Below, one piece after another: positions 1 to 64,000 of a stretch of DNA of 64,000 nt. The stretch's first letter is position 1. Each line of letters opens with the position of its first letter. This stretch comes from Nodosilinea sp. E11. GTDB taxonomy: Bacteria > Cyanobacteriota > Cyanobacteriia > Phormidesmidales > Phormidesmidaceae. The notes under the pieces are model-generated. The model was not told the DNA's origin. It made no database searches and saw only the letters and a list, made by a program, of their open reading frames with translations. Location: NCBI RefSeq assembly GCF_032813545.1, contig NZ_CP136520.1, forward strand, positions 1,296,001-1,360,000, written 5' to 3'. The translations under genes and the position numbers were made by a program.

Positions 1-1479
1 ATTGAGCTGGGTCAGCTCCGAGGACACCAGTAGGGTACGGGTTTTCCCGTTGGTCAGGCGCGAGTCAATTTCAATGTTTTGAATCATGCCGCGATCGCGA
101 ATTTGACGTCGCAGCTGGGCGAACTGCCGCCGGTCGTGCACCATACCCAGATCTGCCGGTCGTCGACCAATAATTTCGGCGCTAGCCCGCCCCAGCCAAC
201 GGGCATAGCTAGCGTTAACCAACAGGTGCCGTCCTTCGGGAAAGGTGGTCACCGCCATGGGGTCGGGGCTGTGGTGAAACAGACTAGCAAAGGCGCTCTG
301 GGTCTGGCGCAGACAAGACTGCATCGTGTGCTGCTCGCAGGCCAGCGATAGGCTCATCGACGCGGTCCGCAGCAGCTTGACCGTGGCCACGGGCCACAAT
401 GGGGCATCGCCCCGGCGACTAAACACCAAAAAGCCAAAATACTGCCCGTGGCAGCGCAGGGGCAATATGAGCACATTTTCGCCGCCCAGCGCGCGCAGCA
501 GCGTCTGCTCTGCCGCCGGAAAGCTGGCGATCGCGCCGGTTAGCATGCCGCCACGGGCCAGCACCTCGTGCCACCGCTGCACCCGACCTAGGGGCAGCAG
601 CTGTAGATCGCCGTGGTCAACGGCAGGTGTTCCCAGCCGATGCCACGCAGCGCGCAGACTGGTTAAGGTGGTGCCGCTACCGTCGAGATGGATTTCAAAC
701 AGAGCCGCCCCCACGGCCTCACTGGCCTGGCCCAGCAGCTTGAGACAGCGGGTTAAAACCCGCAGCCGGTTTTGTCCCGCCTGGCCTAGCAACTGGTAGT
801 GAACATGGGTCAACACCGTCAGCCCGCGATCGGAGAGGGGATCGGAGAACGGTGATCCGGCGGACTCGCTTACTGGCAGGTGGCTCTCTTGCACCCCTAG
901 GGACAGTAGGTCAGCGCCGGATTCGGGCGGTTCAAAGGATGGGCTTGGGGCCGTAGCCTCCCAGGCCAGCCGCTGTCCCCGATCGATGACCGACTGAAGC
1001 AGTCGCTGACGGGGCACCAGACCGCAGAGCTGCCCCTGCTGATCTACGACGAGGAGATAGCGCAGGTTAGCGGCCTGCATCACCCGCAACGCCTCGCCAA
1101 TACTGTCGTTAGGGCGCAAAATAGGCACCTGAGGCACCCGGCATAGGCTGATAGGTGTAGCCGTTGCATCGAGGCCCGTAGCGACAGCATCGAGCACTTC
1201 CTGTTCGGTAAAGAGGCCCAAAATAGTGCCGCCCTCCGCAACGACCACGCAACTTAGCCCCTGCGCTTGCATCACCTGGACAGCCCCATGAATCGAGGCC
1301 TGGGGAGGCAACACCGCTGGGATTGCATCTACCAGGTCACCTAAGGTCTCATCTTCTGAGGCCCCACTATCGGAGCTAGAGGCGTCTGAAGTGCTAGACA
1401 GAATGTTGGACGGAGCTGGGGCAATCGGCGCAGCACCATCGCTGTGCACAGAAAGATTTGAGTTAAACAGAGCGGCCAT
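1..1479 (-). CDS. CBS-CBS-GAF-PAS signalling protein (partial, C-terminus outside window)
   Basis: The reverse strand is open from an ATG at 1477-1479 to the window edge (493 codons) with no stop. Visible order: a Ser/Ala-rich N-terminus, two CBS modules (about residues 46-105 and 110-168, with pieces such as ILGLFTEQEVLDAV and LCGLVPRQRLL), a GAF-like region (about 215-360) and a PAS domain (about 385-493, with SLFHHSPDPMAV and IIGRRPADLGM). Such proteins usually end in a histidine kinase or GGDEF output, which would lie outside the window. An in-frame ATG three codons upstream (1486-1488) is an alternative start. A GAGG at about 10 bases favours the one given. The ligand is unknown. CBS pairs often bind adenylates and GAF/PAS bind small molecules or cofactors. 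Confidence 0.85.
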   Translation of the reverse strand, partial: MAALFNSNLSVHSDGAAPIAPAPSNILSSTSDASSSDSGASEDETLGDLVDAIPAVLPPQASIHGAVQVMQAQGLSCVVVAEGGTILGLFTEQEVLDAVATGLDATATPISLCRVPQVPILRPNDSIGEALRVMQAANLRYLLVVDQQGQLCGLVPRQRLLQSVIDRGQRLAWEATAPSPSFEPPESGADLLSLGVQESHLPVSESAGSPFSDPLSDRGLTVLTHVHYQLLGQAGQNRLRVLTRCLKLLGQASEAVGAALFEIHLDGSGTTLTSLRAAWHRLGTPAVDHGDLQLLPLGRVQRWHEVLARGGMLTGAIASFPAAEQTLLRALGGENVLILPLRCHGQYFGFLVFSRRGDAPLWPVATVKLLRTASMSLSLACEQHTMQSCLRQTQSAFASLFHHSPDPMAVTTFPEGRHLLVNASYARWLGRASAEIIGRRPADLGMVHDRRQFAQLRRQIRDRGMIQNIEIDSRLTNGKTRTLLVSSELTQLN

Positions 1480-1663
1480 AGCCGACATACCTCGGCGGTA
1501 AGGTATAGCGTTGGCCAGATCGGCCACAGGTTGCGAACAGCGCTTGATAGGCTGCTCCCAAGCAGCTGCCTGCGAGGAGCTGTCTTCTAGAAGATCCGAG
1601 TAGTGATCTGGGGGCAACAATGATGGGCTTAGGTTACCCGTTTACTGGAGTTAGCCTACAGAG

Positions 1664-3046
1664 CTAACCCCTCGGGGCAGTAGCTTCTACTAAATCGGCG
1701 GCAACCTCGTGGCGCAGACGAGCCAGGGTGGCCGAGGTATCGGTATCTCTGAGCAGGGTGGCTAGGGTGGCGCTGACCCCCTCTGGCCCCCAGGTACAGC
1801 CCTGCTCTAGGTAAGTTTTGGCGGCTTGGCCCACGGTGTAGGAGCCATAACCTGCGGCACTGGCCTGGGCGGTGATGGCCCCAGCCAAAGCCATGACCCC
1901 CGAGGCACTGTCAACTAGAGTGAATAGGGCGGCAGTAGTTTTGCCTGCCCCTAGCAGGCCACTGCCCACCTCACTGAGCACCAGCGTGCCTGAGCTTTTG
2001 AGAATAGCCCGCCACAGCCGCCCCGCCTCGTGGCCGGTAATGGGAAAGCCGTAGAGCCGCGCCAGGGTGCGAATCATCACCAGGTCGATGACGATGCCAC
2101 CCAGCAGGTCTAGCCCAGCGATGGGGTTGAGGGCCACAGCGGCGGCCTTGTACTTAGCAAACTGCCAAATGGTTTCGTCGGCGCGATCGCCGTGGAGCTG
2201 GGTGACATGACCCACCATCTCACCTTCGATCGAGCGGGCGCTACGCAGGGCGTTGAGGGCGACTAGGGCGGGGCCATCCTGGGTCACAATCGTCAGCAGC
2301 GCCTGGCGCAAGGGCTCAATCTGAGGCGGCTGAGGTTCCCAGTCTTCGCTGGTGCGGCCATCGGGCCACTCAACTCGAACCTTAAGCGGCGCGGGGCTAG
2401 CCGCGACCATGACCAGGTCCTCTACGGCTAGCGGAGCGCTGGGATGGCTTTGATCTAGGTCGTTTCGCAGCGTTTGCAGAGTGCGGTGCACCGCCTGGCG
2501 ATCGACCTCGGGGTACAGGTCAATTTTGTTGAAGACCAGCAGTAAGGGCTTTTGGCTCCGCTGGAGTTCGAGCAAGGCCTCATACTCCAGCGGGGTAATG
2601 TCTCCAGCTACCACAAATACAATCAAATCGGCCTGGTTAGCTACGGTTTGGGCCATATCGGCCCGCAGATCGCCGCCGACCTCATCGAGACCGGGGGTAT
2701 CCACCAGCTCTACTTGCCAGGGCAGATCGCCCTCGACCGGCAGCTGCCAGTAGACCGAGCGGGGCCAGCGGGTGACCCCGTGGAGCGGGCCGGTTTCGAG
2801 CAGGCTCTCGCCGACTAGGGCATTGATCACCGCCGATTTGCCCCGGCTAACGAGGCCAAAGACCGCCACCCGCAAGCAGCGCGACTCTAGCTTGGCAGTC
2901 AGGGTCTGAAGCTGGCCCAGACTGTTCTTGACGGCGGCCTGATGGTGGGCCGCCCCTGGGTCGGGGCTACCCTGGAGGGCAGCAGAGTAGCGTGAAACGG
3001 CCTCGGTCAAGGTTTGGCGGGCGCGCTGAAGCAGGGGTGAGGGCAT
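1664..3046 (-). CDS. Era-like GTPase with C-terminal DUF697-type membrane region
   Basis: 460 residues. The G1 P-loop is GLVSRGKSAV, G3 is DTPGLDEVGG and G4 is NKID, so nucleotide-binding motifs are complete. The C-terminal half is hydrophobic and Gly/Ala-rich (IAGLDLLGGIVIDLVMIRTL onward), as in the DUF697 family of cyanobacterial GTP-binding proteins, and probably contacts a membrane. The gene follows a second GTPase of the same type on the same strand, 86 bases downstream of its stop, so the two are likely a duplicated operon pair. The spacer is a C-rich tandem array that runs to the start codon and leaves no recognisable Shine-Dalgarno. The physiological role is not known to me. Confidence 0.85.
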   Translation of the reverse strand: MPSPLLQRARQTLTEAVSRYSAALQGSPDPGAAHHQAAVKNSLGQLQTLTAKLESRCLRVAVFGLVSRGKSAVINALVGESLLETGPLHGVTRWPRSVYWQLPVEGDLPWQVELVDTPGLDEVGGDLRADMAQTVANQADLIVFVVAGDITPLEYEALLELQRSQKPLLLVFNKIDLYPEVDRQAVHRTLQTLRNDLDQSHPSAPLAVEDLVMVAASPAPLKVRVEWPDGRTSEDWEPQPPQIEPLRQALLTIVTQDGPALVALNALRSARSIEGEMVGHVTQLHGDRADETIWQFAKYKAAAVALNPIAGLDLLGGIVIDLVMIRTLARLYGFPITGHEAGRLWRAILKSSGTLVLSEVGSGLLGAGKTTAALFTLVDSASGVMALAGAITAQASAAGYGSYTVGQAAKTYLEQGCTWGPEGVSATLATLLRDTDTSATLARLRHEVAADLVEATAPRG

Positions 3047-3048
3047 GG

Positions 3049-3122
3049 GGTGAGTGGGAGGGTGGAGGGGTGGAGGGGTGGAGGGGTGATGGGTGGATGG
3101 GTGGATGGGTGGGGGGGTGGAT
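3049..3122. repeat. Short tandem repeat array (GGTGGAGGGG / GGGTGGAT units) at a start codon
   Basis: The spacer between the two GTPase genes consists of reiterated units: three copies of GGTGGAGGGG followed by about four of ATGGGTGG. On the coding (minus) strand the units read CCACCCAT and CCACCCCT and end directly before the ATG of the downstream gene. The same CCACCCATC vocabulary, in the same orientation, precedes pdhB at 27836-27886. Confidence 0.85.
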
Positions 3123-3132
3123 AGGGGTTGCG

Positions 3133-4764
3133 CTAGGAGGGGTCTTGGGCGATCGCCTCAACGGGGACAGGTTCGGCAGTGGTGGCCAAGGGTTCGATGA
3201 CGGGGGCGGTGCTCGCCGGGAGCTGGGCGGGGGTGGGCTTGAGAATATCAATGCCCTGCCTGGCGAGGGTTTGCAGCAGGTTGAGCTGACGGTTTTGCTG
3301 CACGGTACTTTGCAGGCGCTGGGCGATCGCCTCCCAAGACAGGTCGGTCGTTGGGGTGCCAGCCAGGGCGGCTTGCTCAAAATAATCGACCAAACTGAGC
3401 CCGGCCATCCGAGTTAGGTAGGCGGCGCTGAGCCCCTGCACCAGGCCCCCAGCAACGTAGGTGGCAAAGTGGCTTTTGAGCACGGCGGTGAGCACCTGGG
3501 TCGAGAGTTCTACCAGCCCTAGCTTGACGGTGAGGCTGGCCAGGGTGCCCGCTGCGGTTTTGGCTTCGTCTAGGTTGAGATTAAAGCCGTAGAGCTTGCC
3601 CAGATCCATCAGTAGCTGAGCGTTGATGGCAACGGTGGCCAGCAGGTCGAGGGTAGGTACGGGGTTGGCAAAGGCGGCGGCCCCGGCCACCCACTGAAGT
3701 TGCTCAATCAGGGGCAGGGCGCGATCGCGGCGCAGGCGGTTGAGGTCGGTCTGAATCTGCTGACGCAGCACCTCGGTGCGGCGCACCACAGTGGCCGCCA
3801 CCAGGGTAGGGCGCTGGTCGCCTAGGGTCGCGGTGAGGGCCACTGGCAAACTAGCCAGGATGGGCGGCGGTGTTTCCAGGGTTTCGGTAAAGCTACCGTC
3901 GGGCTGGTGGCGACGCACCTTAATTGGGCGGGGGGCAGCGGCGGTGATCACCACGGGCACAGCTGCGGGCAGGGTGGATAGCCGCTGGTGCAGCTGGGCT
4001 AAGATTGTCTGCTGGTCAGCGGCATCGTAGTGATCGCTTTTGTTGAAGATCAGCACGGCGGCCTGGCCCGCTAGCAGGCGATCGCGCAGCAGAGTAAAGG
4101 CACTCTCGGTAATATCGCCATCGGTCAGCAGCAGCAGGCCATCGTAGGCGAGCCAGTCGGGGGTGACGCGGGGAGCTAGGCTGACTTCGTCATAGGTAAG
4201 GTCGGCAAGGTTAGCCAGAGGCCGATCGGCTTCGGCGGTCAGCAGGGCGAGTAGCGTACTTTTACCGGTGCGGGGAGCACCCGCGATCGCCACGTGCAGA
4301 GTCTGGCGATCGAGTTCGATCAGCAGGGCCTGGTGCTGCTGGCGATAGGTTTCGATCGCCCCTACAGAGACCACCCCCTGGCGGGTCAACTCCGCCTCTT
4401 GGGCCAGACTGGCGATCAGGGTAGCGAGAGCAGCCAGTTCTGCCTCGGCTCGGGCGCGATCGCTGACCGGCGGGGCAATGGGTTTGGGGGCAGCCGGGGG
4501 GCGATCGCCCCGCCGCCACCACCACACCCCCGACCCTAGAGCAATAGCACTCAGCAGCGTAGAGCTATCGAGCGGGTTAAAATGGGCGCTACCCACCAGG
4601 GCTAGGGTGGCAGATAGGCCCAAGCCACCGACCAGCAGTGGCCGCTGGAGCAGGGCACCAAGGCGGGGTCGCAGTCGGGTAGACCGAAGAGTTTCAGCGG
4701 AGCCGGGTGAACTGGCCTTAGATTCGGGGACGTTCTGTTGAGAATTGACTGCCTCTAGGGCCAT
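3133..4764 (-). CDS. DUF697-type GTPase paralogue with degenerate G3 motif
   Basis: 543 residues, paralogous to the downstream GTPase. Two hydrophobic segments lie near the N-terminus (about residues 45-64 and 68-83). The G1 motif GAPRTGKSTLL and G4 motif FNKSD are present, but the expected DTPG of G3 is absent: the region reads LTYDEVSLAPRVTPDWLAYD. The C-terminal half resembles the DUF697 part of its neighbour (NPVPTLDLLATVAINAQLLMDL), followed by a Pro/Ala-rich tail. GTP binding is plausible. Hydrolysis or switching may differ from the paralogue (inference). The ATG at 4762-4764 is the only ATG near the start of the reading frame. Confidence 0.82.
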   Translation of the reverse strand: MALEAVNSQQNVPESKASSPGSAETLRSTRLRPRLGALLQRPLLVGGLGLSATLALVGSAHFNPLDSSTLLSAIALGSGVWWWRRGDRPPAAPKPIAPPVSDRARAEAELAALATLIASLAQEAELTRQGVVSVGAIETYRQQHQALLIELDRQTLHVAIAGAPRTGKSTLLALLTAEADRPLANLADLTYDEVSLAPRVTPDWLAYDGLLLLTDGDITESAFTLLRDRLLAGQAAVLIFNKSDHYDAADQQTILAQLHQRLSTLPAAVPVVITAAAPRPIKVRRHQPDGSFTETLETPPPILASLPVALTATLGDQRPTLVAATVVRRTEVLRQQIQTDLNRLRRDRALPLIEQLQWVAGAAAFANPVPTLDLLATVAINAQLLMDLGKLYGFNLNLDEAKTAAGTLASLTVKLGLVELSTQVLTAVLKSHFATYVAGGLVQGLSAAYLTRMAGLSLVDYFEQAALAGTPTTDLSWEAIAQRLQSTVQQNRQLNLLQTLARQGIDILKPTPAQLPASTAPVIEPLATTAEPVPVEAIAQDPS

Positions 4765-5059
4765 GGCCGAACCGCTTCCTATAGCGCAATGACTGAATTT
4801 GACGTGATCACTGGGTGGTTCAGCCGCTAACCCTAGCGATCGAGCATCGCCGGGAACTGGTCGGGAGGCTTGGGCAGGGGTGAACTCTTTCTATTGTGGC
4901 AAAGGGGTAAACATTCCTCCAGTAGGGACTTCCTACCCGCTAGCGGCGTAGATCCCCGCCCAGAGCGCGGTCGGTAATCCTACTGTAAACTGGGGTAGCG
5001 ATCGCGCTGACCGCCTCGTCTTCAGCTCACACCTAGTTTCAGCTTCTGAACCGAACGCT

Positions 5060-6961
5060 ATGCAACCCATTCTGACCCCTGGTACGACCCTTCAGAACCG
5101 CTACCGTGTGCTGCAAGAGCTGGGTCACGGCGGCTTTGGTCGCACCTACCTGGCCGAAGACCTGGGCCGCTTCAACGAACGCTGCGCCGTCAAAGAACTC
5201 GAACCCCAGCAGGGCGACCAGTTCTCCGACAAGGCTCTAGAGCTATTTCAGCGCGAAGCCACCATTCTCTACAACATTGAGCACCCGCAGATTCCCAAGT
5301 TTCAAGCCATCTTTGAAGAGAACCAGCGGCTGTTTTTGGTTCAAGACTATATCGACGGCGTCACCTACCGCGAGCTGCTCAACCAGCGTATGGCCCAGGG
5401 TATGGCCTTTGCAGAAGCCGAGGTGCGGCAGTTTTTGCAGCAAATTTTGCCGGTGCTGGCCCACATCCACAGCAAGGGCATCATTCATCGCGACATTAGC
5501 CCCGACAACGTCATGCAGCGCCGCACCGACAATCTACCGGTGCTGATTGACTTTGGGGTGGTCAAAGAGGTGGTCACTCGCATTCAGCCCCCCGGCACCC
5601 CCAGCCAGGTTACCTCGGTAGGCAAGCTGGGCTATGCGCCTAGCGAGCAAATGCAGTCGGGCCGGGCCTACCCCAGTAGCGACCTCTACGCCCTGGCGGT
5701 CACAGCGATTGTGCTGTTGACGGGCAAAGAGCCCCAGGATGTGTTTGACGACGTCAACTTGAGCTGGAATTTGCCCAATACCCTCAGCCCTGGCATGACT
5801 CAGGTGCTGCAACGAGCCACCAGCTACCGACCGGGCGATCGCTACCAATCGGTGAGCGAAATGGCCCAAGCTTTGGGTGGGTTAGGCACGGTGCAGGGGC
5901 TGCCCACCACCTCAATGCCGCCGCCAACACCTTCCCAGGTGAGAACCGTGGCCGTCGGTCGTCAATACCAGCCCACCCAGGTGACGGCACCAGCTCCGGC
6001 TCCGGCCTATGCGCCCCCGGTGCCGACCGAGCCCGCCTCAGTCTGGGAAAACCCTTGGGCCGTAGCGGTAATTGGCGGCGTACTGGCGTTGTTGGCGGGC
6101 CTCGGCGGATGGACGGTAGTGAGCTTGCTCAACCGCACCCCCGCCCCCACCCCCACTCCAACACCCGAAATCACCCTAGATCCTCAGCCCACCCCTACCC
6201 CCGAACCGACTCCAGAGCCGACCCCTACCCCCGAGACCAGCCCGGTAGAGTACAACCAAAATCTGGCGATTTCTCCTGGTCAAGACCGCACTGTAACTGG
6301 TAGCCTGCGCAGCAACGAAACGATTAACTACCGATTTAACGCCACCGAGGGCCAGGTGCTCTTGGCCCGAATGGCGGGCGAAGGGGTGCTGCTGACGGTG
6401 CTCAACCCCCAGGGTCAGACAGTCGCCCAGGGTGCCCAGCGGGTGCTGAACTGGCAGGGCACTCTCCCGGCCACAGGCGAATACACCCTACAGTTGCGCC
6501 CGGTGCAGGGGCTAGAGCAGAGCGACTATGAGCTAGAGGTCAGCCTGAGCAGCGTGCCCCAGCCTGAGCCGACCGTCGAACCCCAGCCTGAGCCGACCGT
6601 CGAACCGCCGGTCACCCCACCACCTGACCCTGGGCCTGAGCCCAACCCCGATGCCAACGTGGTGCAGCAGCGGGTGCAAATTCCGCCGGGCCAGACTAGC
6701 GTCCAGGTGTCGGGTCAAGTCAATCAGGATAGAATTCGTCGCTACCTGATCAATGCCCAGGAGGGGCAAGTGTTGGCGCTGAATCTGCCCAGCGTCAGCG
6801 GCCCCGTTACCCTAGACGTGCGCTTCCCCAGCGGGGAAATGATTCCCGATGCGTCACGGGTGCTCTCCTGGCAGGGGCAGTTGCCCACTAGCGGTGACTA
6901 CATTGTGGATGTCAAGTCGGCGCGGCCATCGAATTATGTGTTGCAGGTATCGGCCAACTAG
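5060..6961 (+). CDS. Membrane-anchored Ser/Thr protein kinase with two C-terminal PPC-like domains
   Basis: 633 residues. The Hanks-type kinase domain covers about 10-275: glycine loop GHGGFG (22-27), Lys45 in CAVKEL, catalytic loop HRDISPDN (143-150), DFG at 164-166 and an APSEQ activation-segment motif. All catalytic residues are present. A Pro-rich linker leads to one transmembrane helix (about 333-357), a PTPTPEPTPEP-rich stalk and two similar beta-rich modules separated by PEPTVEPQPEP repeats. Both contain a QVL...L(N/S)WQG-LP-(A/S)GDY-type pattern typical of pre-peptidase C-terminal domains. This puts the kinase in the cytosol and the paired modules outside the membrane. Targets are unknown. 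Confidence 0.92.
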   Translation: MQPILTPGTTLQNRYRVLQELGHGGFGRTYLAEDLGRFNERCAVKELEPQQGDQFSDKALELFQREATILYNIEHPQIPKFQAIFEENQRLFLVQDYIDGVTYRELLNQRMAQGMAFAEAEVRQFLQQILPVLAHIHSKGIIHRDISPDNVMQRRTDNLPVLIDFGVVKEVVTRIQPPGTPSQVTSVGKLGYAPSEQMQSGRAYPSSDLYALAVTAIVLLTGKEPQDVFDDVNLSWNLPNTLSPGMTQVLQRATSYRPGDRYQSVSEMAQALGGLGTVQGLPTTSMPPPTPSQVRTVAVGRQYQPTQVTAPAPAPAYAPPVPTEPASVWENPWAVAVIGGVLALLAGLGGWTVVSLLNRTPAPTPTPTPEITLDPQPTPTPEPTPEPTPTPETSPVEYNQNLAISPGQDRTVTGSLRSNETINYRFNATEGQVLLARMAGEGVLLTVLNPQGQTVAQGAQRVLNWQGTLPATGEYTLQLRPVQGLEQSDYELEVSLSSVPQPEPTVEPQPEPTVEPPVTPPPDPGPEPNPDANVVQQRVQIPPGQTSVQVSGQVNQDRIRRYLINAQEGQVLALNLPSVSGPVTLDVRFPSGEMIPDASRVLSWQGQLPTSGDYIVDVKSARPSNYVLQVSAN

Positions 6962-6968
6962 GACTTGA

Positions 6969-7078
6969 CCAAGCTGATGGTGACAGGCTCTAAACGTTGA
7001 GGGGTGTCAGGTGTCAGGTTCATGGCAGACCTGGAACCTGACACCTGACACCCCTCAACCTGTCACCTTTGGCTTGGC
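6969..7078. repeat. Nested palindromic repeat between kinase and bioD
   Basis: Perfect 25-bp arms at 6996-7020 and 7035-7059 (centred on GGGGTGTCAGGTGTCAGG) enclose a 14-base loop. Outside them GGTGACAGG (6979-6987) pairs with CCTGTCACC (7059-7067), and CCAAG (6969-6973) with CTTGG further out, so the pairing extends over about 110 bases. It could act as a transcription barrier after the kinase gene, but there is no clean T-run. It looks more like a dispersed palindromic element. Confidence 0.85.
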
Positions 7079-7159
7079 AGACTACTAGAACATCCGTCAG
7101 AGTTTAATTCGTCAGAATTTAGTCAACCTGATCACCGTTAATCACCCTACAAACGCGCT

Positions 7160-7867
7160 ATGGCTTCCTTAAATGCTCTGCTGGTGGCGGGTACCGACAC
7201 CGAGGTAGGTAAAACTGTAGTAACCAGTGCGCTGCTAGCCTACTGGCAGCGATATCAACCGGCTCAGGCTCCAGCGGTGCTGAAGCCGTTTCAATCGGGG
7301 GTGGGCGATCGCGAGCTGTACCAGCGCCTCTTTTTCCCCGCTGCGACCCTAGACGATATTACTCCCCAATATTTTGAGGCTCCCCTGGCTCCACCGTTGG
7401 CGGCGACCCTCGAAGGCCGCTCGGTCGATCTCACCCTGGCCTGGCGCACCCTAGAAGCCAACACCCAGCAGCATCCCTGGGTGTTGGTCGAAGGCTTGGG
7501 CGGCCTGGGGTCGCCAGTCACCTACGAGTTGACCGTGGCCGACCTGGCGGCGGCCTGGCATCTGCCCGTGGTGTTAGTGGTACCGGTTAAGCTGGGGGCG
7601 ATCGCCCAGGCGATCGCCAATGTGGCCCTGGCCCGTCAGCATCACCTCGACCTGCGCGGCATCATTCTCAACTGTTCTATCCCCTGTACCGACGAGCAGA
7701 TCAGCCAGTGGGCCCCGCAGGATGTAATCACCAACCTGGCTCAAATACCGGTGCTTGGCACCCTGCCTTACCTAGCTACGCCAGAGTCGGTCGAAGCCCT
7801 AGCCGCCGCTGCCGCCGCCCTCGACCTCGAAGCCCTGCATCCGTTGCTAGCGCAGGCCGTGCCCTAG
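7160..7867 (+). CDS. bioD: Dethiobiotin synthetase
   Basis: 235 residues, the usual BioD length. It catalyses ATP-dependent carboxylation of 7,8-diaminononanoate to dethiobiotin, the penultimate biotin step. The N-terminal P-loop GTDTEVGKTVVT (residues 12-23) is the family signature. KPFQSG and VEGLGGLGSPV correspond to substrate- and Mg-binding segments. No other biotin gene is in the window, so it stands alone, as is common in cyanobacteria. Confidence 0.93.
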   Translation: MASLNALLVAGTDTEVGKTVVTSALLAYWQRYQPAQAPAVLKPFQSGVGDRELYQRLFFPAATLDDITPQYFEAPLAPPLAATLEGRSVDLTLAWRTLEANTQQHPWVLVEGLGGLGSPVTYELTVADLAAAWHLPVVLVVPVKLGAIAQAIANVALARQHHLDLRGIILNCSIPCTDEQISQWAPQDVITNLAQIPVLGTLPYLATPESVEALAAAAAALDLEALHPLLAQAVP

Positions 7868-7891
7868 CTAATGCCCAATTAGCTCGCCAAA

Positions 7892-8098
7892 TTAGACGGT
7901 GACGGGGAACAAATCGCTCAGCACCAGCTGCATCAGATCAGCCGTCAAAGCAGGATGGGGCTCAGACACTGCCCCCACTAAATCTTTGGGAAAGCAGTCG
8001 CGGCTACCCCGTTCACAGTTGGGTCTAACGGTAGCGGTGGTGATAACCGGACCGGTCAGGCTAGGGACCGGTAAAACGGGGGGAAATTGAAAGAGCAT
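7892..8098 (-). CDS. Small hypothetical protein
   Basis: 68 codons, MLFQFPPVLPVPSLTGP..., convergent with bioD. A good GAGGA ribosome-binding site lies seven bases before the ATG, which is the main reason for listing it. I do not recognise the family. A 63-codon frame on the opposite strand (7899-8090) has no comparable start signal. Coding status is uncertain. Confidence 0.4.
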   Translation of the reverse strand: MLFQFPPVLPVPSLTGPVITTATVRPNCERGSRDCFPKDLVGAVSEPHPALTADLMQLVLSDLFPVTV

Positions 8099-8310
8099 GA
8101 CTAAATCCTCGAAAGCACCCTGATTTTGGTCGATTTGCCGGCTGGGCCGCGATCGCTAGACAGCTGATTGTAGCCAAGCCCATCGATGGCGTCAGACGCT
8201 GCAAATCTGCTTTAACGATATAAGAAAAAACTTCACCAGCTACCTCATTCCAAGAATCAGTATTCTAAGAATCAGTTACATACAGTCAACACTCTGATTG
8301 GCTGAGGCGG

Positions 8311-8414
8311 TATAGCTGTGGCCAGCCTGGCTAAGACATCTTCCCTAAGAACGTTTGAACGTTCAAACGTTCTTAGGGGTTCTGGATGTCCTAACTCAGG
8401 TGATCATGGCTATA
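8311..8414. mobile_element. MITE with TATAGC ends and 36-bp perfect palindromic core
   Basis: The element begins TATAGCTGTGGCC and ends GGCTATA. The two halves are imperfect inverted repeats: both contain TATAGC, a TTAGGACATC/TAAGACATC block and the core. The centre, 8343-8378, is a perfect 36-bp palindrome built on AAGAACGTTTGAAC. There is no coding capacity. TATA-flanked ends suggest mobilisation by an IS630/Tc1-type transposase that targets TA (inference). The TATAGC and GTTAGGACAT blocks, 13 bases apart, recur at 61880. Confidence 0.7.
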
Positions 8415-8521
8415 GCTCAGTGGCCCTCAGCCAAGATCTCATAGACGTTAAGGACGCGGATTCGATCCCTTGTATAGCGATGGCTATAACGGCTAAATTC
8501 TTTGGGAGGTAACACAATACG
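8415..8521. other. Leader between MITE and exported protein gene
   Basis: A second ATGGCTATA (8480-8488) directly repeats the end of the MITE (8406-8414). A GGGAGGT ribosome-binding site at 8502-8508 precedes the GTG start. Nothing else is clear. Confidence 0.4.
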
Positions 8522-10552
8522 GTGGCTCACCCCCTCGGCAACACCCTCGGTGCTAAACTCTGGCGCAGCGTTGCGATCGCCGCTCTGAGCACCTTTCTAA
8601 GCATGCAACTGTCGCCCTACCTGGCCCAAGCGGCAAGCCCGGTGCGATCGGCTCCCTTCCGCATTGACGGGCACAGTCAAGACCTACTGGCCCAACTGGA
8701 GCAACTGCCCAACGGCAGCGTGGCTCTACCCAACTTTGACCCGGCGGTGAATGGGTTTCAGTTTTCTAACCAAGAACTGATCCAGGCCATTGACCACAAT
8801 CGCAACGCCCAGGCCTGGGAAGCGGTACTCACCGAGCAGCTTCAGCAGCTGTTTGGCACTCAGGTGTGTGTAGGCGGCAACTCGGCCCACTGCGTGCTCA
8901 CCGCCGCGGCCCAAAACTGGCTGCAAACCCAACTGGGCCGCATGGACCAGGGGCTGTCTGAAGGCATGGCGGCGGCGGTGCTCGACCTGTGGAAACCCGC
9001 CCAGCCGCGAATTCTCTGGTGGCAGCGGCTGGTTAACTTGGTGTTGGGGCGCACGGTGTTTGGCCTGGCCCGCACCCTGTTTGAGCTACAAACCCTGATT
9101 GCCAACCTGTTTCTCATGCAGGGGGTAAACGAGGTGTTTCAGCAGACCGAGACGGTGCGCAACACCTTCACTCCAACCCAAATTTTGCTATCTCTGGTGC
9201 GGGTGTTGATCAGTGGGGCAAACGACCCGTTTACCCTGGGGGTCTACCGCCTGTTAGACGGCGCGCTGGCCGACGGCCACGCCCTCACCCCCTACCGGGT
9301 CGAAGCCCAGGGCAATGGCAAGTACTGGGTCTATGTCTACGACAGCAACTATCCGGCGGGCCGACCCACCAGCCCCACCGATCTCCATATGGAGTTTGAC
9401 ACCCAAGCCGACACCTGGACCTACCAGCCCACGGCCAATGGCCCAGCATTTGGGGGCGATGCCCAGAGCAAAACCCTCGATCTAACCCAGCGATCGTGGC
9501 GACAGCCCCCTAGCGAAGGTGACATCACCGCCACGGGCTCCTTCACCTGTCCCTTCTGTGGCCTAGAGCCAGCGGCCGAAACCGCCCCCGACCCGACCCT
9601 AGACATCACCCTGGTAGGAGAAGGGCGGCTCACCGTTGCCCCCTACACGGAGTCCACCATTGCGCCGCTGCTCCCTGGGCCAGCCCTCAACGGCCAAACG
9701 CCCGGTACCTGGGTGCCCTTTAAAGGCGGTCTCAACCGCGCAGTACCCGCCAGCTATCGTCTGCCTGCTGCTAGCCTGGGGCAGCCGCTTCAGGTCACCA
9801 TCACTGGGGTAGCGACTGCCCGGCGATCGCCCGCGACCCTTCAGCTCACTGGGCCAGGGTATACCGCCAATGTCGAAGATCTAAGGCTCACCCCCAACCA
9901 AAGCCTGACTCTATACCTGGTGCCCCATCCCACCGGGCCAGAGATTACCTTTGTCGCCAGCCAAGCCGCCGCCATTCCTCGCCTGACCCTTAACCTGGGC
10001 GATACGACCAGCGCCTACTCGTTCAACTCGTCCACGCCCGAAACTGGGTTTTCAATCACCGATCGCCGTGTGTCTAAAAGCTCTGGGTTTGAGCTGAGCG
10101 ACCTCCAGCTAACGGCGGGCCAGCGCGTGGCCCTCACCGCCCATGACAACCTCAAACGCCTCTACTTTGCCGACGACGATGGCACCAACAGCCAATACAC
10201 GCTGACGGCTAAAAACCGCATGGTGATCCAAGACCGCCTTCAGATCGGGCAGCGACAGCCCGACATTATTAATTACACCCTCACCTACGACGAAGAGATG
10301 CGAGTTGGCGGTATAGAGGTCGAGGCCCAAAGCCAAGCGTTCTTTGACTATGACCCCGCGTTTATCGACCCGGCAGAGCAATCCCGGCAGCAGCTGTTAG
10401 CGGCCTTTGAGCAGCGCAACGTTCCGATCGCGATCGCCTACGAACCCCTAATCGTCAGCGACACTGGCCCTCTGCGGCTATTGCCCTCTGGGAAAAATCC
10501 TACCGACAGGCGGGTGTTTCAGGGTGCCCTGCGCAACAGGGACGAGCTGTAA
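8522..10552 (+). CDS. Large exported protein with papain-like motif set lacking the Cys (putative)
   Basis: 676 residues from a GTG start with an upstream GGGAGGT. A signal peptide is clear (hydrophobic SVAIAALSTFLSMQL, likely cleavage after AQA at 35-37), so it is exported. I do not recognise the whole protein. Residues 142-152 (DQGLSEGMAAA) and 252-278 (GHALTPY...VYVYDSNYP) resemble the GxCxGM and GHA...VYDxNxP segments of papain-like bacterial proteins. The expected Cys is Ser146 here, suggesting an inactive or altered enzyme (inference). A CPFC pair (about 345-348) and two beta-rich regions follow. The MITE just upstream may influence expression. Confidence 0.75.
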   Translation: MAHPLGNTLGAKLWRSVAIAALSTFLSMQLSPYLAQAASPVRSAPFRIDGHSQDLLAQLEQLPNGSVALPNFDPAVNGFQFSNQELIQAIDHNRNAQAWEAVLTEQLQQLFGTQVCVGGNSAHCVLTAAAQNWLQTQLGRMDQGLSEGMAAAVLDLWKPAQPRILWWQRLVNLVLGRTVFGLARTLFELQTLIANLFLMQGVNEVFQQTETVRNTFTPTQILLSLVRVLISGANDPFTLGVYRLLDGALADGHALTPYRVEAQGNGKYWVYVYDSNYPAGRPTSPTDLHMEFDTQADTWTYQPTANGPAFGGDAQSKTLDLTQRSWRQPPSEGDITATGSFTCPFCGLEPAAETAPDPTLDITLVGEGRLTVAPYTESTIAPLLPGPALNGQTPGTWVPFKGGLNRAVPASYRLPAASLGQPLQVTITGVATARRSPATLQLTGPGYTANVEDLRLTPNQSLTLYLVPHPTGPEITFVASQAAAIPRLTLNLGDTTSAYSFNSSTPETGFSITDRRVSKSSGFELSDLQLTAGQRVALTAHDNLKRLYFADDDGTNSQYTLTAKNRMVIQDRLQIGQRQPDIINYTLTYDEEMRVGGIEVEAQSQAFFDYDPAFIDPAEQSRQQLLAAFEQRNVPIAIAYEPLIVSDTGPLRLLPSGKNPTDRRVFQGALRNRDEL

Positions 10553-11161
10553 CGAGCTATAACGCCAGTCCTAGAGACGCTGAGATGGACGGCCCCTCAG
10601 CGGTGGTAGCTTTGACTTGGCCATAGGGCTAAAGCAGTTGATTGGGGGGTGTACTTTTAGAAGTAGTTTGCCAGCGATCTAGAGCAATTTGTAAGGCTGC
10701 CTAGGATCATTACTTGGACAATAGAATGCAGCATCAACCCTTCTAGCGATGACTATAATTTGGCTTTATTAAAGTGTTGTATTTTGACCCATGCAAAGGC
10801 CAACTGAGTGGGGATCAAGAAAGAACAGCCTCAAATCGCAGCAAAAACCGGACAATGGCATGAGTATTTCTACTGTTCTTCTCGCAATCTTTGGATCTCA
10901 TAGAAGGTTAACAAAACTTAAGTTAACCTTCCCTTGACAGCAAAAAACATGAATTTTAGCTGCTAGCAAACGATAAACCAAGGGGTTGCCGGGGTGTCAG
11001 GTCGCTGCGATCGCGCTGTTACATCTAGTTACACCGCTGACCTGCAATAAAGCCTTAGATTACTTAATAAAATTCTCATGAAGGCAATGATAGGATTTCC
11101 TCAAGTAAGCCATAAGCTTTTTTCATCATTGCTGGTCGCTGTTTTCTGGAGAGTATAAGTC
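10553..11161. other. Intergenic region, 609 bp
   Basis: There is no credible ORF. It contains an inverted repeat AAGGTTAAC (10904-10912) / GTTAACCTT (10922-10930) followed by TTGACA (10934-10939), which could be the -35 of a promoter for the small gene at 11162. The region is more AT-rich than its neighbours. Confidence 0.5.
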
Positions 11162-11344
11162 ATGTCTAGTAACCCCGTTGGAATCAAGCCCGAAACCCGT
11201 AACCACAAGGGATTTTTTGTGCAAGATGCCGACTATGAACTGGTCAGCATCGAGGCCTCAGGCTGGGCGCTCATCTGTGTTGATGATGCCGTTTGCCACT
11301 ATGTAGACCCCGATAACCTACTGATTCAGAATCTAGACGCTTAG
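11162..11344 (+). CDS. Small conserved-looking hypothetical protein
   Basis: 60 residues, acidic, with two Cys (CVDDAVCHYVD). The ATG follows a GGAGAG at eight bases. A strong intrinsic terminator 75 bases after the stop makes it a free-standing single-gene transcript, which supports it being real. I do not recognise the family. It has no signal peptide or membrane segment. Confidence 0.65.
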   Translation: MSSNPVGIKPETRNHKGFFVQDADYELVSIEASGWALICVDDAVCHYVDPDNLLIQNLDA

Positions 11345-11419
11345 GACAACTTCGGGCCAGCTACCTGTCTCAGTTCAGGCAAAATTTGTATCGATCTGTT
11401 AATGGCTCTAATCTTTTTG

Positions 11420-11455
11420 ATAGGCTGCTCTCCCTCTAGAGCAGCCTATTTTTGT
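11420..11455 (+). terminator. Intrinsic terminator of the small gene at 11162
   Basis: A perfect 12-bp stem, ATAGGCTGCTCT (11420-11431) with AGAGCAGCCTAT (11438-11449), has a 6-base loop and is followed by TTTTGTTTT. Confidence 0.9.
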
Positions 11456-11526
11456 TTTAGGATGGCGGTATCTAGTATTCTGCGGCATAAGTCGGCCAAC
11501 TGGTCCTAAAACCTGACACCGAGCAA

Positions 11527-11636
11527 CTGATACAACATCCTGCCTGTGATGCACCCGCTTTGTAGGGGCATTGCAGTGCAATGCCCCTACGGGGTACCGA
11601 TAATGAATCAGGGTTTTAGGAGTCGGATTTGGGATG
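11527..11636. mobile_element. 110-bp MITE family 1, copy A
   Basis: The palindromic core GTAGGGGCATTGCA...TGCCCCTAC (11562-11590) has ends that read, on the reverse strand, CCCAAATCC and GGATGTTGTATCA. It shares the same order of blocks with copies at 38118, 40855, 53387 and 62141. It lies just upstream of the small membrane protein gene and may carry part of its leader. Confidence 0.7.
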
Positions 11637-11695
11637 ACACCCTAGCCAGGGTTGTCCCGTCTCGATCTATACCACTCTTACCTTTCAAAGTCCTT

Positions 11696-11974
11696 ATGAA
11701 ACAAACGCCCATGACGCAAATACCCATAACACAACGCATCTCTAGCTTCATTAGCTGGGTGCTGGTCGTCGATCTGGGGCTGGTGCTGCTGAGTTTGGGC
11801 TGGTTTTTGGTGGCGGTGCTGGGGCGCAGCATGAACCTCGACCTTGGCCTTGACCTCTGGTACTCTCTCTGGAATCCGCTGATTATGCCTGCACTGGGGG
11901 TGTTAATGGCCGGTGCGATCGCCAGTGGTGTGGTCGGCTGGTTAGGTCGCCGCTTTAAGACTGATCCGTCCTAA
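11696..11974 (+). CDS. Small membrane protein, two TM helices
   Basis: 92 residues from ATG 11696. A start at 11546 would run the frame through the MITE copy, so I prefer the internal ATG (another ATG is five codons later). Two hydrophobic segments, WVLVVDLGLVLLSLGWFLVA (about residues 18-37) and LIMPALGVLMAGAIASGVVG (about 64-83), end in a basic tail. The family is not recognised. It is convergent with the YvcK-like gene. Confidence 0.6.
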   Translation: MKQTPMTQIPITQRISSFISWVLVVDLGLVLLSLGWFLVAVLGRSMNLDLGLDLWYSLWNPLIMPALGVLMAGAIASGVVGWLGRRFKTDPS

Positions 11975-12006
11975 TCGACTCGTCAGTTCAAGATGGCAAG
12001 TAAGAG

Positions 12007-12051
12007 GGGTATGCGGTTTCAGGTTTCAGTCAAGCCGTGAACCGCATACCC
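12007..12051. terminator. Inverted repeat between convergent genes (possible bidirectional terminator)
   Basis: Perfect 12-bp arms GGGTATGCGGTT (12007-12018) and AACCGCATACCC (12040-12051) are separated by 21 bases, placed between two convergent stops. There is no long T-run, so termination is inferred from position only. Confidence 0.45.
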
Positions 12052-12069
12052 TAAACCGCGAACCTCTGC

Positions 12070-13452
12070 TTACCACATTCGCTGGGTGCGGGTATACCAC
12101 CGCAATAGCACCCGAGCCAGGCGTTCGCTGTGGTGGCGTACCGTGAAATTTTCCTGTTCATCCATCACGTTGGCAGCAATGATACGGCGACCCGAGTCGA
12201 GAATCGCAGCGCGATCGAGCAGCACGGGGCCAACACCGACCTTGGCGTAGTGGGTAATGACCGGGTCGGAGGGCATGACCTTCTGCACCAGCACCGCATC
12301 AAACAGGTAGCACCCGCAGGCCGAGTCAATCGCCCGGATGTGGTCAGACACCGAAAACCCATCGGTTTCTCCCGGCTCGGTCATAATGTTGCACACATAG
12401 ATGCGGGGCACGGGGCGAGCTGCGATCGCCTTGACCAATTCGGGCACCAACAGATTGGGAATAATGCTGGTGTAGAGGCTGCCAGGGCCAATCACAATGT
12501 AGTCGGCCTCTTCAATTGCTTTCACGGCCTTGGGGAGAGCGGGGGGGTTGGGGGGTAAGCAGCCAATGTGCACAATATGGCCCCGCGCCTCAGTAATTTT
12601 CGACTCACCCACAATCCGGCGACCATCCTGCAACTCAGCCCAGAGCTGCACATCGACTGAGGTAGAGGGTAGCACCTGCCCTCGCACGGCCAGCACCTTA
12701 GAACTGGCGGCGATCGCCTGTTCCAGGTCGCCTGTGATCTCATTCATGGCGGTCAAAAACAAATTGCCAAAGCTGTGGCCCACCAGCCCACTGCCCGACT
12801 CAAACCGATACTGAAACAGTTCCGTCAGCAGCTTTTCTTCATCGGCCAGAGCCGCCAAGCAATTGCGAATATCTCCAGGTGGTAACACTCCCATCTCTCG
12901 TCGCAGCCGCCCCGACGAGCCACCGTCGTCAGCTACGGTGACAATGGCGGTGATATTAGAACTGTACTGCTTCATCCCCCGCAGCAGGTTAGACAGCCCG
13001 GTGCCGCCACCAATCACCACAATTTTTGGCCCCCGCGACAGCCGCCGCTGGGTCAGCAGAGCATCGAGCAGATCTTCTTCGTTGCCAGGAATCAGCACGT
13101 CGGTAATAGCCCCAACAGTGCGGCTCTGGCCCCAAAAAATCAGCCCTAGCCCCAGCAAAATGCCCAGAGGGCCACTCACATAGTTGGGTACGTGGGTGGT
13201 AAAGGCCCGCAGGGCCGCCCCCAGCAGTTGCCCCGTATGAAACACGGGCGTGAGCCTGAGCCAGATCATCAGGCCGATGCCCACGGTCAGCACTCCAGAC
13301 ATGCTGAGAAAGAGCCACCGTTTAACCAATAGCCCCGGGGCCATCCAGCTCACCAGCCGATTGACCCGCCGGGGGGGGGCTAGGGTTAACGTCTCCCGCT
13401 TGACCCGACGAAACAGTCTGGCTAAGGCTGTATGCAAGAATTTTAAGAACAT
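12070..13452 (-). CDS. YvcK/CofD-family protein (gluconeogenesis-factor type) with N-terminal membrane anchor
   Basis: 460 residues. An N-terminal extension carries two membrane helices (about 44-65 and 91-108). The YvcK domain (about 140-445) starts with [16 protein letters not shown] and [14 protein letters not shown], the nucleotide-sugar/2-phospholactate-transferase-like fold signatures, followed by PPGDIRNCL and GPGSLYTSI. YvcK in firmicutes binds UDP-sugars and is needed for growth on gluconeogenic carbon and for cell-wall homeostasis. The membrane-anchored form is frequent in cyanobacteria. Exact function here is not established. Confidence 0.88.
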
Positions 13453-13830
13453 GGAAGGAGGTCGATAGCGATCTGACCAACCTGAGAGGCCATAGACACC
13501 CAGTAAAGGCTGAGCTATTGACCCCTTGGCTTGCGGTACATACCCTAAGGTTTGGCCCTCTTCCCTCGGGGTTGCTCCACCTTAAACCAGCGTCCACGGT
13601 AAGACGTGAACCTTTCTCAGGCGCTTTAAATAGCCATTGGTAGGATTTAGCACCAGCGCCTTCGATTTTAGCGGCTATTTGATAGAGTCAAGGCATGGAT
13701 ATGCCACCTGATTGTTAAATGAATGGTAAGCCACTGGCCCACGTTGAGTAGCCCAAAGGCTGCGTTAGGGCCTACGTCAGGGGCATAGCGGGCTACTTAT
13801 CATTGGATATGATTCATCTCGGTATGGTTT
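13453..13830. other. Divergent intergenic region, 378 bp
   Basis: It separates the divergent YvcK-like gene and the ABC ATPase and must hold both promoters. AGTAGCCC (13746-13753) pairs with GGGCTACT (13790-13797). No credible gene was seen. Confidence 0.45.
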
Positions 13831-14715
13831 ATGGCCGCTTCCTACGATCATGGCACTGCCCCCGTCCCCCCCACGACGGTTCTCGTCGACGGGACAGCGC
13901 CCCAGCCAAGCCCAGGGGCGGGGACGGCTGACTATAGCGATCAGGTCTTGTTAGACCTGCGGGGCATTTCTAAACGGTTTGGCACCAATCAGGTGCTCGA
14001 CCAGGTTGATTTAACCCTCTACCGGGGCGAAGCAGTGGCCATTATTGGCCCATCGGGCACGGGGAAATCAACGATTTTAAGAATTATTGCTGGCCTACTG
14101 CCCCCCGATGAGGGCGAAATCTATGTCGATGGGCGCCGGCGTGTGGGGCTAATCGAAGATTCGCCCGACCCGGTGGGTATCGGCATGGTGTTTCAGCAGG
14201 CGGCGCTGTTTGACTCGCTGACGGTGGCCGAAAACGTAGGTTTTTTGCTCTATCAGCACTCTGATCTGCCGGCCCGCCAGATTCGCCAGATCGTGGATGA
14301 CGTGCTCGATATGGTGGGGCTACCGGGTACTGGCAGTCGCTACCCGGCAGAACTGTCGGGGGGCATGCGCAAACGGGTCAGCTTTGCGCGGGCCATTGTG
14401 TCAAACCCTGAGAGCCCCCAAGATCGGCCAGCTCTGCTGCTGTACGATGAGCCTACGGCAGGGCTTGACCCCATTGCCTCGACGGTGATCGAAGATTTAA
14501 TTCGGACCATTCAAGGCAATAACGGATGCAGCTCGTACCTGATTGTGACCCACCAAGACAGCACGATTCGCCGCACTGCCGATCGCGTGATCTTTTTGCA
14601 CCAGGGCCGCATTCAGTGGCAAGGGCCGGTCACCGCCGTCGATGACACCGACAACCCCTTTGTGCGGCAATTCTTTAGCGGTCGGGTAGATGGCCCCATT
14701 CAAATGGTGCAATAG
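13831..14715 (+). CDS. MlaF-like ABC transporter ATPase (lipid transport)
   Basis: 294 residues. After a variable N-terminal tail of about 45 residues: Walker A GPSGTGKST (about 75-83), Q-loop FQQAALFDSLTV, signature LSGGMRKRV, Walker B LLLYDEPTAGLDP and a switch His in VTHQD. LFDSLTVAENVGF and LSGGMRKRVSFARAI are typical of MlaF/Ttg2A proteins, which energise phospholipid movement between membranes. The next gene is an MCE (MlaD-type) protein, as expected. A permease (MlaE) gene is not in this cluster. Confidence 0.92.
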   Translation: MAASYDHGTAPVPPTTVLVDGTAPQPSPGAGTADYSDQVLLDLRGISKRFGTNQVLDQVDLTLYRGEAVAIIGPSGTGKSTILRIIAGLLPPDEGEIYVDGRRRVGLIEDSPDPVGIGMVFQQAALFDSLTVAENVGFLLYQHSDLPARQIRQIVDDVLDMVGLPGTGSRYPAELSGGMRKRVSFARAIVSNPESPQDRPALLLYDEPTAGLDPIASTVIEDLIRTIQGNNGCSSYLIVTHQDSTIRRTADRVIFLHQGRIQWQGPVTAVDDTDNPFVRQFFSGRVDGPIQMVQ

Positions 14716-14871
14716 CGTACCGGCGGCGATCGCAATCGGGGTGTAACCCTGGCCTAAACTAACGAAGTTCACTGTTGAGCGAGGTAGTTGAACCGGATTC
14801 AGTACAAAATTGGGTTTAAGTAGATCACGTTGTACTAGACCACCGTTGAGTGGTTGGGGCGAGAGGGCACC

Positions 14872-16125
14872 ATGCGGGCAAGGGCAATTCGAGAAGGGTC
14901 GGTGGGGTTGCTAATCTTAATTGCGGTGGGGCTGTTTGGCGGCCTAGTGCTGTGGCTGCGGGGGCTTAATCCCGGCAGCCGCAGCTACCGGGCCACGGTT
15001 GTGTTTACCAACACCCTGGGCATGCAGGAGGGCACCAGTGTGCGCTACCGGGGCGTGCCCGTGGGTCGCGTGGTGCGCGTTATTCCAACCGCTAATGCGG
15101 TGGATGTGGCGGTCGAAATTGCCGGCAATGATCTGCGAATTCCCCGCGATGCGACGATTCAGGTGAACCAGTCGGGCCTAATTGGCGACACGACTATCGA
15201 CATTACCCCCCTGCGGGTGCTGAGCGACGCAGAACTGGCCGTTGACCCCATTGGCCCCGACTGCCCTGGTCAGGCCATTATCTGCGATGGCGATCGCCTA
15301 CAGGGCATCGTTGGGGCTAGCTATGAGTCACTGATTTTGTCGGCAGAAAGACTCGCCAACACCTTTGCCGATCCGGAGATCGTGAATGATTTAAAGCTCA
15401 CCCTCAGAAACGCGACGGCCCTGACCGAAAGCGCCAGCCTACTCTCGGCAGAGCTAACGCTGCTGTCGCGGCAGTTGCAGGCCGATCTCACCCCGCTGAT
15501 GGCCTCAGCCAACCGAGCTACCGACAACATTGGCAACGCCGCCGCCCAATTTGAGGTGGCGGGTAGCGAGGTCAACCGCCTGGTGGTTGGCAATCGAGGC
15601 ACCATTACCACCACCCTCGACAACATCAACCGCAGTGCCGTCAACTTAGAGCTAATTACCACCACCCTTAGTCCAGCGATTCAAGACAGCGTCTTTCTAG
15701 CCAACCTCGATCGCCTGTCTAGCGATGCGGCGGTGGCCGCTGCTGACCTGCGATCGATTACGGGCACCTTTAACAGCGCCGAAAACCTGGTCATGCTTCA
15801 GCAGACCCTCGACTCGGCCCGCAGCGTGTTTCAAAGTGCCCACAAAGTGCTCGCCGACGTAGATGAGCTCACCGGCGATCCGGTCTTGCGCCGCAATATT
15901 CGCGATCTAATCAACGGCCTCAGCGGCCTGGTCTCGCTAACAAACCAGCTAGAGCAGGCTAGCCAGGTAGCCCAGGCCCTGACTCCACCAGCCGGCCAAC
16001 AGCTAGATCGGGTGATCTTTACTCCCGTGCCCGACGCCCAGGCTGAGGCTAACCCAGGTAGTGTGGTGGTGACCCACCAGGGGCAGGCCTACCGGCTCAA
16101 CGTACAGTCTATTCAGCCCCGATAG
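14872..16125 (+). CDS. MCE-domain (MlaD-type) substrate-binding protein
   Basis: 417 residues from the ATG at 14872, which has GAGAGGG five bases upstream. A TTG six codons earlier is less likely. One N-terminal membrane helix (about 10-29, VGLLILIAVGLFGGLVLWL) is followed by the MCE domain (about 37-115, YRATVVFTNTLGMQEGTSVRYRGVPVGRV) and a long helical region with repeated Asn/Ala/Leu that probably forms a tube or coiled coil. Known MCE proteins bind and ferry lipids. The adjacent upstream MlaF-like ATPase is the expected partner. Confidence 0.92.
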   Translation: MRARAIREGSVGLLILIAVGLFGGLVLWLRGLNPGSRSYRATVVFTNTLGMQEGTSVRYRGVPVGRVVRVIPTANAVDVAVEIAGNDLRIPRDATIQVNQSGLIGDTTIDITPLRVLSDAELAVDPIGPDCPGQAIICDGDRLQGIVGASYESLILSAERLANTFADPEIVNDLKLTLRNATALTESASLLSAELTLLSRQLQADLTPLMASANRATDNIGNAAAQFEVAGSEVNRLVVGNRGTITTTLDNINRSAVNLELITTTLSPAIQDSVFLANLDRLSSDAAVAAADLRSITGTFNSAENLVMLQQTLDSARSVFQSAHKVLADVDELTGDPVLRRNIRDLINGLSGLVSLTNQLEQASQVAQALTPPAGQQLDRVIFTPVPDAQAEANPGSVVVTHQGQAYRLNVQSIQPR

Positions 16126-16132
16126 GTCAACT

Positions 16133-16648
16133 ATGGATGCGATGCCCCCGGCTCACTCCGGCTCCGACAATACCTTTTTTCAGTTTGAGGCCGACTTTGT
16201 AAACTCACTGCGCTGCATTCCCATGCAGGTACGGCTGAAGCTCGACACCTGCGGCGTCAAGCTCAAGCTAGAGCATTGGCATCGCTTTAGTGAAGGCGAT
16301 CGCCAGCGCCTGACCCAGCTTCCCTGCCACGATGGCCCCACGGCTAGCGCCTACACCACCGCCGTGCAAACCCTAGTGCAGCAGGTACAGGGCACCCCGG
16401 CCTCGACCCTAGCGGTTGACCCCGCTCCGCCCTGGCATAACGGGGCCGCTATGCCCGCTGAGGTGCAAGCCCAGGCGGCCTTGCTAGGGGTGGCGATCGC
16501 CCTAGAGCAGTGGCGATCGCTGAGTCCCCTACAACGCTTTGCGCTGATCAAGCTCAGCCGTCCCGGCCACGAAAACCGCAACTTTGCAGCCACCCTGACC
16601 GAATTCGGGCTGGCATCGCGGCCCACGACTCCCCAGCAGCGTCACTGA
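16133..16648 (+). CDS. narM: Nitrate reductase-associated protein NarM
   Basis: 171 residues. The N-terminal block FFQFEADFVNSLRCIPMQVRLKLDTCGVKL is split here as FQFEADFVNSLRCIPM (about 13-28) and RLKLDTCGVKLKLEHW (about 31-46), the characteristic NarM signature. NarM is required for active ferredoxin-nitrate reductase in cyanobacteria, probably in cofactor maturation. It begins 8 bases after the MCE gene, although no nir/nrt/narB gene is in the window. The C-terminus is a little longer than in short homologues. Confidence 0.85.
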   Translation: MDAMPPAHSGSDNTFFQFEADFVNSLRCIPMQVRLKLDTCGVKLKLEHWHRFSEGDRQRLTQLPCHDGPTASAYTTAVQTLVQQVQGTPASTLAVDPAPPWHNGAAMPAEVQAQAALLGVAIALEQWRSLSPLQRFALIKLSRPGHENRNFAATLTEFGLASRPTTPQQRH

Positions 16649-16662
16649 ACCCATCAGCCATA

Positions 16663-17904
16663 ATGGCCATAGCAGCCTCTATCCCCCTTAGCGCCATGGT
16701 GACTCAGCTAACTCGCCCCATCGCTCCCACCGCCCAGCAGCTTCAGCAAACCCAGCAGCGCATAGATACCTACGTCAACACCATTGCCAGCAACCCCGAC
16801 CGGCGCGAGGGTGCCTTTCCTTACTACCTGTTTCATAAGGCGGGCACCCCCATTCAGGGCACAGTGCTGATGTTCCATGGCTTTAGCGCCAAACCTCACC
16901 AGATGTCGCGCTTAGCCGACTATTTGTTTGGCAACGGGTTTAACGTATACCAAGCCACGCTGGCAGGCCATACCTACAAGCTGCCCGATCGGTATTGGCC
17001 CCAAGTCGATCTCAAGCCCGAAATTCTCGTGCCGTTACGCCAGAAAGTTAGCGCTGATCCGGTACTGCAACACTTTTTGGCCAATGTTGCGATCGCCGAC
17101 GATGTCGGCGCAGCCACCCCCACTCCGGTACAAATGGTGGGGCTCATGGCCCGCCTACGCAAGCTAGAACCTCGACTGCTCGATATCATTGCCGCCATCG
17201 AAACAGACAACGACCCCGACTTTGACCGCTATTTTGTCTCATCGCATTTAGACTACCTCAGCGACGCCCAGGCTCGTCTCGCCGAGCTAGAGGCCCTACC
17301 GGGGCCAATTTATACCGTGGGGCTATCGGTAGGGGGAGCCGTGGCCCTGGCCCTGGCCGCCAAAAACCCGCAGCGGGTGACCAAGGTAGTAGCCTTTGCA
17401 CCCCTGCTTGAAGTCTACGGCGGAGAGACTCGCAAGCGCTACATCAACCTGGCCGGCCCCCTCGATGTCAAAGAATTTGGCTGGGATGAACTGCGGTTTC
17501 CCCTAGGCTGCTTTACTGCCGCCAACCGGTTTGGAGCCTTTGTCCGCAGAAGCGAGCAGATTTCGGCCCTGCGCCCCCTACCCACGCTGATGCTTTTGAC
17601 CGAAAACGAAGATGCCGCTGACCTGCAGACCAATCAACGGTTTAACCAGTCCCTAGGCCGAGCCTCCATCTTTAAGCGCTACGACAACCACTTCCTACAC
17701 ACCTTCCCCAGCGAGGCCCTGGTACCCCACCCCATGGTTGACCCGCTAGAGATTAGCCAAAACATGAGCAACGACTACTGGCAACCGATGTATCAAGAGA
17801 CGTTTCGGTTTTTGAGCCAAACCCAGTTCAAGGGCAGCAGTTTAGCGGAGATCACGCCAGCCCCAGACCTACCGGCGGTACCCCCGATCGCCGCCCAATC
17901 CTAA
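16663..17904 (+). CDS. Alpha/beta hydrolase
   Basis: 413 residues from ATG 16663. The frame is open further upstream but there it overlaps narM. A third option is ATG 16696. FHGFSAKPHQM is the oxyanion-hole region (about 71-81), GLSVGG (220-225) holds the nucleophile Ser222, a candidate acid lies in LLTENEDAADL, and NHFLHTFPSE holds the candidate catalytic His. There is no signal peptide. The substrate is unknown. It follows narM on the same strand with a 14-base gap. Confidence 0.85.
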   Translation: MAIAASIPLSAMVTQLTRPIAPTAQQLQQTQQRIDTYVNTIASNPDRREGAFPYYLFHKAGTPIQGTVLMFHGFSAKPHQMSRLADYLFGNGFNVYQATLAGHTYKLPDRYWPQVDLKPEILVPLRQKVSADPVLQHFLANVAIADDVGAATPTPVQMVGLMARLRKLEPRLLDIIAAIETDNDPDFDRYFVSSHLDYLSDAQARLAELEALPGPIYTVGLSVGGAVALALAAKNPQRVTKVVAFAPLLEVYGGETRKRYINLAGPLDVKEFGWDELRFPLGCFTAANRFGAFVRRSEQISALRPLPTLMLLTENEDAADLQTNQRFNQSLGRASIFKRYDNHFLHTFPSEALVPHPMVDPLEISQNMSNDYWQPMYQETFRFLSQTQFKGSSLAEITPAPDLPAVPPIAAQS

Positions 17905-17983
17905 ATCCTGCTTGGTTACCCCAATTTAGCGGGGCAGAATTTGGGATGAGATGAGATGGGTGACATGAGCGCTCACGGCTTTG

Positions 17984-18802
17984 TCAACGCTGCTCCCGGC
18001 TCCTGAGCCGAGGGCGCTTTGGCTTTGGGACCGGAGACTCTAGCCCCAGGTAGCTGGACAGCCAAAACACACACAGATAAAACGGCCCTGTGTCGAGGAG
18101 CGCCGCCACCAGCTTAAACACATAGCCGTAGCCGATAAACCGAATCAGCTGCGGCCATAGCTCCTGATCTGCTTCGAGGGGTAGCGCTCCAGCGAGAAAG
18201 TGGGTAATCAGCACGACGGCAGTGGTATCGACCAGTTGGCTAATCAGGGTAGAGCCGTTGTTGCGCAGCCACAGGTGCTTGCCGTTGGTCAACTCTTTCC
18301 AAAAGTGAAATAGGTAGACATCGACAAACTGGGCGGCCATATAGGCCATCATCGAGGCGGCCACCGCCCCAAAGGTGAGACTGCGAATTTCAAAAAACAC
18401 CGGTAGCCGCCCGGCGGCATCGCGCACCAGTTCGCCAGTAGCTGGGTCAGTGGCCTCAAACCCCGGTAGCACGCCCCCCAGCCAAACGATCAACAGCACC
18501 CACAGGTTCAGCAGCAGCCCGACCCACACCACCTGGTTGGCCCGCTGTTTGCCGTAGAGTTCTGAAATGAGGTCGGTGCAGAGAAAAGTCAGGGGATAGG
18601 GCAGCACCCCCACCGCTACGGTGACGGCAAAATCGCCCCAGGTAAACACGTTAACAAACCGGCTAATGCCGAGAATGTTGAGCATGCCCAGGGTGCCGAG
18701 AAACAGCCCAGACAGCACTAAAAACACGATCTCGCGGCGGTTTTGCAACTGCTCTGGCACTGGGCCATACACCGCCGTAGAGGCTAAGGGCTCTGTTTTC
18801 AT
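17984..18802 (-). CDS. Queuosine-precursor transporter family (YhhQ/VUT) membrane protein
   Basis: 272 residues from MKTEPL (ATG 18800-18802, preceded by AGAGAGAAA). The frame opens 17 codons earlier at 18853. About six membrane helices are present, with the family block LPYPLTFLCTDLISELYGKQ (about residues 76-95) followed by RANQVVWVGLLLN. YhhQ in E. coli imports queuosine precursors (preQ0/preQ1) for tRNA modification. Substrate in this organism is by homology only. It lies downstream of fmt on the same strand. Confidence 0.85.
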   Translation of the reverse strand: MKTEPLASTAVYGPVPEQLQNRREIVFLVLSGLFLGTLGMLNILGISRFVNVFTWGDFAVTVAVGVLPYPLTFLCTDLISELYGKQRANQVVWVGLLLNLWVLLIVWLGGVLPGFEATDPATGELVRDAAGRLPVFFEIRSLTFGAVAASMMAYMAAQFVDVYLFHFWKELTNGKHLWLRNNGSTLISQLVDTTAVVLITHFLAGALPLEADQELWPQLIRFIGYGYVFKLVAALLDTGPFYLCVFWLSSYLGLESPVPKPKRPRLRSREQR

Positions 18803-18874
18803 CGGTGAATTTCTCTCTGTGGAAAGATTGACAGATCCACCCCAGCTTACCAACAGAGTTTGGAGCGCGGCGGT

Positions 18875-19876
18875 CTAACCCAGAGATTCGTTTACCTCTA
18901 AGCGGCTGCCGTTGACAAAATCGGCCCCAGACTGGGCCTGCTTACCGCTGGGTTTGACCTGGCGCAGCAGCAATAGCCCCTCACCGGTTTGCACCACAGG
19001 CCCCTGGCCCTTAATTAGGCCCACCACGGTACCGGGGCAGCTTTGGGTGGCCTCGGTCGCCATCGTCGCCACGCCTGCTTGCAGTGCAGCTAGCTCTGGA
19101 GGCAACGCCGCCCAGTAGGGGTCGCCTAGGGGAGCCGTGGCCATGACCTTGAGGGGCTGACCGCGAAAGCTGGTAACGCAGTTGGGATAAAAGCCGCGCA
19201 CCTGATTGTGTAACGCGATCGCCGGTTTTTTCCAATCCAGCTCAAAATCTGCTTTTTGAATCAGCGGCGCATAGGTCGCCAGCGCTTCATCCTGGGGCTG
19301 AGGGCTGAGCTTACCGGATTGCAATCCGTCTAGGGTGTCTACCAGCAGATCAGCACACTGCTGAGCCAGGCCATCGGCCACCTCGACCGCTGTATCGAAT
19401 AGGCCAATGGGCAAAGATGACTTGAGCAGCATGGGGCCGGTATCCATACCCAGGTTCATCTGCATGGTGGTCATGCCGGTGACAGTATCGCCGTTGACGA
19501 TGGACCACTGAATCGGTGCAGCCCCCCGGTAGGCAGGCAAAAGCGAGCCGTGGCCATTGATGCAGCCCAGGCGGGGCAAGTCGAGAATGCGCTGGGAGAG
19601 CAGTTGCCCGTAGGCCACCACCACAAAGGCATCGGCCTGCACGGCCTCTAACGCCTCCAGGGTAGCCTGATCTTTTTTGATGCGGTGGGGTTGCAGCACC
19701 GGGCAGTTGGCGGCCACGGCCACTTGCTTGACCGGCGACGCCTCAACCTGGTTGCCCCGGCCTCGGCGGCGATCGGGCTGGGTAACCACCGCTGCCACCT
19801 CAAAGTCTGGCTCGGCCAGCAGCCGCTGGAGACTGGGTACGGCAAACTGGGGCGTCCCCAAAAATATCAGTCGCAT
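18875..19876 (-). CDS. fmt: Methionyl-tRNA formyltransferase
   Basis: 333 residues from the ATG at 19874-19876 ([20 protein letters not shown]). A longer open frame upstream overlaps the OmpA-domain gene. It transfers formyl from 10-formyl-THF to Met-tRNAi. The active-site region [17 protein letters not shown] (Asn107, His109) and Asp145 in GMDTGPML are intact. The Gly in place of the usual Val/Ile before His109 is a mild variation. The C-terminal domain starts around residue 205. The start lies 4 bases after the upstream stop, so both are in one transcript. Confidence 0.95.
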
Positions 19877-19880
19877 AGAT

Positions 19881-20921
19881 TCAGTTCCTGGGCACAATGC
19901 CAATTTCGACACGCTGGTTGCGCTGCTGGCTGCTGGGGGTGCTGCCCCCGGCGCTGGGTCTGGTCTGGCCATAGCCCAAGGCCACCCAACGAATGCCTTC
20001 GCCATCGAGCTCGGGGGCTAGGTGCTGCTGCACCGCCAAAGACTGCTGAAGGGTAAGCTGGCTGGCCTGGTCACCCTCAGCAAGCCCATCGGTGTGGCTA
20101 CCCACCAGCAGCGTAACGGCCCCATAACGGCGCAGGTCAGAGGCAATGCTGTCGAGCAATTGCTGACCCGCTGGGGTGAGGGTGCTGCTACCCGGCACAA
20201 ACAGCAGGGCGCTAGGTAACACAATGCGATCGCTGACTAGCGGAAAGCGCGGCTCTTGGTAGGGCGATCGCGTCCCGCTGGCCTCTGCCTCTGCCGGAGA
20301 AGGGGCTTCAGGCGGTTCGTCAGCAGCGGTGGGGCCAGGCTCGGGGCTGGTGCTCAGGCGCTGGTTGAGCTGCTGCACACGCTCTTCTAGGCTGCCGTCG
20401 GTCGAGCCTAGAGTAGTCTCTAAGGCTCCCAAACGGGCATTGAGGCTGGCCAGGTCTTGCTCTAGGCGGCTGAGGTCGTCTTGAAGGCGATCGCGATCGC
20501 CCTCGGCCGATGGTGGGTTGGGCTGGTTGGTTCCCACTGCTCCCGGCGCTTCACCGGCCTCTAGGGGGACAGACTCAAGGGCAGAGACCTGCTCACCCGC
20601 CGCCAAACTGCCGCCCCCTTGCCACCAGCGCGGCAGCTGCCGCAGCTTGCGGACCGTCTGGCTACTGTGGCGCAGGGCCACTTCTGTCAGCGGCGGGTTA
20701 GGGTTGCGTGAGGGTAAAACTTGAGCGATCAGCATCCCCGTTAGCCAACCCAGACTCACCCCTGCGCCCAAAATAAGCAGGCGCAGCAGCAGAGTCCATA
20801 GCGTGCTCACCCCACGGCCAAGGCCAGAGCCGGGCCTGGGGGGCGGGGCGGGGGCTACGGGGCGGGGAGCCGCCGGGGCGGGGTCAGGCGACAGAGGCGG
20901 CAGGTCAGGAGAATCAGCCAT
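19881..20921 (-). CDS. OmpA/MotB-domain envelope protein
   Basis: 346 residues from ATG 20919-20921 ([12 protein letters not shown]). Order: a Pro-rich cytoplasmic tail, one membrane helix (about 50-75, [20 protein letters not shown]), a coiled coil (about 155-205), an acidic linker, and an OmpA-like peptidoglycan-binding domain at the C-terminus (about 235-340: [33 protein letters not shown]). The Asp and Arg that contact diaminopimelate in this fold are present in SHTDG and NQRVE. Probably an inner-membrane anchor to peptidoglycan. Its pairing with fmt is unexpected. Confidence 0.88.
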
Positions 20922-21020
20922 GACGCAAACGGACTCGAAACAGTAGACCAGCATCACTGGGGCAGAGACAGCGGAGCTGCTGGGAAAGACGGGTTTGGGC
21001 CAGCACTATGGAGGCCAACC

Positions 21021-22412
21021 CTATTGGGGCCAACCGTCCCAGGGGCTCACTTCCAGCACGCCCCGCTCGGTAAACACCACCTGAAAATCGGCCTGATCGG
21101 CGGTGCTATTGGCTGCGGTCACCAACCCCGGCAGCGGAGTTTCTGCTGCCATTAGACGAGCAGCAGCGTTGACCGGCTCGTAGCCCACCACCTCGCCCGA
21201 CTCGGTTAAGCGCACGCGAAACCGCAGGGCTTCGTTGGCCGATAGCGGCTCTAGCTCAGCCAAAATGCTGTCGTAGAGGGTGCTATTTAAGGCTCGAATG
21301 CGATCGCCATCAGTCACCCGATCGCCCAGAGCGGGAAGCGTTTCAGAGGTTGCAGCCGTAGCAGAGGTTGAAGCGGTTGCTGTGGGTTCCACCACCACCT
21401 CCCCGGTGGGGGTAAAGGTGGCAATAAACTGGGCTACCCGCTCTTGCACCGGCGCGGCACTAGCCACCGGCACAAAGGTAAGCTCAGGGAAAGGAGTATT
21501 TTCGACCTCCGCTAGGGCCAGGTCATTTTCGTACTTGTAACCCAAGATATCGCCGTCTTCTGAAACCACCGTGCGATAGACCAAATCGCCACTGGGGCGA
21601 GGGGCATCGGCCCAGGCAGTTTGCAGACGCGTGGTCAGGTCGGCCTGAAGCAGGGCGATCGTGGCCGCATCAGTAATCGCAGGCGCATTCTCTAGCTGGT
21701 CTAAATCACCACCTTCAGCAGCCAGCGCGGCTGGGGCATTGTTCTCACCATTGGCCCCCGGATTGGTCTCCAGGGGATTAGTACTTGATTCTGCCGGGGG
21801 CGACGACTCCGACTCTGGACGTGTGGGTTCAAACTCAGGTAGGGGCACAAAGAACAGGGCCAGACCGGCGGCGACCAAGGCCGCAGCACCTAGGGCAGCC
21901 GGGGCGGCCCGTTGGGCGATCGGTTCGGTGGGCTGCACCAGCCGCCGCGAAACCGCCTGAAACTGGGCGTTCAAGTCGGGCAAGGTCTGCGAATCGGCTA
22001 GGAGTTGGTCGACCGCTTCCATCAGGTCATAAAACTGCACCGTGCTCAGCTTGATATCGAGCGGCAGCTGAGCGTTGATATCGCTGACGGGTTCGCCCAG
22101 GGGCTGCTGCTGCACAATCAAGTGATGGTAGGGGCCTTCGCCCGGTTTCACCTCAACCATTGATGGGGGATTCCCTGCTGTTGAGGGATAGGGCACACCA
22201 CTGAGCTGCTGCTGGCCATAGCGACTGACCGCTGCCACCAGACTATCTAAAAATTCTCGTCCCCCTGTGAGGGTGGCATCAGTGGCTCCGGGCAGGTGAC
22301 ATTCAGCATTCATCAGCACAGCCAGAGGCGACAGTGGGTCGTTGGCGTCGGTGCTTAATCCCTCCAAAATGAGGTTGCAATGGGGCAAGGTATATTGCCG
22401 TTGAACGGTCAT
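21021..22412 (-). CDS. DUF4335 domain protein
   Basis: 463 residues. The N-terminal DUF4335 region (about 1-165, starting MTVQRQYTLPHCNLILEGLS) is cyanobacteria-specific. A membrane helix at about 171-190 (ALGAAALVAAGLALFF) precedes a Pro/Ser-rich linker and a duplicated beta-rich region (LQTAWADAPRPSGDLVYRTVV and LYDSILAELEPLSANEALRF). Its start overlaps the DUF3038 stop as ATGA, which suggests translational coupling. Function unknown. Confidence 0.85.
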   Translation of the reverse strand: MTVQRQYTLPHCNLILEGLSTDANDPLSPLAVLMNAECHLPGATDATLTGGREFLDSLVAAVSRYGQQQLSGVPYPSTAGNPPSMVEVKPGEGPYHHLIVQQQPLGEPVSDINAQLPLDIKLSTVQFYDLMEAVDQLLADSQTLPDLNAQFQAVSRRLVQPTEPIAQRAAPAALGAAALVAAGLALFFVPLPEFEPTRPESESSPPAESSTNPLETNPGANGENNAPAALAAEGGDLDQLENAPAITDAATIALLQADLTTRLQTAWADAPRPSGDLVYRTVVSEDGDILGYKYENDLALAEVENTPFPELTFVPVASAAPVQERVAQFIATFTPTGEVVVEPTATASTSATAATSETLPALGDRVTDGDRIRALNSTLYDSILAELEPLSANEALRFRVRLTESGEVVGYEPVNAAARLMAAETPLPGLVTAANSTADQADFQVVFTERGVLEVSPWDGWPQ

Positions 22413-23014
22413 GATACTTCTCCGTCAAACAGGCTACTCCACAGGCGCTGGGGGCCAAGCACCCCAGAGCACAGCAGCAGTTGATGCAATAGCTGAATGG
22501 CCAGCTCATCAAGTTTTTCGTCAGAGCTGTAGGCAATCACCCCAGCCCGACGGGGGTTCATGCGGGCGCGAAAGTGGCTACGAAAGCGGATCAGGTAATC
22601 GGCTAAACGAAAGTGGTGGTCGGGCGACAGCTGTTTGTCGGTGAGCTGTTGGTAGCCCAGCAGCAGTTGCCGCACCAGCACCGTCAACCGTCGCGCCAGG
22701 GTGCAAATGATGATCACGAGGGCTTTAGCCTCTTCGAGGTCTAGGGGGCGACGCTGACTGTAACGGCGCATAGGATTGGTGCCTCGCAGCAGCCACAGAT
22801 GCACACGCCCCCGGACCAACCCGTTGAGGCCTAGGTCGTGGGCTGTGGTCAGCATGGCTTCACCGCCAACCAAGTCAAGGGCTTCAATGGCCAGCAACAG
22901 CAGGTCAAGCTGAATGCGCGCCCGACGAGGGCATTCATCGCTGGGCAGCCCTGGGTTGGCAAGGGTGTCGAGCACTAGGGGCGGCTGGGGAGCGGGCGGG
23001 CTATCTACTGGCAT
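22409..23014 (-). CDS. DUF3038 domain protein
   Basis: 201 residues, all-helical and Leu/Arg-rich (LDLLLLAIEALDLVGGEAML, LVIIICTLARRLTVLVRQLL). It has the length and order of DUF3038, a cyanobacterial family found next to DUF4335. The 4-base overlap with the downstream gene supports one operon. Function unknown. Confidence 0.85.
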   Translation of the reverse strand: MPVDSPPAPQPPLVLDTLANPGLPSDECPRRARIQLDLLLLAIEALDLVGGEAMLTTAHDLGLNGLVRGRVHLWLLRGTNPMRRYSQRRPLDLEEAKALVIIICTLARRLTVLVRQLLLGYQQLTDKQLSPDHHFRLADYLIRFRSHFRARMNPRRAGVIAYSSDEKLDELAIQLLHQLLLCSGVLGPQRLWSSLFDGEVS

Positions 23015-23244
23015 TCAGCTCTGGGGTTAATACGAACAGCATTCTATCAAAACACAGTTACCGCCTGCCTGTCCGGAGAAATTGCCGAACCACAGCGTGC
23101 GGGATAGGCGTTGAGAGTTCTAGCCAGGGAAGCTAGGGTTAGGGCTTTAGCAGCCAGGTAAACGTTGAGGAAATGGGGTTATCCCCATGGCTTGTACTTT
23201 GCCCTAATTACCAACAGCCCTATCACCGGCAGAAGAAGGCAGAT

Positions 23245-25872
23245 CTAGTTGGCGTCGGCTAGCTTGCTCATGCCCTGCACAAACCATTTGCCATCTTGGC
23301 GCACCAGGTCATACTGCATTCTCAAGGTGTCATTGTAGGCGGCGCTGGTGTTTTCGACTCCAAATTCAAACAGCCGGGCCTGCTCAGACACCAGGGCAAT
23401 GGCCTGGAGCTGGTCAGCGGTGGGGTCGTCAGGGCTAACCGACTCGATTTCAACGGTGTGCTCATACTCCCAGTACCAGCTCTCGGCAGCAGCAGCATCG
23501 GCCCGGCGACGCCACTGGGTCAGCACCGGCTCTAACAAAATATCGTCAAGGCGATCGCCCTGGTAGCTTTCGCCCAAGGCTCCGCGCTTGATCTCCAACC
23601 ATTCGTTGATCACGCGGCCCGCCATGTCGTTAACCCCAATTTCGGTGGGAGCGGGTGGGGCATCAGGAATCTCAAAAGCAGGCTGATCGAGGCGGATAGC
23701 CAAGGGCTGACCCGAAATGCGAGGACCACTAAAAACACCGGCGACCCAACCTAGGGCGCGCATGGTGCCAAACCCCAAAATTCCTACGCCTACTATGCCA
23801 GCCAATCCCACTAAGGCCAGCCGCCCCCAGCGGGGCGCAGCGGGGCGATCGCGGCGAAGCTCAGCATTTTCGGACGAGAACGCCTGTCCTGGGGCTAGCG
23901 TTCCAGGGTCTGAGGCAGAAGCACGCCGCTCCCGAGGCGCCGCTGCTCTGTCTGATGGCTTAGGGGCTCCCCGCTTAGAGACTTCACGCTTAGAGACCTC
24001 GCGCTTGAGAGCCCCGCGCTTGGGAGCCTCGCGCTTGGAGTCAGCATCACGAGCTATGCCCGCCCCGGCCATCTTACCTTCGGGCGAGAGTTGGGCCACC
24101 CGCTCGGCCACCGATAGATTTTCGTCGTGTAGCGCGGCACGACGAAAATCGGGGGGAGTGGGATCAGCTTGCTCATCTTGTAGAGCTGCCGGCCCTAGGC
24201 GACCGTTGCCGTTGCCGTTGTGGCTTGGGGCAGCATCGGCAGAGGAGGTATAGCCATTCCCGTTATAGCCATTGCTGCCATTGCCATAGGAGGCCTTAGA
24301 ACGCTGATTGGGACCCTCATCCCGACGGGAGGCAGGAGGAGAGGGCATAGTGGGTGCACCAATGGGCAACGACCCCTCAATAGTCGGCACCTGAGCGCTG
24401 GAATACTGGGTGCCGGAATACTGAGGGCCTAAGTACTGGCCGTCTGCATAGCGAGTCTCTGAGTACTGGTCATCTGAATAGTGAACGTTAGCGTATTGAT
24501 CTGTCCCTGGTGGGGCGGTAGCAGTGGCCGGAAACTGGGGTGAGCGGGCCTCCGTCGGGCCAGTGGGCATGGTTTCGAGGTAGGCCTGCACTTGGGCGTC
24601 GGCAAAGTAGTCCTTGAGGGTGGCCTCCTGGTTTTTGAAGTCGCGAAAGTGGGGAAATAGCTCGTCCTTCAGCCAGCGCTCGGCATAGAGGCACAACCCC
24701 GGCAGTAGGTCGGGCGACTGGCGAGAGTGCTCGCGGATGTACGCCAGAGGTTCGTACTCCTGGCTCATTTCCAAGGCGCGGTTGGCCTCCTCAGTTTGGC
24801 CTAAGAGCAGGGCACACACCGCCTGCTCTAGGTGCACATCCTGCTGGGCACCGAGGCGGAGCAACAGCTGTTTGGCGCGGCGCACCAAGGCGGGCTGGTG
24901 GCGGGCAAAGCCCCGCGCTAGCAGCGCATAGACCGTTAGGTAGGTGGCCACCGGAGAGGGCCGACGAGCTTCGTGCTCAAACAGCTCCTGCTGTTCAGAG
25001 GCAGTGAGGTAGTCGCGCAGCTGCTGAATAAACCGCAAAAAGTCATCGATCGCAAGCCCAGAGAGATCGTCTTCAGTACCCTCAATGCCGCCCCGGTCCT
25101 CAAGCATGGCCTTGAGCAGCTTAATGCCCTGGCGGCGTTCGCGAGTTTGGTCGAGGGGACGAGCCAGCAGTTCTAGGACACGGTAAGGGCGCAGCTTATA
25201 CAGTTCGGTTTGAATTTCGGCCCGCAGATTGGGAAAATGGTTGCCACGGGCCAGCAGTTCATGGCCGGTTTGGAGCGATTCGGCGGCAACTTCGTACTGG
25301 CGCTGCTGCCACTGCTCGCGCCCTAGTTCTAGACAGGCCAGGGCCAGGGTGAGCACTACGTCAGCTTGAGCGGAGTCCGGGGGGGGCATACCCCCATCGG
25401 CACTGGCATAGGGGTTGCTGAGCTGAGGTTGCCCCAGCTGAAGCACCTGCTCGTATTCTCCTAATTCGAGCAGCAGCAGCAAGGCCCCAACCAGTTGATC
25501 GCTCTCAATCTCAATTTTTGAGCTTTGAGCTTCGCTACCGCCGGGTTCGGTGGCCAGCGACCGGAGCGCGGCCTCCCCCAAATCGGCGCTCACCTCCAGG
25601 CCCGAATTCCGTGCTTCTAGCAACGGCTCGGGGGCCATATCGACGGTGTAGGCGCTGGCGAGAAACTTACTGTCGTAGTCGCGGCGGCGATCGGGGTTAG
25701 ATAAAACGCTGTAAGCATCATCGATGAGCTGCTTACGAGCCTCAATGGCGGCGGTAGAGAATTCGCGCCGGGGCAGCTGCAAGCCCCGATCGCGGTGGGC
25801 CTGCTTTAGCTGGTCAGCGGTCGCCTGAATGGGCAACCCCAGAATTCGGTAGTAGTCTAACGGAATTTGCAC
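23245..25872 (-). CDS. ftn2: DnaJ-like cell division protein Ftn2/ZipN (ARC6 orthologue)
   Basis: 875 residues. A J-like domain (about 1-70, DYYRILGLPIQATADQLKQAHRDR) lacks the HPD tripeptide, as in Ftn2/ARC6, so it is not an active Hsp70 cochaperone. A helical repeat region (about 90-430), a long low-complexity linker rich in Tyr/Gln/Gly then Lys/Arg (about 440-690), one membrane helix (about 697-720) and a C-terminal ARC6-type IMS domain (about 755-870) follow. Ftn2 tethers FtsZ to the membrane at the division site. Repeated KREVSKREVSKRGAPK-like units mark the linker as disordered. Confidence 0.92.
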   Translation of the reverse strand: MQIPLDYYRILGLPIQATADQLKQAHRDRGLQLPRREFSTAAIEARKQLIDDAYSVLSNPDRRRDYDSKFLASAYTVDMAPEPLLEARNSGLEVSADLGEAALRSLATEPGGSEAQSSKIEIESDQLVGALLLLLELGEYEQVLQLGQPQLSNPYASADGGMPPPDSAQADVVLTLALACLELGREQWQQRQYEVAAESLQTGHELLARGNHFPNLRAEIQTELYKLRPYRVLELLARPLDQTRERRQGIKLLKAMLEDRGGIEGTEDDLSGLAIDDFLRFIQQLRDYLTASEQQELFEHEARRPSPVATYLTVYALLARGFARHQPALVRRAKQLLLRLGAQQDVHLEQAVCALLLGQTEEANRALEMSQEYEPLAYIREHSRQSPDLLPGLCLYAERWLKDELFPHFRDFKNQEATLKDYFADAQVQAYLETMPTGPTEARSPQFPATATAPPGTDQYANVHYSDDQYSETRYADGQYLGPQYSGTQYSSAQVPTIEGSLPIGAPTMPSPPASRRDEGPNQRSKASYGNGSNGYNGNGYTSSADAAPSHNGNGNGRLGPAALQDEQADPTPPDFRRAALHDENLSVAERVAQLSPEGKMAGAGIARDADSKREAPKRGALKREVSKREVSKRGAPKPSDRAAAPRERRASASDPGTLAPGQAFSSENAELRRDRPAAPRWGRLALVGLAGIVGVGILGFGTMRALGWVAGVFSGPRISGQPLAIRLDQPAFEIPDAPPAPTEIGVNDMAGRVINEWLEIKRGALGESYQGDRLDDILLEPVLTQWRRRADAAAAESWYWEYEHTVEIESVSPDDPTADQLQAIALVSEQARLFEFGVENTSAAYNDTLRMQYDLVRQDGKWFVQGMSKLADAN

Positions 25873-26652
25873 AGCTCACATCCCCAACGGCGAATTCACT
25901 CGAAATGGTATCCAAAAAGATTTGTTGCGGACTGCTCAACCCATTGAACTTTTAATAACTGCAACCTTAGAGCACCCGCTGTCTTCAAGCGCTTTTGCCC
26001 TAACCAGTCGTTGCCCCCAACCTTTGTCCCCAACCACTGTGCCACCTCCCTGGTCGCCTTTAGCCCTGTTCACCCTATACGTCGTGTTTAACCCTGACAT
26101 TTGCTTAGCTGTGCCACCGGCAATAGCCCCAGGCTCCGAGGCCTTGGGTAAATAGCTACACCCTATCGCGTTTGCCCCAAAATCAGAGCAAAGGTGAAGT
26201 TTATAACACATGCCCGCCGCCACTGCCAGAGGTAATCCCGCCCTTGACTAGCTACGGGAACCTCCCTGAGGGCCACATCCAGCTTTACCAGGGCCTTTAG
26301 ACGGTTACAGCGCCCCGCCAACAACAGCAATCTTTCGAAACGTCGCTCTAAGAAAAATGGAAAATGCCCATTCAGCGCAATGCAAAGATTGAGTCAAGAT
26401 CGGGCCGGTGCTGGCGGCCCATGATTGATGTTTCTCCCCGTAGGCTATCCATAATCGATCGCATAAAAGTACGGCTCCTTAATATGGGACCTAGGGGACC
26501 GGAGTATGCTTATCCCACCGCTATGCCGAACACCGTTGCGAAGCAACCCACTCGGTATGATGGAGAGCGTATCTGCCTCGGCCCCTGCCCAGCGGGGATA
26601 CTTTTCGGTATAGTCAAATGTTGGACATCGCGGCGTAGGACCCAGCAAACCC
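25873..26652. other. Divergent intergenic region, 780 bp
   Basis: It lies between ftn2 and pdhA and holds their promoters. TATAGT (26609-26614) about 40 bases before pdhA could be a -10. I see no convincing -35. Open frames here (for example 25936-26223 minus, 26364-26714 plus) lack start signals and recognisable products. Its length is unusual for this gene-dense window, and a small RNA cannot be excluded. Confidence 0.4.
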
Positions 26653-27681
26653 ATGGTTCAAGAACGGACATTGCCCCAATTTCAGGCTCCAGCGGCCCAA
26701 ATTACTGCGGATGAGGGTCTGGTGCTCTACGAAGACATGATTCTAGGGCGCTATTTCGAGGATAAGTGCGCCGAGATGTACTACCGGGGCAAAATGTTTG
26801 GGTTTGTACACCTCTATAACGGTCAGGAAGCGGTTTCGACTGGGGTAATCAAGGCCCTGCGCTCCGACGACTATGTGTGCAGTACCTACCGTGACCACGT
26901 GCATGCGCTCAGTGCCGGGGTGCCCGCGCAGAATGTCATGGCGGAGCTGTTTGGCAAAGAGACCGGCTGTAGCCGGGGGCGGGGTGGCTCCATGCACCTA
27001 TTTTCTAGTGAGCACAACCTCCTAGGGGGGTTCGCATTCATTGGCGAAGGGATTCCTGTGGCGCTGGGAGCTGCATTTCAGTCGCGCTACCGCAAAGATG
27101 CCCTGAAGGACCCCAGTGCCGACCAGGTAACCGCCTGCTTCTTTGGTGATGGCACCACCAACAACGGTCAGTTCTTTGAGTGCCTAAACATGGCCGCCCT
27201 GTGGAAGCTACCGATCTTATTTGTGGTGGAAAACAACAAGTGGGCGATCGGCATGGCCCATGAGCGGGCCACCTCCCAGCCCGAAATTTACAAAAAGGCG
27301 GCGGTGTTTGGTATGCCTGGGGTTGAAGTCGACGGCATGGATGTGATGGCGGTACGCGCCGTAGCCCAGGAAGCTGTAGCCCGAGCCCGAGCCGGAGAAG
27401 GTCCTACCCTGATCGAGGCCCTCACCTACCGCTTTAGAGGCCACAGTTTGGCTGACCCTGACGAGCTGCGATCGAAAGCCGAAAAAGAAGCTTGGCTAGC
27501 CCGTGACCCGATCAAGCGGTTTGAGGCTTACCTGCTTGAACACAGCCTGGTCGACGAGGGGGCACTGAAGGAAATTCGCGATCGCATCCAAACCCGCATC
27601 GACGACGCCCTCACCTTTGCTGAAGACAGCCCCGAGCCCAGCCCCGACGATCTCTATAAATATATCTTCGCTGAGGATTGA
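26653..27681 (+). CDS. pdhA: Pyruvate dehydrogenase E1 component, alpha subunit
   Basis: 342 residues. It is the thiamine-pyrophosphate-dependent decarboxylase subunit of the pyruvate dehydrogenase complex, making acetyl-CoA. The TPP motif [14 protein letters not shown] (about 162-175), the [20 protein letters not shown] block near the N-terminus and the phosphorylation-loop region [15 protein letters not shown] are typical of the plastid/cyanobacterial type. pdhB follows on the same strand after 203 bases that contain a dispersed repeat and a C-rich array. Confidence 0.96.
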
Positions 27682-27724
27682 TCGACCTAGCACCAGGGTA
27701 TTTCCCTGAAAACTGGCCGATGCC

Positions 27725-27751
27725 GTGGTGGGCAGTGCCCACCCTACAGTC
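27725..27751. repeat. Dispersed repeat GTGGGCANTGCCCAC, copy 1
   Basis: GTGGTGGGCAGTGCCCACCCTACAG is represented here by the palindrome GGTGGGCAGTGCCCACC. The reverse complement matches the copy at 28875-28900 after pdhB, so the two sit in inverted orientation around that gene. Confidence 0.7.
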
Positions 27752-27835
27752 CTTGGAAACGGTGCATTGCGGCTTGCTGTGAGCTTGAGAGCCGCCTAAG
27801 TTATCTGGCCGCGAATGCACCCTACCGGATGCTTG

Positions 27836-27886
27836 CCCATCCACCCGCCCACCCATCCACTCATTTACCCACCCACATCCACCCAT
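27836..27886 (+). repeat. CCACCCAT-type C-rich array ending at the pdhB start
   Basis: Units CCATCCACC, CGCCCACCCATCCACTC, TACCCACCC and CATCCACCC run up to and into the ATG of pdhB. No Shine-Dalgarno is present. It is the same unit and orientation as the array before the GTPase gene at 3046. Confidence 0.75.
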
Positions 27887-28868
27887 GGCAGAAACTCTCC
27901 TATTCAACGCCCTGCGCGAGGCCATCGACGAAGAGATGGGCCGCGACGACACCGTCTTTGTGCTGGGCGAAGACGTCGGCGTCTACGGCGGCTCTTACAA
28001 AGTCACCAAAGACCTTTATGACAAATACGGCGAGCTGCGCGTGCTCGACACCCCGATCGCCGAAAACAGCTTCACCGGCATGGCTGTCGGGGCCGCCATG
28101 ACCGGCCTGCGCCCGATCATCGAAGGCATGAACATGGGCTTCTTGCTGCTGGCTTTTAACCAAATTGCCAACAATGCGGGCATGTTGCGCTACACCTCCG
28201 GCGGCAACTTCAAAATTCCTATGGTGATTCGCGGGCCGGGGGGGGTGGGTCGTCAGCTAGGAGCCGAGCACTCTCAGCGCCTGGAGGCCTACTTCCAGGC
28301 CGTGCCGGGGTTGAAGATCGTGGCCTGCTCTACCCCCTACAACGCCAAGGGACTGCTTAAAGCCGCCATCCGCGACGACAACCCGGTGCTGTTCTTTGAG
28401 CATGTGCTGCTCTACAACCTGAAAGAAGATCTGCCCAACCACGAGTACGTGGTGCCCCTCGACAAAGCCGAGATTGTGCGCCCCGGCAAAGACGTCACTA
28501 TTCTCACCTACTCGCGCATGCGCCACCACGTCACCCAGGCGGTGAAGGGCCTAGAGAAAAAAGGCATTGACCCCGAGGTGATTGACCTCATCTCCCTCAA
28601 GCCCCTTGACTTCGACACCATCGGCGCGTCGATCAAAAAGACCCACCGCGTGATTATCGTCGAAGAATGCATGAAAACCGGCGGCATTGGGGCCGAAATC
28701 ATTGCCTCAATTAACGATCGCTACTTTGACGAACTCGATGCTCCGGTAGTGCGCCTGTCTTCCCAAGACATCCCCACCCCCTACAACGGTAAGCTAGAGA
28801 CATTGACCATTGTGCAACCCAAACAAATTGAGGCCGCCGTCGAAAACATGGTCGCCCTTAACGTCTAG
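27885..28868 (+). CDS. pdhB: Pyruvate dehydrogenase E1 component, beta subunit
   Basis: 327 residues, with [18 protein letters not shown] at the start and [36 protein letters not shown] and [11 protein letters not shown] as family blocks. It pairs with PdhA to form the E1 heterotetramer. The ATG is embedded in the C-rich array and there is no purine-rich ribosome-binding site, so initiation may depend on the array or be leaderless-like (inference). secD follows after about 117 bases. Confidence 0.96.
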
Positions 28869-28874
28869 GGTCAG

Positions 28875-28900
28875 CTGTAGAGTGGGCATTGCCCACCATG
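28875..28900. repeat. Dispersed repeat GTGGGCANTGCCCAC, copy 2
   Basis: TGTAGAGTGGGCATTGCCCA followed by CCATGG. It is the inverted counterpart of the copy at 27725-27751, located just after the pdhB stop. Confidence 0.65.
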
Positions 28901-28985
28901 GCTCAATTGGAGAATAAACCGTTCCCTTCTCATGTTCTTGAGGGATGACCATCCCTTACCTGCACTCACACCACAGCAAACCGCA

Positions 28986-30404
28986 ATGGCAAAATATCGA
29001 GCTTGGCTAGGGGTTATTTTGGCGCTCACCATCGCCGCTGTGGTGATCATTAGCCAAATTCCCACCCGACTGGGGTTAGACCTGCGAGGCGGCTCTCAGC
29101 TCACCATTCAGGTGCAACCCACCGAGGCCATTCCCACTATCACCGAGCGGGAAATGGAGGCGGTGCAAACCGTGGTTGAGGGCCGCGTCAACGGCCTGGG
29201 CGTCTCAGAGGCAATCGTGCAGCAGTTAGGCAACAATCAGCTGCTGGTACAGCTGCCCGGCGTTAGCGACCCCCAGCAGGCAGAGCGGGTGCTGGGGGGC
29301 ACAGCACAGCTGGAGTTCCGTGCCCAACGGGCGGGCACCGAACAGCAACTCGCGATCGAAAACCAGGTGCTGCAAGGTCACCTGGGCGAGTTGGCCGCAA
29401 TTCAGGCTACCCTGCCCTCAGAAACAACCGTAGATGCTGAAACCCAGGCCCGCATTGATCGGCTTCAGGCCGATATCGCCGGTAGTGAAGCCGCCATTGC
29501 CAACCTGTTTGAGCCCAGCACCCTGGGAGGAGATCAGCTGACCGATGCGATCGCCCGCCCCACCAGCGGCACTCTTTGGGAAGTGGTGATTCAGTTCAAT
29601 AACCAGGGCGGCAACGCCTTCGCCGAACTCAGTCGAGCCATTGCCGGTACCGGGCGCAGCATCGGCATCTTTCTCGACAACCGCCTGCTGAGCGCCCCTA
29701 CGGTCAACGTGCAGTACGCTGAAACCGGTATTACCGGCGGCAGTGCGGTGATTTCCGGCAACTTTACCGCCGAGTCGGCCCGCGACCTCGAAATTCAGCT
29801 GCGGGGCGGTGCCCTGCCCCTGCCGGTAGAAGTGGTTGAAAACCGCACCGTTGGCCCTACCTTGGGCCGCGATAGCATTCAGCGCAGCCTCTACGCTGGC
29901 ATTGTTGGCCTGGTGCTTGTACTAATTTTCATGGCGGTGTACTACCGCCTGCCGGGCATCCTGGCCGATTTGTCGCTGGTTATCTATGCCCTACTCACCT
30001 GGGCCGCCTTTAATCTGCTGGGGGTGACCCTCACCCTGCCGGGTATTGCCGGGTTTATTCTCAGTATTGGCATGGCCGTCGATGCCAACGTGCTGATTTT
30101 TGAGCGCACCCGCGAAGAGCTGCGATCGGGCAAAACCCTGTATCGGTCAGTAGAATCGGGGTTTTATCGCGCCTTTTCCAGCATTTTAGACAGCAATGTG
30201 ACCACGCTGATCTCATGCCTCGCACTGTTTTATTTTGGGGCTGGATTGGTGAAAGGGTTTGCCCTCACTCTGGCCATTGGCGTCATCATCAGCATGTTTA
30301 CAGCCCTGACCTGTAGTCGTACCCTGCTGTTTTTGGCCATTAGCCTGCCCCAGTTCCGGCGGCCAAATCTGTTTTGCCCCGGTTTAACCACCGTTCGCCC
30401 CTAG
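28986..30404 (+). CDS. secD: Protein translocase subunit SecD
   Basis: 472 residues from [10 protein letters not shown] (ATG 28986). The frame is open from 28932 but homologues begin near this helix. Neither start has a strong ribosome-binding site. TM1, then [15 protein letters not shown], the periplasmic P1 region, and five C-terminal helices with [22 protein letters not shown]. SecD with SecF uses the proton motive force to complete export through SecYEG, in cyanobacteria also at thylakoids. pdhB, secD and secF run in series. Confidence 0.95.
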
Positions 30405-30412
30405 GAGTGACC

Positions 30413-31393
30413 ATGAAGCTCAACATCATTCAGCAGCGAAGTCTGTGGTGGGCCGTATCGGGGCTGCTGGTATTAGCTAGTTTGGTAGCCATGGCGCTGT
30501 CGTGGCAGCAGTTCGGGGCACCCCTGAATCCGGGCCTTGACTTTGTGGGCGGCACCCGCCTACAGCTCAGCCGCACCTGTACCATCAGCGAGACCTGTAC
30601 CGAACCAATTGATCTGACCGAGGTGCGCCAGGTGCTCAGCCAACAGGGGCTAGACTCCAGCAGCCTGCAAATTTTGGGCCAAGATCAGCAGGTGCTCTCA
30701 ATTCGCACCCGCAACCTAGATGTGGAGGAACGGGCCACCCTGCAAAGCGCCCTTGACGAAGCCATTGGCCCCTTTGACGCCAGTTCAACCCAGATTGACT
30801 CGGTGGGGCCGGTGATTGGGCGGCAGCTTCTATCGTCGGGCCTACTAGCCCTGCTGGTGTCCTTTGCAGGCATTGTGATCTACCTCAGCCTGCGGTTTAA
30901 GATTGACTATGCACTGCTGGCCATCCTAGCCCTGCTGCACGATGTAGCCATCACCGTAGGAGCGTTCGCGGTGCTGGGTCTGGTGCTGGGAGTCGAGGTC
31001 GATAGCCTATTTATTGTGTCGCTGCTGACCATTGTGGGCTTCTCAGTGAACGACACGGTGGTGATTTACGATCGCATTCGCGAGAATAGCAAGCTGCACC
31101 CTGGCACCCACATCAACGACATTGTCGACAGCGCCGTTAACCAAACCCTGGGGCGATCGATCAATACCTCCCTCACCACGGTGCTACCCCTAGTGGCGAT
31201 CGTGGTGTTTGGCGGCCAAACTCTAAAATATTTTGCCCTAGCGCTAATTATTGGTTTTTTGGCCGGGGCTTACTCCAGCATTTTTGTGGCCAGTTCGCTG
31301 CTCGCCCTGTGGCGAGAGCGCAGTGGTCAGGCCTATACAGACATGGCCCTCGCCTCATCCGACGACACCTCGCCGCCTGAGAGCTTTAGCTAA
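30413..31393 (+). CDS. secF: Protein translocase subunit SecF
   Basis: 326 residues from the ATG at 30413 with AGGAG at five bases, 8 bases after the secD stop. The family blocks [14 protein letters not shown] and [19 protein letters not shown] and six helices are present. It is the partner of SecD. Confidence 0.96.
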
Positions 31394-31410
31394 TTACAAG
31401 GACGTTGTCC

Positions 31411-31782
31411 ATGGCCTCACTGAGCCATAGCTCACGTTTAGAACGCCTGCGGGTGATTATACTGCGCCGCTGGTGGGTCATTAGTGGATTGCTGTGGTTG
31501 ACTGTCGGCAGCCTTAGCCTCTGGAGCCTGCGCCCCGACATTGCCCTGCTGCGCCAATACTTTACCTGGTCGGCAGTGCGTTTGGGTCTGGCCTATAATC
31601 GCCTAGCCGCCTTGGGTTTAGGGCTCTGTGTAGGGCTGACTGTGGCGCTATTGATTGCTGAAAGCCGCTACATTCTGTTTGGTTTAACTAAAGCCGAGCA
31701 GCAGCGACTGGAGCGGCTAGACCACCGCATTGAAGCTCAAGGCCCATCTCACCCCCTGTGGCAACAACTCTATCGCGACTGA
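31411..31782 (+). CDS. Small membrane protein downstream of secF
   Basis: 123 residues from ATG 31411 (AAGGA nine bases upstream, with TTG 31405 as an alternative). Two helices (about 21-43 and 66-88) flank a short loop, followed by a cytosolic C-terminus rich in charged residues (KAEQQRLERLDHRIEAQ). It starts 17 bases after secF, so it is probably cotranscribed. Family not recognised. A role linked to export is only a guess from position. Confidence 0.65.
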   Translation: MASLSHSSRLERLRVIILRRWWVISGLLWLTVGSLSLWSLRPDIALLRQYFTWSAVRLGLAYNRLAALGLGLCVGLTVALLIAESRYILFGLTKAEQQRLERLDHRIEAQGPSHPLWQQLYRD

Positions 31783-32005
31783 TTGAACCCAACCAATTGG
31801 GCCGAGCTATTCCCGGCTACCCTGACAAGCGACGAATACCTGGGTTAGCTGGGTGACATTGATCCCAAGATGTAATTTCATAGAACAAGGCGGTTAACCC
31901 CTATTGTCCACCGGAGAATCGGGGTTAATACCAACTCGCCAGGGTTGGCTGTTTCCCCGTTCCCTTTGTTTCACTTAATCTCACGCAGAAGGCAGCAGTA
32001 TCTCA

Positions 32006-33187
32006 ATGACTCTACAAAAAGACGGCATTGCCCCCCACGGCGGCACCCTGATCGATCGCCTGGTGGCCCCCGACAAAACAGCAGTTTATTTAGACCAAGC
32101 CGATACCCTGCCTCGGGTCAGCCTGGATGAGCGGGCTTTTTCTGATCTGGTGATGATTGCCATTGGCGGCTTTAGCCCCCTAGAGGGCTTCATGAAGAAA
32201 GCTGACTACGATACCGTAGTCACCGACATGCGCCTGGCCAACGGCTTACCCTGGGCAATTCCGGTGACGCTATCGGTGGATGAGGCGATCGCCGCCCCCT
32301 TGAAAGAGGGCAGTCTGGTGCGCCTCGACGACCCCAGCGGCCGCTTTGTCGGGGTGCTAGAGCTAGAAGAAAAATACACCTACGACAAGGCCCATGAGGC
32401 GATCAATGTCTACCGCACCGACGAAGACAAGCACCCTGGCGTCAAGGTGGTCTACGAACAGGGGGCAGTGAATTTGGCGGGACCGGTGTGGCTCATGCAG
32501 CGCGATCCCCATCCTCTGTTCCCCACCTACCAGGTCGATCCGGCGGCATCGCGGGCCATGTTTCGCGATCGCAACTGGAAGACCGTTGTTGGTTTCCAAA
32601 CCCGCAACCCCATCCACCGCGCCCACGAGTACATCCAAAAGTGCGCCCTAGAAACCGTCGATGGCCTATTTTTGCATCCGCTGGTGGGGGCCACCAAATC
32701 CGACGATATCCCCGCCGATGTGCGTATGCGCTGCTACGAAATTATGATGGAGCACTACTTCCCCCAGGAGCGAGTGATTCTTGCGATCAATCCCTCCGCA
32801 ATGCGCTACGCTGGGCCTAGGGAAGCCATTTTCCATGCGCTTATTCGCAAGAACTATGGCTGCACCCACTTCATTGTGGGCCGTGACCACGCTGGGGTAG
32901 GCGATTACTATGGCACCTACGACGCTCAGTACATCTTTGATGAGTTTGAGCCAGCGGAGTTGGGCATTGTGCCGATGAAGTTTGAGCATGCTTTCTACTG
33001 CACCCGCACCGGGGGGATGGCGACGTCTAAAACCAGCCCTAGCACGAAGGAAGAGCGCATTCACCTGTCCGGTACTAAAGTGCGTGAAATGCTGCGTCGG
33101 GGCGAGCTACCCCCGCCTGAGTTTTCGCGGCCCGAAGTAGCCGCAGAATTGGCTAAAGCCATGCAGGTGGCTGAAGCCGTTAGCTAA
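32006..33187 (+). CDS. sat: Sulfate adenylyltransferase (ATP sulfurylase)
   Basis: 393 residues. It makes APS from sulfate and ATP, the first step of sulfate assimilation. [15 protein letters not shown] (about 196-210) is the ATP/sulfate-binding motif with both HxxH-like histidines, and [12 protein letters not shown] is the second signature. No APS kinase domain is attached. The length is typical of the bacterial homomeric enzyme. Confidence 0.96.
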
Positions 33188-33221
33188 GTTCAACCCTAGC
33201 AATTAGGATGCGATTAACTCG

Positions 33222-35465
33222 GTGAGACTGAATCGACGGGCGTTTTTGCAGCAGGCAAGTCTGGCCCTGGGGGCGCTGGGGGTGGGGGGCACGGCCCTGC
33301 TGGCCGGCTCAAACCAGTATCAGCAAGCGTTGGCTAAGCCCGCCCGTCGAAAACTCGCCCTGCTGATTGGCATTAATGCCTACCCCGATCGCGCCCTCGA
33401 TCCTGGGGTGGCTCAAGACGTTGCCCTGCGGGGTTGCCTCACCGATATTGATCTCCAGCGACAGCTATTGGTCCATCGGTTTGGCTTTCAGCCGGTGGAT
33501 GTGGTCACCCTGACTAACCAGGAAGCCACTCGCGCCGGCATTTTAACGGCGATTGACGAACACCTGGTGCAACAAGCCCAGGCCGATGACGTAGTGGTGC
33601 TGCACTTTAGTGGCTACGGCAGCCAGGTGCAGGTGCAGGGGGCGGCGGAGAACAGCTCCCTGCACCTGGCCTGGGTCACCGCAGACAGCCACTTACCCAG
33701 TGAAGACTCTCCGGCTTTGGCGGATCTGCTAGAAGCCGAAGTCGTAGCCCGCCTGGCTCACCTGGCCACGCCCAACCTGACCACCGTGATAGACGCCGGT
33801 AGCCAGGATGCCGGATATTTGCGCTGGGGTAACTCGCGGGTGCGATCGCGCCCCACAGTACCCACCGGCACGTTCGCTGCGCTGGGAGATCCCTCACTGC
33901 CCCTGGGCGATCCCTTGACTCTCCCCTGGCCAGGGCTATTGCTGCGGGCCGCCGATACAGGTCGACTAGTGCTAGAAAGCCAGTGGGAGGGCTTTAGCGC
34001 CGGGGTATTCACCTACGCCCTCACCCAAAGTCTGTGGGCGGGGCCGCCCACCCCATCGACCCAGGCTTTGATCCAGCGGGCCGAGCGATACCTCCAGCGG
34101 TGGGTAGGAGCCGATCAACGGCCAGTAGTGAGCGATCGCCTACCCGCTCGCAGTGGCCCCGGAGTCTATGGCCTTCAGCCGCAGTCAGCAGGGGCTGAAG
34201 GGGTGGTGCTGTCTAGCGGCAGCGATCGCCCTCTGACCCTATGGCTAGGAGGGGTGCCTCCCCAGGTGCTGCGCTATCTCCAGCCCGGGTCTCAGCTAGA
34301 AGTTACCTCTCCGACGGGCCAGACTATCCCCCTGCGCCTAGAGTCGCGGCTGGGACTCAAGAGCACAGCTAAACCCCTTGCATCCGCTAATCTAACCCTG
34401 GCCACCCTAGCTCGACAGCCCGTCTACGAACGGGTGCGGGTGCTGCCTCAAACCATTGATCTGGTGGTGGCCCTCGATAGCCAGCTCAAGCGGGTTGAGC
34501 GGGTTGACGCCACCAGCGCCCTGGCGGGTCTGCCCCTGGTTACAGCCGTGACCGCCGGAGAAAAAGCGGCCGACTGTCTGTTTGGTCGGTTGCCCACCGG
34601 CCCGGCCCCCACCCTTACCGCCGCGTTACCCGGTGCCACGACCGCTGGCCCTAAGCCAGGCATCAACCTGCCTCCTGAGAGCAGCTATGGGCTGTTTGCC
34701 CCCAATCGCACCCTGTTGCCCGGCACAATGCTGGCTAAAGAAGAGGCCGTTAAAACAGCCGTCAACCGGCTGGCCCCCTATCTACAAACCCTGCTAGCCC
34801 TAAAGCTGGTGCGCCTCACCGAAAACCGCGCTTCGTCCCAACTGGCAGTAGCGGCAGTGCTAGAGACCGTGCAGCCTCAGCTTCGCCCCCTGGAGGTACA
34901 GACTACCGAACGTCGTCTTCCTGAGGCCTGGCCCTTGGCAATTCGCCAGGCCCAAAAATCTCTGGCCACTGCTGGCCCCCTACTGCTGCCCCGAGACAGC
35001 CGGATTGGTTACCGCATTGCCAACACTACGGCCCAGGCCCTGCACCTGCTGTGGATCAACTTCAATAGCCGGGGAGAATGCACTGCCCTGGTCAATCTCT
35101 CCGAGGTCAACCCCGAGGAAGACACTGATCAAATCCCAGCCCCTAGGCTGCTGGAGGCAGGACAGCTGTTACCTCAACCCAGGGATGGTGCAGGCTGGGC
35201 CATGCCCGGATCAGCTACCTGGGTTGAGGCTTACCTGATTCTCAGCACCCAGCCCCTCGATCGTTGCCTGGCCGTTCTGAGTGGTGAACCGCCATCCTTA
35301 GATGCGGGCTTTCGCCCTGTCCCTAAGCCTCTAAAGTTAGCCCAGGCGCTCCTCCAAGACCTCAGCCTAGATCCCAACACCGAGGGTAAGTCTGCCGTCC
35401 AAGACGCCTATGCCCTGCATCACGATCGCTGGACAACCCTGAGCTTTCGCTACGACATTGCTTAA
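33222..35465 (+). CDS. Caspase-fold (orthocaspase-like) protein lacking the catalytic His/Cys
   Basis: 747 residues from GTG 33222 (no in-frame ATG nearby). An export signal of Tat-like character (RRAFLQQASLALGALGVGG) precedes a peptidase C14 caspase domain (about 42-320): KLALLIGINAYP, GCLTDIDLQRQLL, then VVVLHFSGYGSQ where the usual SGHG has Tyr132. The expected D-x-C-x-S-G segment reads DAGSQDAG (191-198) with no Cys. Both dyad residues are therefore lost, so peptidase activity is unlikely. A C-terminal region (about 600-720, IGYRIANTTAQALHLLWINF) resembles DUF4384. Probably a secreted binding or scaffold protein (inference). Confidence 0.85.
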   Translation: MRLNRRAFLQQASLALGALGVGGTALLAGSNQYQQALAKPARRKLALLIGINAYPDRALDPGVAQDVALRGCLTDIDLQRQLLVHRFGFQPVDVVTLTNQEATRAGILTAIDEHLVQQAQADDVVVLHFSGYGSQVQVQGAAENSSLHLAWVTADSHLPSEDSPALADLLEAEVVARLAHLATPNLTTVIDAGSQDAGYLRWGNSRVRSRPTVPTGTFAALGDPSLPLGDPLTLPWPGLLLRAADTGRLVLESQWEGFSAGVFTYALTQSLWAGPPTPSTQALIQRAERYLQRWVGADQRPVVSDRLPARSGPGVYGLQPQSAGAEGVVLSSGSDRPLTLWLGGVPPQVLRYLQPGSQLEVTSPTGQTIPLRLESRLGLKSTAKPLASANLTLATLARQPVYERVRVLPQTIDLVVALDSQLKRVERVDATSALAGLPLVTAVTAGEKAADCLFGRLPTGPAPTLTAALPGATTAGPKPGINLPPESSYGLFAPNRTLLPGTMLAKEEAVKTAVNRLAPYLQTLLALKLVRLTENRASSQLAVAAVLETVQPQLRPLEVQTTERRLPEAWPLAIRQAQKSLATAGPLLLPRDSRIGYRIANTTAQALHLLWINFNSRGECTALVNLSEVNPEEDTDQIPAPRLLEAGQLLPQPRDGAGWAMPGSATWVEAYLILSTQPLDRCLAVLSGEPPSLDAGFRPVPKPLKLAQALLQDLSLDPNTEGKSAVQDAYALHHDRWTTLSFRYDIA

Positions 35466-35484
35466 CAGGCTAAACCCCTATTGG

Positions 35485-36051
35485 CTAAGCTGGGGCGATC
35501 AGCATACCTAGTGCGCCACCAATGGCCAGCCCCAGCAGGCAGGTACCCAGGAGCACCACAGTGATGGTACGGCCTTGATAGCGGCGCAGGAGGCGATCGC
35601 CCAGGGTAGTGGTGACCAGACTACACAGCACCGCCAGCAGCGCCGCCAGCAGACTGTAAAGCGCCACTTCAATCACGGCACGGCCAATGGCTAACTCGTC
35701 GAGGTTGTTGACCCCCAAATGGTTGAGAGCAATAGAAATAGCTACCGCCAGGGCTGTGCCACCCAAGATGCTACCCAAGACCACCAGGTTCGCTGCTAGC
35801 CAACGGAAGCGCTGTAGCGTTTGGGGACCAGCCAGGGCCAAACTCTGAACCAACGCCCCTGCCACCGCCACTAACCAGACCCAGGGAGGGGCCAAAGCCA
35901 CGATAATGACTCCGACGGCGGCGTAGAGCAGCCCGCACAGCAGCCATAGCCCCACAAAAGGTCGCCGCTGAGATGAGGATCGAGCGGGCGGGCGCGATCG
36001 CCGGGCGGGGGCAGGGGCAGAGCGCCGACGGCGCTGACTGGGTGGGGTCAT
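35485..36051 (-). CDS. Membrane protein with basic N-terminal tail
   Basis: 188 residues. The first 30 are Arg/Ser/Pro/Ala-rich and probably disordered. About four or five helices follow (FVGLWLLCGLLYAAVGVIIV, WVWLVAVAGALVQSL, LVVLGSILGGTALAVAI, the Leu-rich pair near 130-185). Family not recognised. It is convergent with the caspase-fold gene with only 19 bases between stops. Confidence 0.7.
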   Translation of the reverse strand: MTPPSQRRRRSAPAPARRSRPPARSSSQRRPFVGLWLLCGLLYAAVGVIIVALAPPWVWLVAVAGALVQSLALAGPQTLQRFRWLAANLVVLGSILGGTALAVAISIALNHLGVNNLDELAIGRAVIEVALYSLLAALLAVLCSLVTTTLGDRLLRRYQGRTITVVLLGTCLLGLAIGGALGMLIAPA

Positions 36052-36165
36052 AGCAACGGAGGCGGTGAGCGATAAAATCCTTAGGCTCTAGTTTGCCAGG
36101 AAGCGGAGCATTGTGCAGTACTCTGATCATCATGCCCGGTTATTGCACTCCCGGTCACTGCGGTA

Positions 36166-37440
36166 ATGAGCATTCCGTTGGCGGCATTAGTTCAAGGGTT
36201 GTTAGCGGCCTCTAGCCTATTGGTGGGGGCGGTCTTGGGCATTGCCTGGCGACCGGCACGATCGATTACAGCGGCGATCATGGCCTTTGGCAGCGGCACT
36301 CTGCTATCGGCGATCGCCTTTGACATTACGTTACCAGCCTACACCAGCAGCGGCTTTTGGCCTCTGGTAGTGGGGTTTGCCCTGGGGGGCACCCTGTTTA
36401 CGGTGATTGTCACCTACATCGACAACCAGGGGGGCTTTATTCGGCACCCTTCGTCGTCGCGGCGTTTTCTCTATCACCACCGCCAAGACGAGGCCTCGGA
36501 GGTGCTCGATCGCATTGGCCACATTGAGGTGCTCCACAGCCTCTCCCCGGCTGAAATGCAGGCGATTATCCCGCTGCTAAAACCCCTTCAGGTGGAGCCA
36601 GAAACTGTGCTATGTCGGGAGGGTGCCCCCGGTAGCTCAATGTTTTTAATCGTGGACGGCGAAGCCGAAATCTATAAGGGTCAGCAGCGGCTGGCCGCCC
36701 TGGGGGCGGGTGAAATCTTTGGCGAAATGGCGCTGCTAACCGGTGAGGAGCGATCGGCCACGGTGCTGGCTAAAACCTCCATGGAACTCTATGAGCTAGA
36801 CAAGGCTGATTTCGACGCCATGCTCACCTATGCGCCTCAAATCTCTAGCGGATTGAGCCGCATTTTGGCTCGACGACTGCGCGAAACTACCCAGTCAACC
36901 ACCAAGCCCGTTCTAATCGACGACGATCGCTGGCGGCGACAGGTGCTCGACAGCGTAGAAGTTGACATCCCCATTTCCGAACAGCAGTTTAAAGAACTCG
37001 CCCAGAGCTCTGCCCCCCTGGCCATTCTGGTGGGCACCCTGATCGACAACATTCCCGAGGCGCTAGTGATTGGCTTTCACACCGGCCTGGGCCATACCGG
37101 GGCCTCTTTTTTGATGGCGGTGTTTATTTCTAATATTCCCGAGGCAATGTCGAGTTCGATTGGCATGCGCCAGGCCGGTACGTCTGGGGGACGCATTTTG
37201 GCCCTGTGGAGCGGTGCGGTGCTGCTTAGCGGCCTGATGGCGGTGGTCGGTAGCCTGATGGTCAACGTGTTGTCTGAATGGGTGCTAGCGGTGGCCCAAG
37301 CGACGGCTGGGGGGGCCATTCTGGCCATGGTGGCCAGCACAATGATGCCCGAAGCCTACGAAATGGGCGGTGGGTCGATCACGTTTTCAACCATTGCCGG
37401 GTTTCTAGTCAGCTTTTATCTCGCCTCCCTGGCGTTTTAG
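36166..37440 (+). CDS. ZIP-like transporter with inserted cyclic-nucleotide-binding domain
   Basis: 424 residues. N-terminal helices 1-3 (about 5-85) and a C-terminal set of four or five helices (about 275-424) flank a complete cNMP-binding domain (about 112-240). Its phosphate-binding cassette reads GEIFGEMALLTGEERSATV (182-200), with the conserved Glu and Arg196. The membrane part contains DNIPEALVIGFHTG and SNIPEAMSSSIGM, close to the H/DN-x-PE metal-site motifs of ZIP permeases. A metal or solute carrier gated by cAMP/cGMP is the simple reading (inference). Confidence 0.82.
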   Translation: MSIPLAALVQGLLAASSLLVGAVLGIAWRPARSITAAIMAFGSGTLLSAIAFDITLPAYTSSGFWPLVVGFALGGTLFTVIVTYIDNQGGFIRHPSSSRRFLYHHRQDEASEVLDRIGHIEVLHSLSPAEMQAIIPLLKPLQVEPETVLCREGAPGSSMFLIVDGEAEIYKGQQRLAALGAGEIFGEMALLTGEERSATVLAKTSMELYELDKADFDAMLTYAPQISSGLSRILARRLRETTQSTTKPVLIDDDRWRRQVLDSVEVDIPISEQQFKELAQSSAPLAILVGTLIDNIPEALVIGFHTGLGHTGASFLMAVFISNIPEAMSSSIGMRQAGTSGGRILALWSGAVLLSGLMAVVGSLMVNVLSEWVLAVAQATAGGAILAMVASTMMPEAYEMGGGSITFSTIAGFLVSFYLASLAF

Positions 37441-37441
37441 G

Positions 37442-37661
37442 AAAACGTCAGTTCGATGACATTTTATGCAGCAGAAAAGCTGGCCCCATCCCCTCCTAGG
37501 AGGGGTGCCCGGAGGGCAGGGTGGGTCAAAAGGGCGACAGAGAGTAAGCTTCCAAACCGGGAAAAAGCTTCTTATCCCCAATGAACCCACCCCTACCCCT
37601 TCCAAGCGGGGATGATTAAACGGTTTTTCCAAAAAATCATTTTTTGTCGAACTCACGTTTT
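37442..37661. mobile_element. 220-bp element with 15-bp terminal inverted repeats
   Basis: The ends AAAACGTCAGTTCGA (37442-37456) and TCGAACTCACGTTTT (37647-37661) are inverted repeats matching at 14 of 15 positions. The interior has an inner palindrome CCCCTCCTAGGAGGGG and no coding capacity. It starts one base after the stop of the ZIP-like gene. It is probably a MITE. Confidence 0.6.
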
Positions 37662-37735
37662 AAGCGAGGCTAAGCCATGGGTAACGCCACAGTGGCTAGA
37701 GCCGGTTTGGGTCTGCCGTCACAACCTTCAATGCC

Positions 37736-38020
37736 TCATATTCCAGAATTGTCGGGCGGCAACTCGGGCGGCGGTAAAGTTTCGGCGTCAATCAAGTTGG
37801 CCTTAGATTTCTTTAGGTCTTTCCACAGCCGCCTGATTTCGTCGTAGGCATCATCAGCGGACATCTTGCCGCCGGTTTCTAAGTTGCACACAAAGGACAC
37901 TCGCTGGGCAAATTCTTGCAGGTTAGCGTTGAAGGCTAGCTGCTGCGGCGTAAACTCGCCCCAGTACTTGCTGCGGGGAAAGAGAAAATTCTCTCTGGGC
38001 GATGGTTTGTTATCGGTCAT
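37736..38020 (-). CDS. DUF7219-type small conserved protein
   Basis: 94 residues. ENFLFPRSKYWGEFTPQQLA (about 9-28) and NANLQEFAQRVSFVCNLETG are highly characteristic of a short conserved cyanobacterial family (DUF7219), followed by a charged helix DAYDEIRRLWKDLKKSK. No signal or membrane segment. Function unknown. Confidence 0.8.
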   Translation of the reverse strand: MTDNKPSPRENFLFPRSKYWGEFTPQQLAFNANLQEFAQRVSFVCNLETGGKMSADDAYDEIRRLWKDLKKSKANLIDAETLPPPELPPDNSGI

Positions 38021-38117
38021 GGCACCAGCGAATGGAGGGCTTAGCTCTTAGCTTACATTAGCCAACTTTTCGGCGGTTGTCGGCCCCAAACTCTGAGTCT
38101 GTTGCCGATCTGAGCGC

Positions 38118-38226
38118 TGATACCACATCCGAGTCACACAACCCCGATTCGAAGCCGATACCTCGTAGGGAGCATTGCACTGCCATGCCCCTACAAATCG
38201 GGAATATACCAATAGGAGTTGGTATG
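38118..38226. mobile_element. 109-bp MITE family 1, copy B
   Basis: It starts GATACCACATCCGAG and ends AATAGGAGTTGGTATGAG. The core is GTAGGGAGCATTGCACTGCC / ATGCCCCTAC, followed by AAATCGGGAATATACC. Block order is the same as in copies D and E. Confidence 0.75.
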
Positions 38227-38268
38227 AGCTAGCCAACCAGAGCTATTGGGTAGCCCCCTTAGCCTGCC

Positions 38269-38760
38269 CTAGGGCTGTAGCCATTCTCGAATTTGGTCGA
38301 TAACCGCCTCAACGGTAGGGGCGATCGCGATCGCCCCGGTGGCCAAACTCTGCCACAGGGCGATCGCGCTGGGGTCCATAGCCATTAAAATCACTGGCTT
38401 TTCGGCTTTAAGAGCCAGGGCGATTTCTGAGGCAGTGCCAGGGCCAAGACCACAGGCCACCACGACCCGGCTCGACAGCACGTTGATCGCGTTACGGGCA
38501 TCGCCCAGCCCCGTCAGAATAGGAATATCAATATCTGCTGACATATCGTGACCATCGGCGGAGGGCAAAATTCCCAGGGTCAGCCCGCCAGCCGCTTTGG
38601 CTCCTCGGCAGGCCGACGCCATCACACCAGCAGCGCGCCCACCGGTAAGGACCACCCATCCGGTAGAGGCTAGCGCGTATCCGAGGGCGTAGGCTGTCTC
38701 TAGCTGGGCTGGGGTAGCGGCGGCCCCTGGCCCCATAACGCCAATGACAATCTCGGTCAT
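38269..38760 (-). CDS. TIGR00725/LOG-like Rossmann-fold protein
   Basis: 163 residues. IVIGVMGPGAAATP near the N-terminus, TGGRAAGVMASACRGAKAAG (about 40-59) and the PGTASEIALALK block (about 107-118) match the TIGR00725 family, related to DprA and lysine-decarboxylase-like (LOG) nucleotide-binding folds. The classical PGGxGTxxE of LOG enzymes is replaced by GPGTASE, so cytokinin-type phosphoribohydrolase activity is not assured. Confidence 0.75.
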   Translation of the reverse strand: MTEIVIGVMGPGAAATPAQLETAYALGYALASTGWVVLTGGRAAGVMASACRGAKAAGGLTLGILPSADGHDMSADIDIPILTGLGDARNAINVLSSRVVVACGLGPGTASEIALALKAEKPVILMAMDPSAIALWQSLATGAIAIAPTVEAVIDQIREWLQP

Positions 38761-38938
38761 AGGGTGAATGTCGTGTTGGGCAATTGCAAAAAAACTTGAT
38801 GATGAAATCCCACCACCGAGGGGTGCTGTCGTTTAGATTAAGTTAACTAATGGAGAGAATTTGGGAACAGTGAACCCATTGCCTGTCCTGAATCGTTGCT
38901 GTGCCCTACCTTCGTACTCCTGATCCTGCCGTTTTACC

Positions 38939-40831
38939 GTGCGATCTATAGTGTCTTGTTTTAGTGGTTTGGTTGCTCCGATACAGCGTCGACGGTGGGG
39001 TAGTTTAGCCTTGGTAATGAGCGGGCTGATAGCGGGTGGTCTGGCCCTCAGCCCATCTGCCGCCGCCGCAGAATCGGTGACAGTACGATTGGGGCGGTTT
39101 TCCCAAACGGTAAGCCTTGACGATTTGCAGACCTTCGCCACCACCGGAGAGGTGCCTGGCTCGCTGCGGTTGTATCGCCCATTGCTCAACGCCAGCATTC
39201 AGGAGACGCTCCAGGGCGAAATTACCCTAGAGCCAGAGGTTGGTCAAGTTATCTTAGACGAAATTTTAAATACGCCCGGTGGCGCGCAGCTACTCGACAC
39301 CCTTCGGGCGATCGCCCCCAACCTGTCGGCCACCGATCTGCGAATCACCCTAGAGCAGATGTCTAAAGCCGAGTCGGGGCTGACGCTGCTGGGCATTTTG
39401 CGGGCCATGCCCCAGGACACCCTCGAAATTAACGTGGGCACCCTGATTACCCTGGCGTCTCAGTTTCGCCTAGCCCAGATGGAAAGCAAAGCCCTCAGCC
39501 GGGTGCTGCGCCAGGCCCCAGAGCCCGAGGCAACCGATCCGGTGACTCTGCTTGGCCCCGACCCCTTTGCGACTGGCCCCTCTAACGTAGAGCGCTGGGA
39601 ACTGATCCTGCGCGATCGCAGCCGCGATCGCAGCATTCCGGTCGATATCTACTGGAGCCAAGACAGCCACGGCCCCCTGGTGGTGATCTCCCACGGGTTT
39701 GGGGCCGATCGCCGCTTCTTTGCTTATTTAGCCCAGCACCTGGCCTCCCACGGGCTCACGGTGGTGGCAGTCGAGCATCCGGGCAGCAACGTGGCGGCTC
39801 TGCTGTCGCTTCCTGCTGATGACCTGCCTGGGGTCGCCTCTCAGAGCCGCATCTTACCCGCCACCGAGTTTCTCGATCGCCCTCGCGACATTAGCTTCGT
39901 GCTCGATCGCCTAGAAAAGATTAACCGTCACTCTTACAGCCTGCGCGATCGCATCAACACCCGCGACGTCACCTTCATTGGTCATTCCCTGGGGGGCTAC
40001 ACAGGGCTGGCGCTGGCAGGGGCAGCCCTCGATCTGCGATCGCTCGAAACCTACTGCCAAACCCTCAACCCAGTCAATGTTTCCCCCGCCGACTGGCTTC
40101 AGTGCGCCGCCCTCGACCTGCCGGTTAAATACGCCAATCTGCGCGACGATCGCATTTCTCAGCTGATTGTGGCCAATCCTCTCACCGGCCTGCTGTTTGG
40201 TGAGGCTGGGCTAAGCCGGGTACGGGTGCCCACTCTAGTGTTGGCCGCCACCCACGACACCGTTACCCCCATGGCGAGTCAGCAGCTGCGACCCTTTATG
40301 CAGCTGCCTAGCAACAAACACCTGGTTACCATGGTCGGTGGATCGCACCTGAGCATCGGCGACCCCAACAACCTCAATGCTGACCTGGGCCGCATTCCGT
40401 TTATGCCCGAATTGCCCGATGTCACTACCGCCCCCCTGCGCATCTTTTTCCAGGGCCTCAGCCTGAGCTTTGTCATGCAGCAAACCGCCGAGGCCGAAGC
40501 CTACGCCCCCGCTCTCGACCCGGCTACAGCCACCACCTTTTCGACCACCAGCCTGTCATTGCGTCTGAGTCAGACAGTACCCGAAGGACTAGCTAGCTGG
40601 CCCCGACTGCACCAAACGCTACACCGTCAGGAAGGGCTAATTAGCTATCTACCCTCGCTGTTGCACCTGGAGGCGTTGGCCATTCAAGACCAGTTTCAGG
40701 CGTTGCAGCGGCAGATGATCACCTACTTGCGCAACACCCCCCCGTCGCTGACATCCGTGTACTGGCCGTTTTTGTGGCCCACGGTGCCCATGCAGGCCAA
40801 CCACCGCGAACCCCGCCAAGCGACACCCTAA
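38939..40831 (+). CDS. Exported DUF1400 + alpha/beta hydrolase
   Basis: 630 residues from GTG 38939. A signal peptide (hydrophobic 22-38, cleavage near AAAAES) is followed by a DUF1400 region (about 46-175; LGRFSQTVSLDDLQTFATTG) and an alpha/beta hydrolase domain (about 225-500) with oxyanion HGFGADRRFF, nucleophile GHSLGGY (Ser350), acid region ATHDTVTP and His in GGSHLSIGD. The layout is that of cyanobacterial secreted lipase/dienelactone-hydrolase-like proteins. All three triad candidates are present, so it is probably active. The substrate is unknown. Confidence 0.87.
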   Translation: MRSIVSCFSGLVAPIQRRRWGSLALVMSGLIAGGLALSPSAAAAESVTVRLGRFSQTVSLDDLQTFATTGEVPGSLRLYRPLLNASIQETLQGEITLEPEVGQVILDEILNTPGGAQLLDTLRAIAPNLSATDLRITLEQMSKAESGLTLLGILRAMPQDTLEINVGTLITLASQFRLAQMESKALSRVLRQAPEPEATDPVTLLGPDPFATGPSNVERWELILRDRSRDRSIPVDIYWSQDSHGPLVVISHGFGADRRFFAYLAQHLASHGLTVVAVEHPGSNVAALLSLPADDLPGVASQSRILPATEFLDRPRDISFVLDRLEKINRHSYSLRDRINTRDVTFIGHSLGGYTGLALAGAALDLRSLETYCQTLNPVNVSPADWLQCAALDLPVKYANLRDDRISQLIVANPLTGLLFGEAGLSRVRVPTLVLAATHDTVTPMASQQLRPFMQLPSNKHLVTMVGGSHLSIGDPNNLNADLGRIPFMPELPDVTTAPLRIFFQGLSLSFVMQQTAEAEAYAPALDPATATTFSTTSLSLRLSQTVPEGLASWPRLHQTLHRQEGLISYLPSLLHLEALAIQDQFQALQRQMITYLRNTPPSLTSVYWPFLWPTVPMQANHREPRQATP

Positions 40832-40854
40832 CCAAAAACACGCTTAGGCTCTAC

Positions 40855-40947
40855 TGAATCCTGTTTGTTAGCAGGGCACATGCCACGCGCCCCTACGGGT
40901 TGGCCGCTTGGGAATCGGGGGCATGGGATTCGGATTGGGTATAACGC
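40855..40947. mobile_element. MITE family 1, copy C (diverged)
   Basis: On the reverse strand it begins TTATACCCAATCCGAATCCC, then CCCCCGATTCCC, the core GTAGGGGCGCGTGGCATGTG, and ends near AACAGGATTCAG. It is shorter and more diverged than copies D and E. It lies between convergent genes. Confidence 0.55.
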
Positions 40948-40965
40948 ACTACTCCAAACCCAACC

Positions 40966-41874
40966 CTAGGCCTCGCCCTTGGATCCCATCGTGTAGCCAT
41001 CGGGCATAATAGCGCCGTGAACATCGGTGCGTCGCAGGTTAGTGTAGTCGAGCTTAGCGTTAATCATCACAGCATCGGTGAGGTCAGCCCCGCTGAGGTT
41101 CGACCAACTCAACCGAGTGCGATAGAGGGTAGCGCCGCGCAGATTGGCCCCCCGCAGTGAGCTCCAACTCAGGTTGGCCCCCCGCAAATTGGCGTAAGAC
41201 AAGTTGACATTGACTAGATTAGTGCTGGTTAACTTGGCTCGGCTTAGATTGGCCGATTGAAAATCGGCCCCCTCTAGGGTGGCCCCAGTAAACACAGCCC
41301 CAACCAAACTAGCGTTTTTGAGACTAGCCCGATTCATCAGCGCGCTAGTTAAGTTGGCGTGCTCCAGGTTAGCGTGGCTGAGGTTAGCAGCCAGCAGACG
41401 ACCTCGGCTAAGGCTAGCTTCGCTCAATACCGCTCCTTGCAGGGTGGCATGATCGAGCACAGCTTCGTTGAGGTTAGTTTCCCGCAAGATGGCCTCGCTG
41501 AGATCGGCTCTTACAAGGTTGGCACTGCGCATGCCCGCTTCGCTCAGATCGGCCCGCACCAGACACCCATCGGCAATATCGGCTCCAATTAAATTGGCCA
41601 AGGTCAGCGTGGCCTGTTCAAAATTGATGTCGGTGAGCTTAGCTTCGCGAAAGTTGACCCCCACCAAGGTGGCTCCCCGAAAGCTGGTGTTTTGCAGATT
41701 TGACTGACGAAAATTGGCTCCGCTGAGGGTTTGGTCACTCAGGTCAGCGCCAATCAGCTGAATGCCGCGAAAGTCTCGTTCCCCTGCTGCGTAGCGTTCT
41801 AGCAAACCCGCAGCAGTAATCTCTACGGGGGTATCGGGGGGTTGAGCACTAGAAGGCAGAGTTTCCAAAGACAA
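40966..41874 (-). CDS. Pentapeptide repeat protein
   Basis: 302 residues. After an N-terminal stretch of about 35 residues, nearly the whole protein is A(D/N)LSx-type pentapeptides (for example ANLSHANLEHANLTSALMN), about 45 units, forming a right-handed quadrilateral beta helix. There is no signal peptide. Such proteins are very common in cyanobacteria and their roles are mostly unknown. Confidence 0.9.
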   Translation of the reverse strand: MSLETLPSSAQPPDTPVEITAAGLLERYAAGERDFRGIQLIGADLSDQTLSGANFRQSNLQNTSFRGATLVGVNFREAKLTDINFEQATLTLANLIGADIADGCLVRADLSEAGMRSANLVRADLSEAILRETNLNEAVLDHATLQGAVLSEASLSRGRLLAANLSHANLEHANLTSALMNRASLKNASLVGAVFTGATLEGADFQSANLSRAKLTSTNLVNVNLSYANLRGANLSWSSLRGANLRGATLYRTRLSWSNLSGADLTDAVMINAKLDYTNLRRTDVHGAIMPDGYTMGSKGEA

Positions 41875-42348
41875 TCCTCAACAGCAACGATGATTAGGAA
41901 TGACCACAGCCTTGAAAAGCTGAGTAGCAACGAGCAAAGGAGTTGCTAGGGCATCTATCTTAGGGTAGATGATTTAACCTAGATGACCTAGGATTGTCAG
42001 GCGATTACTCCGAGTAAAGCAGTTACTCTGGCCTGACCGCTTGAGTTTTGTCACCTTAACAGGTCTCAACTTCGCCTAACCCAAACTGGAGAGGAAATCA
42101 GCCAATTGACCCAGCCAATCGGGGCTAACGGCTTCTATCTTCTATTACAACCTATCTGAGCCAGTGCGGCTTGGCGAGAGCATCTATGATGAACTTGTTT
42201 TAGGCATTAACTTTGGTCCGTTAGGGCTGATTTAAGGTGATCTCTACCACCAGGTTTCCCTCAGAATAGGGATTACCTACCTACCGCCGCTAGCCTCAAT
42301 CAAAGTGGCCATCAGGTTGTTCTAGCTTGTTGCTTTAGGTATTGCCCT
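41875..42348. other. Divergent intergenic region, 474 bp
   Basis: Promoters for the pentapeptide gene and the DUF6816 gene must lie here. I see no ORF, strong hairpin or known repeat. Confidence 0.4.
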
Positions 42349-43131
42349 ATGCCTCGATCGCTCCTAACCCTGCTGCGCCGCCGTTTGTTTTGGTTGACGT
42401 TGCTGCTGACGGTGTGGCTGCTGTGCAGCGGCCAAGCCCAAGCAGGGCCAATCGCCGATCGCCTAGCCGCTTTCCCAAATTGGGAGCACAAAACGGCTCT
42501 GCCCGCCGCCCAGGGAGACTTGGTTTATCCAGACTGGTTGCGGGGAGAGTGGCAGCTGACCAGTACTCTCGTTGATCTAGCGGCTCCCCTAGCCCCTGAC
42601 CTAGTGAGTCCTGGGTTTGAGAGTAACCAAGCGCACCTAGGAGAACCTGTCACCTGCCCAGTGCGCTTTGTGGCGGTGAATAGACCATCGCCAGGCCTGG
42701 TTCCCATCGTGACGAGGCAGCCCCAGACCGTGGCCGATCGCGCCTTTAACGGGCTAAGTATGGCCCGTGCCTACCTGGGCGCGGCGACGGTGAGGGCGGT
42801 AAAGGTTGACCCCAGTAACCCCAATCGCCAGATCACCTTGCTCCGGCAGAACCGCCAGCTAGAGTCGACCGTAACCGCCCGGGCGATCGAAACCGCCGAC
42901 GATCGGTTCATCACCGTGGAGCGGTTTCAGCAGGTGTTTCGAGGGGGAGCAATACCCTACTTTAACGAGGTCGAGACGACGACGGCCTACCGCCAGATTG
43001 ACCAGGGTGTGGTTGCCGACCAGGTGACCGCCGTCTATCTCTCGCCCCAAGACCCTGACTTTCTCAAGGCGCAAAATCAGCCTGTGGCGCTCTACCGCTA
43101 TCAGTTGGCGTTGGCTCCGACAGGGGTTTAG
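42349..43131 (+). CDS. DUF6816-type lumenal/periplasmic protein
   Basis: 260 residues. A signal peptide (RRRLFWLTLLLTVWLLCSG, cleavage after AQA) means export to periplasm or thylakoid lumen. The mature part opens GPIADRLAAFPNW...LVYPDWLRGEWQ, the hallmark of the DUF6816 family shared by cyanobacteria and plastids. The rest looks like a beta-barrel (lipocalin-like guess). Function unknown. Confidence 0.8.
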   Translation: MPRSLLTLLRRRLFWLTLLLTVWLLCSGQAQAGPIADRLAAFPNWEHKTALPAAQGDLVYPDWLRGEWQLTSTLVDLAAPLAPDLVSPGFESNQAHLGEPVTCPVRFVAVNRPSPGLVPIVTRQPQTVADRAFNGLSMARAYLGAATVRAVKVDPSNPNRQITLLRQNRQLESTVTARAIETADDRFITVERFQQVFRGGAIPYFNEVETTTAYRQIDQGVVADQVTAVYLSPQDPDFLKAQNQPVALYRYQLALAPTGV

Positions 43132-43167
43132 AGCAGCCTTCGAAGCTGGGCATCAAGCCGACCGCCC

Positions 43168-44034
43168 CTAGGGCTGAAAATCGGTTTCGTTGAACAGGGC
43201 CAGGGCCGTGCGCCACACCATATAGCCGTTTTGGTTGAGGTGTAGGCCATCGGTAGTCAGGTCGGCACGCAGATAGCCGTCGCCATTGGCGAACAGCGGG
43301 TAAAGGTTGAGAAAGTCGGCTCCGGTTTCGACGGCCACGAGCTTGAGTTGGTCGTTGACCTCGCGCACCCGATCGGGGGAAAGGGTCAGTAGGCGATCGC
43401 GGCCTTCCCACGTAGCCGTTTCGCCGCCGTGGGGCAAGATCGACTGCACCACCACCCGCGCCTCGGGGTGAGTTTGGCGCAGGTAGTTCACCATGCGGCG
43501 CACGTTGTAGACCAAGTCAGCCTCCGAGCCGCCCCAGATCAAATCGTTGATGCCCACCATGATGAACACCGCCTCGGGAGAGGTGTCGTCAAGCAGGTAG
43601 AGGCGATCGCGCAGACCGCCGGTATTTTCACCCGAGATCGCTTGATTGATCCAGGTTTTGCGCCCCGGCAGCATCGTAGAGGGAAACCACAGGGTAAGCG
43701 AGTCACCCAGCAAAATATTTTGGCGCGGGGCGTTAAGCGCCACCGCTGCCTGGGCCTCAGCCGCTAGCAGGGCTACCCACTGCTCATAGTCAAGGCTATG
43801 ACGCCTGCCCAATTCAGGGTCAAAGGGGGCCACAGCTACGTAGGGGTCGGCGGCGAAGGCGTTAGCTTGGCGCAGCACATCGTCTCCAGCACGGCTGAGC
43901 TGCCGCAGCATGACAACCACCGTAATGAACAGCAGCCCATTGATCACCAGCGACAGCAGTGCCCAAGGGGGCACCCCCTGCAATCGTTGCAGCACTGATC
44001 GAAGCTGAGGATAGGGTTGAAGCGGTGATGCCAC
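43168..44034 (-). CDS. SGNH/GDSL-family hydrolase, membrane-anchored
   Basis: 288 residues from GTG 44032-44034. A TTG 15 codons earlier (44079) is possible. One N-terminal helix (about 26-46, LLSLVINGLLFITVVVML) precedes the SGNH domain: block I GDSLTLW with the nucleophile Ser, block II with Gly in ISGENTGGLRD, block III GIND, block V DGLHLNQNGY with Asp and His. All catalytic positions are present. Likely an envelope esterase or acylhydrolase. Substrate unknown. Confidence 0.85.
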   Translation of the reverse strand: MASPLQPYPQLRSVLQRLQGVPPWALLSLVINGLLFITVVVMLRQLSRAGDDVLRQANAFAADPYVAVAPFDPELGRRHSLDYEQWVALLAAEAQAAVALNAPRQNILLGDSLTLWFPSTMLPGRKTWINQAISGENTGGLRDRLYLLDDTSPEAVFIMVGINDLIWGGSEADLVYNVRRMVNYLRQTHPEARVVVQSILPHGGETATWEGRDRLLTLSPDRVREVNDQLKLVAVETGADFLNLYPLFANGDGYLRADLTTDGLHLNQNGYMVWRTALALFNETDFQP

Positions 44035-44167
44035 GGCTATATACCTACAGAGCTGGGGCCAAGCTGTCCGCGCCCCCAATGGCTCAAATTGTAGATAGAT
44101 TTTCTCCTACAGACCACTGTTGTAGCCATAGTTTTCGCGTCTATCCTGGTGGGATGGTAACAATGGG

Positions 44168-45259
44168 TTACACATTAAAGCGAAACAGCATGACGTCGCC
44201 TTCTTGTACCACATACTCTTTGCCCTCGCTGCGCACCTGGCCCTTATCTTTGGCGGTGGCCATCGAGCCAGCGGCAACCAGATCGTTGTAGGCCACGGTT
44301 TCAGCGCGAATAAAGCCCCGCTCAAAGTCGGTGTGAATTACCCCTGCAGCCTGGGGGGCAACCATACCCGCTTTGATCGTCCAAGCACGAGTTTCTTTCG
44401 GGCCGGTGGTGAAGTAGGTGCGCAGGCCCAGGAGCTCGTAGGTAGCGCGAATCAGGGTCTTGAGGCCGCCTTCTTCAACCCCGAGGGCTTCGAGAAAGTC
44501 TTTGCGCTCGGCGTCGTTGAGATCGACTAGTTCAGACTCGACCTGGGCCGAGATGACTACCACCTGGGCGTCTTCTGCCGCCGCTACAGCTCGCACCTGT
44601 TCAACCCAGGCATTGCCGCTAGCTAGGTCATCTTCAGACACGTTGGTGGCATAGATCACGGGCTTGCGGGTGAGCAGCCCCAGGGGCTTAATAATTGCCT
44701 CGGCTTCGTCGTCTAGTTCGACTTGGCGGGCAGTTTTGCCCTCGTTGAGCACCGGCAGAATTTTTTCGAGAATCGCCAGCTCAGCCTGGGCCTCTTTGTC
44801 GGCGCGGGCCAGTTTGCGTACCCGATCTACCCGACGCTCTAGCTGGGACAGGTCGGCCAGAGCCAGTTCCAGGTTGATCACCTCAATGTCGCGCACCGGG
44901 TCGACAGATCCCGAGACGTGGATGATGTCGTCGTCGTCAAAGCAGCGCACCACATGGACGATCGCATCGACTTCGCGAATGTTGGCTAAAAACTGGTTGC
45001 CCAGCCCTTCTCCCTGGCTGGCACCCTGCACCAGGCCCGCAATATCGACAAACTCAACCCGAGCAGGCACAATTTCGTCGGAGCTAGAGAGGTCGGCCAG
45101 CACCTGTAAGCGGCCATCGGGCACCGCGACGATGCCCACGTTAGGCTCGATGGTACAGAAGGGAAAGTTTGCCGCCTGGGCCTTGGCATTGGCCACTACA
45201 GCGTTAAATAGGGTTGATTTGCCAACGTTGGGCAGCCCAACAATGCCAGCTCGTAACAT
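44168..45259 (-). CDS. ychF: Redox-regulated ATPase/GTPase YchF (OLA1 family)
   Basis: 363 residues, the family length. G1 is [15 protein letters not shown]3 [10 protein letters not shown], and the non-canonical G4 NVSEDD explains ATP preference in this family. A helical hairpin (about 130-165) and a C-terminal TGS-like domain ([19 protein letters not shown] at the end) complete it. YchF binds ribosomes and responds to oxidative stress. It is a core housekeeping gene. Confidence 0.96.
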
Positions 45260-45337
45260 GGGATAACTCTAGATTTGGGGCAACGGGGAAGGGTGTGGTG
45301 AAATGATCTCAGGGTTCAAGTTCAGGGCTGAGCTCAA

Positions 45338-45378
45338 ACCTTGCACCTGAGACCTTGCACCCGAGACCTTGCACCTTA
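45338..45378. repeat. Three 14-bp tandem repeats ACCTTGCACCTGAG
   Basis: Two full units (45338-45351, 45352-45365 with one substitution) and a partial third (45366-45378) sit in the divergent promoter region of ychF and the lipoprotein gene. Confidence 0.8.
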
Positions 45379-45472
45379 AACCCCTATCTAGCATATGGGA
45401 GGATGGGGCGATTGCGGAGGTGTTGCTATACCCTTGAAGCTGACAGAACCTGAGACCGCAAAGGGTGGAGCT

Positions 45473-46093
45473 ATGGCTGGTAAAACTGGGTGGAGAGGGC
45501 AAGGTGGGCTGCGATCGCTGCTAGTAGTTGCAGCAGTGGCCCTGGGAGTCACCGGATGTGGCACCCTGGGGCTGTCGCGATCGCTCGATGGCAACGGCAC
45601 CATGGACAGCCAGCGGGTCGATCGCTCCTTTCGAGACGACACCCTGGTAAGCCGCCTCAAGCCCGTGCGTCTGCGCCTGCAAAACGGTTGGCAGGCCGCT
45701 CCCACCGGCAGTCTGCATCCCAATGCCGACCTAGAGGCCCACAACCTTGACCAAAGCATGTTTTTGATCGTGCTGGGGGAAGACCGCAACGCCGTGGCTC
45801 CCGGCAACCTTGAAGACCAAGCCAATTTCTATCTGCAAATTCTCAAGGGGGGCTTTGCTCAAGTCATCGGCAACCAAGCCCGCACCGGCGTAGAGCGGAT
45901 CAACGGCTTTCCGGCGGTGCAATACGAGGTGCGCGGTGAAGTGTCTCAGCGCCCCGTCGCCTACCTGCACACCACCGTTGAGATGGGCGACAACTATTAC
46001 CAGGTCGTAGTCTGGACCCCGGACGATTTGCGCGTAGCCAACAGCGAGGCCATGCGAGCGATCGCACAAGAATTTCGGGAAGCCCAGCAATAA
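45473..46093 (+). CDS. Lipoprotein, possibly PsbP-like fold
   Basis: 206 residues from ATG 45473 with GGTGGAG three bases upstream. The frame opens 26 codons earlier without a start signal. The lipobox VTGC puts the lipidated Cys at residue 29. The mature part (about 60-205) is a compact alpha/beta domain (LRLQNGWQAAPTGSLH, NFYLQILKGGFAQVIGN, FREAQQ end) reminiscent of PsbP/Mog1p-like proteins (inference). Probably on the lumenal or periplasmic face. Confidence 0.7.
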   Translation: MAGKTGWRGQGGLRSLLVVAAVALGVTGCGTLGLSRSLDGNGTMDSQRVDRSFRDDTLVSRLKPVRLRLQNGWQAAPTGSLHPNADLEAHNLDQSMFLIVLGEDRNAVAPGNLEDQANFYLQILKGGFAQVIGNQARTGVERINGFPAVQYEVRGEVSQRPVAYLHTTVEMGDNYYQVVVWTPDDLRVANSEAMRAIAQEFREAQQ

Positions 46094-46189
46094 GCAACCC
46101 CATTCTGTGGCCTAATAGAGTCTGTGGCTTTGCAAGTGTGACAACTCAAGGCCCAAGAATACAGGCTCTAGACCAAGGACATCACTGCC

Positions 46190-46801
46190 ATGCTGCGCTG
46201 GCTCATCGCACATTTCTCCACCCATCGTCTCTCCTCAGAGGTCCGGCACCGGCTGGGGCAAGCGATCGGACTCGTTTGTGCTGCCCTGGTGCTGTGGCTG
46301 GGCTTAGGCGGGCAGCCTACCGCACTAGCGGGCCTCACCGACGACAACTACGACGGCAATATCTTTGCCCTTTACGCGGGCAATGGGTCGCTGGTGCCCC
46401 CCAAGGTCAGCCTGGAGCAGTCGCTTAAGTACGGCAAGGTATCTCTGGTCGTGATCTACGTTGACGACAGCAGCGACTGCAAGAAATTTTCGTCGGTGAT
46501 CTCCCAGCTTCAGGCTCCCTATGGCCGGGTGGCCAACTTCATCCCGATCATGGCCGACTCGATTCCGGTCAAAGATGCCTACGCACCCAATGAGCCGGGC
46601 TACTACTTTAAAAATGCCGTGCCCCAAACCCTGGTGTTTGACACCGAGGGCAAGCTGCTGCTGAATGAAACGGGGATTGTCGCCTACGAGGCAATCGACG
46701 ATGCCATGCGCGAAGCCTTTGATCTGCTGCCTCGCAGTGAGTCAGAAGAACTGCGCCGCCGCCCCATCAACGAAGTGAATACCGAACTGGTGCCCCAGTA
46801 G
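46190..46801 (+). CDS. Thylakoid PSI accumulation factor (thioredoxin-like)
   Basis: 203 residues. An N-terminal helix (about 24-43) and a thioredoxin-like lumenal domain with GLTDDNYDGNIFALYAGNGS, VVIYVDDSSDCKKFSSVISQ (a single Cys instead of CxxC) and NAVPQTLVFDTEGKLLLNETG, where Pro precedes Thr as the cis-Pro loop of the fold. It matches the cyanobacterial family of thylakoid membrane proteins needed for photosystem I accumulation. It cannot be a classical disulfide reductase with one Cys. Confidence 0.75.
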   Translation: MLRWLIAHFSTHRLSSEVRHRLGQAIGLVCAALVLWLGLGGQPTALAGLTDDNYDGNIFALYAGNGSLVPPKVSLEQSLKYGKVSLVVIYVDDSSDCKKFSSVISQLQAPYGRVANFIPIMADSIPVKDAYAPNEPGYYFKNAVPQTLVFDTEGKLLLNETGIVAYEAIDDAMREAFDLLPRSESEELRRRPINEVNTELVPQ

Positions 46802-46862
46802 CGAGCCAATTTAGGCAACTGTTTTAGGCAACTGTGCTAACAGGGGTTTTGACGACAGACCA

Positions 46863-47672
46863 TTACGGCACAACCCGCTGCACGAGGGGACGAAACCGCT
46901 CTATCCATGAGGCCTGAGCGGTGGCCAGGGTGGGGTAGGGGCGATCGCTATAATCTTTGCCCACCTCTAGGGGGAAGGGGTTCAGATCATCCAGCGGCAC
47001 CCAGGTAGCACCAGCAGCCTGCGCGATCGCCCACACCGCCGCAATATCCCAGATCTTAGGCGTGGCCTCGACCGCGCCGATCGCCCAGCCGGCCCCCACA
47101 ATCAGCAGGTTATAGGCCGCCGAGCCCAGCATGCGAATCTTGCAGGGAAAAGGGTTAGCTAGCACCGCCGTACTGCGAGCGCAGAGGCTAAAGAACTGGG
47201 TTTTGTCCGGTTCAGCCTCGCTCGTGTGAATCGGGCGACCGTTACAGAAGGCCCCGCTGGGCATCTCCAGACCGCTGTGCCCTGGCCAGTAGCCATAGAA
47301 CGATTGGCGTAAGGGCGGCATGGCCACATAGCCAAACACTGGGGTACCCCGGTACAGCAGGCCCAACGAAATGCCCCACACCGGAATACCCCGCGTGAAG
47401 TTGGTGGTGCCGTCGATCGGGTCAATGATCCAGCACCAGTCGGTGGCCGGGAAGATGTGCTCAACCTCTTCGCTGAGCACGCCGTGGTCGGGGAATGCTT
47501 CACGAATGGCGGCGCGCAGGGTGTCATCTGACCAGCGATCGCACCGGGTCACCAAACTGCCATCCGCCTTCAAATCGGCCTGCACCTGGCCAAAATCGAC
47601 CAGCAGCTTTTCGCCCACGGTGGTCGTGATCGCCTCAGCAAAGGCCAGCACCTGATCCCAAAAGTTTTGCAT
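46863..47672 (-). CDS. Inositol monophosphatase family protein
   Basis: 269 residues from ATG 47670-47672 (GAGG seven bases upstream). A TTG four codons earlier is less likely. Metal-site motifs are SEEVE, WIIDPIDGTTNFTRGIP and, near the C-terminus, KIWDIAAVWAI (canonical W-D-x-A-A). All Mg-binding acids are present. Substrates in this family include inositol-1-phosphate, histidinol phosphate and PAP. The sequence alone does not separate them. Confidence 0.88.
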   Translation of the reverse strand: MQNFWDQVLAFAEAITTTVGEKLLVDFGQVQADLKADGSLVTRCDRWSDDTLRAAIREAFPDHGVLSEEVEHIFPATDWCWIIDPIDGTTNFTRGIPVWGISLGLLYRGTPVFGYVAMPPLRQSFYGYWPGHSGLEMPSGAFCNGRPIHTSEAEPDKTQFFSLCARSTAVLANPFPCKIRMLGSAAYNLLIVGAGWAIGAVEATPKIWDIAAVWAIAQAAGATWVPLDDLNPFPLEVGKDYSDRPYPTLATAQASWIERFRPLVQRVVP

Positions 47673-47780
47673 CTTAGTCCTCAAAGAGGGATGTAGCCGC
47701 CCTATCTGTGCCGTGGGGAAGCGTCACTACATCGAGAATTTCATGTCTGCCTTCTGCCTTCATCCTTCTGCCTTCCGCCA

Positions 47781-49235
47781 CTAGTCCATATCGCTTTCTA
47801 AAGCCGCCGTGATCGCGGCCCTAGCATTGGCCTGAAATTCTTGAATGTTAACCCGGCGCAGCAGCACCACCGCCAGCACCATACCCATCGCCTGCACCAT
47901 AAAGACTAGCCCATAGGCCATAAACGTTTGAGAGGCCGGCACTTCGCCCGCGTGAAACAGACCCAAAAGCCCCCGGCCCAGATCGAGCACGCCGCCGCCC
48001 AGCACCGTGGCGCTTCCCCGAGCGATCGCCTGGGCCAACCCCCAGGCCCCAATAAAGGTGCCCGCCGTTTCGGCCACCGTCAGGTCGAGCATCAGCACGA
48101 TCGCCCCCAGGGTGAGCACCCCCGAGGCAATGCCAAAGCAAAACACCGCCCCTAGCAGCACCGGCGGTGCCCCGGTTAACCCCGAGAGGGTAATGCCCAG
48201 CAGGCTCAGGGCCGCCCAGCCGCAGCCAATGGTGACGGTGCGCTTTTTGCCAATCCGGGGCACCACCAACCATCCGGTGACGATGATCCCCAGCAGGGTA
48301 CCCATGCCAAAGGCGGCGTTGAGCTGGGTGGTTTCGGCAATGGTCATGCCAAAGACTTCGCCGCCGTAGGGTTCGAGAATGGCATCTTGCATGAACAGGC
48401 TGAGGCTGAGCACCAGCAAAAAGCCAAAGAACAGCCGAGTCTGGCGGCTGGCGGTGAGAATGCCCAGGGCCTGGGGCAGGGTAATGTTGTCTTCGCGTCC
48501 GGCGACCATGGAGCGCTGCGATCGCCGCGAATACTTGCGCTCAATGCCGACGGTGCTAAATATTGACAAGCCAATCACCACCGCTGGGGCCACCACAAAC
48601 AGCCGGTTCACCGACTGCTGCACCTGCTCAATCGGCGCATCGAGGTCAATGGGCCGCAGCACAATCGAGACGATGATTACCCCGGTGATAATACCCACCA
48701 TCAGCATGGCCCAGCCGATGCCCACCAGGCGCGATCGCGAGTCTTCATCGGATACATCGACCAGCAGAGCAGTAAAGGGGGTCGAGGTGGCACTCAGGGC
48801 CAGGCCGTAGACCGCAAACAGCAGCCCCAGCAGCCCCACCCAGGGGTATACCGCTGGCCCCCAGCCCGAGGTGGCCATGGCTTCGCCCAGTCGCCACACC
48901 ACCTGCACCGCGCAGAACGAGGTCACCGCCACCACCGAAATGCCGATCCAGATGTAGCCGCTGCGGTGGTAGCCCAGTAGCGGCTTAGAGTCAGACATTT
49001 GACCAAACCACACCCGCGCCGGGGCCATGAACTGGTGCACCGCAATGGTGCCCGCCGCAATCAGCGCTGGCACCTGGAGCTCCTCAATCATGATGCGGTT
49101 GAGCACCCCCAGGGTGAGCAACGACATAATGCCCAGGCCCATATTAAACACTCCCAGACGCAGCATAGTGGGAATGCCGAGGGTGGGCTTGGCCTCGGCT
49201 GCCGCAGCCGAGGGTGAGACATCTGGGCTTGTCAT
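47781..49235 (-). CDS. PucC/BCD-family MFS transporter
   Basis: 484 residues with about 12 helices. LGVFNMGLGIMSLLTLGVLN, APARVWFGQMSD...GYHRSGYIW and DVSDEDSRSRLVGIGWAM are signatures of the bacteriochlorophyll/chlorophyll delivery (BCD, PucC/LhaA) family. These proteins assist insertion of pigments into light-harvesting complexes in phototrophs. Substrate here is by homology. A mostly disordered 20-residue N-terminus precedes helix 1. Confidence 0.88.
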   Translation of the reverse strand: MTSPDVSPSAAAAEAKPTLGIPTMLRLGVFNMGLGIMSLLTLGVLNRIMIEELQVPALIAAGTIAVHQFMAPARVWFGQMSDSKPLLGYHRSGYIWIGISVVAVTSFCAVQVVWRLGEAMATSGWGPAVYPWVGLLGLLFAVYGLALSATSTPFTALLVDVSDEDSRSRLVGIGWAMLMVGIITGVIIVSIVLRPIDLDAPIEQVQQSVNRLFVVAPAVVIGLSIFSTVGIERKYSRRSQRSMVAGREDNITLPQALGILTASRQTRLFFGFLLVLSLSLFMQDAILEPYGGEVFGMTIAETTQLNAAFGMGTLLGIIVTGWLVVPRIGKKRTVTIGCGWAALSLLGITLSGLTGAPPVLLGAVFCFGIASGVLTLGAIVLMLDLTVAETAGTFIGAWGLAQAIARGSATVLGGGVLDLGRGLLGLFHAGEVPASQTFMAYGLVFMVQAMGMVLAVVLLRRVNIQEFQANARAAITAALESDMD

Positions 49236-49321
49236 AGTGGATGGAAAAACTCGTCAGAGGATAGTAATACCTTAGACCTTAATTGGCGGGCCGCAACGCT
49301 AGATGGCCCTAGAGCCTAGGG

Positions 49322-49350
49322 CAAAAAAGAACCCAGGTCAGGCCTGGGTT
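49322..49350 (-). terminator. Intrinsic terminator downstream of pstB
   Basis: On the minus strand an 8-bp stem AACCCAGG/CCTGGGTT with a 5-base loop is followed by CTTTTTTG, about 90 bases after the pstB stop. Confidence 0.88.
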
Positions 49351-49440
49351 GTCGAGTGTAAGGCTTTGTTTTTTTGAAAGTCGCTCAGGCATTGCTCTTA
49401 AGTCAGGCAACGTCCTGGGCCATGTTCCCAAGCGGTTACC

Positions 49441-50244
49441 CTAGCCGAAGCGACCCGACACGTAGTCGCGGGTAAACTGCTCGCGGGGGTTGTTAAACAT
49501 GGTTTCGGTGCGATCGAACTCGACTAGGTAACCGACCTTGCCGCCTTTCTCGGTCGGCTCAGCGTTGTAGAAGGCGGTGCGGTCAGACACCCGCGAAGCC
49601 TGCTGCATGTTGTGAGTAACGATGATGATCGTGTAGTCTTCCTTGAGCTGCTTCATGGTTTCCTCGATCTTGATAGTCGAGATTGGGTCGAGGGCCGAGC
49701 AGGGCTCATCCATCAAAATGACATCGGGCTGAACGGCGATCGCCCGAGCAATACAGAGGCGCTGCTGCTGACCACCCGACAGAGATAGGCCACTCTGCTT
49801 GAGTTTATCTTTGACCTCATCCCACAGGGCGGCCTTGCTGAGGGCGGTTTCGACCAGCTCATCCATATCGCCTCTGTAGCCGTTAATGCGGGCACCCCAG
49901 GCAATGTTTTCGTAGATCGACTTGGGGAAGGGGTTGGGCTTTTGAAACACCATGCCAACCTTGCGGCGCAGCTCTACGGCATCTACTCTGTCGGCGTAGA
50001 TATCTTCACCGTGGAAGGTGATTTTGCCTTCGACCCGGCAGGAGACAATCAGGTCGTTCATGCGATTGAAACAGCGCAACACGGTGCTTTTGCCACAACC
50101 CGAGGGGCCAATAAAAGCCACAATTTCGTTGCGAGGAATCTCTAGATCAACGTCACGAACGGCCAGGTTAGACCCGTAGTAGACCTGAAGGCTTTCGGCC
50201 TTAAGGGCCACATCGGTAGAAGGTGGAGCATAGGTGTTTGACAT
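49441..50244 (-). CDS. pstB: Phosphate ABC transporter ATP-binding protein
   Basis: 267 residues. Walker A is GPSGCGKST, the signature [10 protein letters not shown], Walker [14 protein letters not shown] and the switch His VTHNMQQ. The CSALDPIST sequence and the [15 protein letters not shown]-loop region are specific to PstB. It has its own terminator and the rest of the pst operon is not in the window, so this is either a detached copy or the operon continues elsewhere. A possible Pho box lies upstream. Confidence 0.95.
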
Positions 50245-50634
50245 TTTGGCACCAGGGTCGCGCTAAAGTTCGAACAAGAACTCACCCCATAGTATTGCAG
50301 TCCGGACTCCGTTTAGGGTTAAGGCGAGACTAAGGGGTAGGGGCTTAAGATCCTTGAGGAGAGGCACCGTGAGGCCAATGCTCCGGCGCTGGCTTCAATC
50401 CAAAAACCTGTGAAAAAAACCTTAGAACGAGGAAAAATGCTCTGGTGCTGCTTTAAATCACTCAGTCGGCCTCTCCACAGGGTTGAAATGGCTGCTTAAG
50501 ATCACGGGCTAATCCCTAGCCAGCACCTAGGATAGGCGCATCACTCCAGTCTGGGCTTACTAATAAACATCTGACACAGACAGCCCTTCAGAGCCAGGCT
50601 TTGCGTTTTATTCTAGAAAGACAGGTAGGGTGTT
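50245..50634. other. Divergent intergenic region, 390 bp
   Basis: It holds the promoters of pstB and of the diguanylate cyclase gene. Apart from the Pho-box-like repeats listed separately nothing clear is visible. Confidence 0.4.
50316..50334 (-). promoter_or_regulatory. Candidate Pho box upstream of pstB
   Basis: On the minus strand CTTAGTCT (50327-50334) and CTTAACCC (50316-50323) are 8-bp repeats 3 bp apart, the spacing of the cyanobacterial PhoB-type (SphR) box. A third unit is missing in register, with CTTAAGCC 15 bases upstream as the nearest candidate. It lies about 70 bases before pstB. Confidence 0.35.
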
Positions 50635-52812
50635 GTGCTTCACTTAATTTTGCCGCTTGAGCCAGTGCCAAAACTTCCCCTCTACCGATCGCTAAGCCGT
50701 TTGCTTAGACCCTTTTCGCTCAAAACGGTTTTAGTAGCGGTGTTTGTGCTGCAAATTATCTCAGTAGTCGGGCTGCTGGGCTTTTTGACGTTCTATCTGG
50801 GCAGTTGGCCCGTGGCGTTGCTCAGCCTGGGGGCAATTAGCTGCTCAGTGGTGGTGGGGCTAGCGGTGGTGAACCGCATTTTGCAGCCCATTGCCCAGCT
50901 GCAGCGTGCCATTCAGGCTACAGCCGAGGGCAATTGGCAAACGCCCCTGCCGGTCAACAACCTGGATGAACTCGGCCAGTTGGCGCGGGCCTTTAATGGC
51001 ATGGGGGCCAAGCTGCGCGATTCGTTTACTGAACTAGAACATCTCAACGTTGAGCTGCAACACCTCAATAGGGAAATTCAGCGCAGTGAGCGACGATGGC
51101 GGCAGTTTCTAGACGGCATTCCGTTAGGCATTGCCGTGTACGATCGCCAGGGACAGATGGTGTTTGCGAGTCAGCAGGCTCGCATTTTGCTCTGTCTCGA
51201 AGACATGCCCTCGGTGCCGTCCCTCGCTTTAGAAGAGACCTTCATTGCCTACCGGGTCAACAGTGGCGATCGCTACCCCACGGCTGATCTCCCCATTGCT
51301 CAAGCCCTGCGAGGACAGGCTGGCTGGGCCGATGATCTTGAGCTGCGCCCCGGCAATCGACCCATCCCGATTGAGATGGCGACGACGCCGATTTTTGACC
51401 AAACGGGCCAGGTCGAATATGCGATCGCGGCCTTTCAAGACATCACTACCCGCAAGCAGGCCCAAACCCTACTGGCCAACTACAACCAAACCCTTGAACG
51501 CCAGGTGGCCGATCGCACCGCGGCCCTGCGCCAGGCCGAGGCCACCCAGCGGATTATTTTAGAGGCCATTCCCGATTTGTTGATGCGTTTATCGGGCGAC
51601 GGCGTATGTCTCGACGTGATGAACGCCGGATCGGTCGATCTGATCGTAGAGCCCAGCGCCCAGATTGGCCGACCAATGCATGAAGTGCTACCCGCCGATA
51701 TGGCTGCCGAGCGCATGCACTACATTCGCCTGGCCCTGCAAACCGGCCAGCCCCAGGTCTATGAGTATCAATTTCAAAACGCTAAGGGCTGGCACTACGA
51801 AGAGTCTCGCATTGTGACCAGCGGCCCCAATGAAGTGCTGGCCATTATCCGAGACATTACGGAACGCAAGCAGGCTGAGGCCGCAATTGCCAGCCAGCGA
51901 CAGTTTCTGCAAAATGTGATCGACAGCATTCCCAGCATTATTGTGGTCAAAGACCGCCATGGGCGGGTGAAAATGGCCAACCGAGCCAGCGCTGCTCTCC
52001 ACGGCATTACCCCCACCGATATGGTGGGCAAACTCGATACCGACTTCAACCCCAATATTTCGATCTCTGAGGCCGCCCAGCAGCACCACATTCACCAGCA
52101 GGTAATTGGAACCCAGGTGCCCTACCAGGGGGAGCAAGAGATTATCGACCGGGTGGGCACTCGACGCTGGTACCAGGTGGTGATTAGCCCCTTTCGAGAT
52201 ACTGGCGGCACCGTCAATGGCGTGATTACCAACTGCATTGACATCACCGATCGCAAGGGCATGGAAACGGCCCTCAAGACGGCTAACGAAAAATTAGGGC
52301 GGTTGGCTACCCTCGACGGGCTCACCCAGATTCCTAACCGTCGCCGCTTTGATCAATATCTAGAGCAAGAGTGGCAACGCCTGGTGCGCGAACAACAGCC
52401 CCTGTCGCTGATTATGTTTGATGTTGATTTTTTTAAGCCCTATAACGATTGCCTGGGCCACCAGCAGGGGGATGAGGCCCTGATTGCGATCGCAGCAGCA
52501 GCTACCCGCGCTGTAAAACGAGCCGCCGACCTGCTGGCCCGCTACGGCGGCGAAGAGTTTGCGGTGATCTTACCCAACACCCGCCGTGCCGGAGCCGAAA
52601 TTGTCGCCAAAGCCCTGCAAGCCGAAATTGCCGCCCTGCAAATCGCCCACCCTCAGTCACCCGTCAGCGACTACCTCACCATCAGCATTGGCATTGCCAG
52701 CGTAGTACCCACCACCGATCAATCGCCCGAAGACCTGATCGCCGCCGCCGATGCCGCCCTGTATCAGGCGAAGCGGAGAGGGCGCGATCGCTACTGGATT
52801 CGGCTCATTTAA
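50635..52812 (+). CDS. HAMP-PAS-PAS-PAS-GGDEF diguanylate cyclase
   Basis: 725 residues from GTG 50635 (AGGTAGGG upstream). Two helices (about 31-55 and 58-85) with little periplasmic loop, HAMP (about 83-137), three PAS domains (about 150-275, 300-412, 415-540; each followed by a D-I-T-x-R/E-K linker) and a GGDEF domain (about 555-725) with intact RYGGEEF active site and RxxD I-site (RAAD, five residues before). It should make cyclic di-GMP and be product-inhibited. PAS ligands are unknown. Confidence 0.93.
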   Translation: MLHLILPLEPVPKLPLYRSLSRLLRPFSLKTVLVAVFVLQIISVVGLLGFLTFYLGSWPVALLSLGAISCSVVVGLAVVNRILQPIAQLQRAIQATAEGNWQTPLPVNNLDELGQLARAFNGMGAKLRDSFTELEHLNVELQHLNREIQRSERRWRQFLDGIPLGIAVYDRQGQMVFASQQARILLCLEDMPSVPSLALEETFIAYRVNSGDRYPTADLPIAQALRGQAGWADDLELRPGNRPIPIEMATTPIFDQTGQVEYAIAAFQDITTRKQAQTLLANYNQTLERQVADRTAALRQAEATQRIILEAIPDLLMRLSGDGVCLDVMNAGSVDLIVEPSAQIGRPMHEVLPADMAAERMHYIRLALQTGQPQVYEYQFQNAKGWHYEESRIVTSGPNEVLAIIRDITERKQAEAAIASQRQFLQNVIDSIPSIIVVKDRHGRVKMANRASAALHGITPTDMVGKLDTDFNPNISISEAAQQHHIHQQVIGTQVPYQGEQEIIDRVGTRRWYQVVISPFRDTGGTVNGVITNCIDITDRKGMETALKTANEKLGRLATLDGLTQIPNRRRFDQYLEQEWQRLVREQQPLSLIMFDVDFFKPYNDCLGHQQGDEALIAIAAAATRAVKRAADLLARYGGEEFAVILPNTRRAGAEIVAKALQAEIAALQIAHPQSPVSDYLTISIGIASVVPTTDQSPEDLIAAADAALYQAKRRGRDRYWIRLI

Positions 52813-52876
52813 GACGCCAACCATCCCAGAGATTGCTTGTGAGGAGAATTAGAATTGCTGGGCTTAAATCGCTAAC

Positions 52877-53032
52877 CTAAAGCACTCGGCGGCCAGTTAA
52901 CAAGTTGTAGATCAGACCAATTACCGCTAAAACCAGCAGTAGATGAATTAAATTGCCACCAATGTTGATTGCAAAGCCCAACACCCAAAAGATAACAAGA
53001 ATTACAATAGCGGTCCAAATCAGATTTACCAC
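52877..53032 (-). CDS. lmo0937-type small membrane peptide
   Basis: 51 residues, start GTG 53030-53032 with AGAGGTG seven bases upstream (an in-frame GTG three codons earlier overlaps that site). The sequence is two helices: VNLIWTAIVILVIFWVLGF, then GGNLIHLLLVLAVIGLIYNL and a TGRRVL tail. This is the lmo0937/DUF5670 family pattern (W-x-I-x-V-I-L... GNLIHLLLV... TGRR). Function unknown, often stress-associated in other bacteria. Confidence 0.8.
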   Translation of the reverse strand: MVNLIWTAIVILVIFWVLGFAINIGGNLIHLLLVLAVIGLIYNLLTGRRVL

Positions 53033-53522
53033 GGGATTCACCTCTTTAAACTAAAGCTGCCTAGCCAATAGCTGGCTTGATATCAATGCTTATTCTCAAC
53101 GCTGCCAAAATAAGTTTGGAGATTATTTCAGCTCCACCCCCTAAGCTTTTGATAGCCATAGATTCATTAGAAAAGACATCAAAAACCTCAGACGTTCAAG
53201 CAATTAAACGTCTGTTTAGCAAGCATCTCGACTAGATTGGCTACAGGTCTAAAACAAATCGCTTGCCTTAGAAAATCAATTTGAGCGTAGCCCTGCAACC
53301 CTAGGATGCATGGTTTTTTAGCGCCAAGCATGATGCGCAAAGCTTAGCTGATCGCCCCCGACAATATCTTTATCTAGAGTATGAGTAATACTAAACTCGA
53401 CTCACAAAATTCCAAGTTGCAACCTATACCTTGTAGAGATTTGCAGTGCAATATCCCTACAAATCGGGGGTAGACAGCTAGGATTTGGTATAAGGTTGGC
53501 ATCCGAGTAGGGCTAAAGAGGT
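53033..53522. other. Intergenic region, 490 bp
   Basis: It contains CAGACGTT/AACGTCTG arms (53190-53213) and, at 53387-53493, MITE copy D. There is no ORF with support. Confidence 0.5.
53387..53493. mobile_element. 107-bp MITE family 1, copy D
   Basis: It opens TAATACTAAACTCGACTC and closes GGATTTGGTATAA (53481-53493). The core is TTGTAGAGATTTGCAGTGCA / ATATCCCTACAAATCGGGGG. It lies 30 bases after the pcrA stop. Confidence 0.8.
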
Positions 53523-55877
53523 TTACTCCGCCCGTTGTAGAGCAGAAATTTTCGGATCGATAATTTTGCGGCCCTGACCCTGAAAATGAATCGCCAAACA
53601 AATCTTATTGCCCGCCCCAAAAATGTGGGTCACCTCACCCGCCCCGTAGGATTTGTGCACCACCACATCGCCCACAGTCCAGTCTGACTCGTGGGCACCG
53701 CTGCCCGGTTTAGCGGCGGCCTCGCTCTTGTTGCGGGCTTCGCGCAGGGGGGTGCTCCACTTTTGGGGCATGCCTGTGCTGCTGTTGCCAGTAATCAAGT
53801 CGAGGGGCAATTCACCCAAAAACAGTGAGGGGCTGGCAGGTTCGCGATTGCCGTAGAGGCGGCGGGCGCGAGCGTGGGAGATAAACAGGCGCTCCTTAGC
53901 GCGGGTAATGCCCACGTAACAAAGGCGGCGCTCTTCTTCGGTGGCGGCGGGGTCTTCGAGCGATCGGTGGTTGGGAAACAGGCCCTGCTCTAGACCGACG
54001 AGAAACACGACAGGAAACTCAAGCCCCTTAGAGGAGTGGAGGGTCATCAGTGAGACGGCGTTTTTGCCCTCTTTGTTGTCGTCCATGTCAGAGGCGAGGG
54101 AAGCATTGGACAAAAATGCCAGGAGTGAGGGGTCGTCAACGTTTTCTTCTTCAAATTGCAGCACGGCGTTGTAAAGCTCTTGCACGTTGCCGAAGCGATC
54201 GTCGGCTTCGTCGGTGCCCTCGGCCTTGAGGGCGGCTAGGTAGCCGCTGTCTTCGAGTACCCCCTGAATGATCTCAGAGCCCTTTTGCTCATCGATGCCC
54301 TGGCGATATTTTTTGATGATGTCAGCAAATTCTAGTACGCCCTTAGACGATCGCCCGGCCAGGGTCTTCACCGAGGTTTCGTCGGCGAGAATTTCCCACA
54401 GGGGAATGCCGCCCAGGGTTTGGGTAGCCTGTTCGAGCTTGTCGAGGGTGCCCTTGCCGACGCCGCGCCGGGGCACGTTGATCACCCGCTTGAGGCTGAC
54501 GGTGTCGAAAGGGTTAGCGATCGCCCGTAAATACGCCAGCACATCTTTAATCTCGCGGCGATCGTAGAACCTCAGCCCCCCCACTACCTGGTAGGGAATG
54601 CTGTAGCGGGTCAGCACCTCCTCAAAGGCGCGCGACTGGGCGTTGGTGCGGTAGAGAATGGCAAAGGCACCCCAGTTGAGTTCTGGATGCTGAGTCTCTA
54701 GGTTGCGAATTTGGCTGACCACAAAGTCAGCCTCGGCATTTTCATCGTCGGCCCGATAGACGTAGATGCTTTCGCCCTCACCTCGGGTGGCCCGCAGCAC
54801 CTTGTCAATGCGCTCGGTGTTGTTTTCAATCAGGTGATTGGCAACTTCGAGAATATTTGAGGTAGAGCGATAGTTTTCCTCCAGTTTCACCATGGTGTGG
54901 GTGTCGTCGTCGGGCAGCCCGTCGCCAAAGTCATCCTGAAAGTTCATCAGAATGGTGAAGTCGGCAGCTCTAAAGGAATAAATCGACTGGTCTGCATCAC
55001 CAACGACAAAAACAGAGCGGTGATTCCAGTCTTTGTAAGTCGCGATCGACTCACCATTGGTGGCCAGCAGGCGAATCAGATCGTACTGGGTGCGGTTGGT
55101 ATCCTGATACTCATCTACCAAAATGTGGCGAAAGCGCTTGTGCCAGTAGGCCAGCACCTGCTCGTTCTGCTGAAACAGGTGCACCGGCATCAAGATCAGG
55201 TCGTCAAAATCGAGAGAGTTGTTTTCTGCCAGGGCCTTTTGGTAGAGGCGATAGACATCGGCGATCACTCGCCCCCGATAGTTAGGCTGCTCCCGCTCTA
55301 GGTCATCGGGCGTCAGGTTTTGGTTTTTGGCGTTGCTGATGGCGAAACGTACAGAGCGGGGGTTAAATTTTTTGTCATCGAGATTTAGGGTCTGGGTGAC
55401 GATGGTTTTGACTACGCCCTGGGCGTCAGACTCGTCAAAAATTGAGAAGTTTTTGGTCCACTGGTAGCCCGCCGGATGCTGGTATTTCTCAATGTCGAAG
55501 CGCAGAATGCGGGCACAGAGGGCGTGAAAGGTGCCAATCCACAGATGCTTGGTGATGGATTTATACACCTGGGATCTGAGCTTGGTCTGATCGTACGGGG
55601 GCAGCGCCGAGAGCGATTTGCCAAAGCGAGCCTGGGCATCTTGCTCGGCAAATAGCACCTCAATCCGCTCCTTCATTTCTTTGGCGGCCTTGTTGGTGAA
55701 GGTGACCGCCAAGATATTGTCGGGGTCGGTCTTGTGGGTAAGCACCAGGTTGGCGATGCGGTAGGTGAGCGCCCGAGTTTTGCCTGACCCGGCCCCAGCT
55801 ACCACCAGTAGCGGCCCACAGTAGTGCTCGACAGACTGGCGTTGGGCGGGGTTGAGCAGGGCGAGAAAGTCAGTCAT
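53523..55877 (-). CDS. pcrA: UvrD/PcrA-type DNA helicase
   Basis: 784 residues from ATG 55875-55877 (MTDFLALLNPAQRQSVEHY). The frame opens 13 codons earlier. Superfamily 1A motifs: Q-motif LNPAQRQSV, I AGAGSGKT, II VDEYQDTN, III VGDADQSIYSFRAAD, IV ENYRST, V LMTLHSSKGLEFP and VI YVGITRAKERL. The C-terminal tail with VGDVVVHKSYGAGEVTHIFG is the PcrA-type RNA-polymerase-interacting Tudor-like module. It acts in repair and replication-fork processing. Confidence 0.94.
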   Translation of the reverse strand: MTDFLALLNPAQRQSVEHYCGPLLVVAGAGSGKTRALTYRIANLVLTHKTDPDNILAVTFTNKAAKEMKERIEVLFAEQDAQARFGKSLSALPPYDQTKLRSQVYKSITKHLWIGTFHALCARILRFDIEKYQHPAGYQWTKNFSIFDESDAQGVVKTIVTQTLNLDDKKFNPRSVRFAISNAKNQNLTPDDLEREQPNYRGRVIADVYRLYQKALAENNSLDFDDLILMPVHLFQQNEQVLAYWHKRFRHILVDEYQDTNRTQYDLIRLLATNGESIATYKDWNHRSVFVVGDADQSIYSFRAADFTILMNFQDDFGDGLPDDDTHTMVKLEENYRSTSNILEVANHLIENNTERIDKVLRATRGEGESIYVYRADDENAEADFVVSQIRNLETQHPELNWGAFAILYRTNAQSRAFEEVLTRYSIPYQVVGGLRFYDRREIKDVLAYLRAIANPFDTVSLKRVINVPRRGVGKGTLDKLEQATQTLGGIPLWEILADETSVKTLAGRSSKGVLEFADIIKKYRQGIDEQKGSEIIQGVLEDSGYLAALKAEGTDEADDRFGNVQELYNAVLQFEEENVDDPSLLAFLSNASLASDMDDNKEGKNAVSLMTLHSSKGLEFPVVFLVGLEQGLFPNHRSLEDPAATEEERRLCYVGITRAKERLFISHARARRLYGNREPASPSLFLGELPLDLITGNSSTGMPQKWSTPLREARNKSEAAAKPGSGAHESDWTVGDVVVHKSYGAGEVTHIFGAGNKICLAIHFQGQGRKIIDPKISALQRAE

Positions 55878-56038
55878 CGGTAGCCGGTTAGGGTTTTTGC
55901 CTATTAAGTATGACACCCGGTGCCCTGAGAGGGTGAGCCGCCTGACTGTGAGCCTGGATTAAGCCCGATCTGAGGGCTGGGAATCACCCGGTGTGGCAAT
56001 GCAGCCTTGCTCCCAGATCGGGCACTGAACTGCCCTGG

Positions 56039-56416
56039 CTAACTCGATGAACTAGGGGTGCTGGCCGCAATTTGCCGCAACAGCAGAACTTGCCAATAAG
56101 GTATGGGGGCCAAGAGAACGGTGCCGCTGCCTTCAAAAATATTGACCAGAAATTCGCCAGAGGTCATCGACCCCAGCAAAGACTTCGTGGCTTGTTCGAC
56201 CCGATAGGTGATGGAGCCGGACCGGGCGATCGCAAAATTGCCGTCTACCACCAGACGGTCGTTTTGGAGTGTGACCGTTTCCACCGGCCCCTGGGCCACC
56301 ATCACCACCTTGCCGGTGCCTTTGACCTTGGTTTGAAACAACCCCTCACCGCCCACCAGACCGGTGACGAGTTTATTGCGTTCAGTCGAGACCTCAATGC
56401 TGCCGTCGCTGCTCCA
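56039..56416 (-). pseudogene. AIM24-family protein, truncated at the TnpB element
   Basis: 125 codons survive, beginning TGG AGC AGC exactly at the inferred end of the transposon. The order WSSDGSIEVSTERNK, GGEGLFQTKVKGTGKV, then VETVTLQNDRLVVDG and SGEFLVNIFEGSGTVLLAPI matches the C-terminal half of AIM24/TIGR00266 proteins. The N-terminal half is missing and is not found beyond the other end of the element. A GTG at 56356 could restart translation of 105 residues. I treat it as a pseudogene. Confidence 0.75.
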
Positions 56417-56600
56417 TTGACATCCTCACCACCCAATCGCTAGGCGATATGGGTGGTGATTCCTTGAGTCGCCCCAAAGATTTCCTGCTTCACAGCCAGC
56501 CAGCTAGACTGAGTGACCTCAGCCCCCGCCGCCTCGACTCCACAGGCAATTTCGACCACCCGTTGCCCACGGGCAGAAATAACTTGAGCCGCTGCCACAT
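56410..56600 (-). ncRNA. Predicted omega-RNA region of the tnpB element
   Basis: In known TnpB systems the guide scaffold overlaps the 3' end of tnpB and the right-end hairpin, and the guide is the flanking host DNA. Here that guide would start in the AIM24 remnant with TGGAGCAGCGACGGCAG. Placement is by analogy. The 5' limit is not visible. Confidence 0.4.
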
Positions 56601-57740
56601 CACGGGGCTTAATTGACCCGCAGTTGTGGCAGTGATGAATCCGGGTTGAGAGGTCTTTGCGTACCTCTGCCCTGCAATCAGGACACTCTTGGCTAGTGCC
56701 CCGTGCCTCAACCTTGCCGTAAAACACATCGCGCTTAACGCACACCCAGGGCAGGACTTGGTTCGTAAATTGACCCAGCCCAGCGTCTAGCATGTGCTTA
56801 CCCAGCATCCCTTTGGCCATGATGCGGAAGTCGAGATCTTCGACAAACACCATCCCTGCCTCGTCACAGAGGTGATGAGCCAGCTTAAAATGCCAGTCTT
56901 TGCGCGTGTCGGCAATGCGTTGATGGACTCTCCCAATCCTCTTCTGGAGCTTCAGCCAGTTAGCTGACCCCTGTTGCTTCCTCTTTAACCTGCGTTGCAG
57001 CAATTTCAGCTTGCGGTGCAGTTCATTGAAAAAGCGAGGTCGCTTGACCTGCTCTCCATCAGACGTCGAGAGAAAGTATTCCAGCCCAACATCAATCCCC
57101 ACCGGATGTCCATGGGGCATCGTGGCGGGAATAGCAACATCAGCCTGGAGGCTAAGCATGACGAAATAGCCCGATGCCTTGCGGACGATCCGGGCCTGTT
57201 TCACCTCGAAGCGGTCCGGGATCTCCCGCGACCAGCGCACCTTCACCAACCCTAGTTGAGGCAGCTTAATCCCTTCTGGTGTGATGCAGTGCTTGAGCAT
57301 CTGAGGGAAAGAAAAAGACCGCATCCGGTTTGGCTTTTTGAACCGAGGGAACCCCGACCGCTTCAACCGCCACGACTCCCAGGAGGCTTCCAGCTTTCTA
57401 ATGACCTGCTGGAGGACCTGGGCGTTGACAGTCTTGAGCCGGGGGAATGCCGCTTTCGCTGCCGTCAGCGACTTGCACTGACGAGCATAGTTAGGAAATG
57501 GTGCATCGACTGGCAGAATAAACTCCTGCCGAATCGAACACGCATTTACCGGAGACTTGCGAGAATCCAGCCAGTCTTTACGTTCCCGCAGCGCAAAGTT
57601 CCAGACATTGCGACACACATCTAGGATGTCCTCAATCCCTGAAACCTGCTCGGCAGTTGGCTCTAGCTTGAATTCCCACGTCATATTCAGCATAGAGTCA
57701 TTGTAACCTAAGAAATGATCGACTATTTCTTAGGGGTGAC
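56417..57740 (-). mobile_element. IS200/IS605-type element carrying only tnpB
   Basis: No tnpA is present. The right end has a hairpin, TCACCACCC (56426-56434)/GGGTGGTGA (56451-56459) with inner ATCGC/GCGAT, overlapping the tnpB stop, followed by the minus-strand end GGATGTCAA. The left end has CCTAAGAAAT (57707-57716)/ATTTCTTAGG (57725-57734) upstream of tnpB. Subterminal hairpins without terminal inverted repeats are the family pattern. The left boundary is approximate. Confidence 0.75.
56440..57693 (-). CDS. tnpB: TnpB, RNA-guided nuclease of IS605-type elements
   Basis: 417 residues. RuvC acids are present: Asp201 in GIDVGLEYF, Glu285 in VFVEDLDF and Asp365 in KPRDVAAAQ. The last motif differs from the common DRDxNAA. 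Zinc-finger cysteines are 337, 340, 355 and 358 (TSQECPDC, CHNC). N-terminal HTH_OrfB region (about 1-60). TnpB uses an omega-RNA from the element's right end to cut DNA and help element retention. With all three acids and four Cys it is probably active. ATG 57684 is an alternative start. Confidence 0.9.
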   Translation of the reverse strand: MLNMTWEFKLEPTAEQVSGIEDILDVCRNVWNFALRERKDWLDSRKSPVNACSIRQEFILPVDAPFPNYARQCKSLTAAKAAFPRLKTVNAQVLQQVIRKLEASWESWRLKRSGFPRFKKPNRMRSFSFPQMLKHCITPEGIKLPQLGLVKVRWSREIPDRFEVKQARIVRKASGYFVMLSLQADVAIPATMPHGHPVGIDVGLEYFLSTSDGEQVKRPRFFNELHRKLKLLQRRLKRKQQGSANWLKLQKRIGRVHQRIADTRKDWHFKLAHHLCDEAGMVFVEDLDFRIMAKGMLGKHMLDAGLGQFTNQVLPWVCVKRDVFYGKVEARGTSQECPDCRAEVRKDLSTRIHHCHNCGSIKPRDVAAAQVISARGQRVVEIACGVEAAGAEVTQSSWLAVKQEIFGATQGITTHIA

Positions 57741-58097
57741 TGATTGCTCCCCCTGGTTGCCCGCCGCTTCACCACCCCCCAAGCCTTCGTCTATGGGCGG
57801 AGCACTGCGGCGGAACCTGGTAGATTGTTGAAGGTTGATAGAGCTTGGCCTCTCTAGTTATCCCCAAGCTTGCCTACCCTGCTCGATCTCACCACCGCTA
57901 TAGCCGCAGCAGGGCAAAACCGTGGCTGGCTACCCTCCCCTACATATGGGGTGACCAAATTCTATTGTTTCTCAAACATCACTAGATGTAGACCGGCAGA
58001 TCGGCTAACCTAAGGGGCAGCTTGGGTGCCTAGGCAAGATTGCTCTAGCCCCAGGAATACTCAAAATGATAAAATTGTACTAACGAGCCGCTGCGCC
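57741..58097. other. Intergenic region upstream of dnaE, 357 bp
   Basis: It holds the dnaE promoter. The reverse strand carries no recognisable AIM24 N-terminus. Short open frames without start signals only. Confidence 0.4.
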
Positions 58098-60698
58098 ATG
58101 TCCTTTGTTGGTCTCCATATCCACAGTGCCTACAGTCTGCTCGACGGGGCCAGCCAGCTACCCCAGTTGGTGGAGCGGGCCAAGGAACTGGGTATGCCGG
58201 CGATCGCCCTTACCGACCACGGCGTCATGTATGGCGCGATCGAGCTGATCAAAGTCTGCAAAGGGGCAGGCATTAAGCCGATCATCGGTAACGAGATGTA
58301 CCTGATCAACGGCGATATTTCGCAGCAGCAGCGCCGCCCCCGCTACCATCAGGTGGTGCTGGCCAAAAACACCCAGGGTTACAAGAACCTGGTCAAGCTC
58401 ACCACCATCTCCCACCTGCAAGGCGTTCAGGGCAAAGGCATTTTCTCGCGCCCCTGCATCAACAAAGACCTGCTAGAGCAGTACCACGAAGGGCTGATCG
58501 TCACCAGCGCCTGCCTCGGTGGCGAGGTGCCCCAGGCGATTTTGCAGAAGCGGCCTGACGTGGCCCGCAAGGTGGCCCAGTGGTACAAAGACCTGTTTGG
58601 CGAAGACTACTATCTCGAAATTCAGGATCACGGTTCTCCTGAAGACCGGGTGGTGAATGTGGAGATTCTCAAGATCGCCCGCGAGCTGGACATCAAAGTC
58701 ATCTGCACCAACGACAGCCACTACATTTCTTGCAACGATGTGGAGGCCCACGACGCCCTGCTCTGCATTCAGACCGGCAAGCTGCTGACCGAAGACAAGC
58801 GCCTGCGCTACAGCGGTACCGAGTATGTCAAATCTGCCGATGAAATGCGCCTGCTGTTTCGCGATCACATTGAGCCGGAGGTGATTGAGGAATCGATCGC
58901 CAACACCCTCGAAGTCGCCGAAAAAGTCGAAGAGTACACCGGCATCCTCGGCCAGTCGCGCATTCCCGACTTCCCCATTCCCCCCGAGTTCAACGAAGAC
59001 GCCGGGGCCTACATGGGCCATGTGGCGCGGGAGGGGCTGGTTAAGCGGATGAAGGCGGTCAGCTATGGGGAGATTGAGCAGGAATACCGCGATCGCCTCG
59101 AATACGAAATCGAGATGATGATCCAGATGGGGTTCCCCACCTACTTTCTCGTCGTGTGGGACTACATTCGCTTTGCCCGCGACAACAACATTCCGGTCGG
59201 CCCTGGTCGCGGCTCGGCGGCGGGGTCGCTAGTGGCCTACGCCATGGAAATCACCAACATCGACCCCATCCACCACGGTCTGCTGTTCGAGCGATTCTTG
59301 AACCCCGAACGTAAGTCGATGCCGGATATTGACACCGACTTCTGCATCGATCGCCGCGACGAGGTGATCAAATACGTCACCCGCCGCTACGGCGAAGAAC
59401 GGGTGGCCCAGATCATCACCTTCAACCGTATGACCTCCAAGGCGGTGCTGAAGGATGTGGCGCGGGTGCTCGACATCCCCTACGCCGAGTCGGATCGGAT
59501 GGCGAAGCTGATCCCCGTGGCGCGGGGCAAGCCCACCAAGCTTAAGGTGATGATCTCCGACGACACCCCCGCCCCCGAGTTCAAGGAGAAGTACGACAAC
59601 GACCCCCAAACCCGCCGCTGGCTCGACATGGCCCTGCGGATCGAAGGCACCAACAAGACCTTCGGCATGCACGCCGCCGGGGTGGTGATCTCCAAAGACC
59701 CGCTGGATGAAATTGTGCCCCTCCAGCGCAACAACGACGGCCAGGTGATCACCCAGTACTACATGGAAGATGTGGAAGCCCTGGGCCTCCTCAAGATGGA
59801 CTTCCTGGGCCTGCGCAACCTGACCATGATCCAAAAAACCCTGGAGCTAATTGAGGCCACCCACGGCACCAAAATCGACCCCGACGACCTGCCCATGGAT
59901 GACCCCGCCACCTACAAGCTGCTGGAGCGGGGCGATCTGGGCGGCGTGTTTCAGCTAGAGTCATCCGGCATGCGCCAGATCGTCAAAGATCTCAAACCCT
60001 CGGGTCTCGAAGACATCTCCTCGGTGCTGGCCCTCTACCGACCAGGGCCACTGGATGCGGGGCTGATTCCCAAATTCATCAACCGCAAGCACGGGCGCGA
60101 AAAAATCGACTTTGCTGACGAAATTCTCAAACCCATCCTCAGCGAAACCTACGGCATCATGGTCTACCAGGAGCAGATCATGAAAATTGCCCAGGATATG
60201 GGCGGCTACTCTCTTGGCCAGGCCGACCTGCTGCGGCGGGCCATGGGTAAAAAGAAAATGTCGGAAATGCTCAAGCACCAGGAAAACTTCGTCAATGGTG
60301 CCATGGAGAAAGGCGTTGCCAAAAAAGTAGCCACAGAACTTTGGGACCAGATGGTGAAGTTTGCAGAGTACTGCCTCAGCGCCGACACAGAGTTACTGAC
60401 GCTGGAATACGGCCCCCTTACCATCGGCGAAATTGTCGCCAAACGCATCCCCTGCCATGTGTTCAGTGTCGATGAGCAGGGCTATGTGTATACCCAGCCC
60501 ATTGCCCAATGGCACGATCGCGGCCAGCAAGAGGTGTTTGAATACCACCTCGACGATGGCACCACCCTCCGCGCCACCGCCGACCACCAATTTATGACCG
60601 AGACCGGGGACATGATGGCGATCGACCAAATCTTTCAGCGTGGGCTAGAGTTGAAGCAGGTCGAGCCCCCCTGGCCGAAAGTGCTGCGGTGCGCGTGA
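58098..60698 (+). CDS. dnaE: DNA polymerase III alpha subunit N-terminal part with N-terminal split intein
   Basis: 866 residues from ATG 58098 ([17 protein letters not shown]). PHP domain (about 1-270), then the polymerase palm with the catalytic PDIDTDF. The extein ends KFAEY and the intein starts at Cys759 (60372-60374): [20 protein letters not shown], with TADH as the block B TxxH motif and [17 protein letters not shown] as in other DnaE inteins. The N-intein is 108 residues, slightly longer than usual, ending in [12 protein letters not shown]. The matching intein-C/DnaE-C gene must be elsewhere. The two halves join by trans-splicing. Confidence 0.96.
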
Positions 60699-60699
60699 G

Positions 60700-60998
60700 A
60701 TGTACGACGTTGAGTTTACGCAGGGTGCTGTTGATGATCTGCGATTTCTGAAGAAGAATGAGCAGCAGCAAGTAATTGCTGGCATTGCAAGCCAGCTTTT
60801 GCATGAACCTAATGTCGAGACACGAAACCGTAAGCGCCACGCCTCCACCCCAACGATTTTCCAGAGTGGGAACTGAGACTGGGCAAGTATCGCGTTTTCT
60901 ACGATGTTGAGCCAATTGTAAGAATTGTTAAAGTTGAAGCTATTGACTATAAAGAAGGCAACCAACTATTTATTCGTGGAGAGCCGTACCAGCTATGA
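60700..60998 (+). pseudogene. RelE/ParE-type toxin, frameshifted
   Basis: It starts ATG 60700, one base after the dnaE stop: MYDVEFTQGAVDDLRFLKKN... to NRKRH, then a shift of frame within CACGCCTCCACCCC (about 60840-60853). The continuation reads NDFPEWELRLGKYRVFYDVE...IDYKEGNQLFIRGEPYQL up to a TGA at 60996. In one frame it stops after 58 residues. The two parts together form a complete toxin of about 98 residues. The tail overlaps the antitoxin start as ATGA, the usual layout of a toxin-first operon. Confidence 0.85.
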
Positions 60999-61246
60999 AA
61001 ACTGTCTCTCTGTTGGATGTATTGGCTCCCCTAGCAGAGTTATTAGAGCAGGCTCAAGAAGAAGCCCTAATTTTGCAAACTCCTGATGGCAAAGAGTTTG
61101 TCCTGGCTGCCCTCAACAACTTTGCCCACGAAGTAGAGCTAACTCGACAAAATCCAGCATTAATGGCGCTTCTTGATCGGCATGGACAAGAAGAATCGAC
61201 AGTTAAGTTATTAAGCTTAAAAGCTCAGCTTGGCTTGGATTGCTGA
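60995..61246 (+). CDS. Antitoxin of the type II pair
   Basis: 83 residues, MKTVSLLDVLAPLAELLEQA..., acidic, with a short beta-helix N-terminus and a QTPDGKEFVLAALNNFAHEVE block as in cyanobacterial antitoxins paired with RelE/ParE toxins. Start overlaps the toxin stop by four bases, so translation would be coupled to the toxin tail. Because the toxin is frameshifted, the antitoxin is probably a remnant that may still neutralise related toxins. Confidence 0.8.
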   Translation: MKTVSLLDVLAPLAELLEQAQEEALILQTPDGKEFVLAALNNFAHEVELTRQNPALMALLDRHGQEESTVKLLSLKAQLGLDC

Positions 61247-61266
61247 TTGCCTGACACATCTCTATT

Positions 61267-61299
61267 GTAGATTGGGTGCAGCGTAGCGAAACCCAACGC
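61267..61299. repeat. Dispersed repeat GATTGGGTGCAGCGTAGCG
   Basis: ATTGGGT...ACCCAA arms surround GCAGCGTAGCGAA. This GTTGGGTTTCGCTACGC-type palindrome is widespread in cyanobacterial spacers. Here it lies between the antitoxin and xisI. Confidence 0.6.
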
Positions 61300-61338
61300 T
61301 CGCCGAGGATTTAAGGCTGAAGATGAAGGAAATGAGCA

Positions 61339-61680
61339 GTGGATAAACTGACCGAATATCCTCAGATTATCAAGAAGATTTTGACTGAACATGCGGAAAT
61401 TTGCGATCGCTACCCCAATCCCAACATCAAAAAGCTTTTGATTCTTGATGAGGAAAGAGGTCATTACATTTGGATGACCCTGGGCTGGCAAAAGGGAGAA
61501 CGAATTGCTGGCATGACTATTTATGCCCGCGTTCTTGACGGCAAATTTTGGATTGAGGAGGACTTGACCGAAGAAGGCGTCGCTACAGATTTAATGCGAA
61601 TGGGAGTCGCTAAGGAAGGTATTGTTTTAGCTTTCCATGAACCCAACATGCGGCAGTACACAGACTTCGCTGTAGCCTAA
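61339..61680 (+). CDS. xisI: XisI-family protein (orphan)
   Basis: 113 residues from GTG 61339 (GAAGGA upstream). IWMTLGWQKGERIAGMTIYA and DGKFWIEEDLTEEGVATDLM are XisI hallmarks, and the length matches. XisI acts with XisH in controlling excision of the fdxN element in Anabaena, and most copies in other cyanobacteria are of unknown use. The usual xisH partner is absent upstream: only the antitoxin and a repeat are there. Whether it is functional alone is unclear. Confidence 0.87.
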   Translation: MDKLTEYPQIIKKILTEHAEICDRYPNPNIKKLLILDEERGHYIWMTLGWQKGERIAGMTIYARVLDGKFWIEEDLTEEGVATDLMRMGVAKEGIVLAFHEPNMRQYTDFAVA

Positions 61681-61879
61681 TCAATTTCAGGTAAAAACAG
61701 AAAGTAAGTAAACCTTTCAATTTGGGGGCAATGGTCAAAAAATAGTTAAATAGAGCAAGATAAGGAAGCTGAAATATCCGTCCTTAATCTCCATTAACAC
61801 TTGAGGCAGTTATGGCTGCCCCGTTAGCGGGTAAGGCCAAGGTAAACCCAGCTAAACTCGAAGCGGTATTGTTACGTCT

Positions 61880-62005
61880 ATAGCGATCGCCAGAACCGTT
61901 AGGACATTTCCTGTAGCCCTAGCGCAATGGCTATACGCCGTTGCGCTGCTCCAGTTTTTAACCGGGACAGTGACCATTGCCCTAAGCGCAACGGCCACCG
62001 CTATA
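61880..62005. mobile_element. TATAGC-ended MITE-like element, copy 2
   Basis: The ends TATAGCGATCGCC and GGCCACCGCTATA are 13-bp imperfect inverted repeats (11 matches). TATAGC and GTTAGGACAT are 13 bases apart, as in 8311-8414. An internal GGCTATA at 61930-61936 makes the first 57 bases a possible unit by itself. Confidence 0.55.
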
Positions 62006-62140
62006 TAAGCAACACTGTCAGCAGGCCAGTGGAACCTTGAGCGCCTAACCACTGTCGGATGTCGCGAGTTCTAAAAACCTTGATGCGCTCATGCTCTAGG
62101 CAATTGTCTAGGACTGTTTTTCCTATCAGACTCAGGAGAG

Positions 62141-62249
62141 TTATACGAAATCCGAGTTGGGAAACCCCAATTCATAATCAGAAACCCTGTAGGGACGTAG
62201 CATGCTATGCCCCTACGAATCGGGGGTATGCAGTTAGGATTTGGTCTTA
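62141..62249. mobile_element. 109-bp MITE family 1, copy E
   Basis: The ends TTATACGAAATCC and GGATTTGGTCTTA form a 13-bp imperfect TIR (10 matches). Core GTAGGGACGTAGCATGC / TATGCCCCTAC, then GAATCGGGGGTATGCAG. One of the best conserved copies. Confidence 0.82.
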
Positions 62250-62387
62250 GTTGTTATTCCAGCGAGAAATTTGTAAGGTGACGGCGGGGGGGCAAGGGTG
62301 TGCGTCATCATTTTGTCGGCACCTCTAAGGGCTCAACAGGCCCGTTTGCGAAACTAAGCGCCGACTAACCATTGTCCTTGCTGCACG

Positions 62388-62612
62388 ATGGAGAATCGCT
62401 TCAAAGAACAGCAAATTGATTTATTCAGTGACCGCACCTCAACCGGCATGGTGTCGGGTGTTGCTGAGTTGAGGCAGAAATTTCGTAAGGGCAAACGGCC
62501 CTTTGCCCTTACGAGAGACGTTGCATTTTGACTCCCCCCTTTACCCAGCAGTCCCTTTCGCGACAGATGGCTGCGGTTGTGGTTCGTGGCGTTGCCCTAT
62601 GGCTTGCTTAGC
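62388..62612 (+). pseudogene. IS1380-like transposase remnant, interrupted
   Basis: MENRFKEQQIDLFSDRTST (62388-62444) and RWLRLWFVALPYGLLS (62565-62612) are consecutive C-terminal pieces of IS1380/IS4-type transposases, which read ENRIKE..LFADRTS..NQLRLWFSALAY. Between them is foreign sequence with a 30-bp hairpin and an in-frame stop. N-terminus and C-terminus are gone. Confidence 0.65.
62484..62513. repeat. 30-bp hairpin inserted in the transposase remnant
   Basis: Arms CGTAAGGGCAAA (62484-62495) and TTTGCCCTTACG (62502-62513) with a six-base loop. The sort of GTAAGGGCAAA palindrome seen dispersed in cyanobacteria. It appears to have been inserted into the fragment. Confidence 0.75.
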
Positions 62613-62806
62613 TGTAAAACATCTTTTGCCATGGAAGGATATGAAAAAATGTTGATTTCCTGTCATAAAAGTCCAGAGCACTTCTTTTCTCTGAAAAAGC
62701 ATGGTATAAGATTTTCAAGAGAAGTACTGCAAACAAGTACTTCTCTATGGTTCTCTTATTAAAGAATAAATAGCTTTCTTGAGCCAAAAGCCAGTTTATC
62801 AAGCCG

Positions 62807-62838
62807 TTTCACTTCGCTTGCTAGCAAGCGAAGTGAAA
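62807..62838. repeat. 32-bp perfect palindrome
   Basis: TTTCACTTCGCTTGC and its complement around a central TAGC step give a loopless perfect palindrome. AT-rich flanks; the next gene starts 274 bases later. A terminator, operator or element core are all possible. Confidence 0.8.
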
Positions 62839-63111
62839 AATGTTTGATTAGTTTGGGCATTGTCAGCCAAGGAACTGGAAGATTGAGCAGGCTAAAGCTT
62901 TTGTGTTGTTTCCTGTCGGCATGTATCTCGAAAAGCGAAAAATTCTCATTGTAGGCTTATAAAACAGATCAGCAAGACTCTCCTTACTCTTGTATCAGGA
63001 AGTTTGGCAATCATGATTAAGGAAATAACTCTTCTGGGGCTAAAGAAAAGCCTGAAAAGCCTGGCGCTTGAAATGAGAACTAAGTAATAAGCATCTGCCT
63101 GGAGGGTTTGC

Positions 63112-64000
63112 ATGACTACTTTTATGTCTGGCGATCGTGATGAGTTTTCAAATATCCATTCAACCGGCTCTGGTACTGATGACGAGCTGTTTTCATTAAA
63201 TTCAGGAGTCATTACTTCTGCATTTGAAGGTATTCGGAGTAGTCTTCATCAGTTAGCGTTATCATCAAATGCTTTTGAAGAGCTCAATCGCATTTTTGAA
63301 ATTACTAATCTTAATGCAGCAGCAACTCGTTTAGAAGGCTGGGCTGAAGGGGTATTTTCAGATCTGCCTGATATTTCAGTATTGAGTGATGAGGTCTTGG
63401 GGGGTGCTTTAGGCGCTTATTCTGCAGATCGAAACACTATTTATTTGGCAGAATCTCTGATGCACCCTGACAGTTTGACAGGGCTCACTAGGGTGCTGCT
63501 AGAGGAGTATGGACATGCCTTAGATCAGCAGTTTAATTCCGGTGGAGATACTGCTGGTGACGAAGGTGAGTTATTTAGCATGACTGTTTTAGGTGAAGCA
63601 ATCAATGCAGAAGACTTGGGCAGGATACGAGCTGAGAACGACTGGGGGCTATTAAATCTCGATGGCACGTCCCTACTAGTAGAATTTGACAATTCCCTGA
63701 GCACCGCTGTTAATCTTGGCACCTTGAGCGGCAGTCGATCGTTGTCTGGGTTTGTTGGCAGTACCGATCCTAACGATTACTACCGCTTTAATTTGACTGC
63801 ACCAGGTGATTTCAGACTAACTCTCAACGGCCTAAGTGCAGATGCTGATGTGCAATTGCTTAATAGCTCTGGCAGCGTGATCCAGAGCTCTACAGCCAGT
63901 GGCACTACTCCAGAACTCATTACCAGAAACTTAAGTGCTGGCACCTATTACGCAAGAGTTTTTCCATTTAGTGGAGACACCAACTATAACTTGAGTTTGA
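63112..64000 (+). CDS. Large exoprotein with LEExGH domain and PPC repeat (partial, C-terminus outside window)
   Basis: 296 codons visible and still open at the window edge. ATG 63112 has GGAGGG five bases upstream. Residues about 35-190 form a domain seen at the N-terminus of cyanobacterial repeat exoproteins, with VLLEEYGHALDQQFN (128-142) and GDEGELFSMTVLGEAI. A pre-peptidase C-terminal-like domain begins about 195 (AVNLGTLSGS...GTYYARVFPFSGDTNYNLSL). No signal peptide is present, so type I secretion is likely (inference). Codon use is more AT-rich than elsewhere in the window, suggesting a separate history. Confidence 0.8.
   Translation, partial: MTTFMSGDRDEFSNIHSTGSGTDDELFSLNSGVITSAFEGIRSSLHQLALSSNAFEELNRIFEITNLNAAATRLEGWAEGVFSDLPDISVLSDEVLGGALGAYSADRNTIYLAESLMHPDSLTGLTRVLLEEYGHALDQQFNSGGDTAGDEGELFSMTVLGEAINAEDLGRIRAENDWGLLNLDGTSLLVEFDNSLSTAVNLGTLSGSRSLSGFVGSTDPNDYYRFNLTAPGDFRLTLNGLSADADVQLLNSSGSVIQSSTASGTTPELITRNLSAGTYYARVFPFSGDTNYNLSL

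Follow-up and report, generated by a model that had tools for sequence, protein, structure and literature searches.

Does the gene at positions 36166..37440 (+ strand) encode a metal transporter with a cyclic-nucleotide sensor built into its membrane fold? The gene lies in the window, the 64,000-nucleotide stretch of Nodosilinea sp. E11 (contig NZ_CP136520.1) analyzed here. A reading made from the sequence alone had proposed a cyclic-nucleotide domain between the helices of a ZIP-like transporter, in its large cytoplasmic loop, and direct gating of metal flux by cAMP or cGMP. The open reading frame is single and unbroken, starts with ATG, codes for 424 residues (the coordinates include the stop codon) and has full-length homologues. 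Pfam cNMP_binding (PF00027) matched residues 142–220 with an E value of 5.6e-20 and a score of 71.6 bits against a cut-off of 27.5, which places the domain in the cyclic-nucleotide-binding domain (CNBD) family by profile.

An AlphaFold2 model was built from a 43-row alignment (mean pLDDT 74.7, pTM 0.57) and has eight membrane helices in a 3+5 arrangement around the CNBD. TM1–TM3 (residues 3–87; 36172..36426, +) were predicted at 3–27, 32–62 and 65–87, and the CNBD follows at residues ~110–241 (36493..36888, +), as delimited by PF00027, the model and fold matches. A linker (residues 242–282; 36889..37011, +) leads to TM4–TM8 (residues 283–421; 37012..37428, +), with helices at 283–307, 313–336, 341–365, 371–398 and 403–421. 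Residues 238–281 were poorly predicted (pLDDT <50), and the CNBD and membrane part were positioned relative to each other without confidence. The arrangement of MloK1 or SthK, a K+ channel pore followed by a C-terminal CNBD, was absent; the CNBD is mid-protein, with ZIP-fold helices on both sides. Judged from the model and the comparison with the Bordetella bronchiseptica transporter BbZIP, the CNBD sits, as had been proposed, in the TM3–TM4 loop, which is cytoplasmic in BbZIP (PMC10256678).

The identity of the membrane part was assigned by fold comparison of the model (VIA-align 2) and by a profile search with CNBD-less relatives. BbZIP entries took ranks 1–7 in the fold comparison (Z 20.7–21.4, 196–219 residues, rmsd 2.4–3.0 Å), the top match having a Z of 21.4 over 205 residues at 2.5 Å. 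This alignment started at model residue 1 or 2 and was confined to residues 1–400, so that helices 1–7 were included and helix 8, although predicted, fell outside. Matches to the other domain, the CNBD, ranked below BbZIP at Z ≤20.6, less than one Z unit under the top BbZIP match, and the best 50 of 1054 Foldseek matches against the PDB (E ≤10) were CNBD proteins only, with no ZIP among them. A profile built from seven relatives without a CNBD (four from cyanobacteria, two from Deinococcus and one from Haladaptatus), to which TM4–TM8 can be matched by sequence, found BbZIP among PDB sequences at E 1.3e-10 over profile positions 5–241. Both Deinococcus relatives (L069 and L070) are annotated as "ZIP family zinc transporter" and the Haladaptatus protein (L071) as a hypothetical protein.

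Pfam Zip (PF02535) scored the fusion protein at 23 bits, under the family cut-off of 35.1 bits, and this match was discarded as ZIP evidence since it aligned residues 351–408 to profile positions 10–71, out of order. Seven relatives were scanned singly; L014 (44.4) and L016 (40.1) passed the cut-off and L015, L021, L069, L009 and L060 failed it, and in all seven the match was collinear and joined the second half of the protein to the second half of the profile. Each of the 43 rows of alignment A1 had some match to Zip at E ≤1, the best at 1.6e-11. By predicted fold and through its CNBD-less relatives, the membrane part is a ZIP, and we placed the fusion protein on a divergent branch of the ZIP superfamily, without naming it a zinc transporter. 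The sequence-only reading stood to fall if the helices belonged to another transporter family, and as judged by sequence and fold this did not happen; PF00027, the fold match and the intact frame bear out its CNBD between the helices of a ZIP-like transporter.

The transport site of the fusion differs from that of canonical ZIPs. HNxPEG, the TM4/TM5 motif of an ancestral ZIP sequence (preprint PMC13192868), was not present on either helix. TM4 carries D294-N-I-P-E298-A (37045..37062, +), aligned to HNLPEG of BbZIP, and TM5 carries S322-N-I-P-E326-A (37129..37146, +), aligned to QDVPEG; Pro and Glu are kept and His is replaced. In the profile alignment and the columns of A1, His177-Asn178-x-x-Glu181 of BbZIP became Asp294-Asn295-x-x-Glu298, and Gln207-Asp208-x-x-Glu211 became Ser322-Asn323-x-x-Glu326. 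The M2-site residue Glu240 corresponds to Ser355 (Gly in 3 of the 38 one-CNBD rows, Thr in L014, and Ser or Cys in CNBD-less rows), the cytoplasmic exit residues His275/Glu276 to Ser391/Thr392, and Ser106 to Asp53 on TM2, a position that is Asp or Glu in 43/43 rows. D294, I296, P297, E298, N323, P325 and E326 were invariant in all 43 rows. Four of these rows are CNBD-less, and on the simplest view the site is therefore older than the insertion of the CNBD.

The CNBD-less cyanobacterial proteins (L015, L016, L021 and L027; 30–41% identity to the fusion protein) belong, together with the Deinococcus and Haladaptatus relatives, to a branch of 241–259 residues with the motifs DGIPES and (S/A)N(I/V/L)P(E/Q). 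Members of this branch share the TM4 Asp and Glu and the TM5 Asn with the fusion, whereas they lack the CNBD, have a short TM3–TM4 loop and carry Gly in place of Asn295. The Haladaptatus protein has Gln at the TM5 Glu position.

With these residues replaced, the substrate is uncertain, and, given the absence of the His ligand and Glu240, the site may be weakly active or act differently. The host genome also encodes a second, canonical ZIP with HNFPEG, QNIPEG and IEP (L006/L080, C7:1656222-1656653), which makes zinc import by the fusion unsafe to assume and provides a useful control for transport comparisons. Oxygen ligands suit Mn2+, Fe2+ and Mg2+ by general coordination chemistry, and the predicted oxygen-ligand site (D53, D294, N295, E298, N323 and E326) would fit any of these ions at least as well as Zn2+. 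The replaced His and Glu240, the altered exit residues and the separate canonical ZIP would all suit a protein that transports nothing, a nucleotide receptor or transceptor in which the ZIP-fold part anchors the protein in the membrane or senses metal and the CNBD detects or relays a signal. We regard such a receptor as unlikely, since the acidic and Asn residues of TM4 and TM5 are held in every row of A1 and the D53 position is always acidic, which suggests that ion handling is still under selection; ion transport by the fusion protein is the likely function.

The second component of the proposal, a full phosphate-binding cassette, was found in residues 185–200 (FGEMALLTGEERSATV; 36718..36765, +). 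The ribose-binding Gly/Glu and phosphate-binding Arg that define such a cassette (PMC6052114) are G186, E187 and R196 in the fusion protein. G186, E187, R196, S197 and A198 were invariant in 38/38 one-CNBD rows of A1, and F185 was replaced by Ile in a single row. The cassette Arg was kept in 39/39 one-CNBD rows when the window's own locus was included, and in 9/9 more distant one-CNBD proteins with three other family codes that were fetched after the pattern had been seen. By fold, the domain matched those of HCN, SthK and MloK1 (Z ~19–20, VIA-align 2), and cAMP- and cGMP-bound domains were among the matches. The best PDB sequence matches were PKG and PKA chains with several domains (E as low as 4.7e-34), followed by MloK1 domains at ~1e-18. 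The host genome has nine matches to class III nucleotide cyclases, each above the Pfam cut-off. The CNBD looks competent for nucleotide, and as far as sequence and fold indicate, the anticipated failing, a pocket unable to bind, did not materialize, its key residues being kept; binding of cAMP or cGMP is very likely. The sequence gives no confident reading of a preference between the two.

The relatives include a form in which this pocket is altered. Seven proteins of 607–610 amino acids (L014, L120-L122 and L135-L137) share the membrane part and insertion point with the fusion protein, whereas they carry two CNBDs and His in place of the cassette Arg. His was found in 8/8 domains of four of these proteins; the other three, in which the second CNBD alone was read at the cassette Arg position, have it there as well. 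This suggests that the CNBD-ZIP architecture can persist without a canonical pocket, because the two-CNBD form has lost the Arg and keeps its membrane part. A structural or dimerizing role has been proposed for the cNMP-like domains of CNNM metal transporters. The His-bearing pockets, together with weak Pfam matches to the CNNM CNBH family in 16/43 rows (best E 2.4e-5), raise the question of whether the CNBD studied here is likewise structural or dimerizing and binds no nucleotide. We consider this rather improbable, because a structural domain would not need the Gly, Glu, Arg, Ser and Ala that the one-CNBD clade holds in every row, and because the PDB matches include MloK1 domains whose structures hold cAMP or cGMP.

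A pocket that binds something else (a further cyclic nucleotide, for example cUMP or cCMP, or a nucleoside) and regulates transport through it is very improbable. Nucleosides are the ligands of trypanosomatid PKA (PMC10959531), and a PycTIR domain with bound cUMP was among the fold matches, but the Arg that is replaced in the trypanosomatid protein is kept here and the host has many class III cyclases. The idea that the fusion is an artefact, either two genes joined by an assembly error or a chance CNBD-like stretch, can be dismissed because other assemblies carry the same architecture at 33 loci, because 50 of 388 genomes have it as judged by match span, and because it forms one clade in two trees.

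The 33 loci were found in genome_contigs by peptide patterns, whose reach is limited to close relatives; 31 are full-length, two (L066 and L067) are in broken frames, and all have cyanobacterial titles. Alignment A1 omits the two broken loci, L001 (the window itself) and L008. Fusion genomes span at least five family codes (f1, f6, f15, f26 and f53), and by fusion protein the nearest named relatives are filamentous cyanobacteria, Nodosilinea among them; the host genome is 6.1 Mb. These samples overlap, since L001 is the window's locus, some of the genomes searched probably duplicate assemblies behind genome_contigs loci, and many rows are closely related.

Within the window's family, 42 of 63 genomes matched at E ≤1e-30 (30/45 of those of good quality) and 21 had no match. 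Two of the 42 (G305 and G310) had the two-CNBD form only and two (G331 and G337) broken copies only. The genus of G014, a separate one, had matches in 4/5 genomes. Across the class, 74 of the 388 genomes carry this ZIP branch at E ≤1e-25: 50 with one CNBD, seven with two, 18 bare and two with fragments only, three genomes carrying two kinds. This tally was sorted by match span and frame length, with sequences fetched for all seven two-CNBD genomes and the CNBD read singly in part of the 50 one-CNBD genomes, and it leans to the window's own family, which supplied 40 of the 74 positive genomes. Some bare matches were listed with a stop (G099, G185 and G473). Across 292 genomes of the phylum, matches of >250 bits comprised eight one-CNBD, one two-CNBD and five bare forms, two of the bare ones with a stop. 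Among plasmid records, 127 matched (20 listed) and none covered 80% of the query in one place; the two matching loci in viral_contigs were both CNBD-less. In L123 and in G159 (contig C21:34608-35286), the same transporter branch was seen in separate-frame fragments, which are either decayed copies or sequencing breaks.

Trees were built from the membrane part with 32 and 56 chosen rows, and insert columns were removed by a 70%-filled rule; columns for residues 114–121 and most of the linker end (272–282) escaped this filter, as checked on the 32-row tree only. All CNBD-bearing rows grouped together at 100/99 with 32 rows and at 94/83, not starred, with 56 rows. The one-CNBD clade was supported at 99/99 and 100/99, respectively, and the two-CNBD clade at 100/99 and 100/100. 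For the 56-row tree, the tool flagged the join of the one-CNBD and two-CNBD clades as a meeting of long branches; a single origin is therefore likely, not certain. One insertion followed by one duplication would be the simplest history. Bare, one-domain and two-domain relatives form a comparative series with no sensor, an intact pocket and altered pockets, respectively.

A ZIP-fold transporter of divalent cations with a built-in cAMP/cGMP sensor is, on balance, the best explanation of these observations, and regulation of transport by the nucleotide is reasonably probable, with its sign left free. The sequence-only reading went further in proposing direct gating of metal flux. The ZIP fold, the placement of the CNBD and the conserved cassette speak for it; the protein is not a canonical ZIP and its substrate is uncertain. 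The proposal is supported in part, and it may reasonably be hypothesized that nucleotide gates the flux of metal.

BbZIP is reported to work as an elevator, in which α1/4/5/6 move against α2/3/7/8 (PMC9873690), and its TM3–TM4 loop to act as a zinc sensor that inhibits uptake by keeping the transporter in an inhibited, inward-facing state (PMC10256678). The membrane part of the fusion is probably an elevator of the same type, in which TM1, 4, 5 and 6 would move with the ion relative to TM2, 3, 7 and 8. Placed in the TM3–TM4 loop, the CNBD would link a fixed helix to a moving one, as a strap with its N-terminal side on TM3 and its C-terminal side on TM4. We hypothesize that nucleotide bound at R196/E187 would rearrange the C-terminal helix (224–241), that the strap would tighten or loosen, and that the rate of the elevator would change as a result; nucleotide would thus replace metal as the regulatory signal at this loop. 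That a CNBD can modulate a solute carrier is known from SLC9C1, where the effect is lost with R1053Q, and the same source cautions that for several CNBD proteins cyclic nucleotides do no gating (PMC6052114). A second messenger acting at a BbZIP-type regulatory loop would join cyclic-nucleotide signalling to metal supply in one cyanobacterial protein, and an insertion between the fixed and moving halves would be a natural test case for a regulatory domain that brakes or releases an elevator.

More tentatively, with the odds somewhat against it in full, the fusion may stand for a class of bacterial carriers in which a CNBD between the scaffold and transport domains makes uptake of a non-zinc ion, through an oxygen-ligand site, dependent on cAMP or cGMP. 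Such a class would have arisen once in cyanobacteria, and in one branch the domain would later have been duplicated and the canonical pocket lost, with the sensor drifting to another ligand or becoming a fixed brake.

The fusion was compared with known systems that share one of its parts. BbZIP, of the GufA subfamily, has in common the ZIP fold, the Pro and Glu of the TM4/TM5 motifs and the TM3–TM4 loop as a site of regulation, but its loop is ~20 residues long (146–166) with a His-based zinc sensor, whereas that of the fusion holds a whole CNBD, and its HNLPEG, QDVPEG and E240 are DNIPEA, SNIPEA and S355 in the fusion. The BbZIP motif DXXXPHXH at TM3 and the loop (PMC10256678) was not found by eye in the fusion translation. 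The bacterial cyclic-nucleotide-gated channels MloK1 and SthK are alike in CNBD sequence and fold (31–34% identity to MloK1 domains), but they are K+ channels with a C-terminal CNBD. In the sperm Na+/H+ exchanger SLC9C1 the CNBD comes after the exchanger part, whereas in the fusion it is inside the transporter. As predicted for the fusion, SLC9C1 is a carrier with a CNBD and not a channel; it is modulated by cAMP through this domain, belongs to another transporter family, has a voltage sensor as partner and is an animal protein (PMC6052114).

CNBDs fused to MFS transporters are mentioned in a review, which in the part concerned gives no mechanism (PMC10710835); these too are bacterial transporters with a CNBD, but of another family. 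Among the matches listed from the openly licensed literature, none described a CNBD-ZIP protein, in agreement with the sequence-only reading, which knew of no characterized example; the parts are known, and their combination and placement appear new within the literature searched. A table in PMC3516471 lists Synechocystis slr0593 as "cAMP binding membrane protein", which may be an earlier name for a CNBD-ZIP protein.

The surroundings of the gene were also examined. Upstream are a caspase-domain gene (Pfam Peptidase_C14; 33222-35465, +), whose product seems, by eye, to have a signal sequence at its N terminus, and a divergent membrane gene (35485-36051, −), which has five helices in its model (pLDDT 73.7) and gave no convincing family or PDB match. 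Downstream lie DUF7219, a gene of the SLOG family and an alpha/beta hydrolase, and no metal or nucleotide link was found for these five neighbors. A homologue of the divergent gene was located within ~0.8 kb upstream of the fusion in 31/33 genome_contigs loci, the exceptions being L064 and L056 (the latter with only ~600 bases upstream). It was considered as a dedicated partner and rejected, because it occurs in 57/63 family genomes against 42/63 with a fusion match, and because a profile found none in 16 loci of other families (L126-L141), some of them cut by contig ends. The gene is general in the family, so its linkage to the fusion was read as inherited gene order.

No CRP-type operator (TGTGA-N6-TCACA) was found between 36051 and 36166, and in the whole window this pattern occurred 14 times at ≤2 mismatches, against 18.5 expected. 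Further downstream, a large open reading frame (58026-60698, +) resembles an N-terminal portion of DNA polymerase III alpha, and its C-terminal stretch, from CLSADTELL onward, has the look of the N-half of a DnaE split intein. The end of the window (60001-64000) has a G+C content of 0.47, compared with 0.54–0.63 elsewhere in the window.
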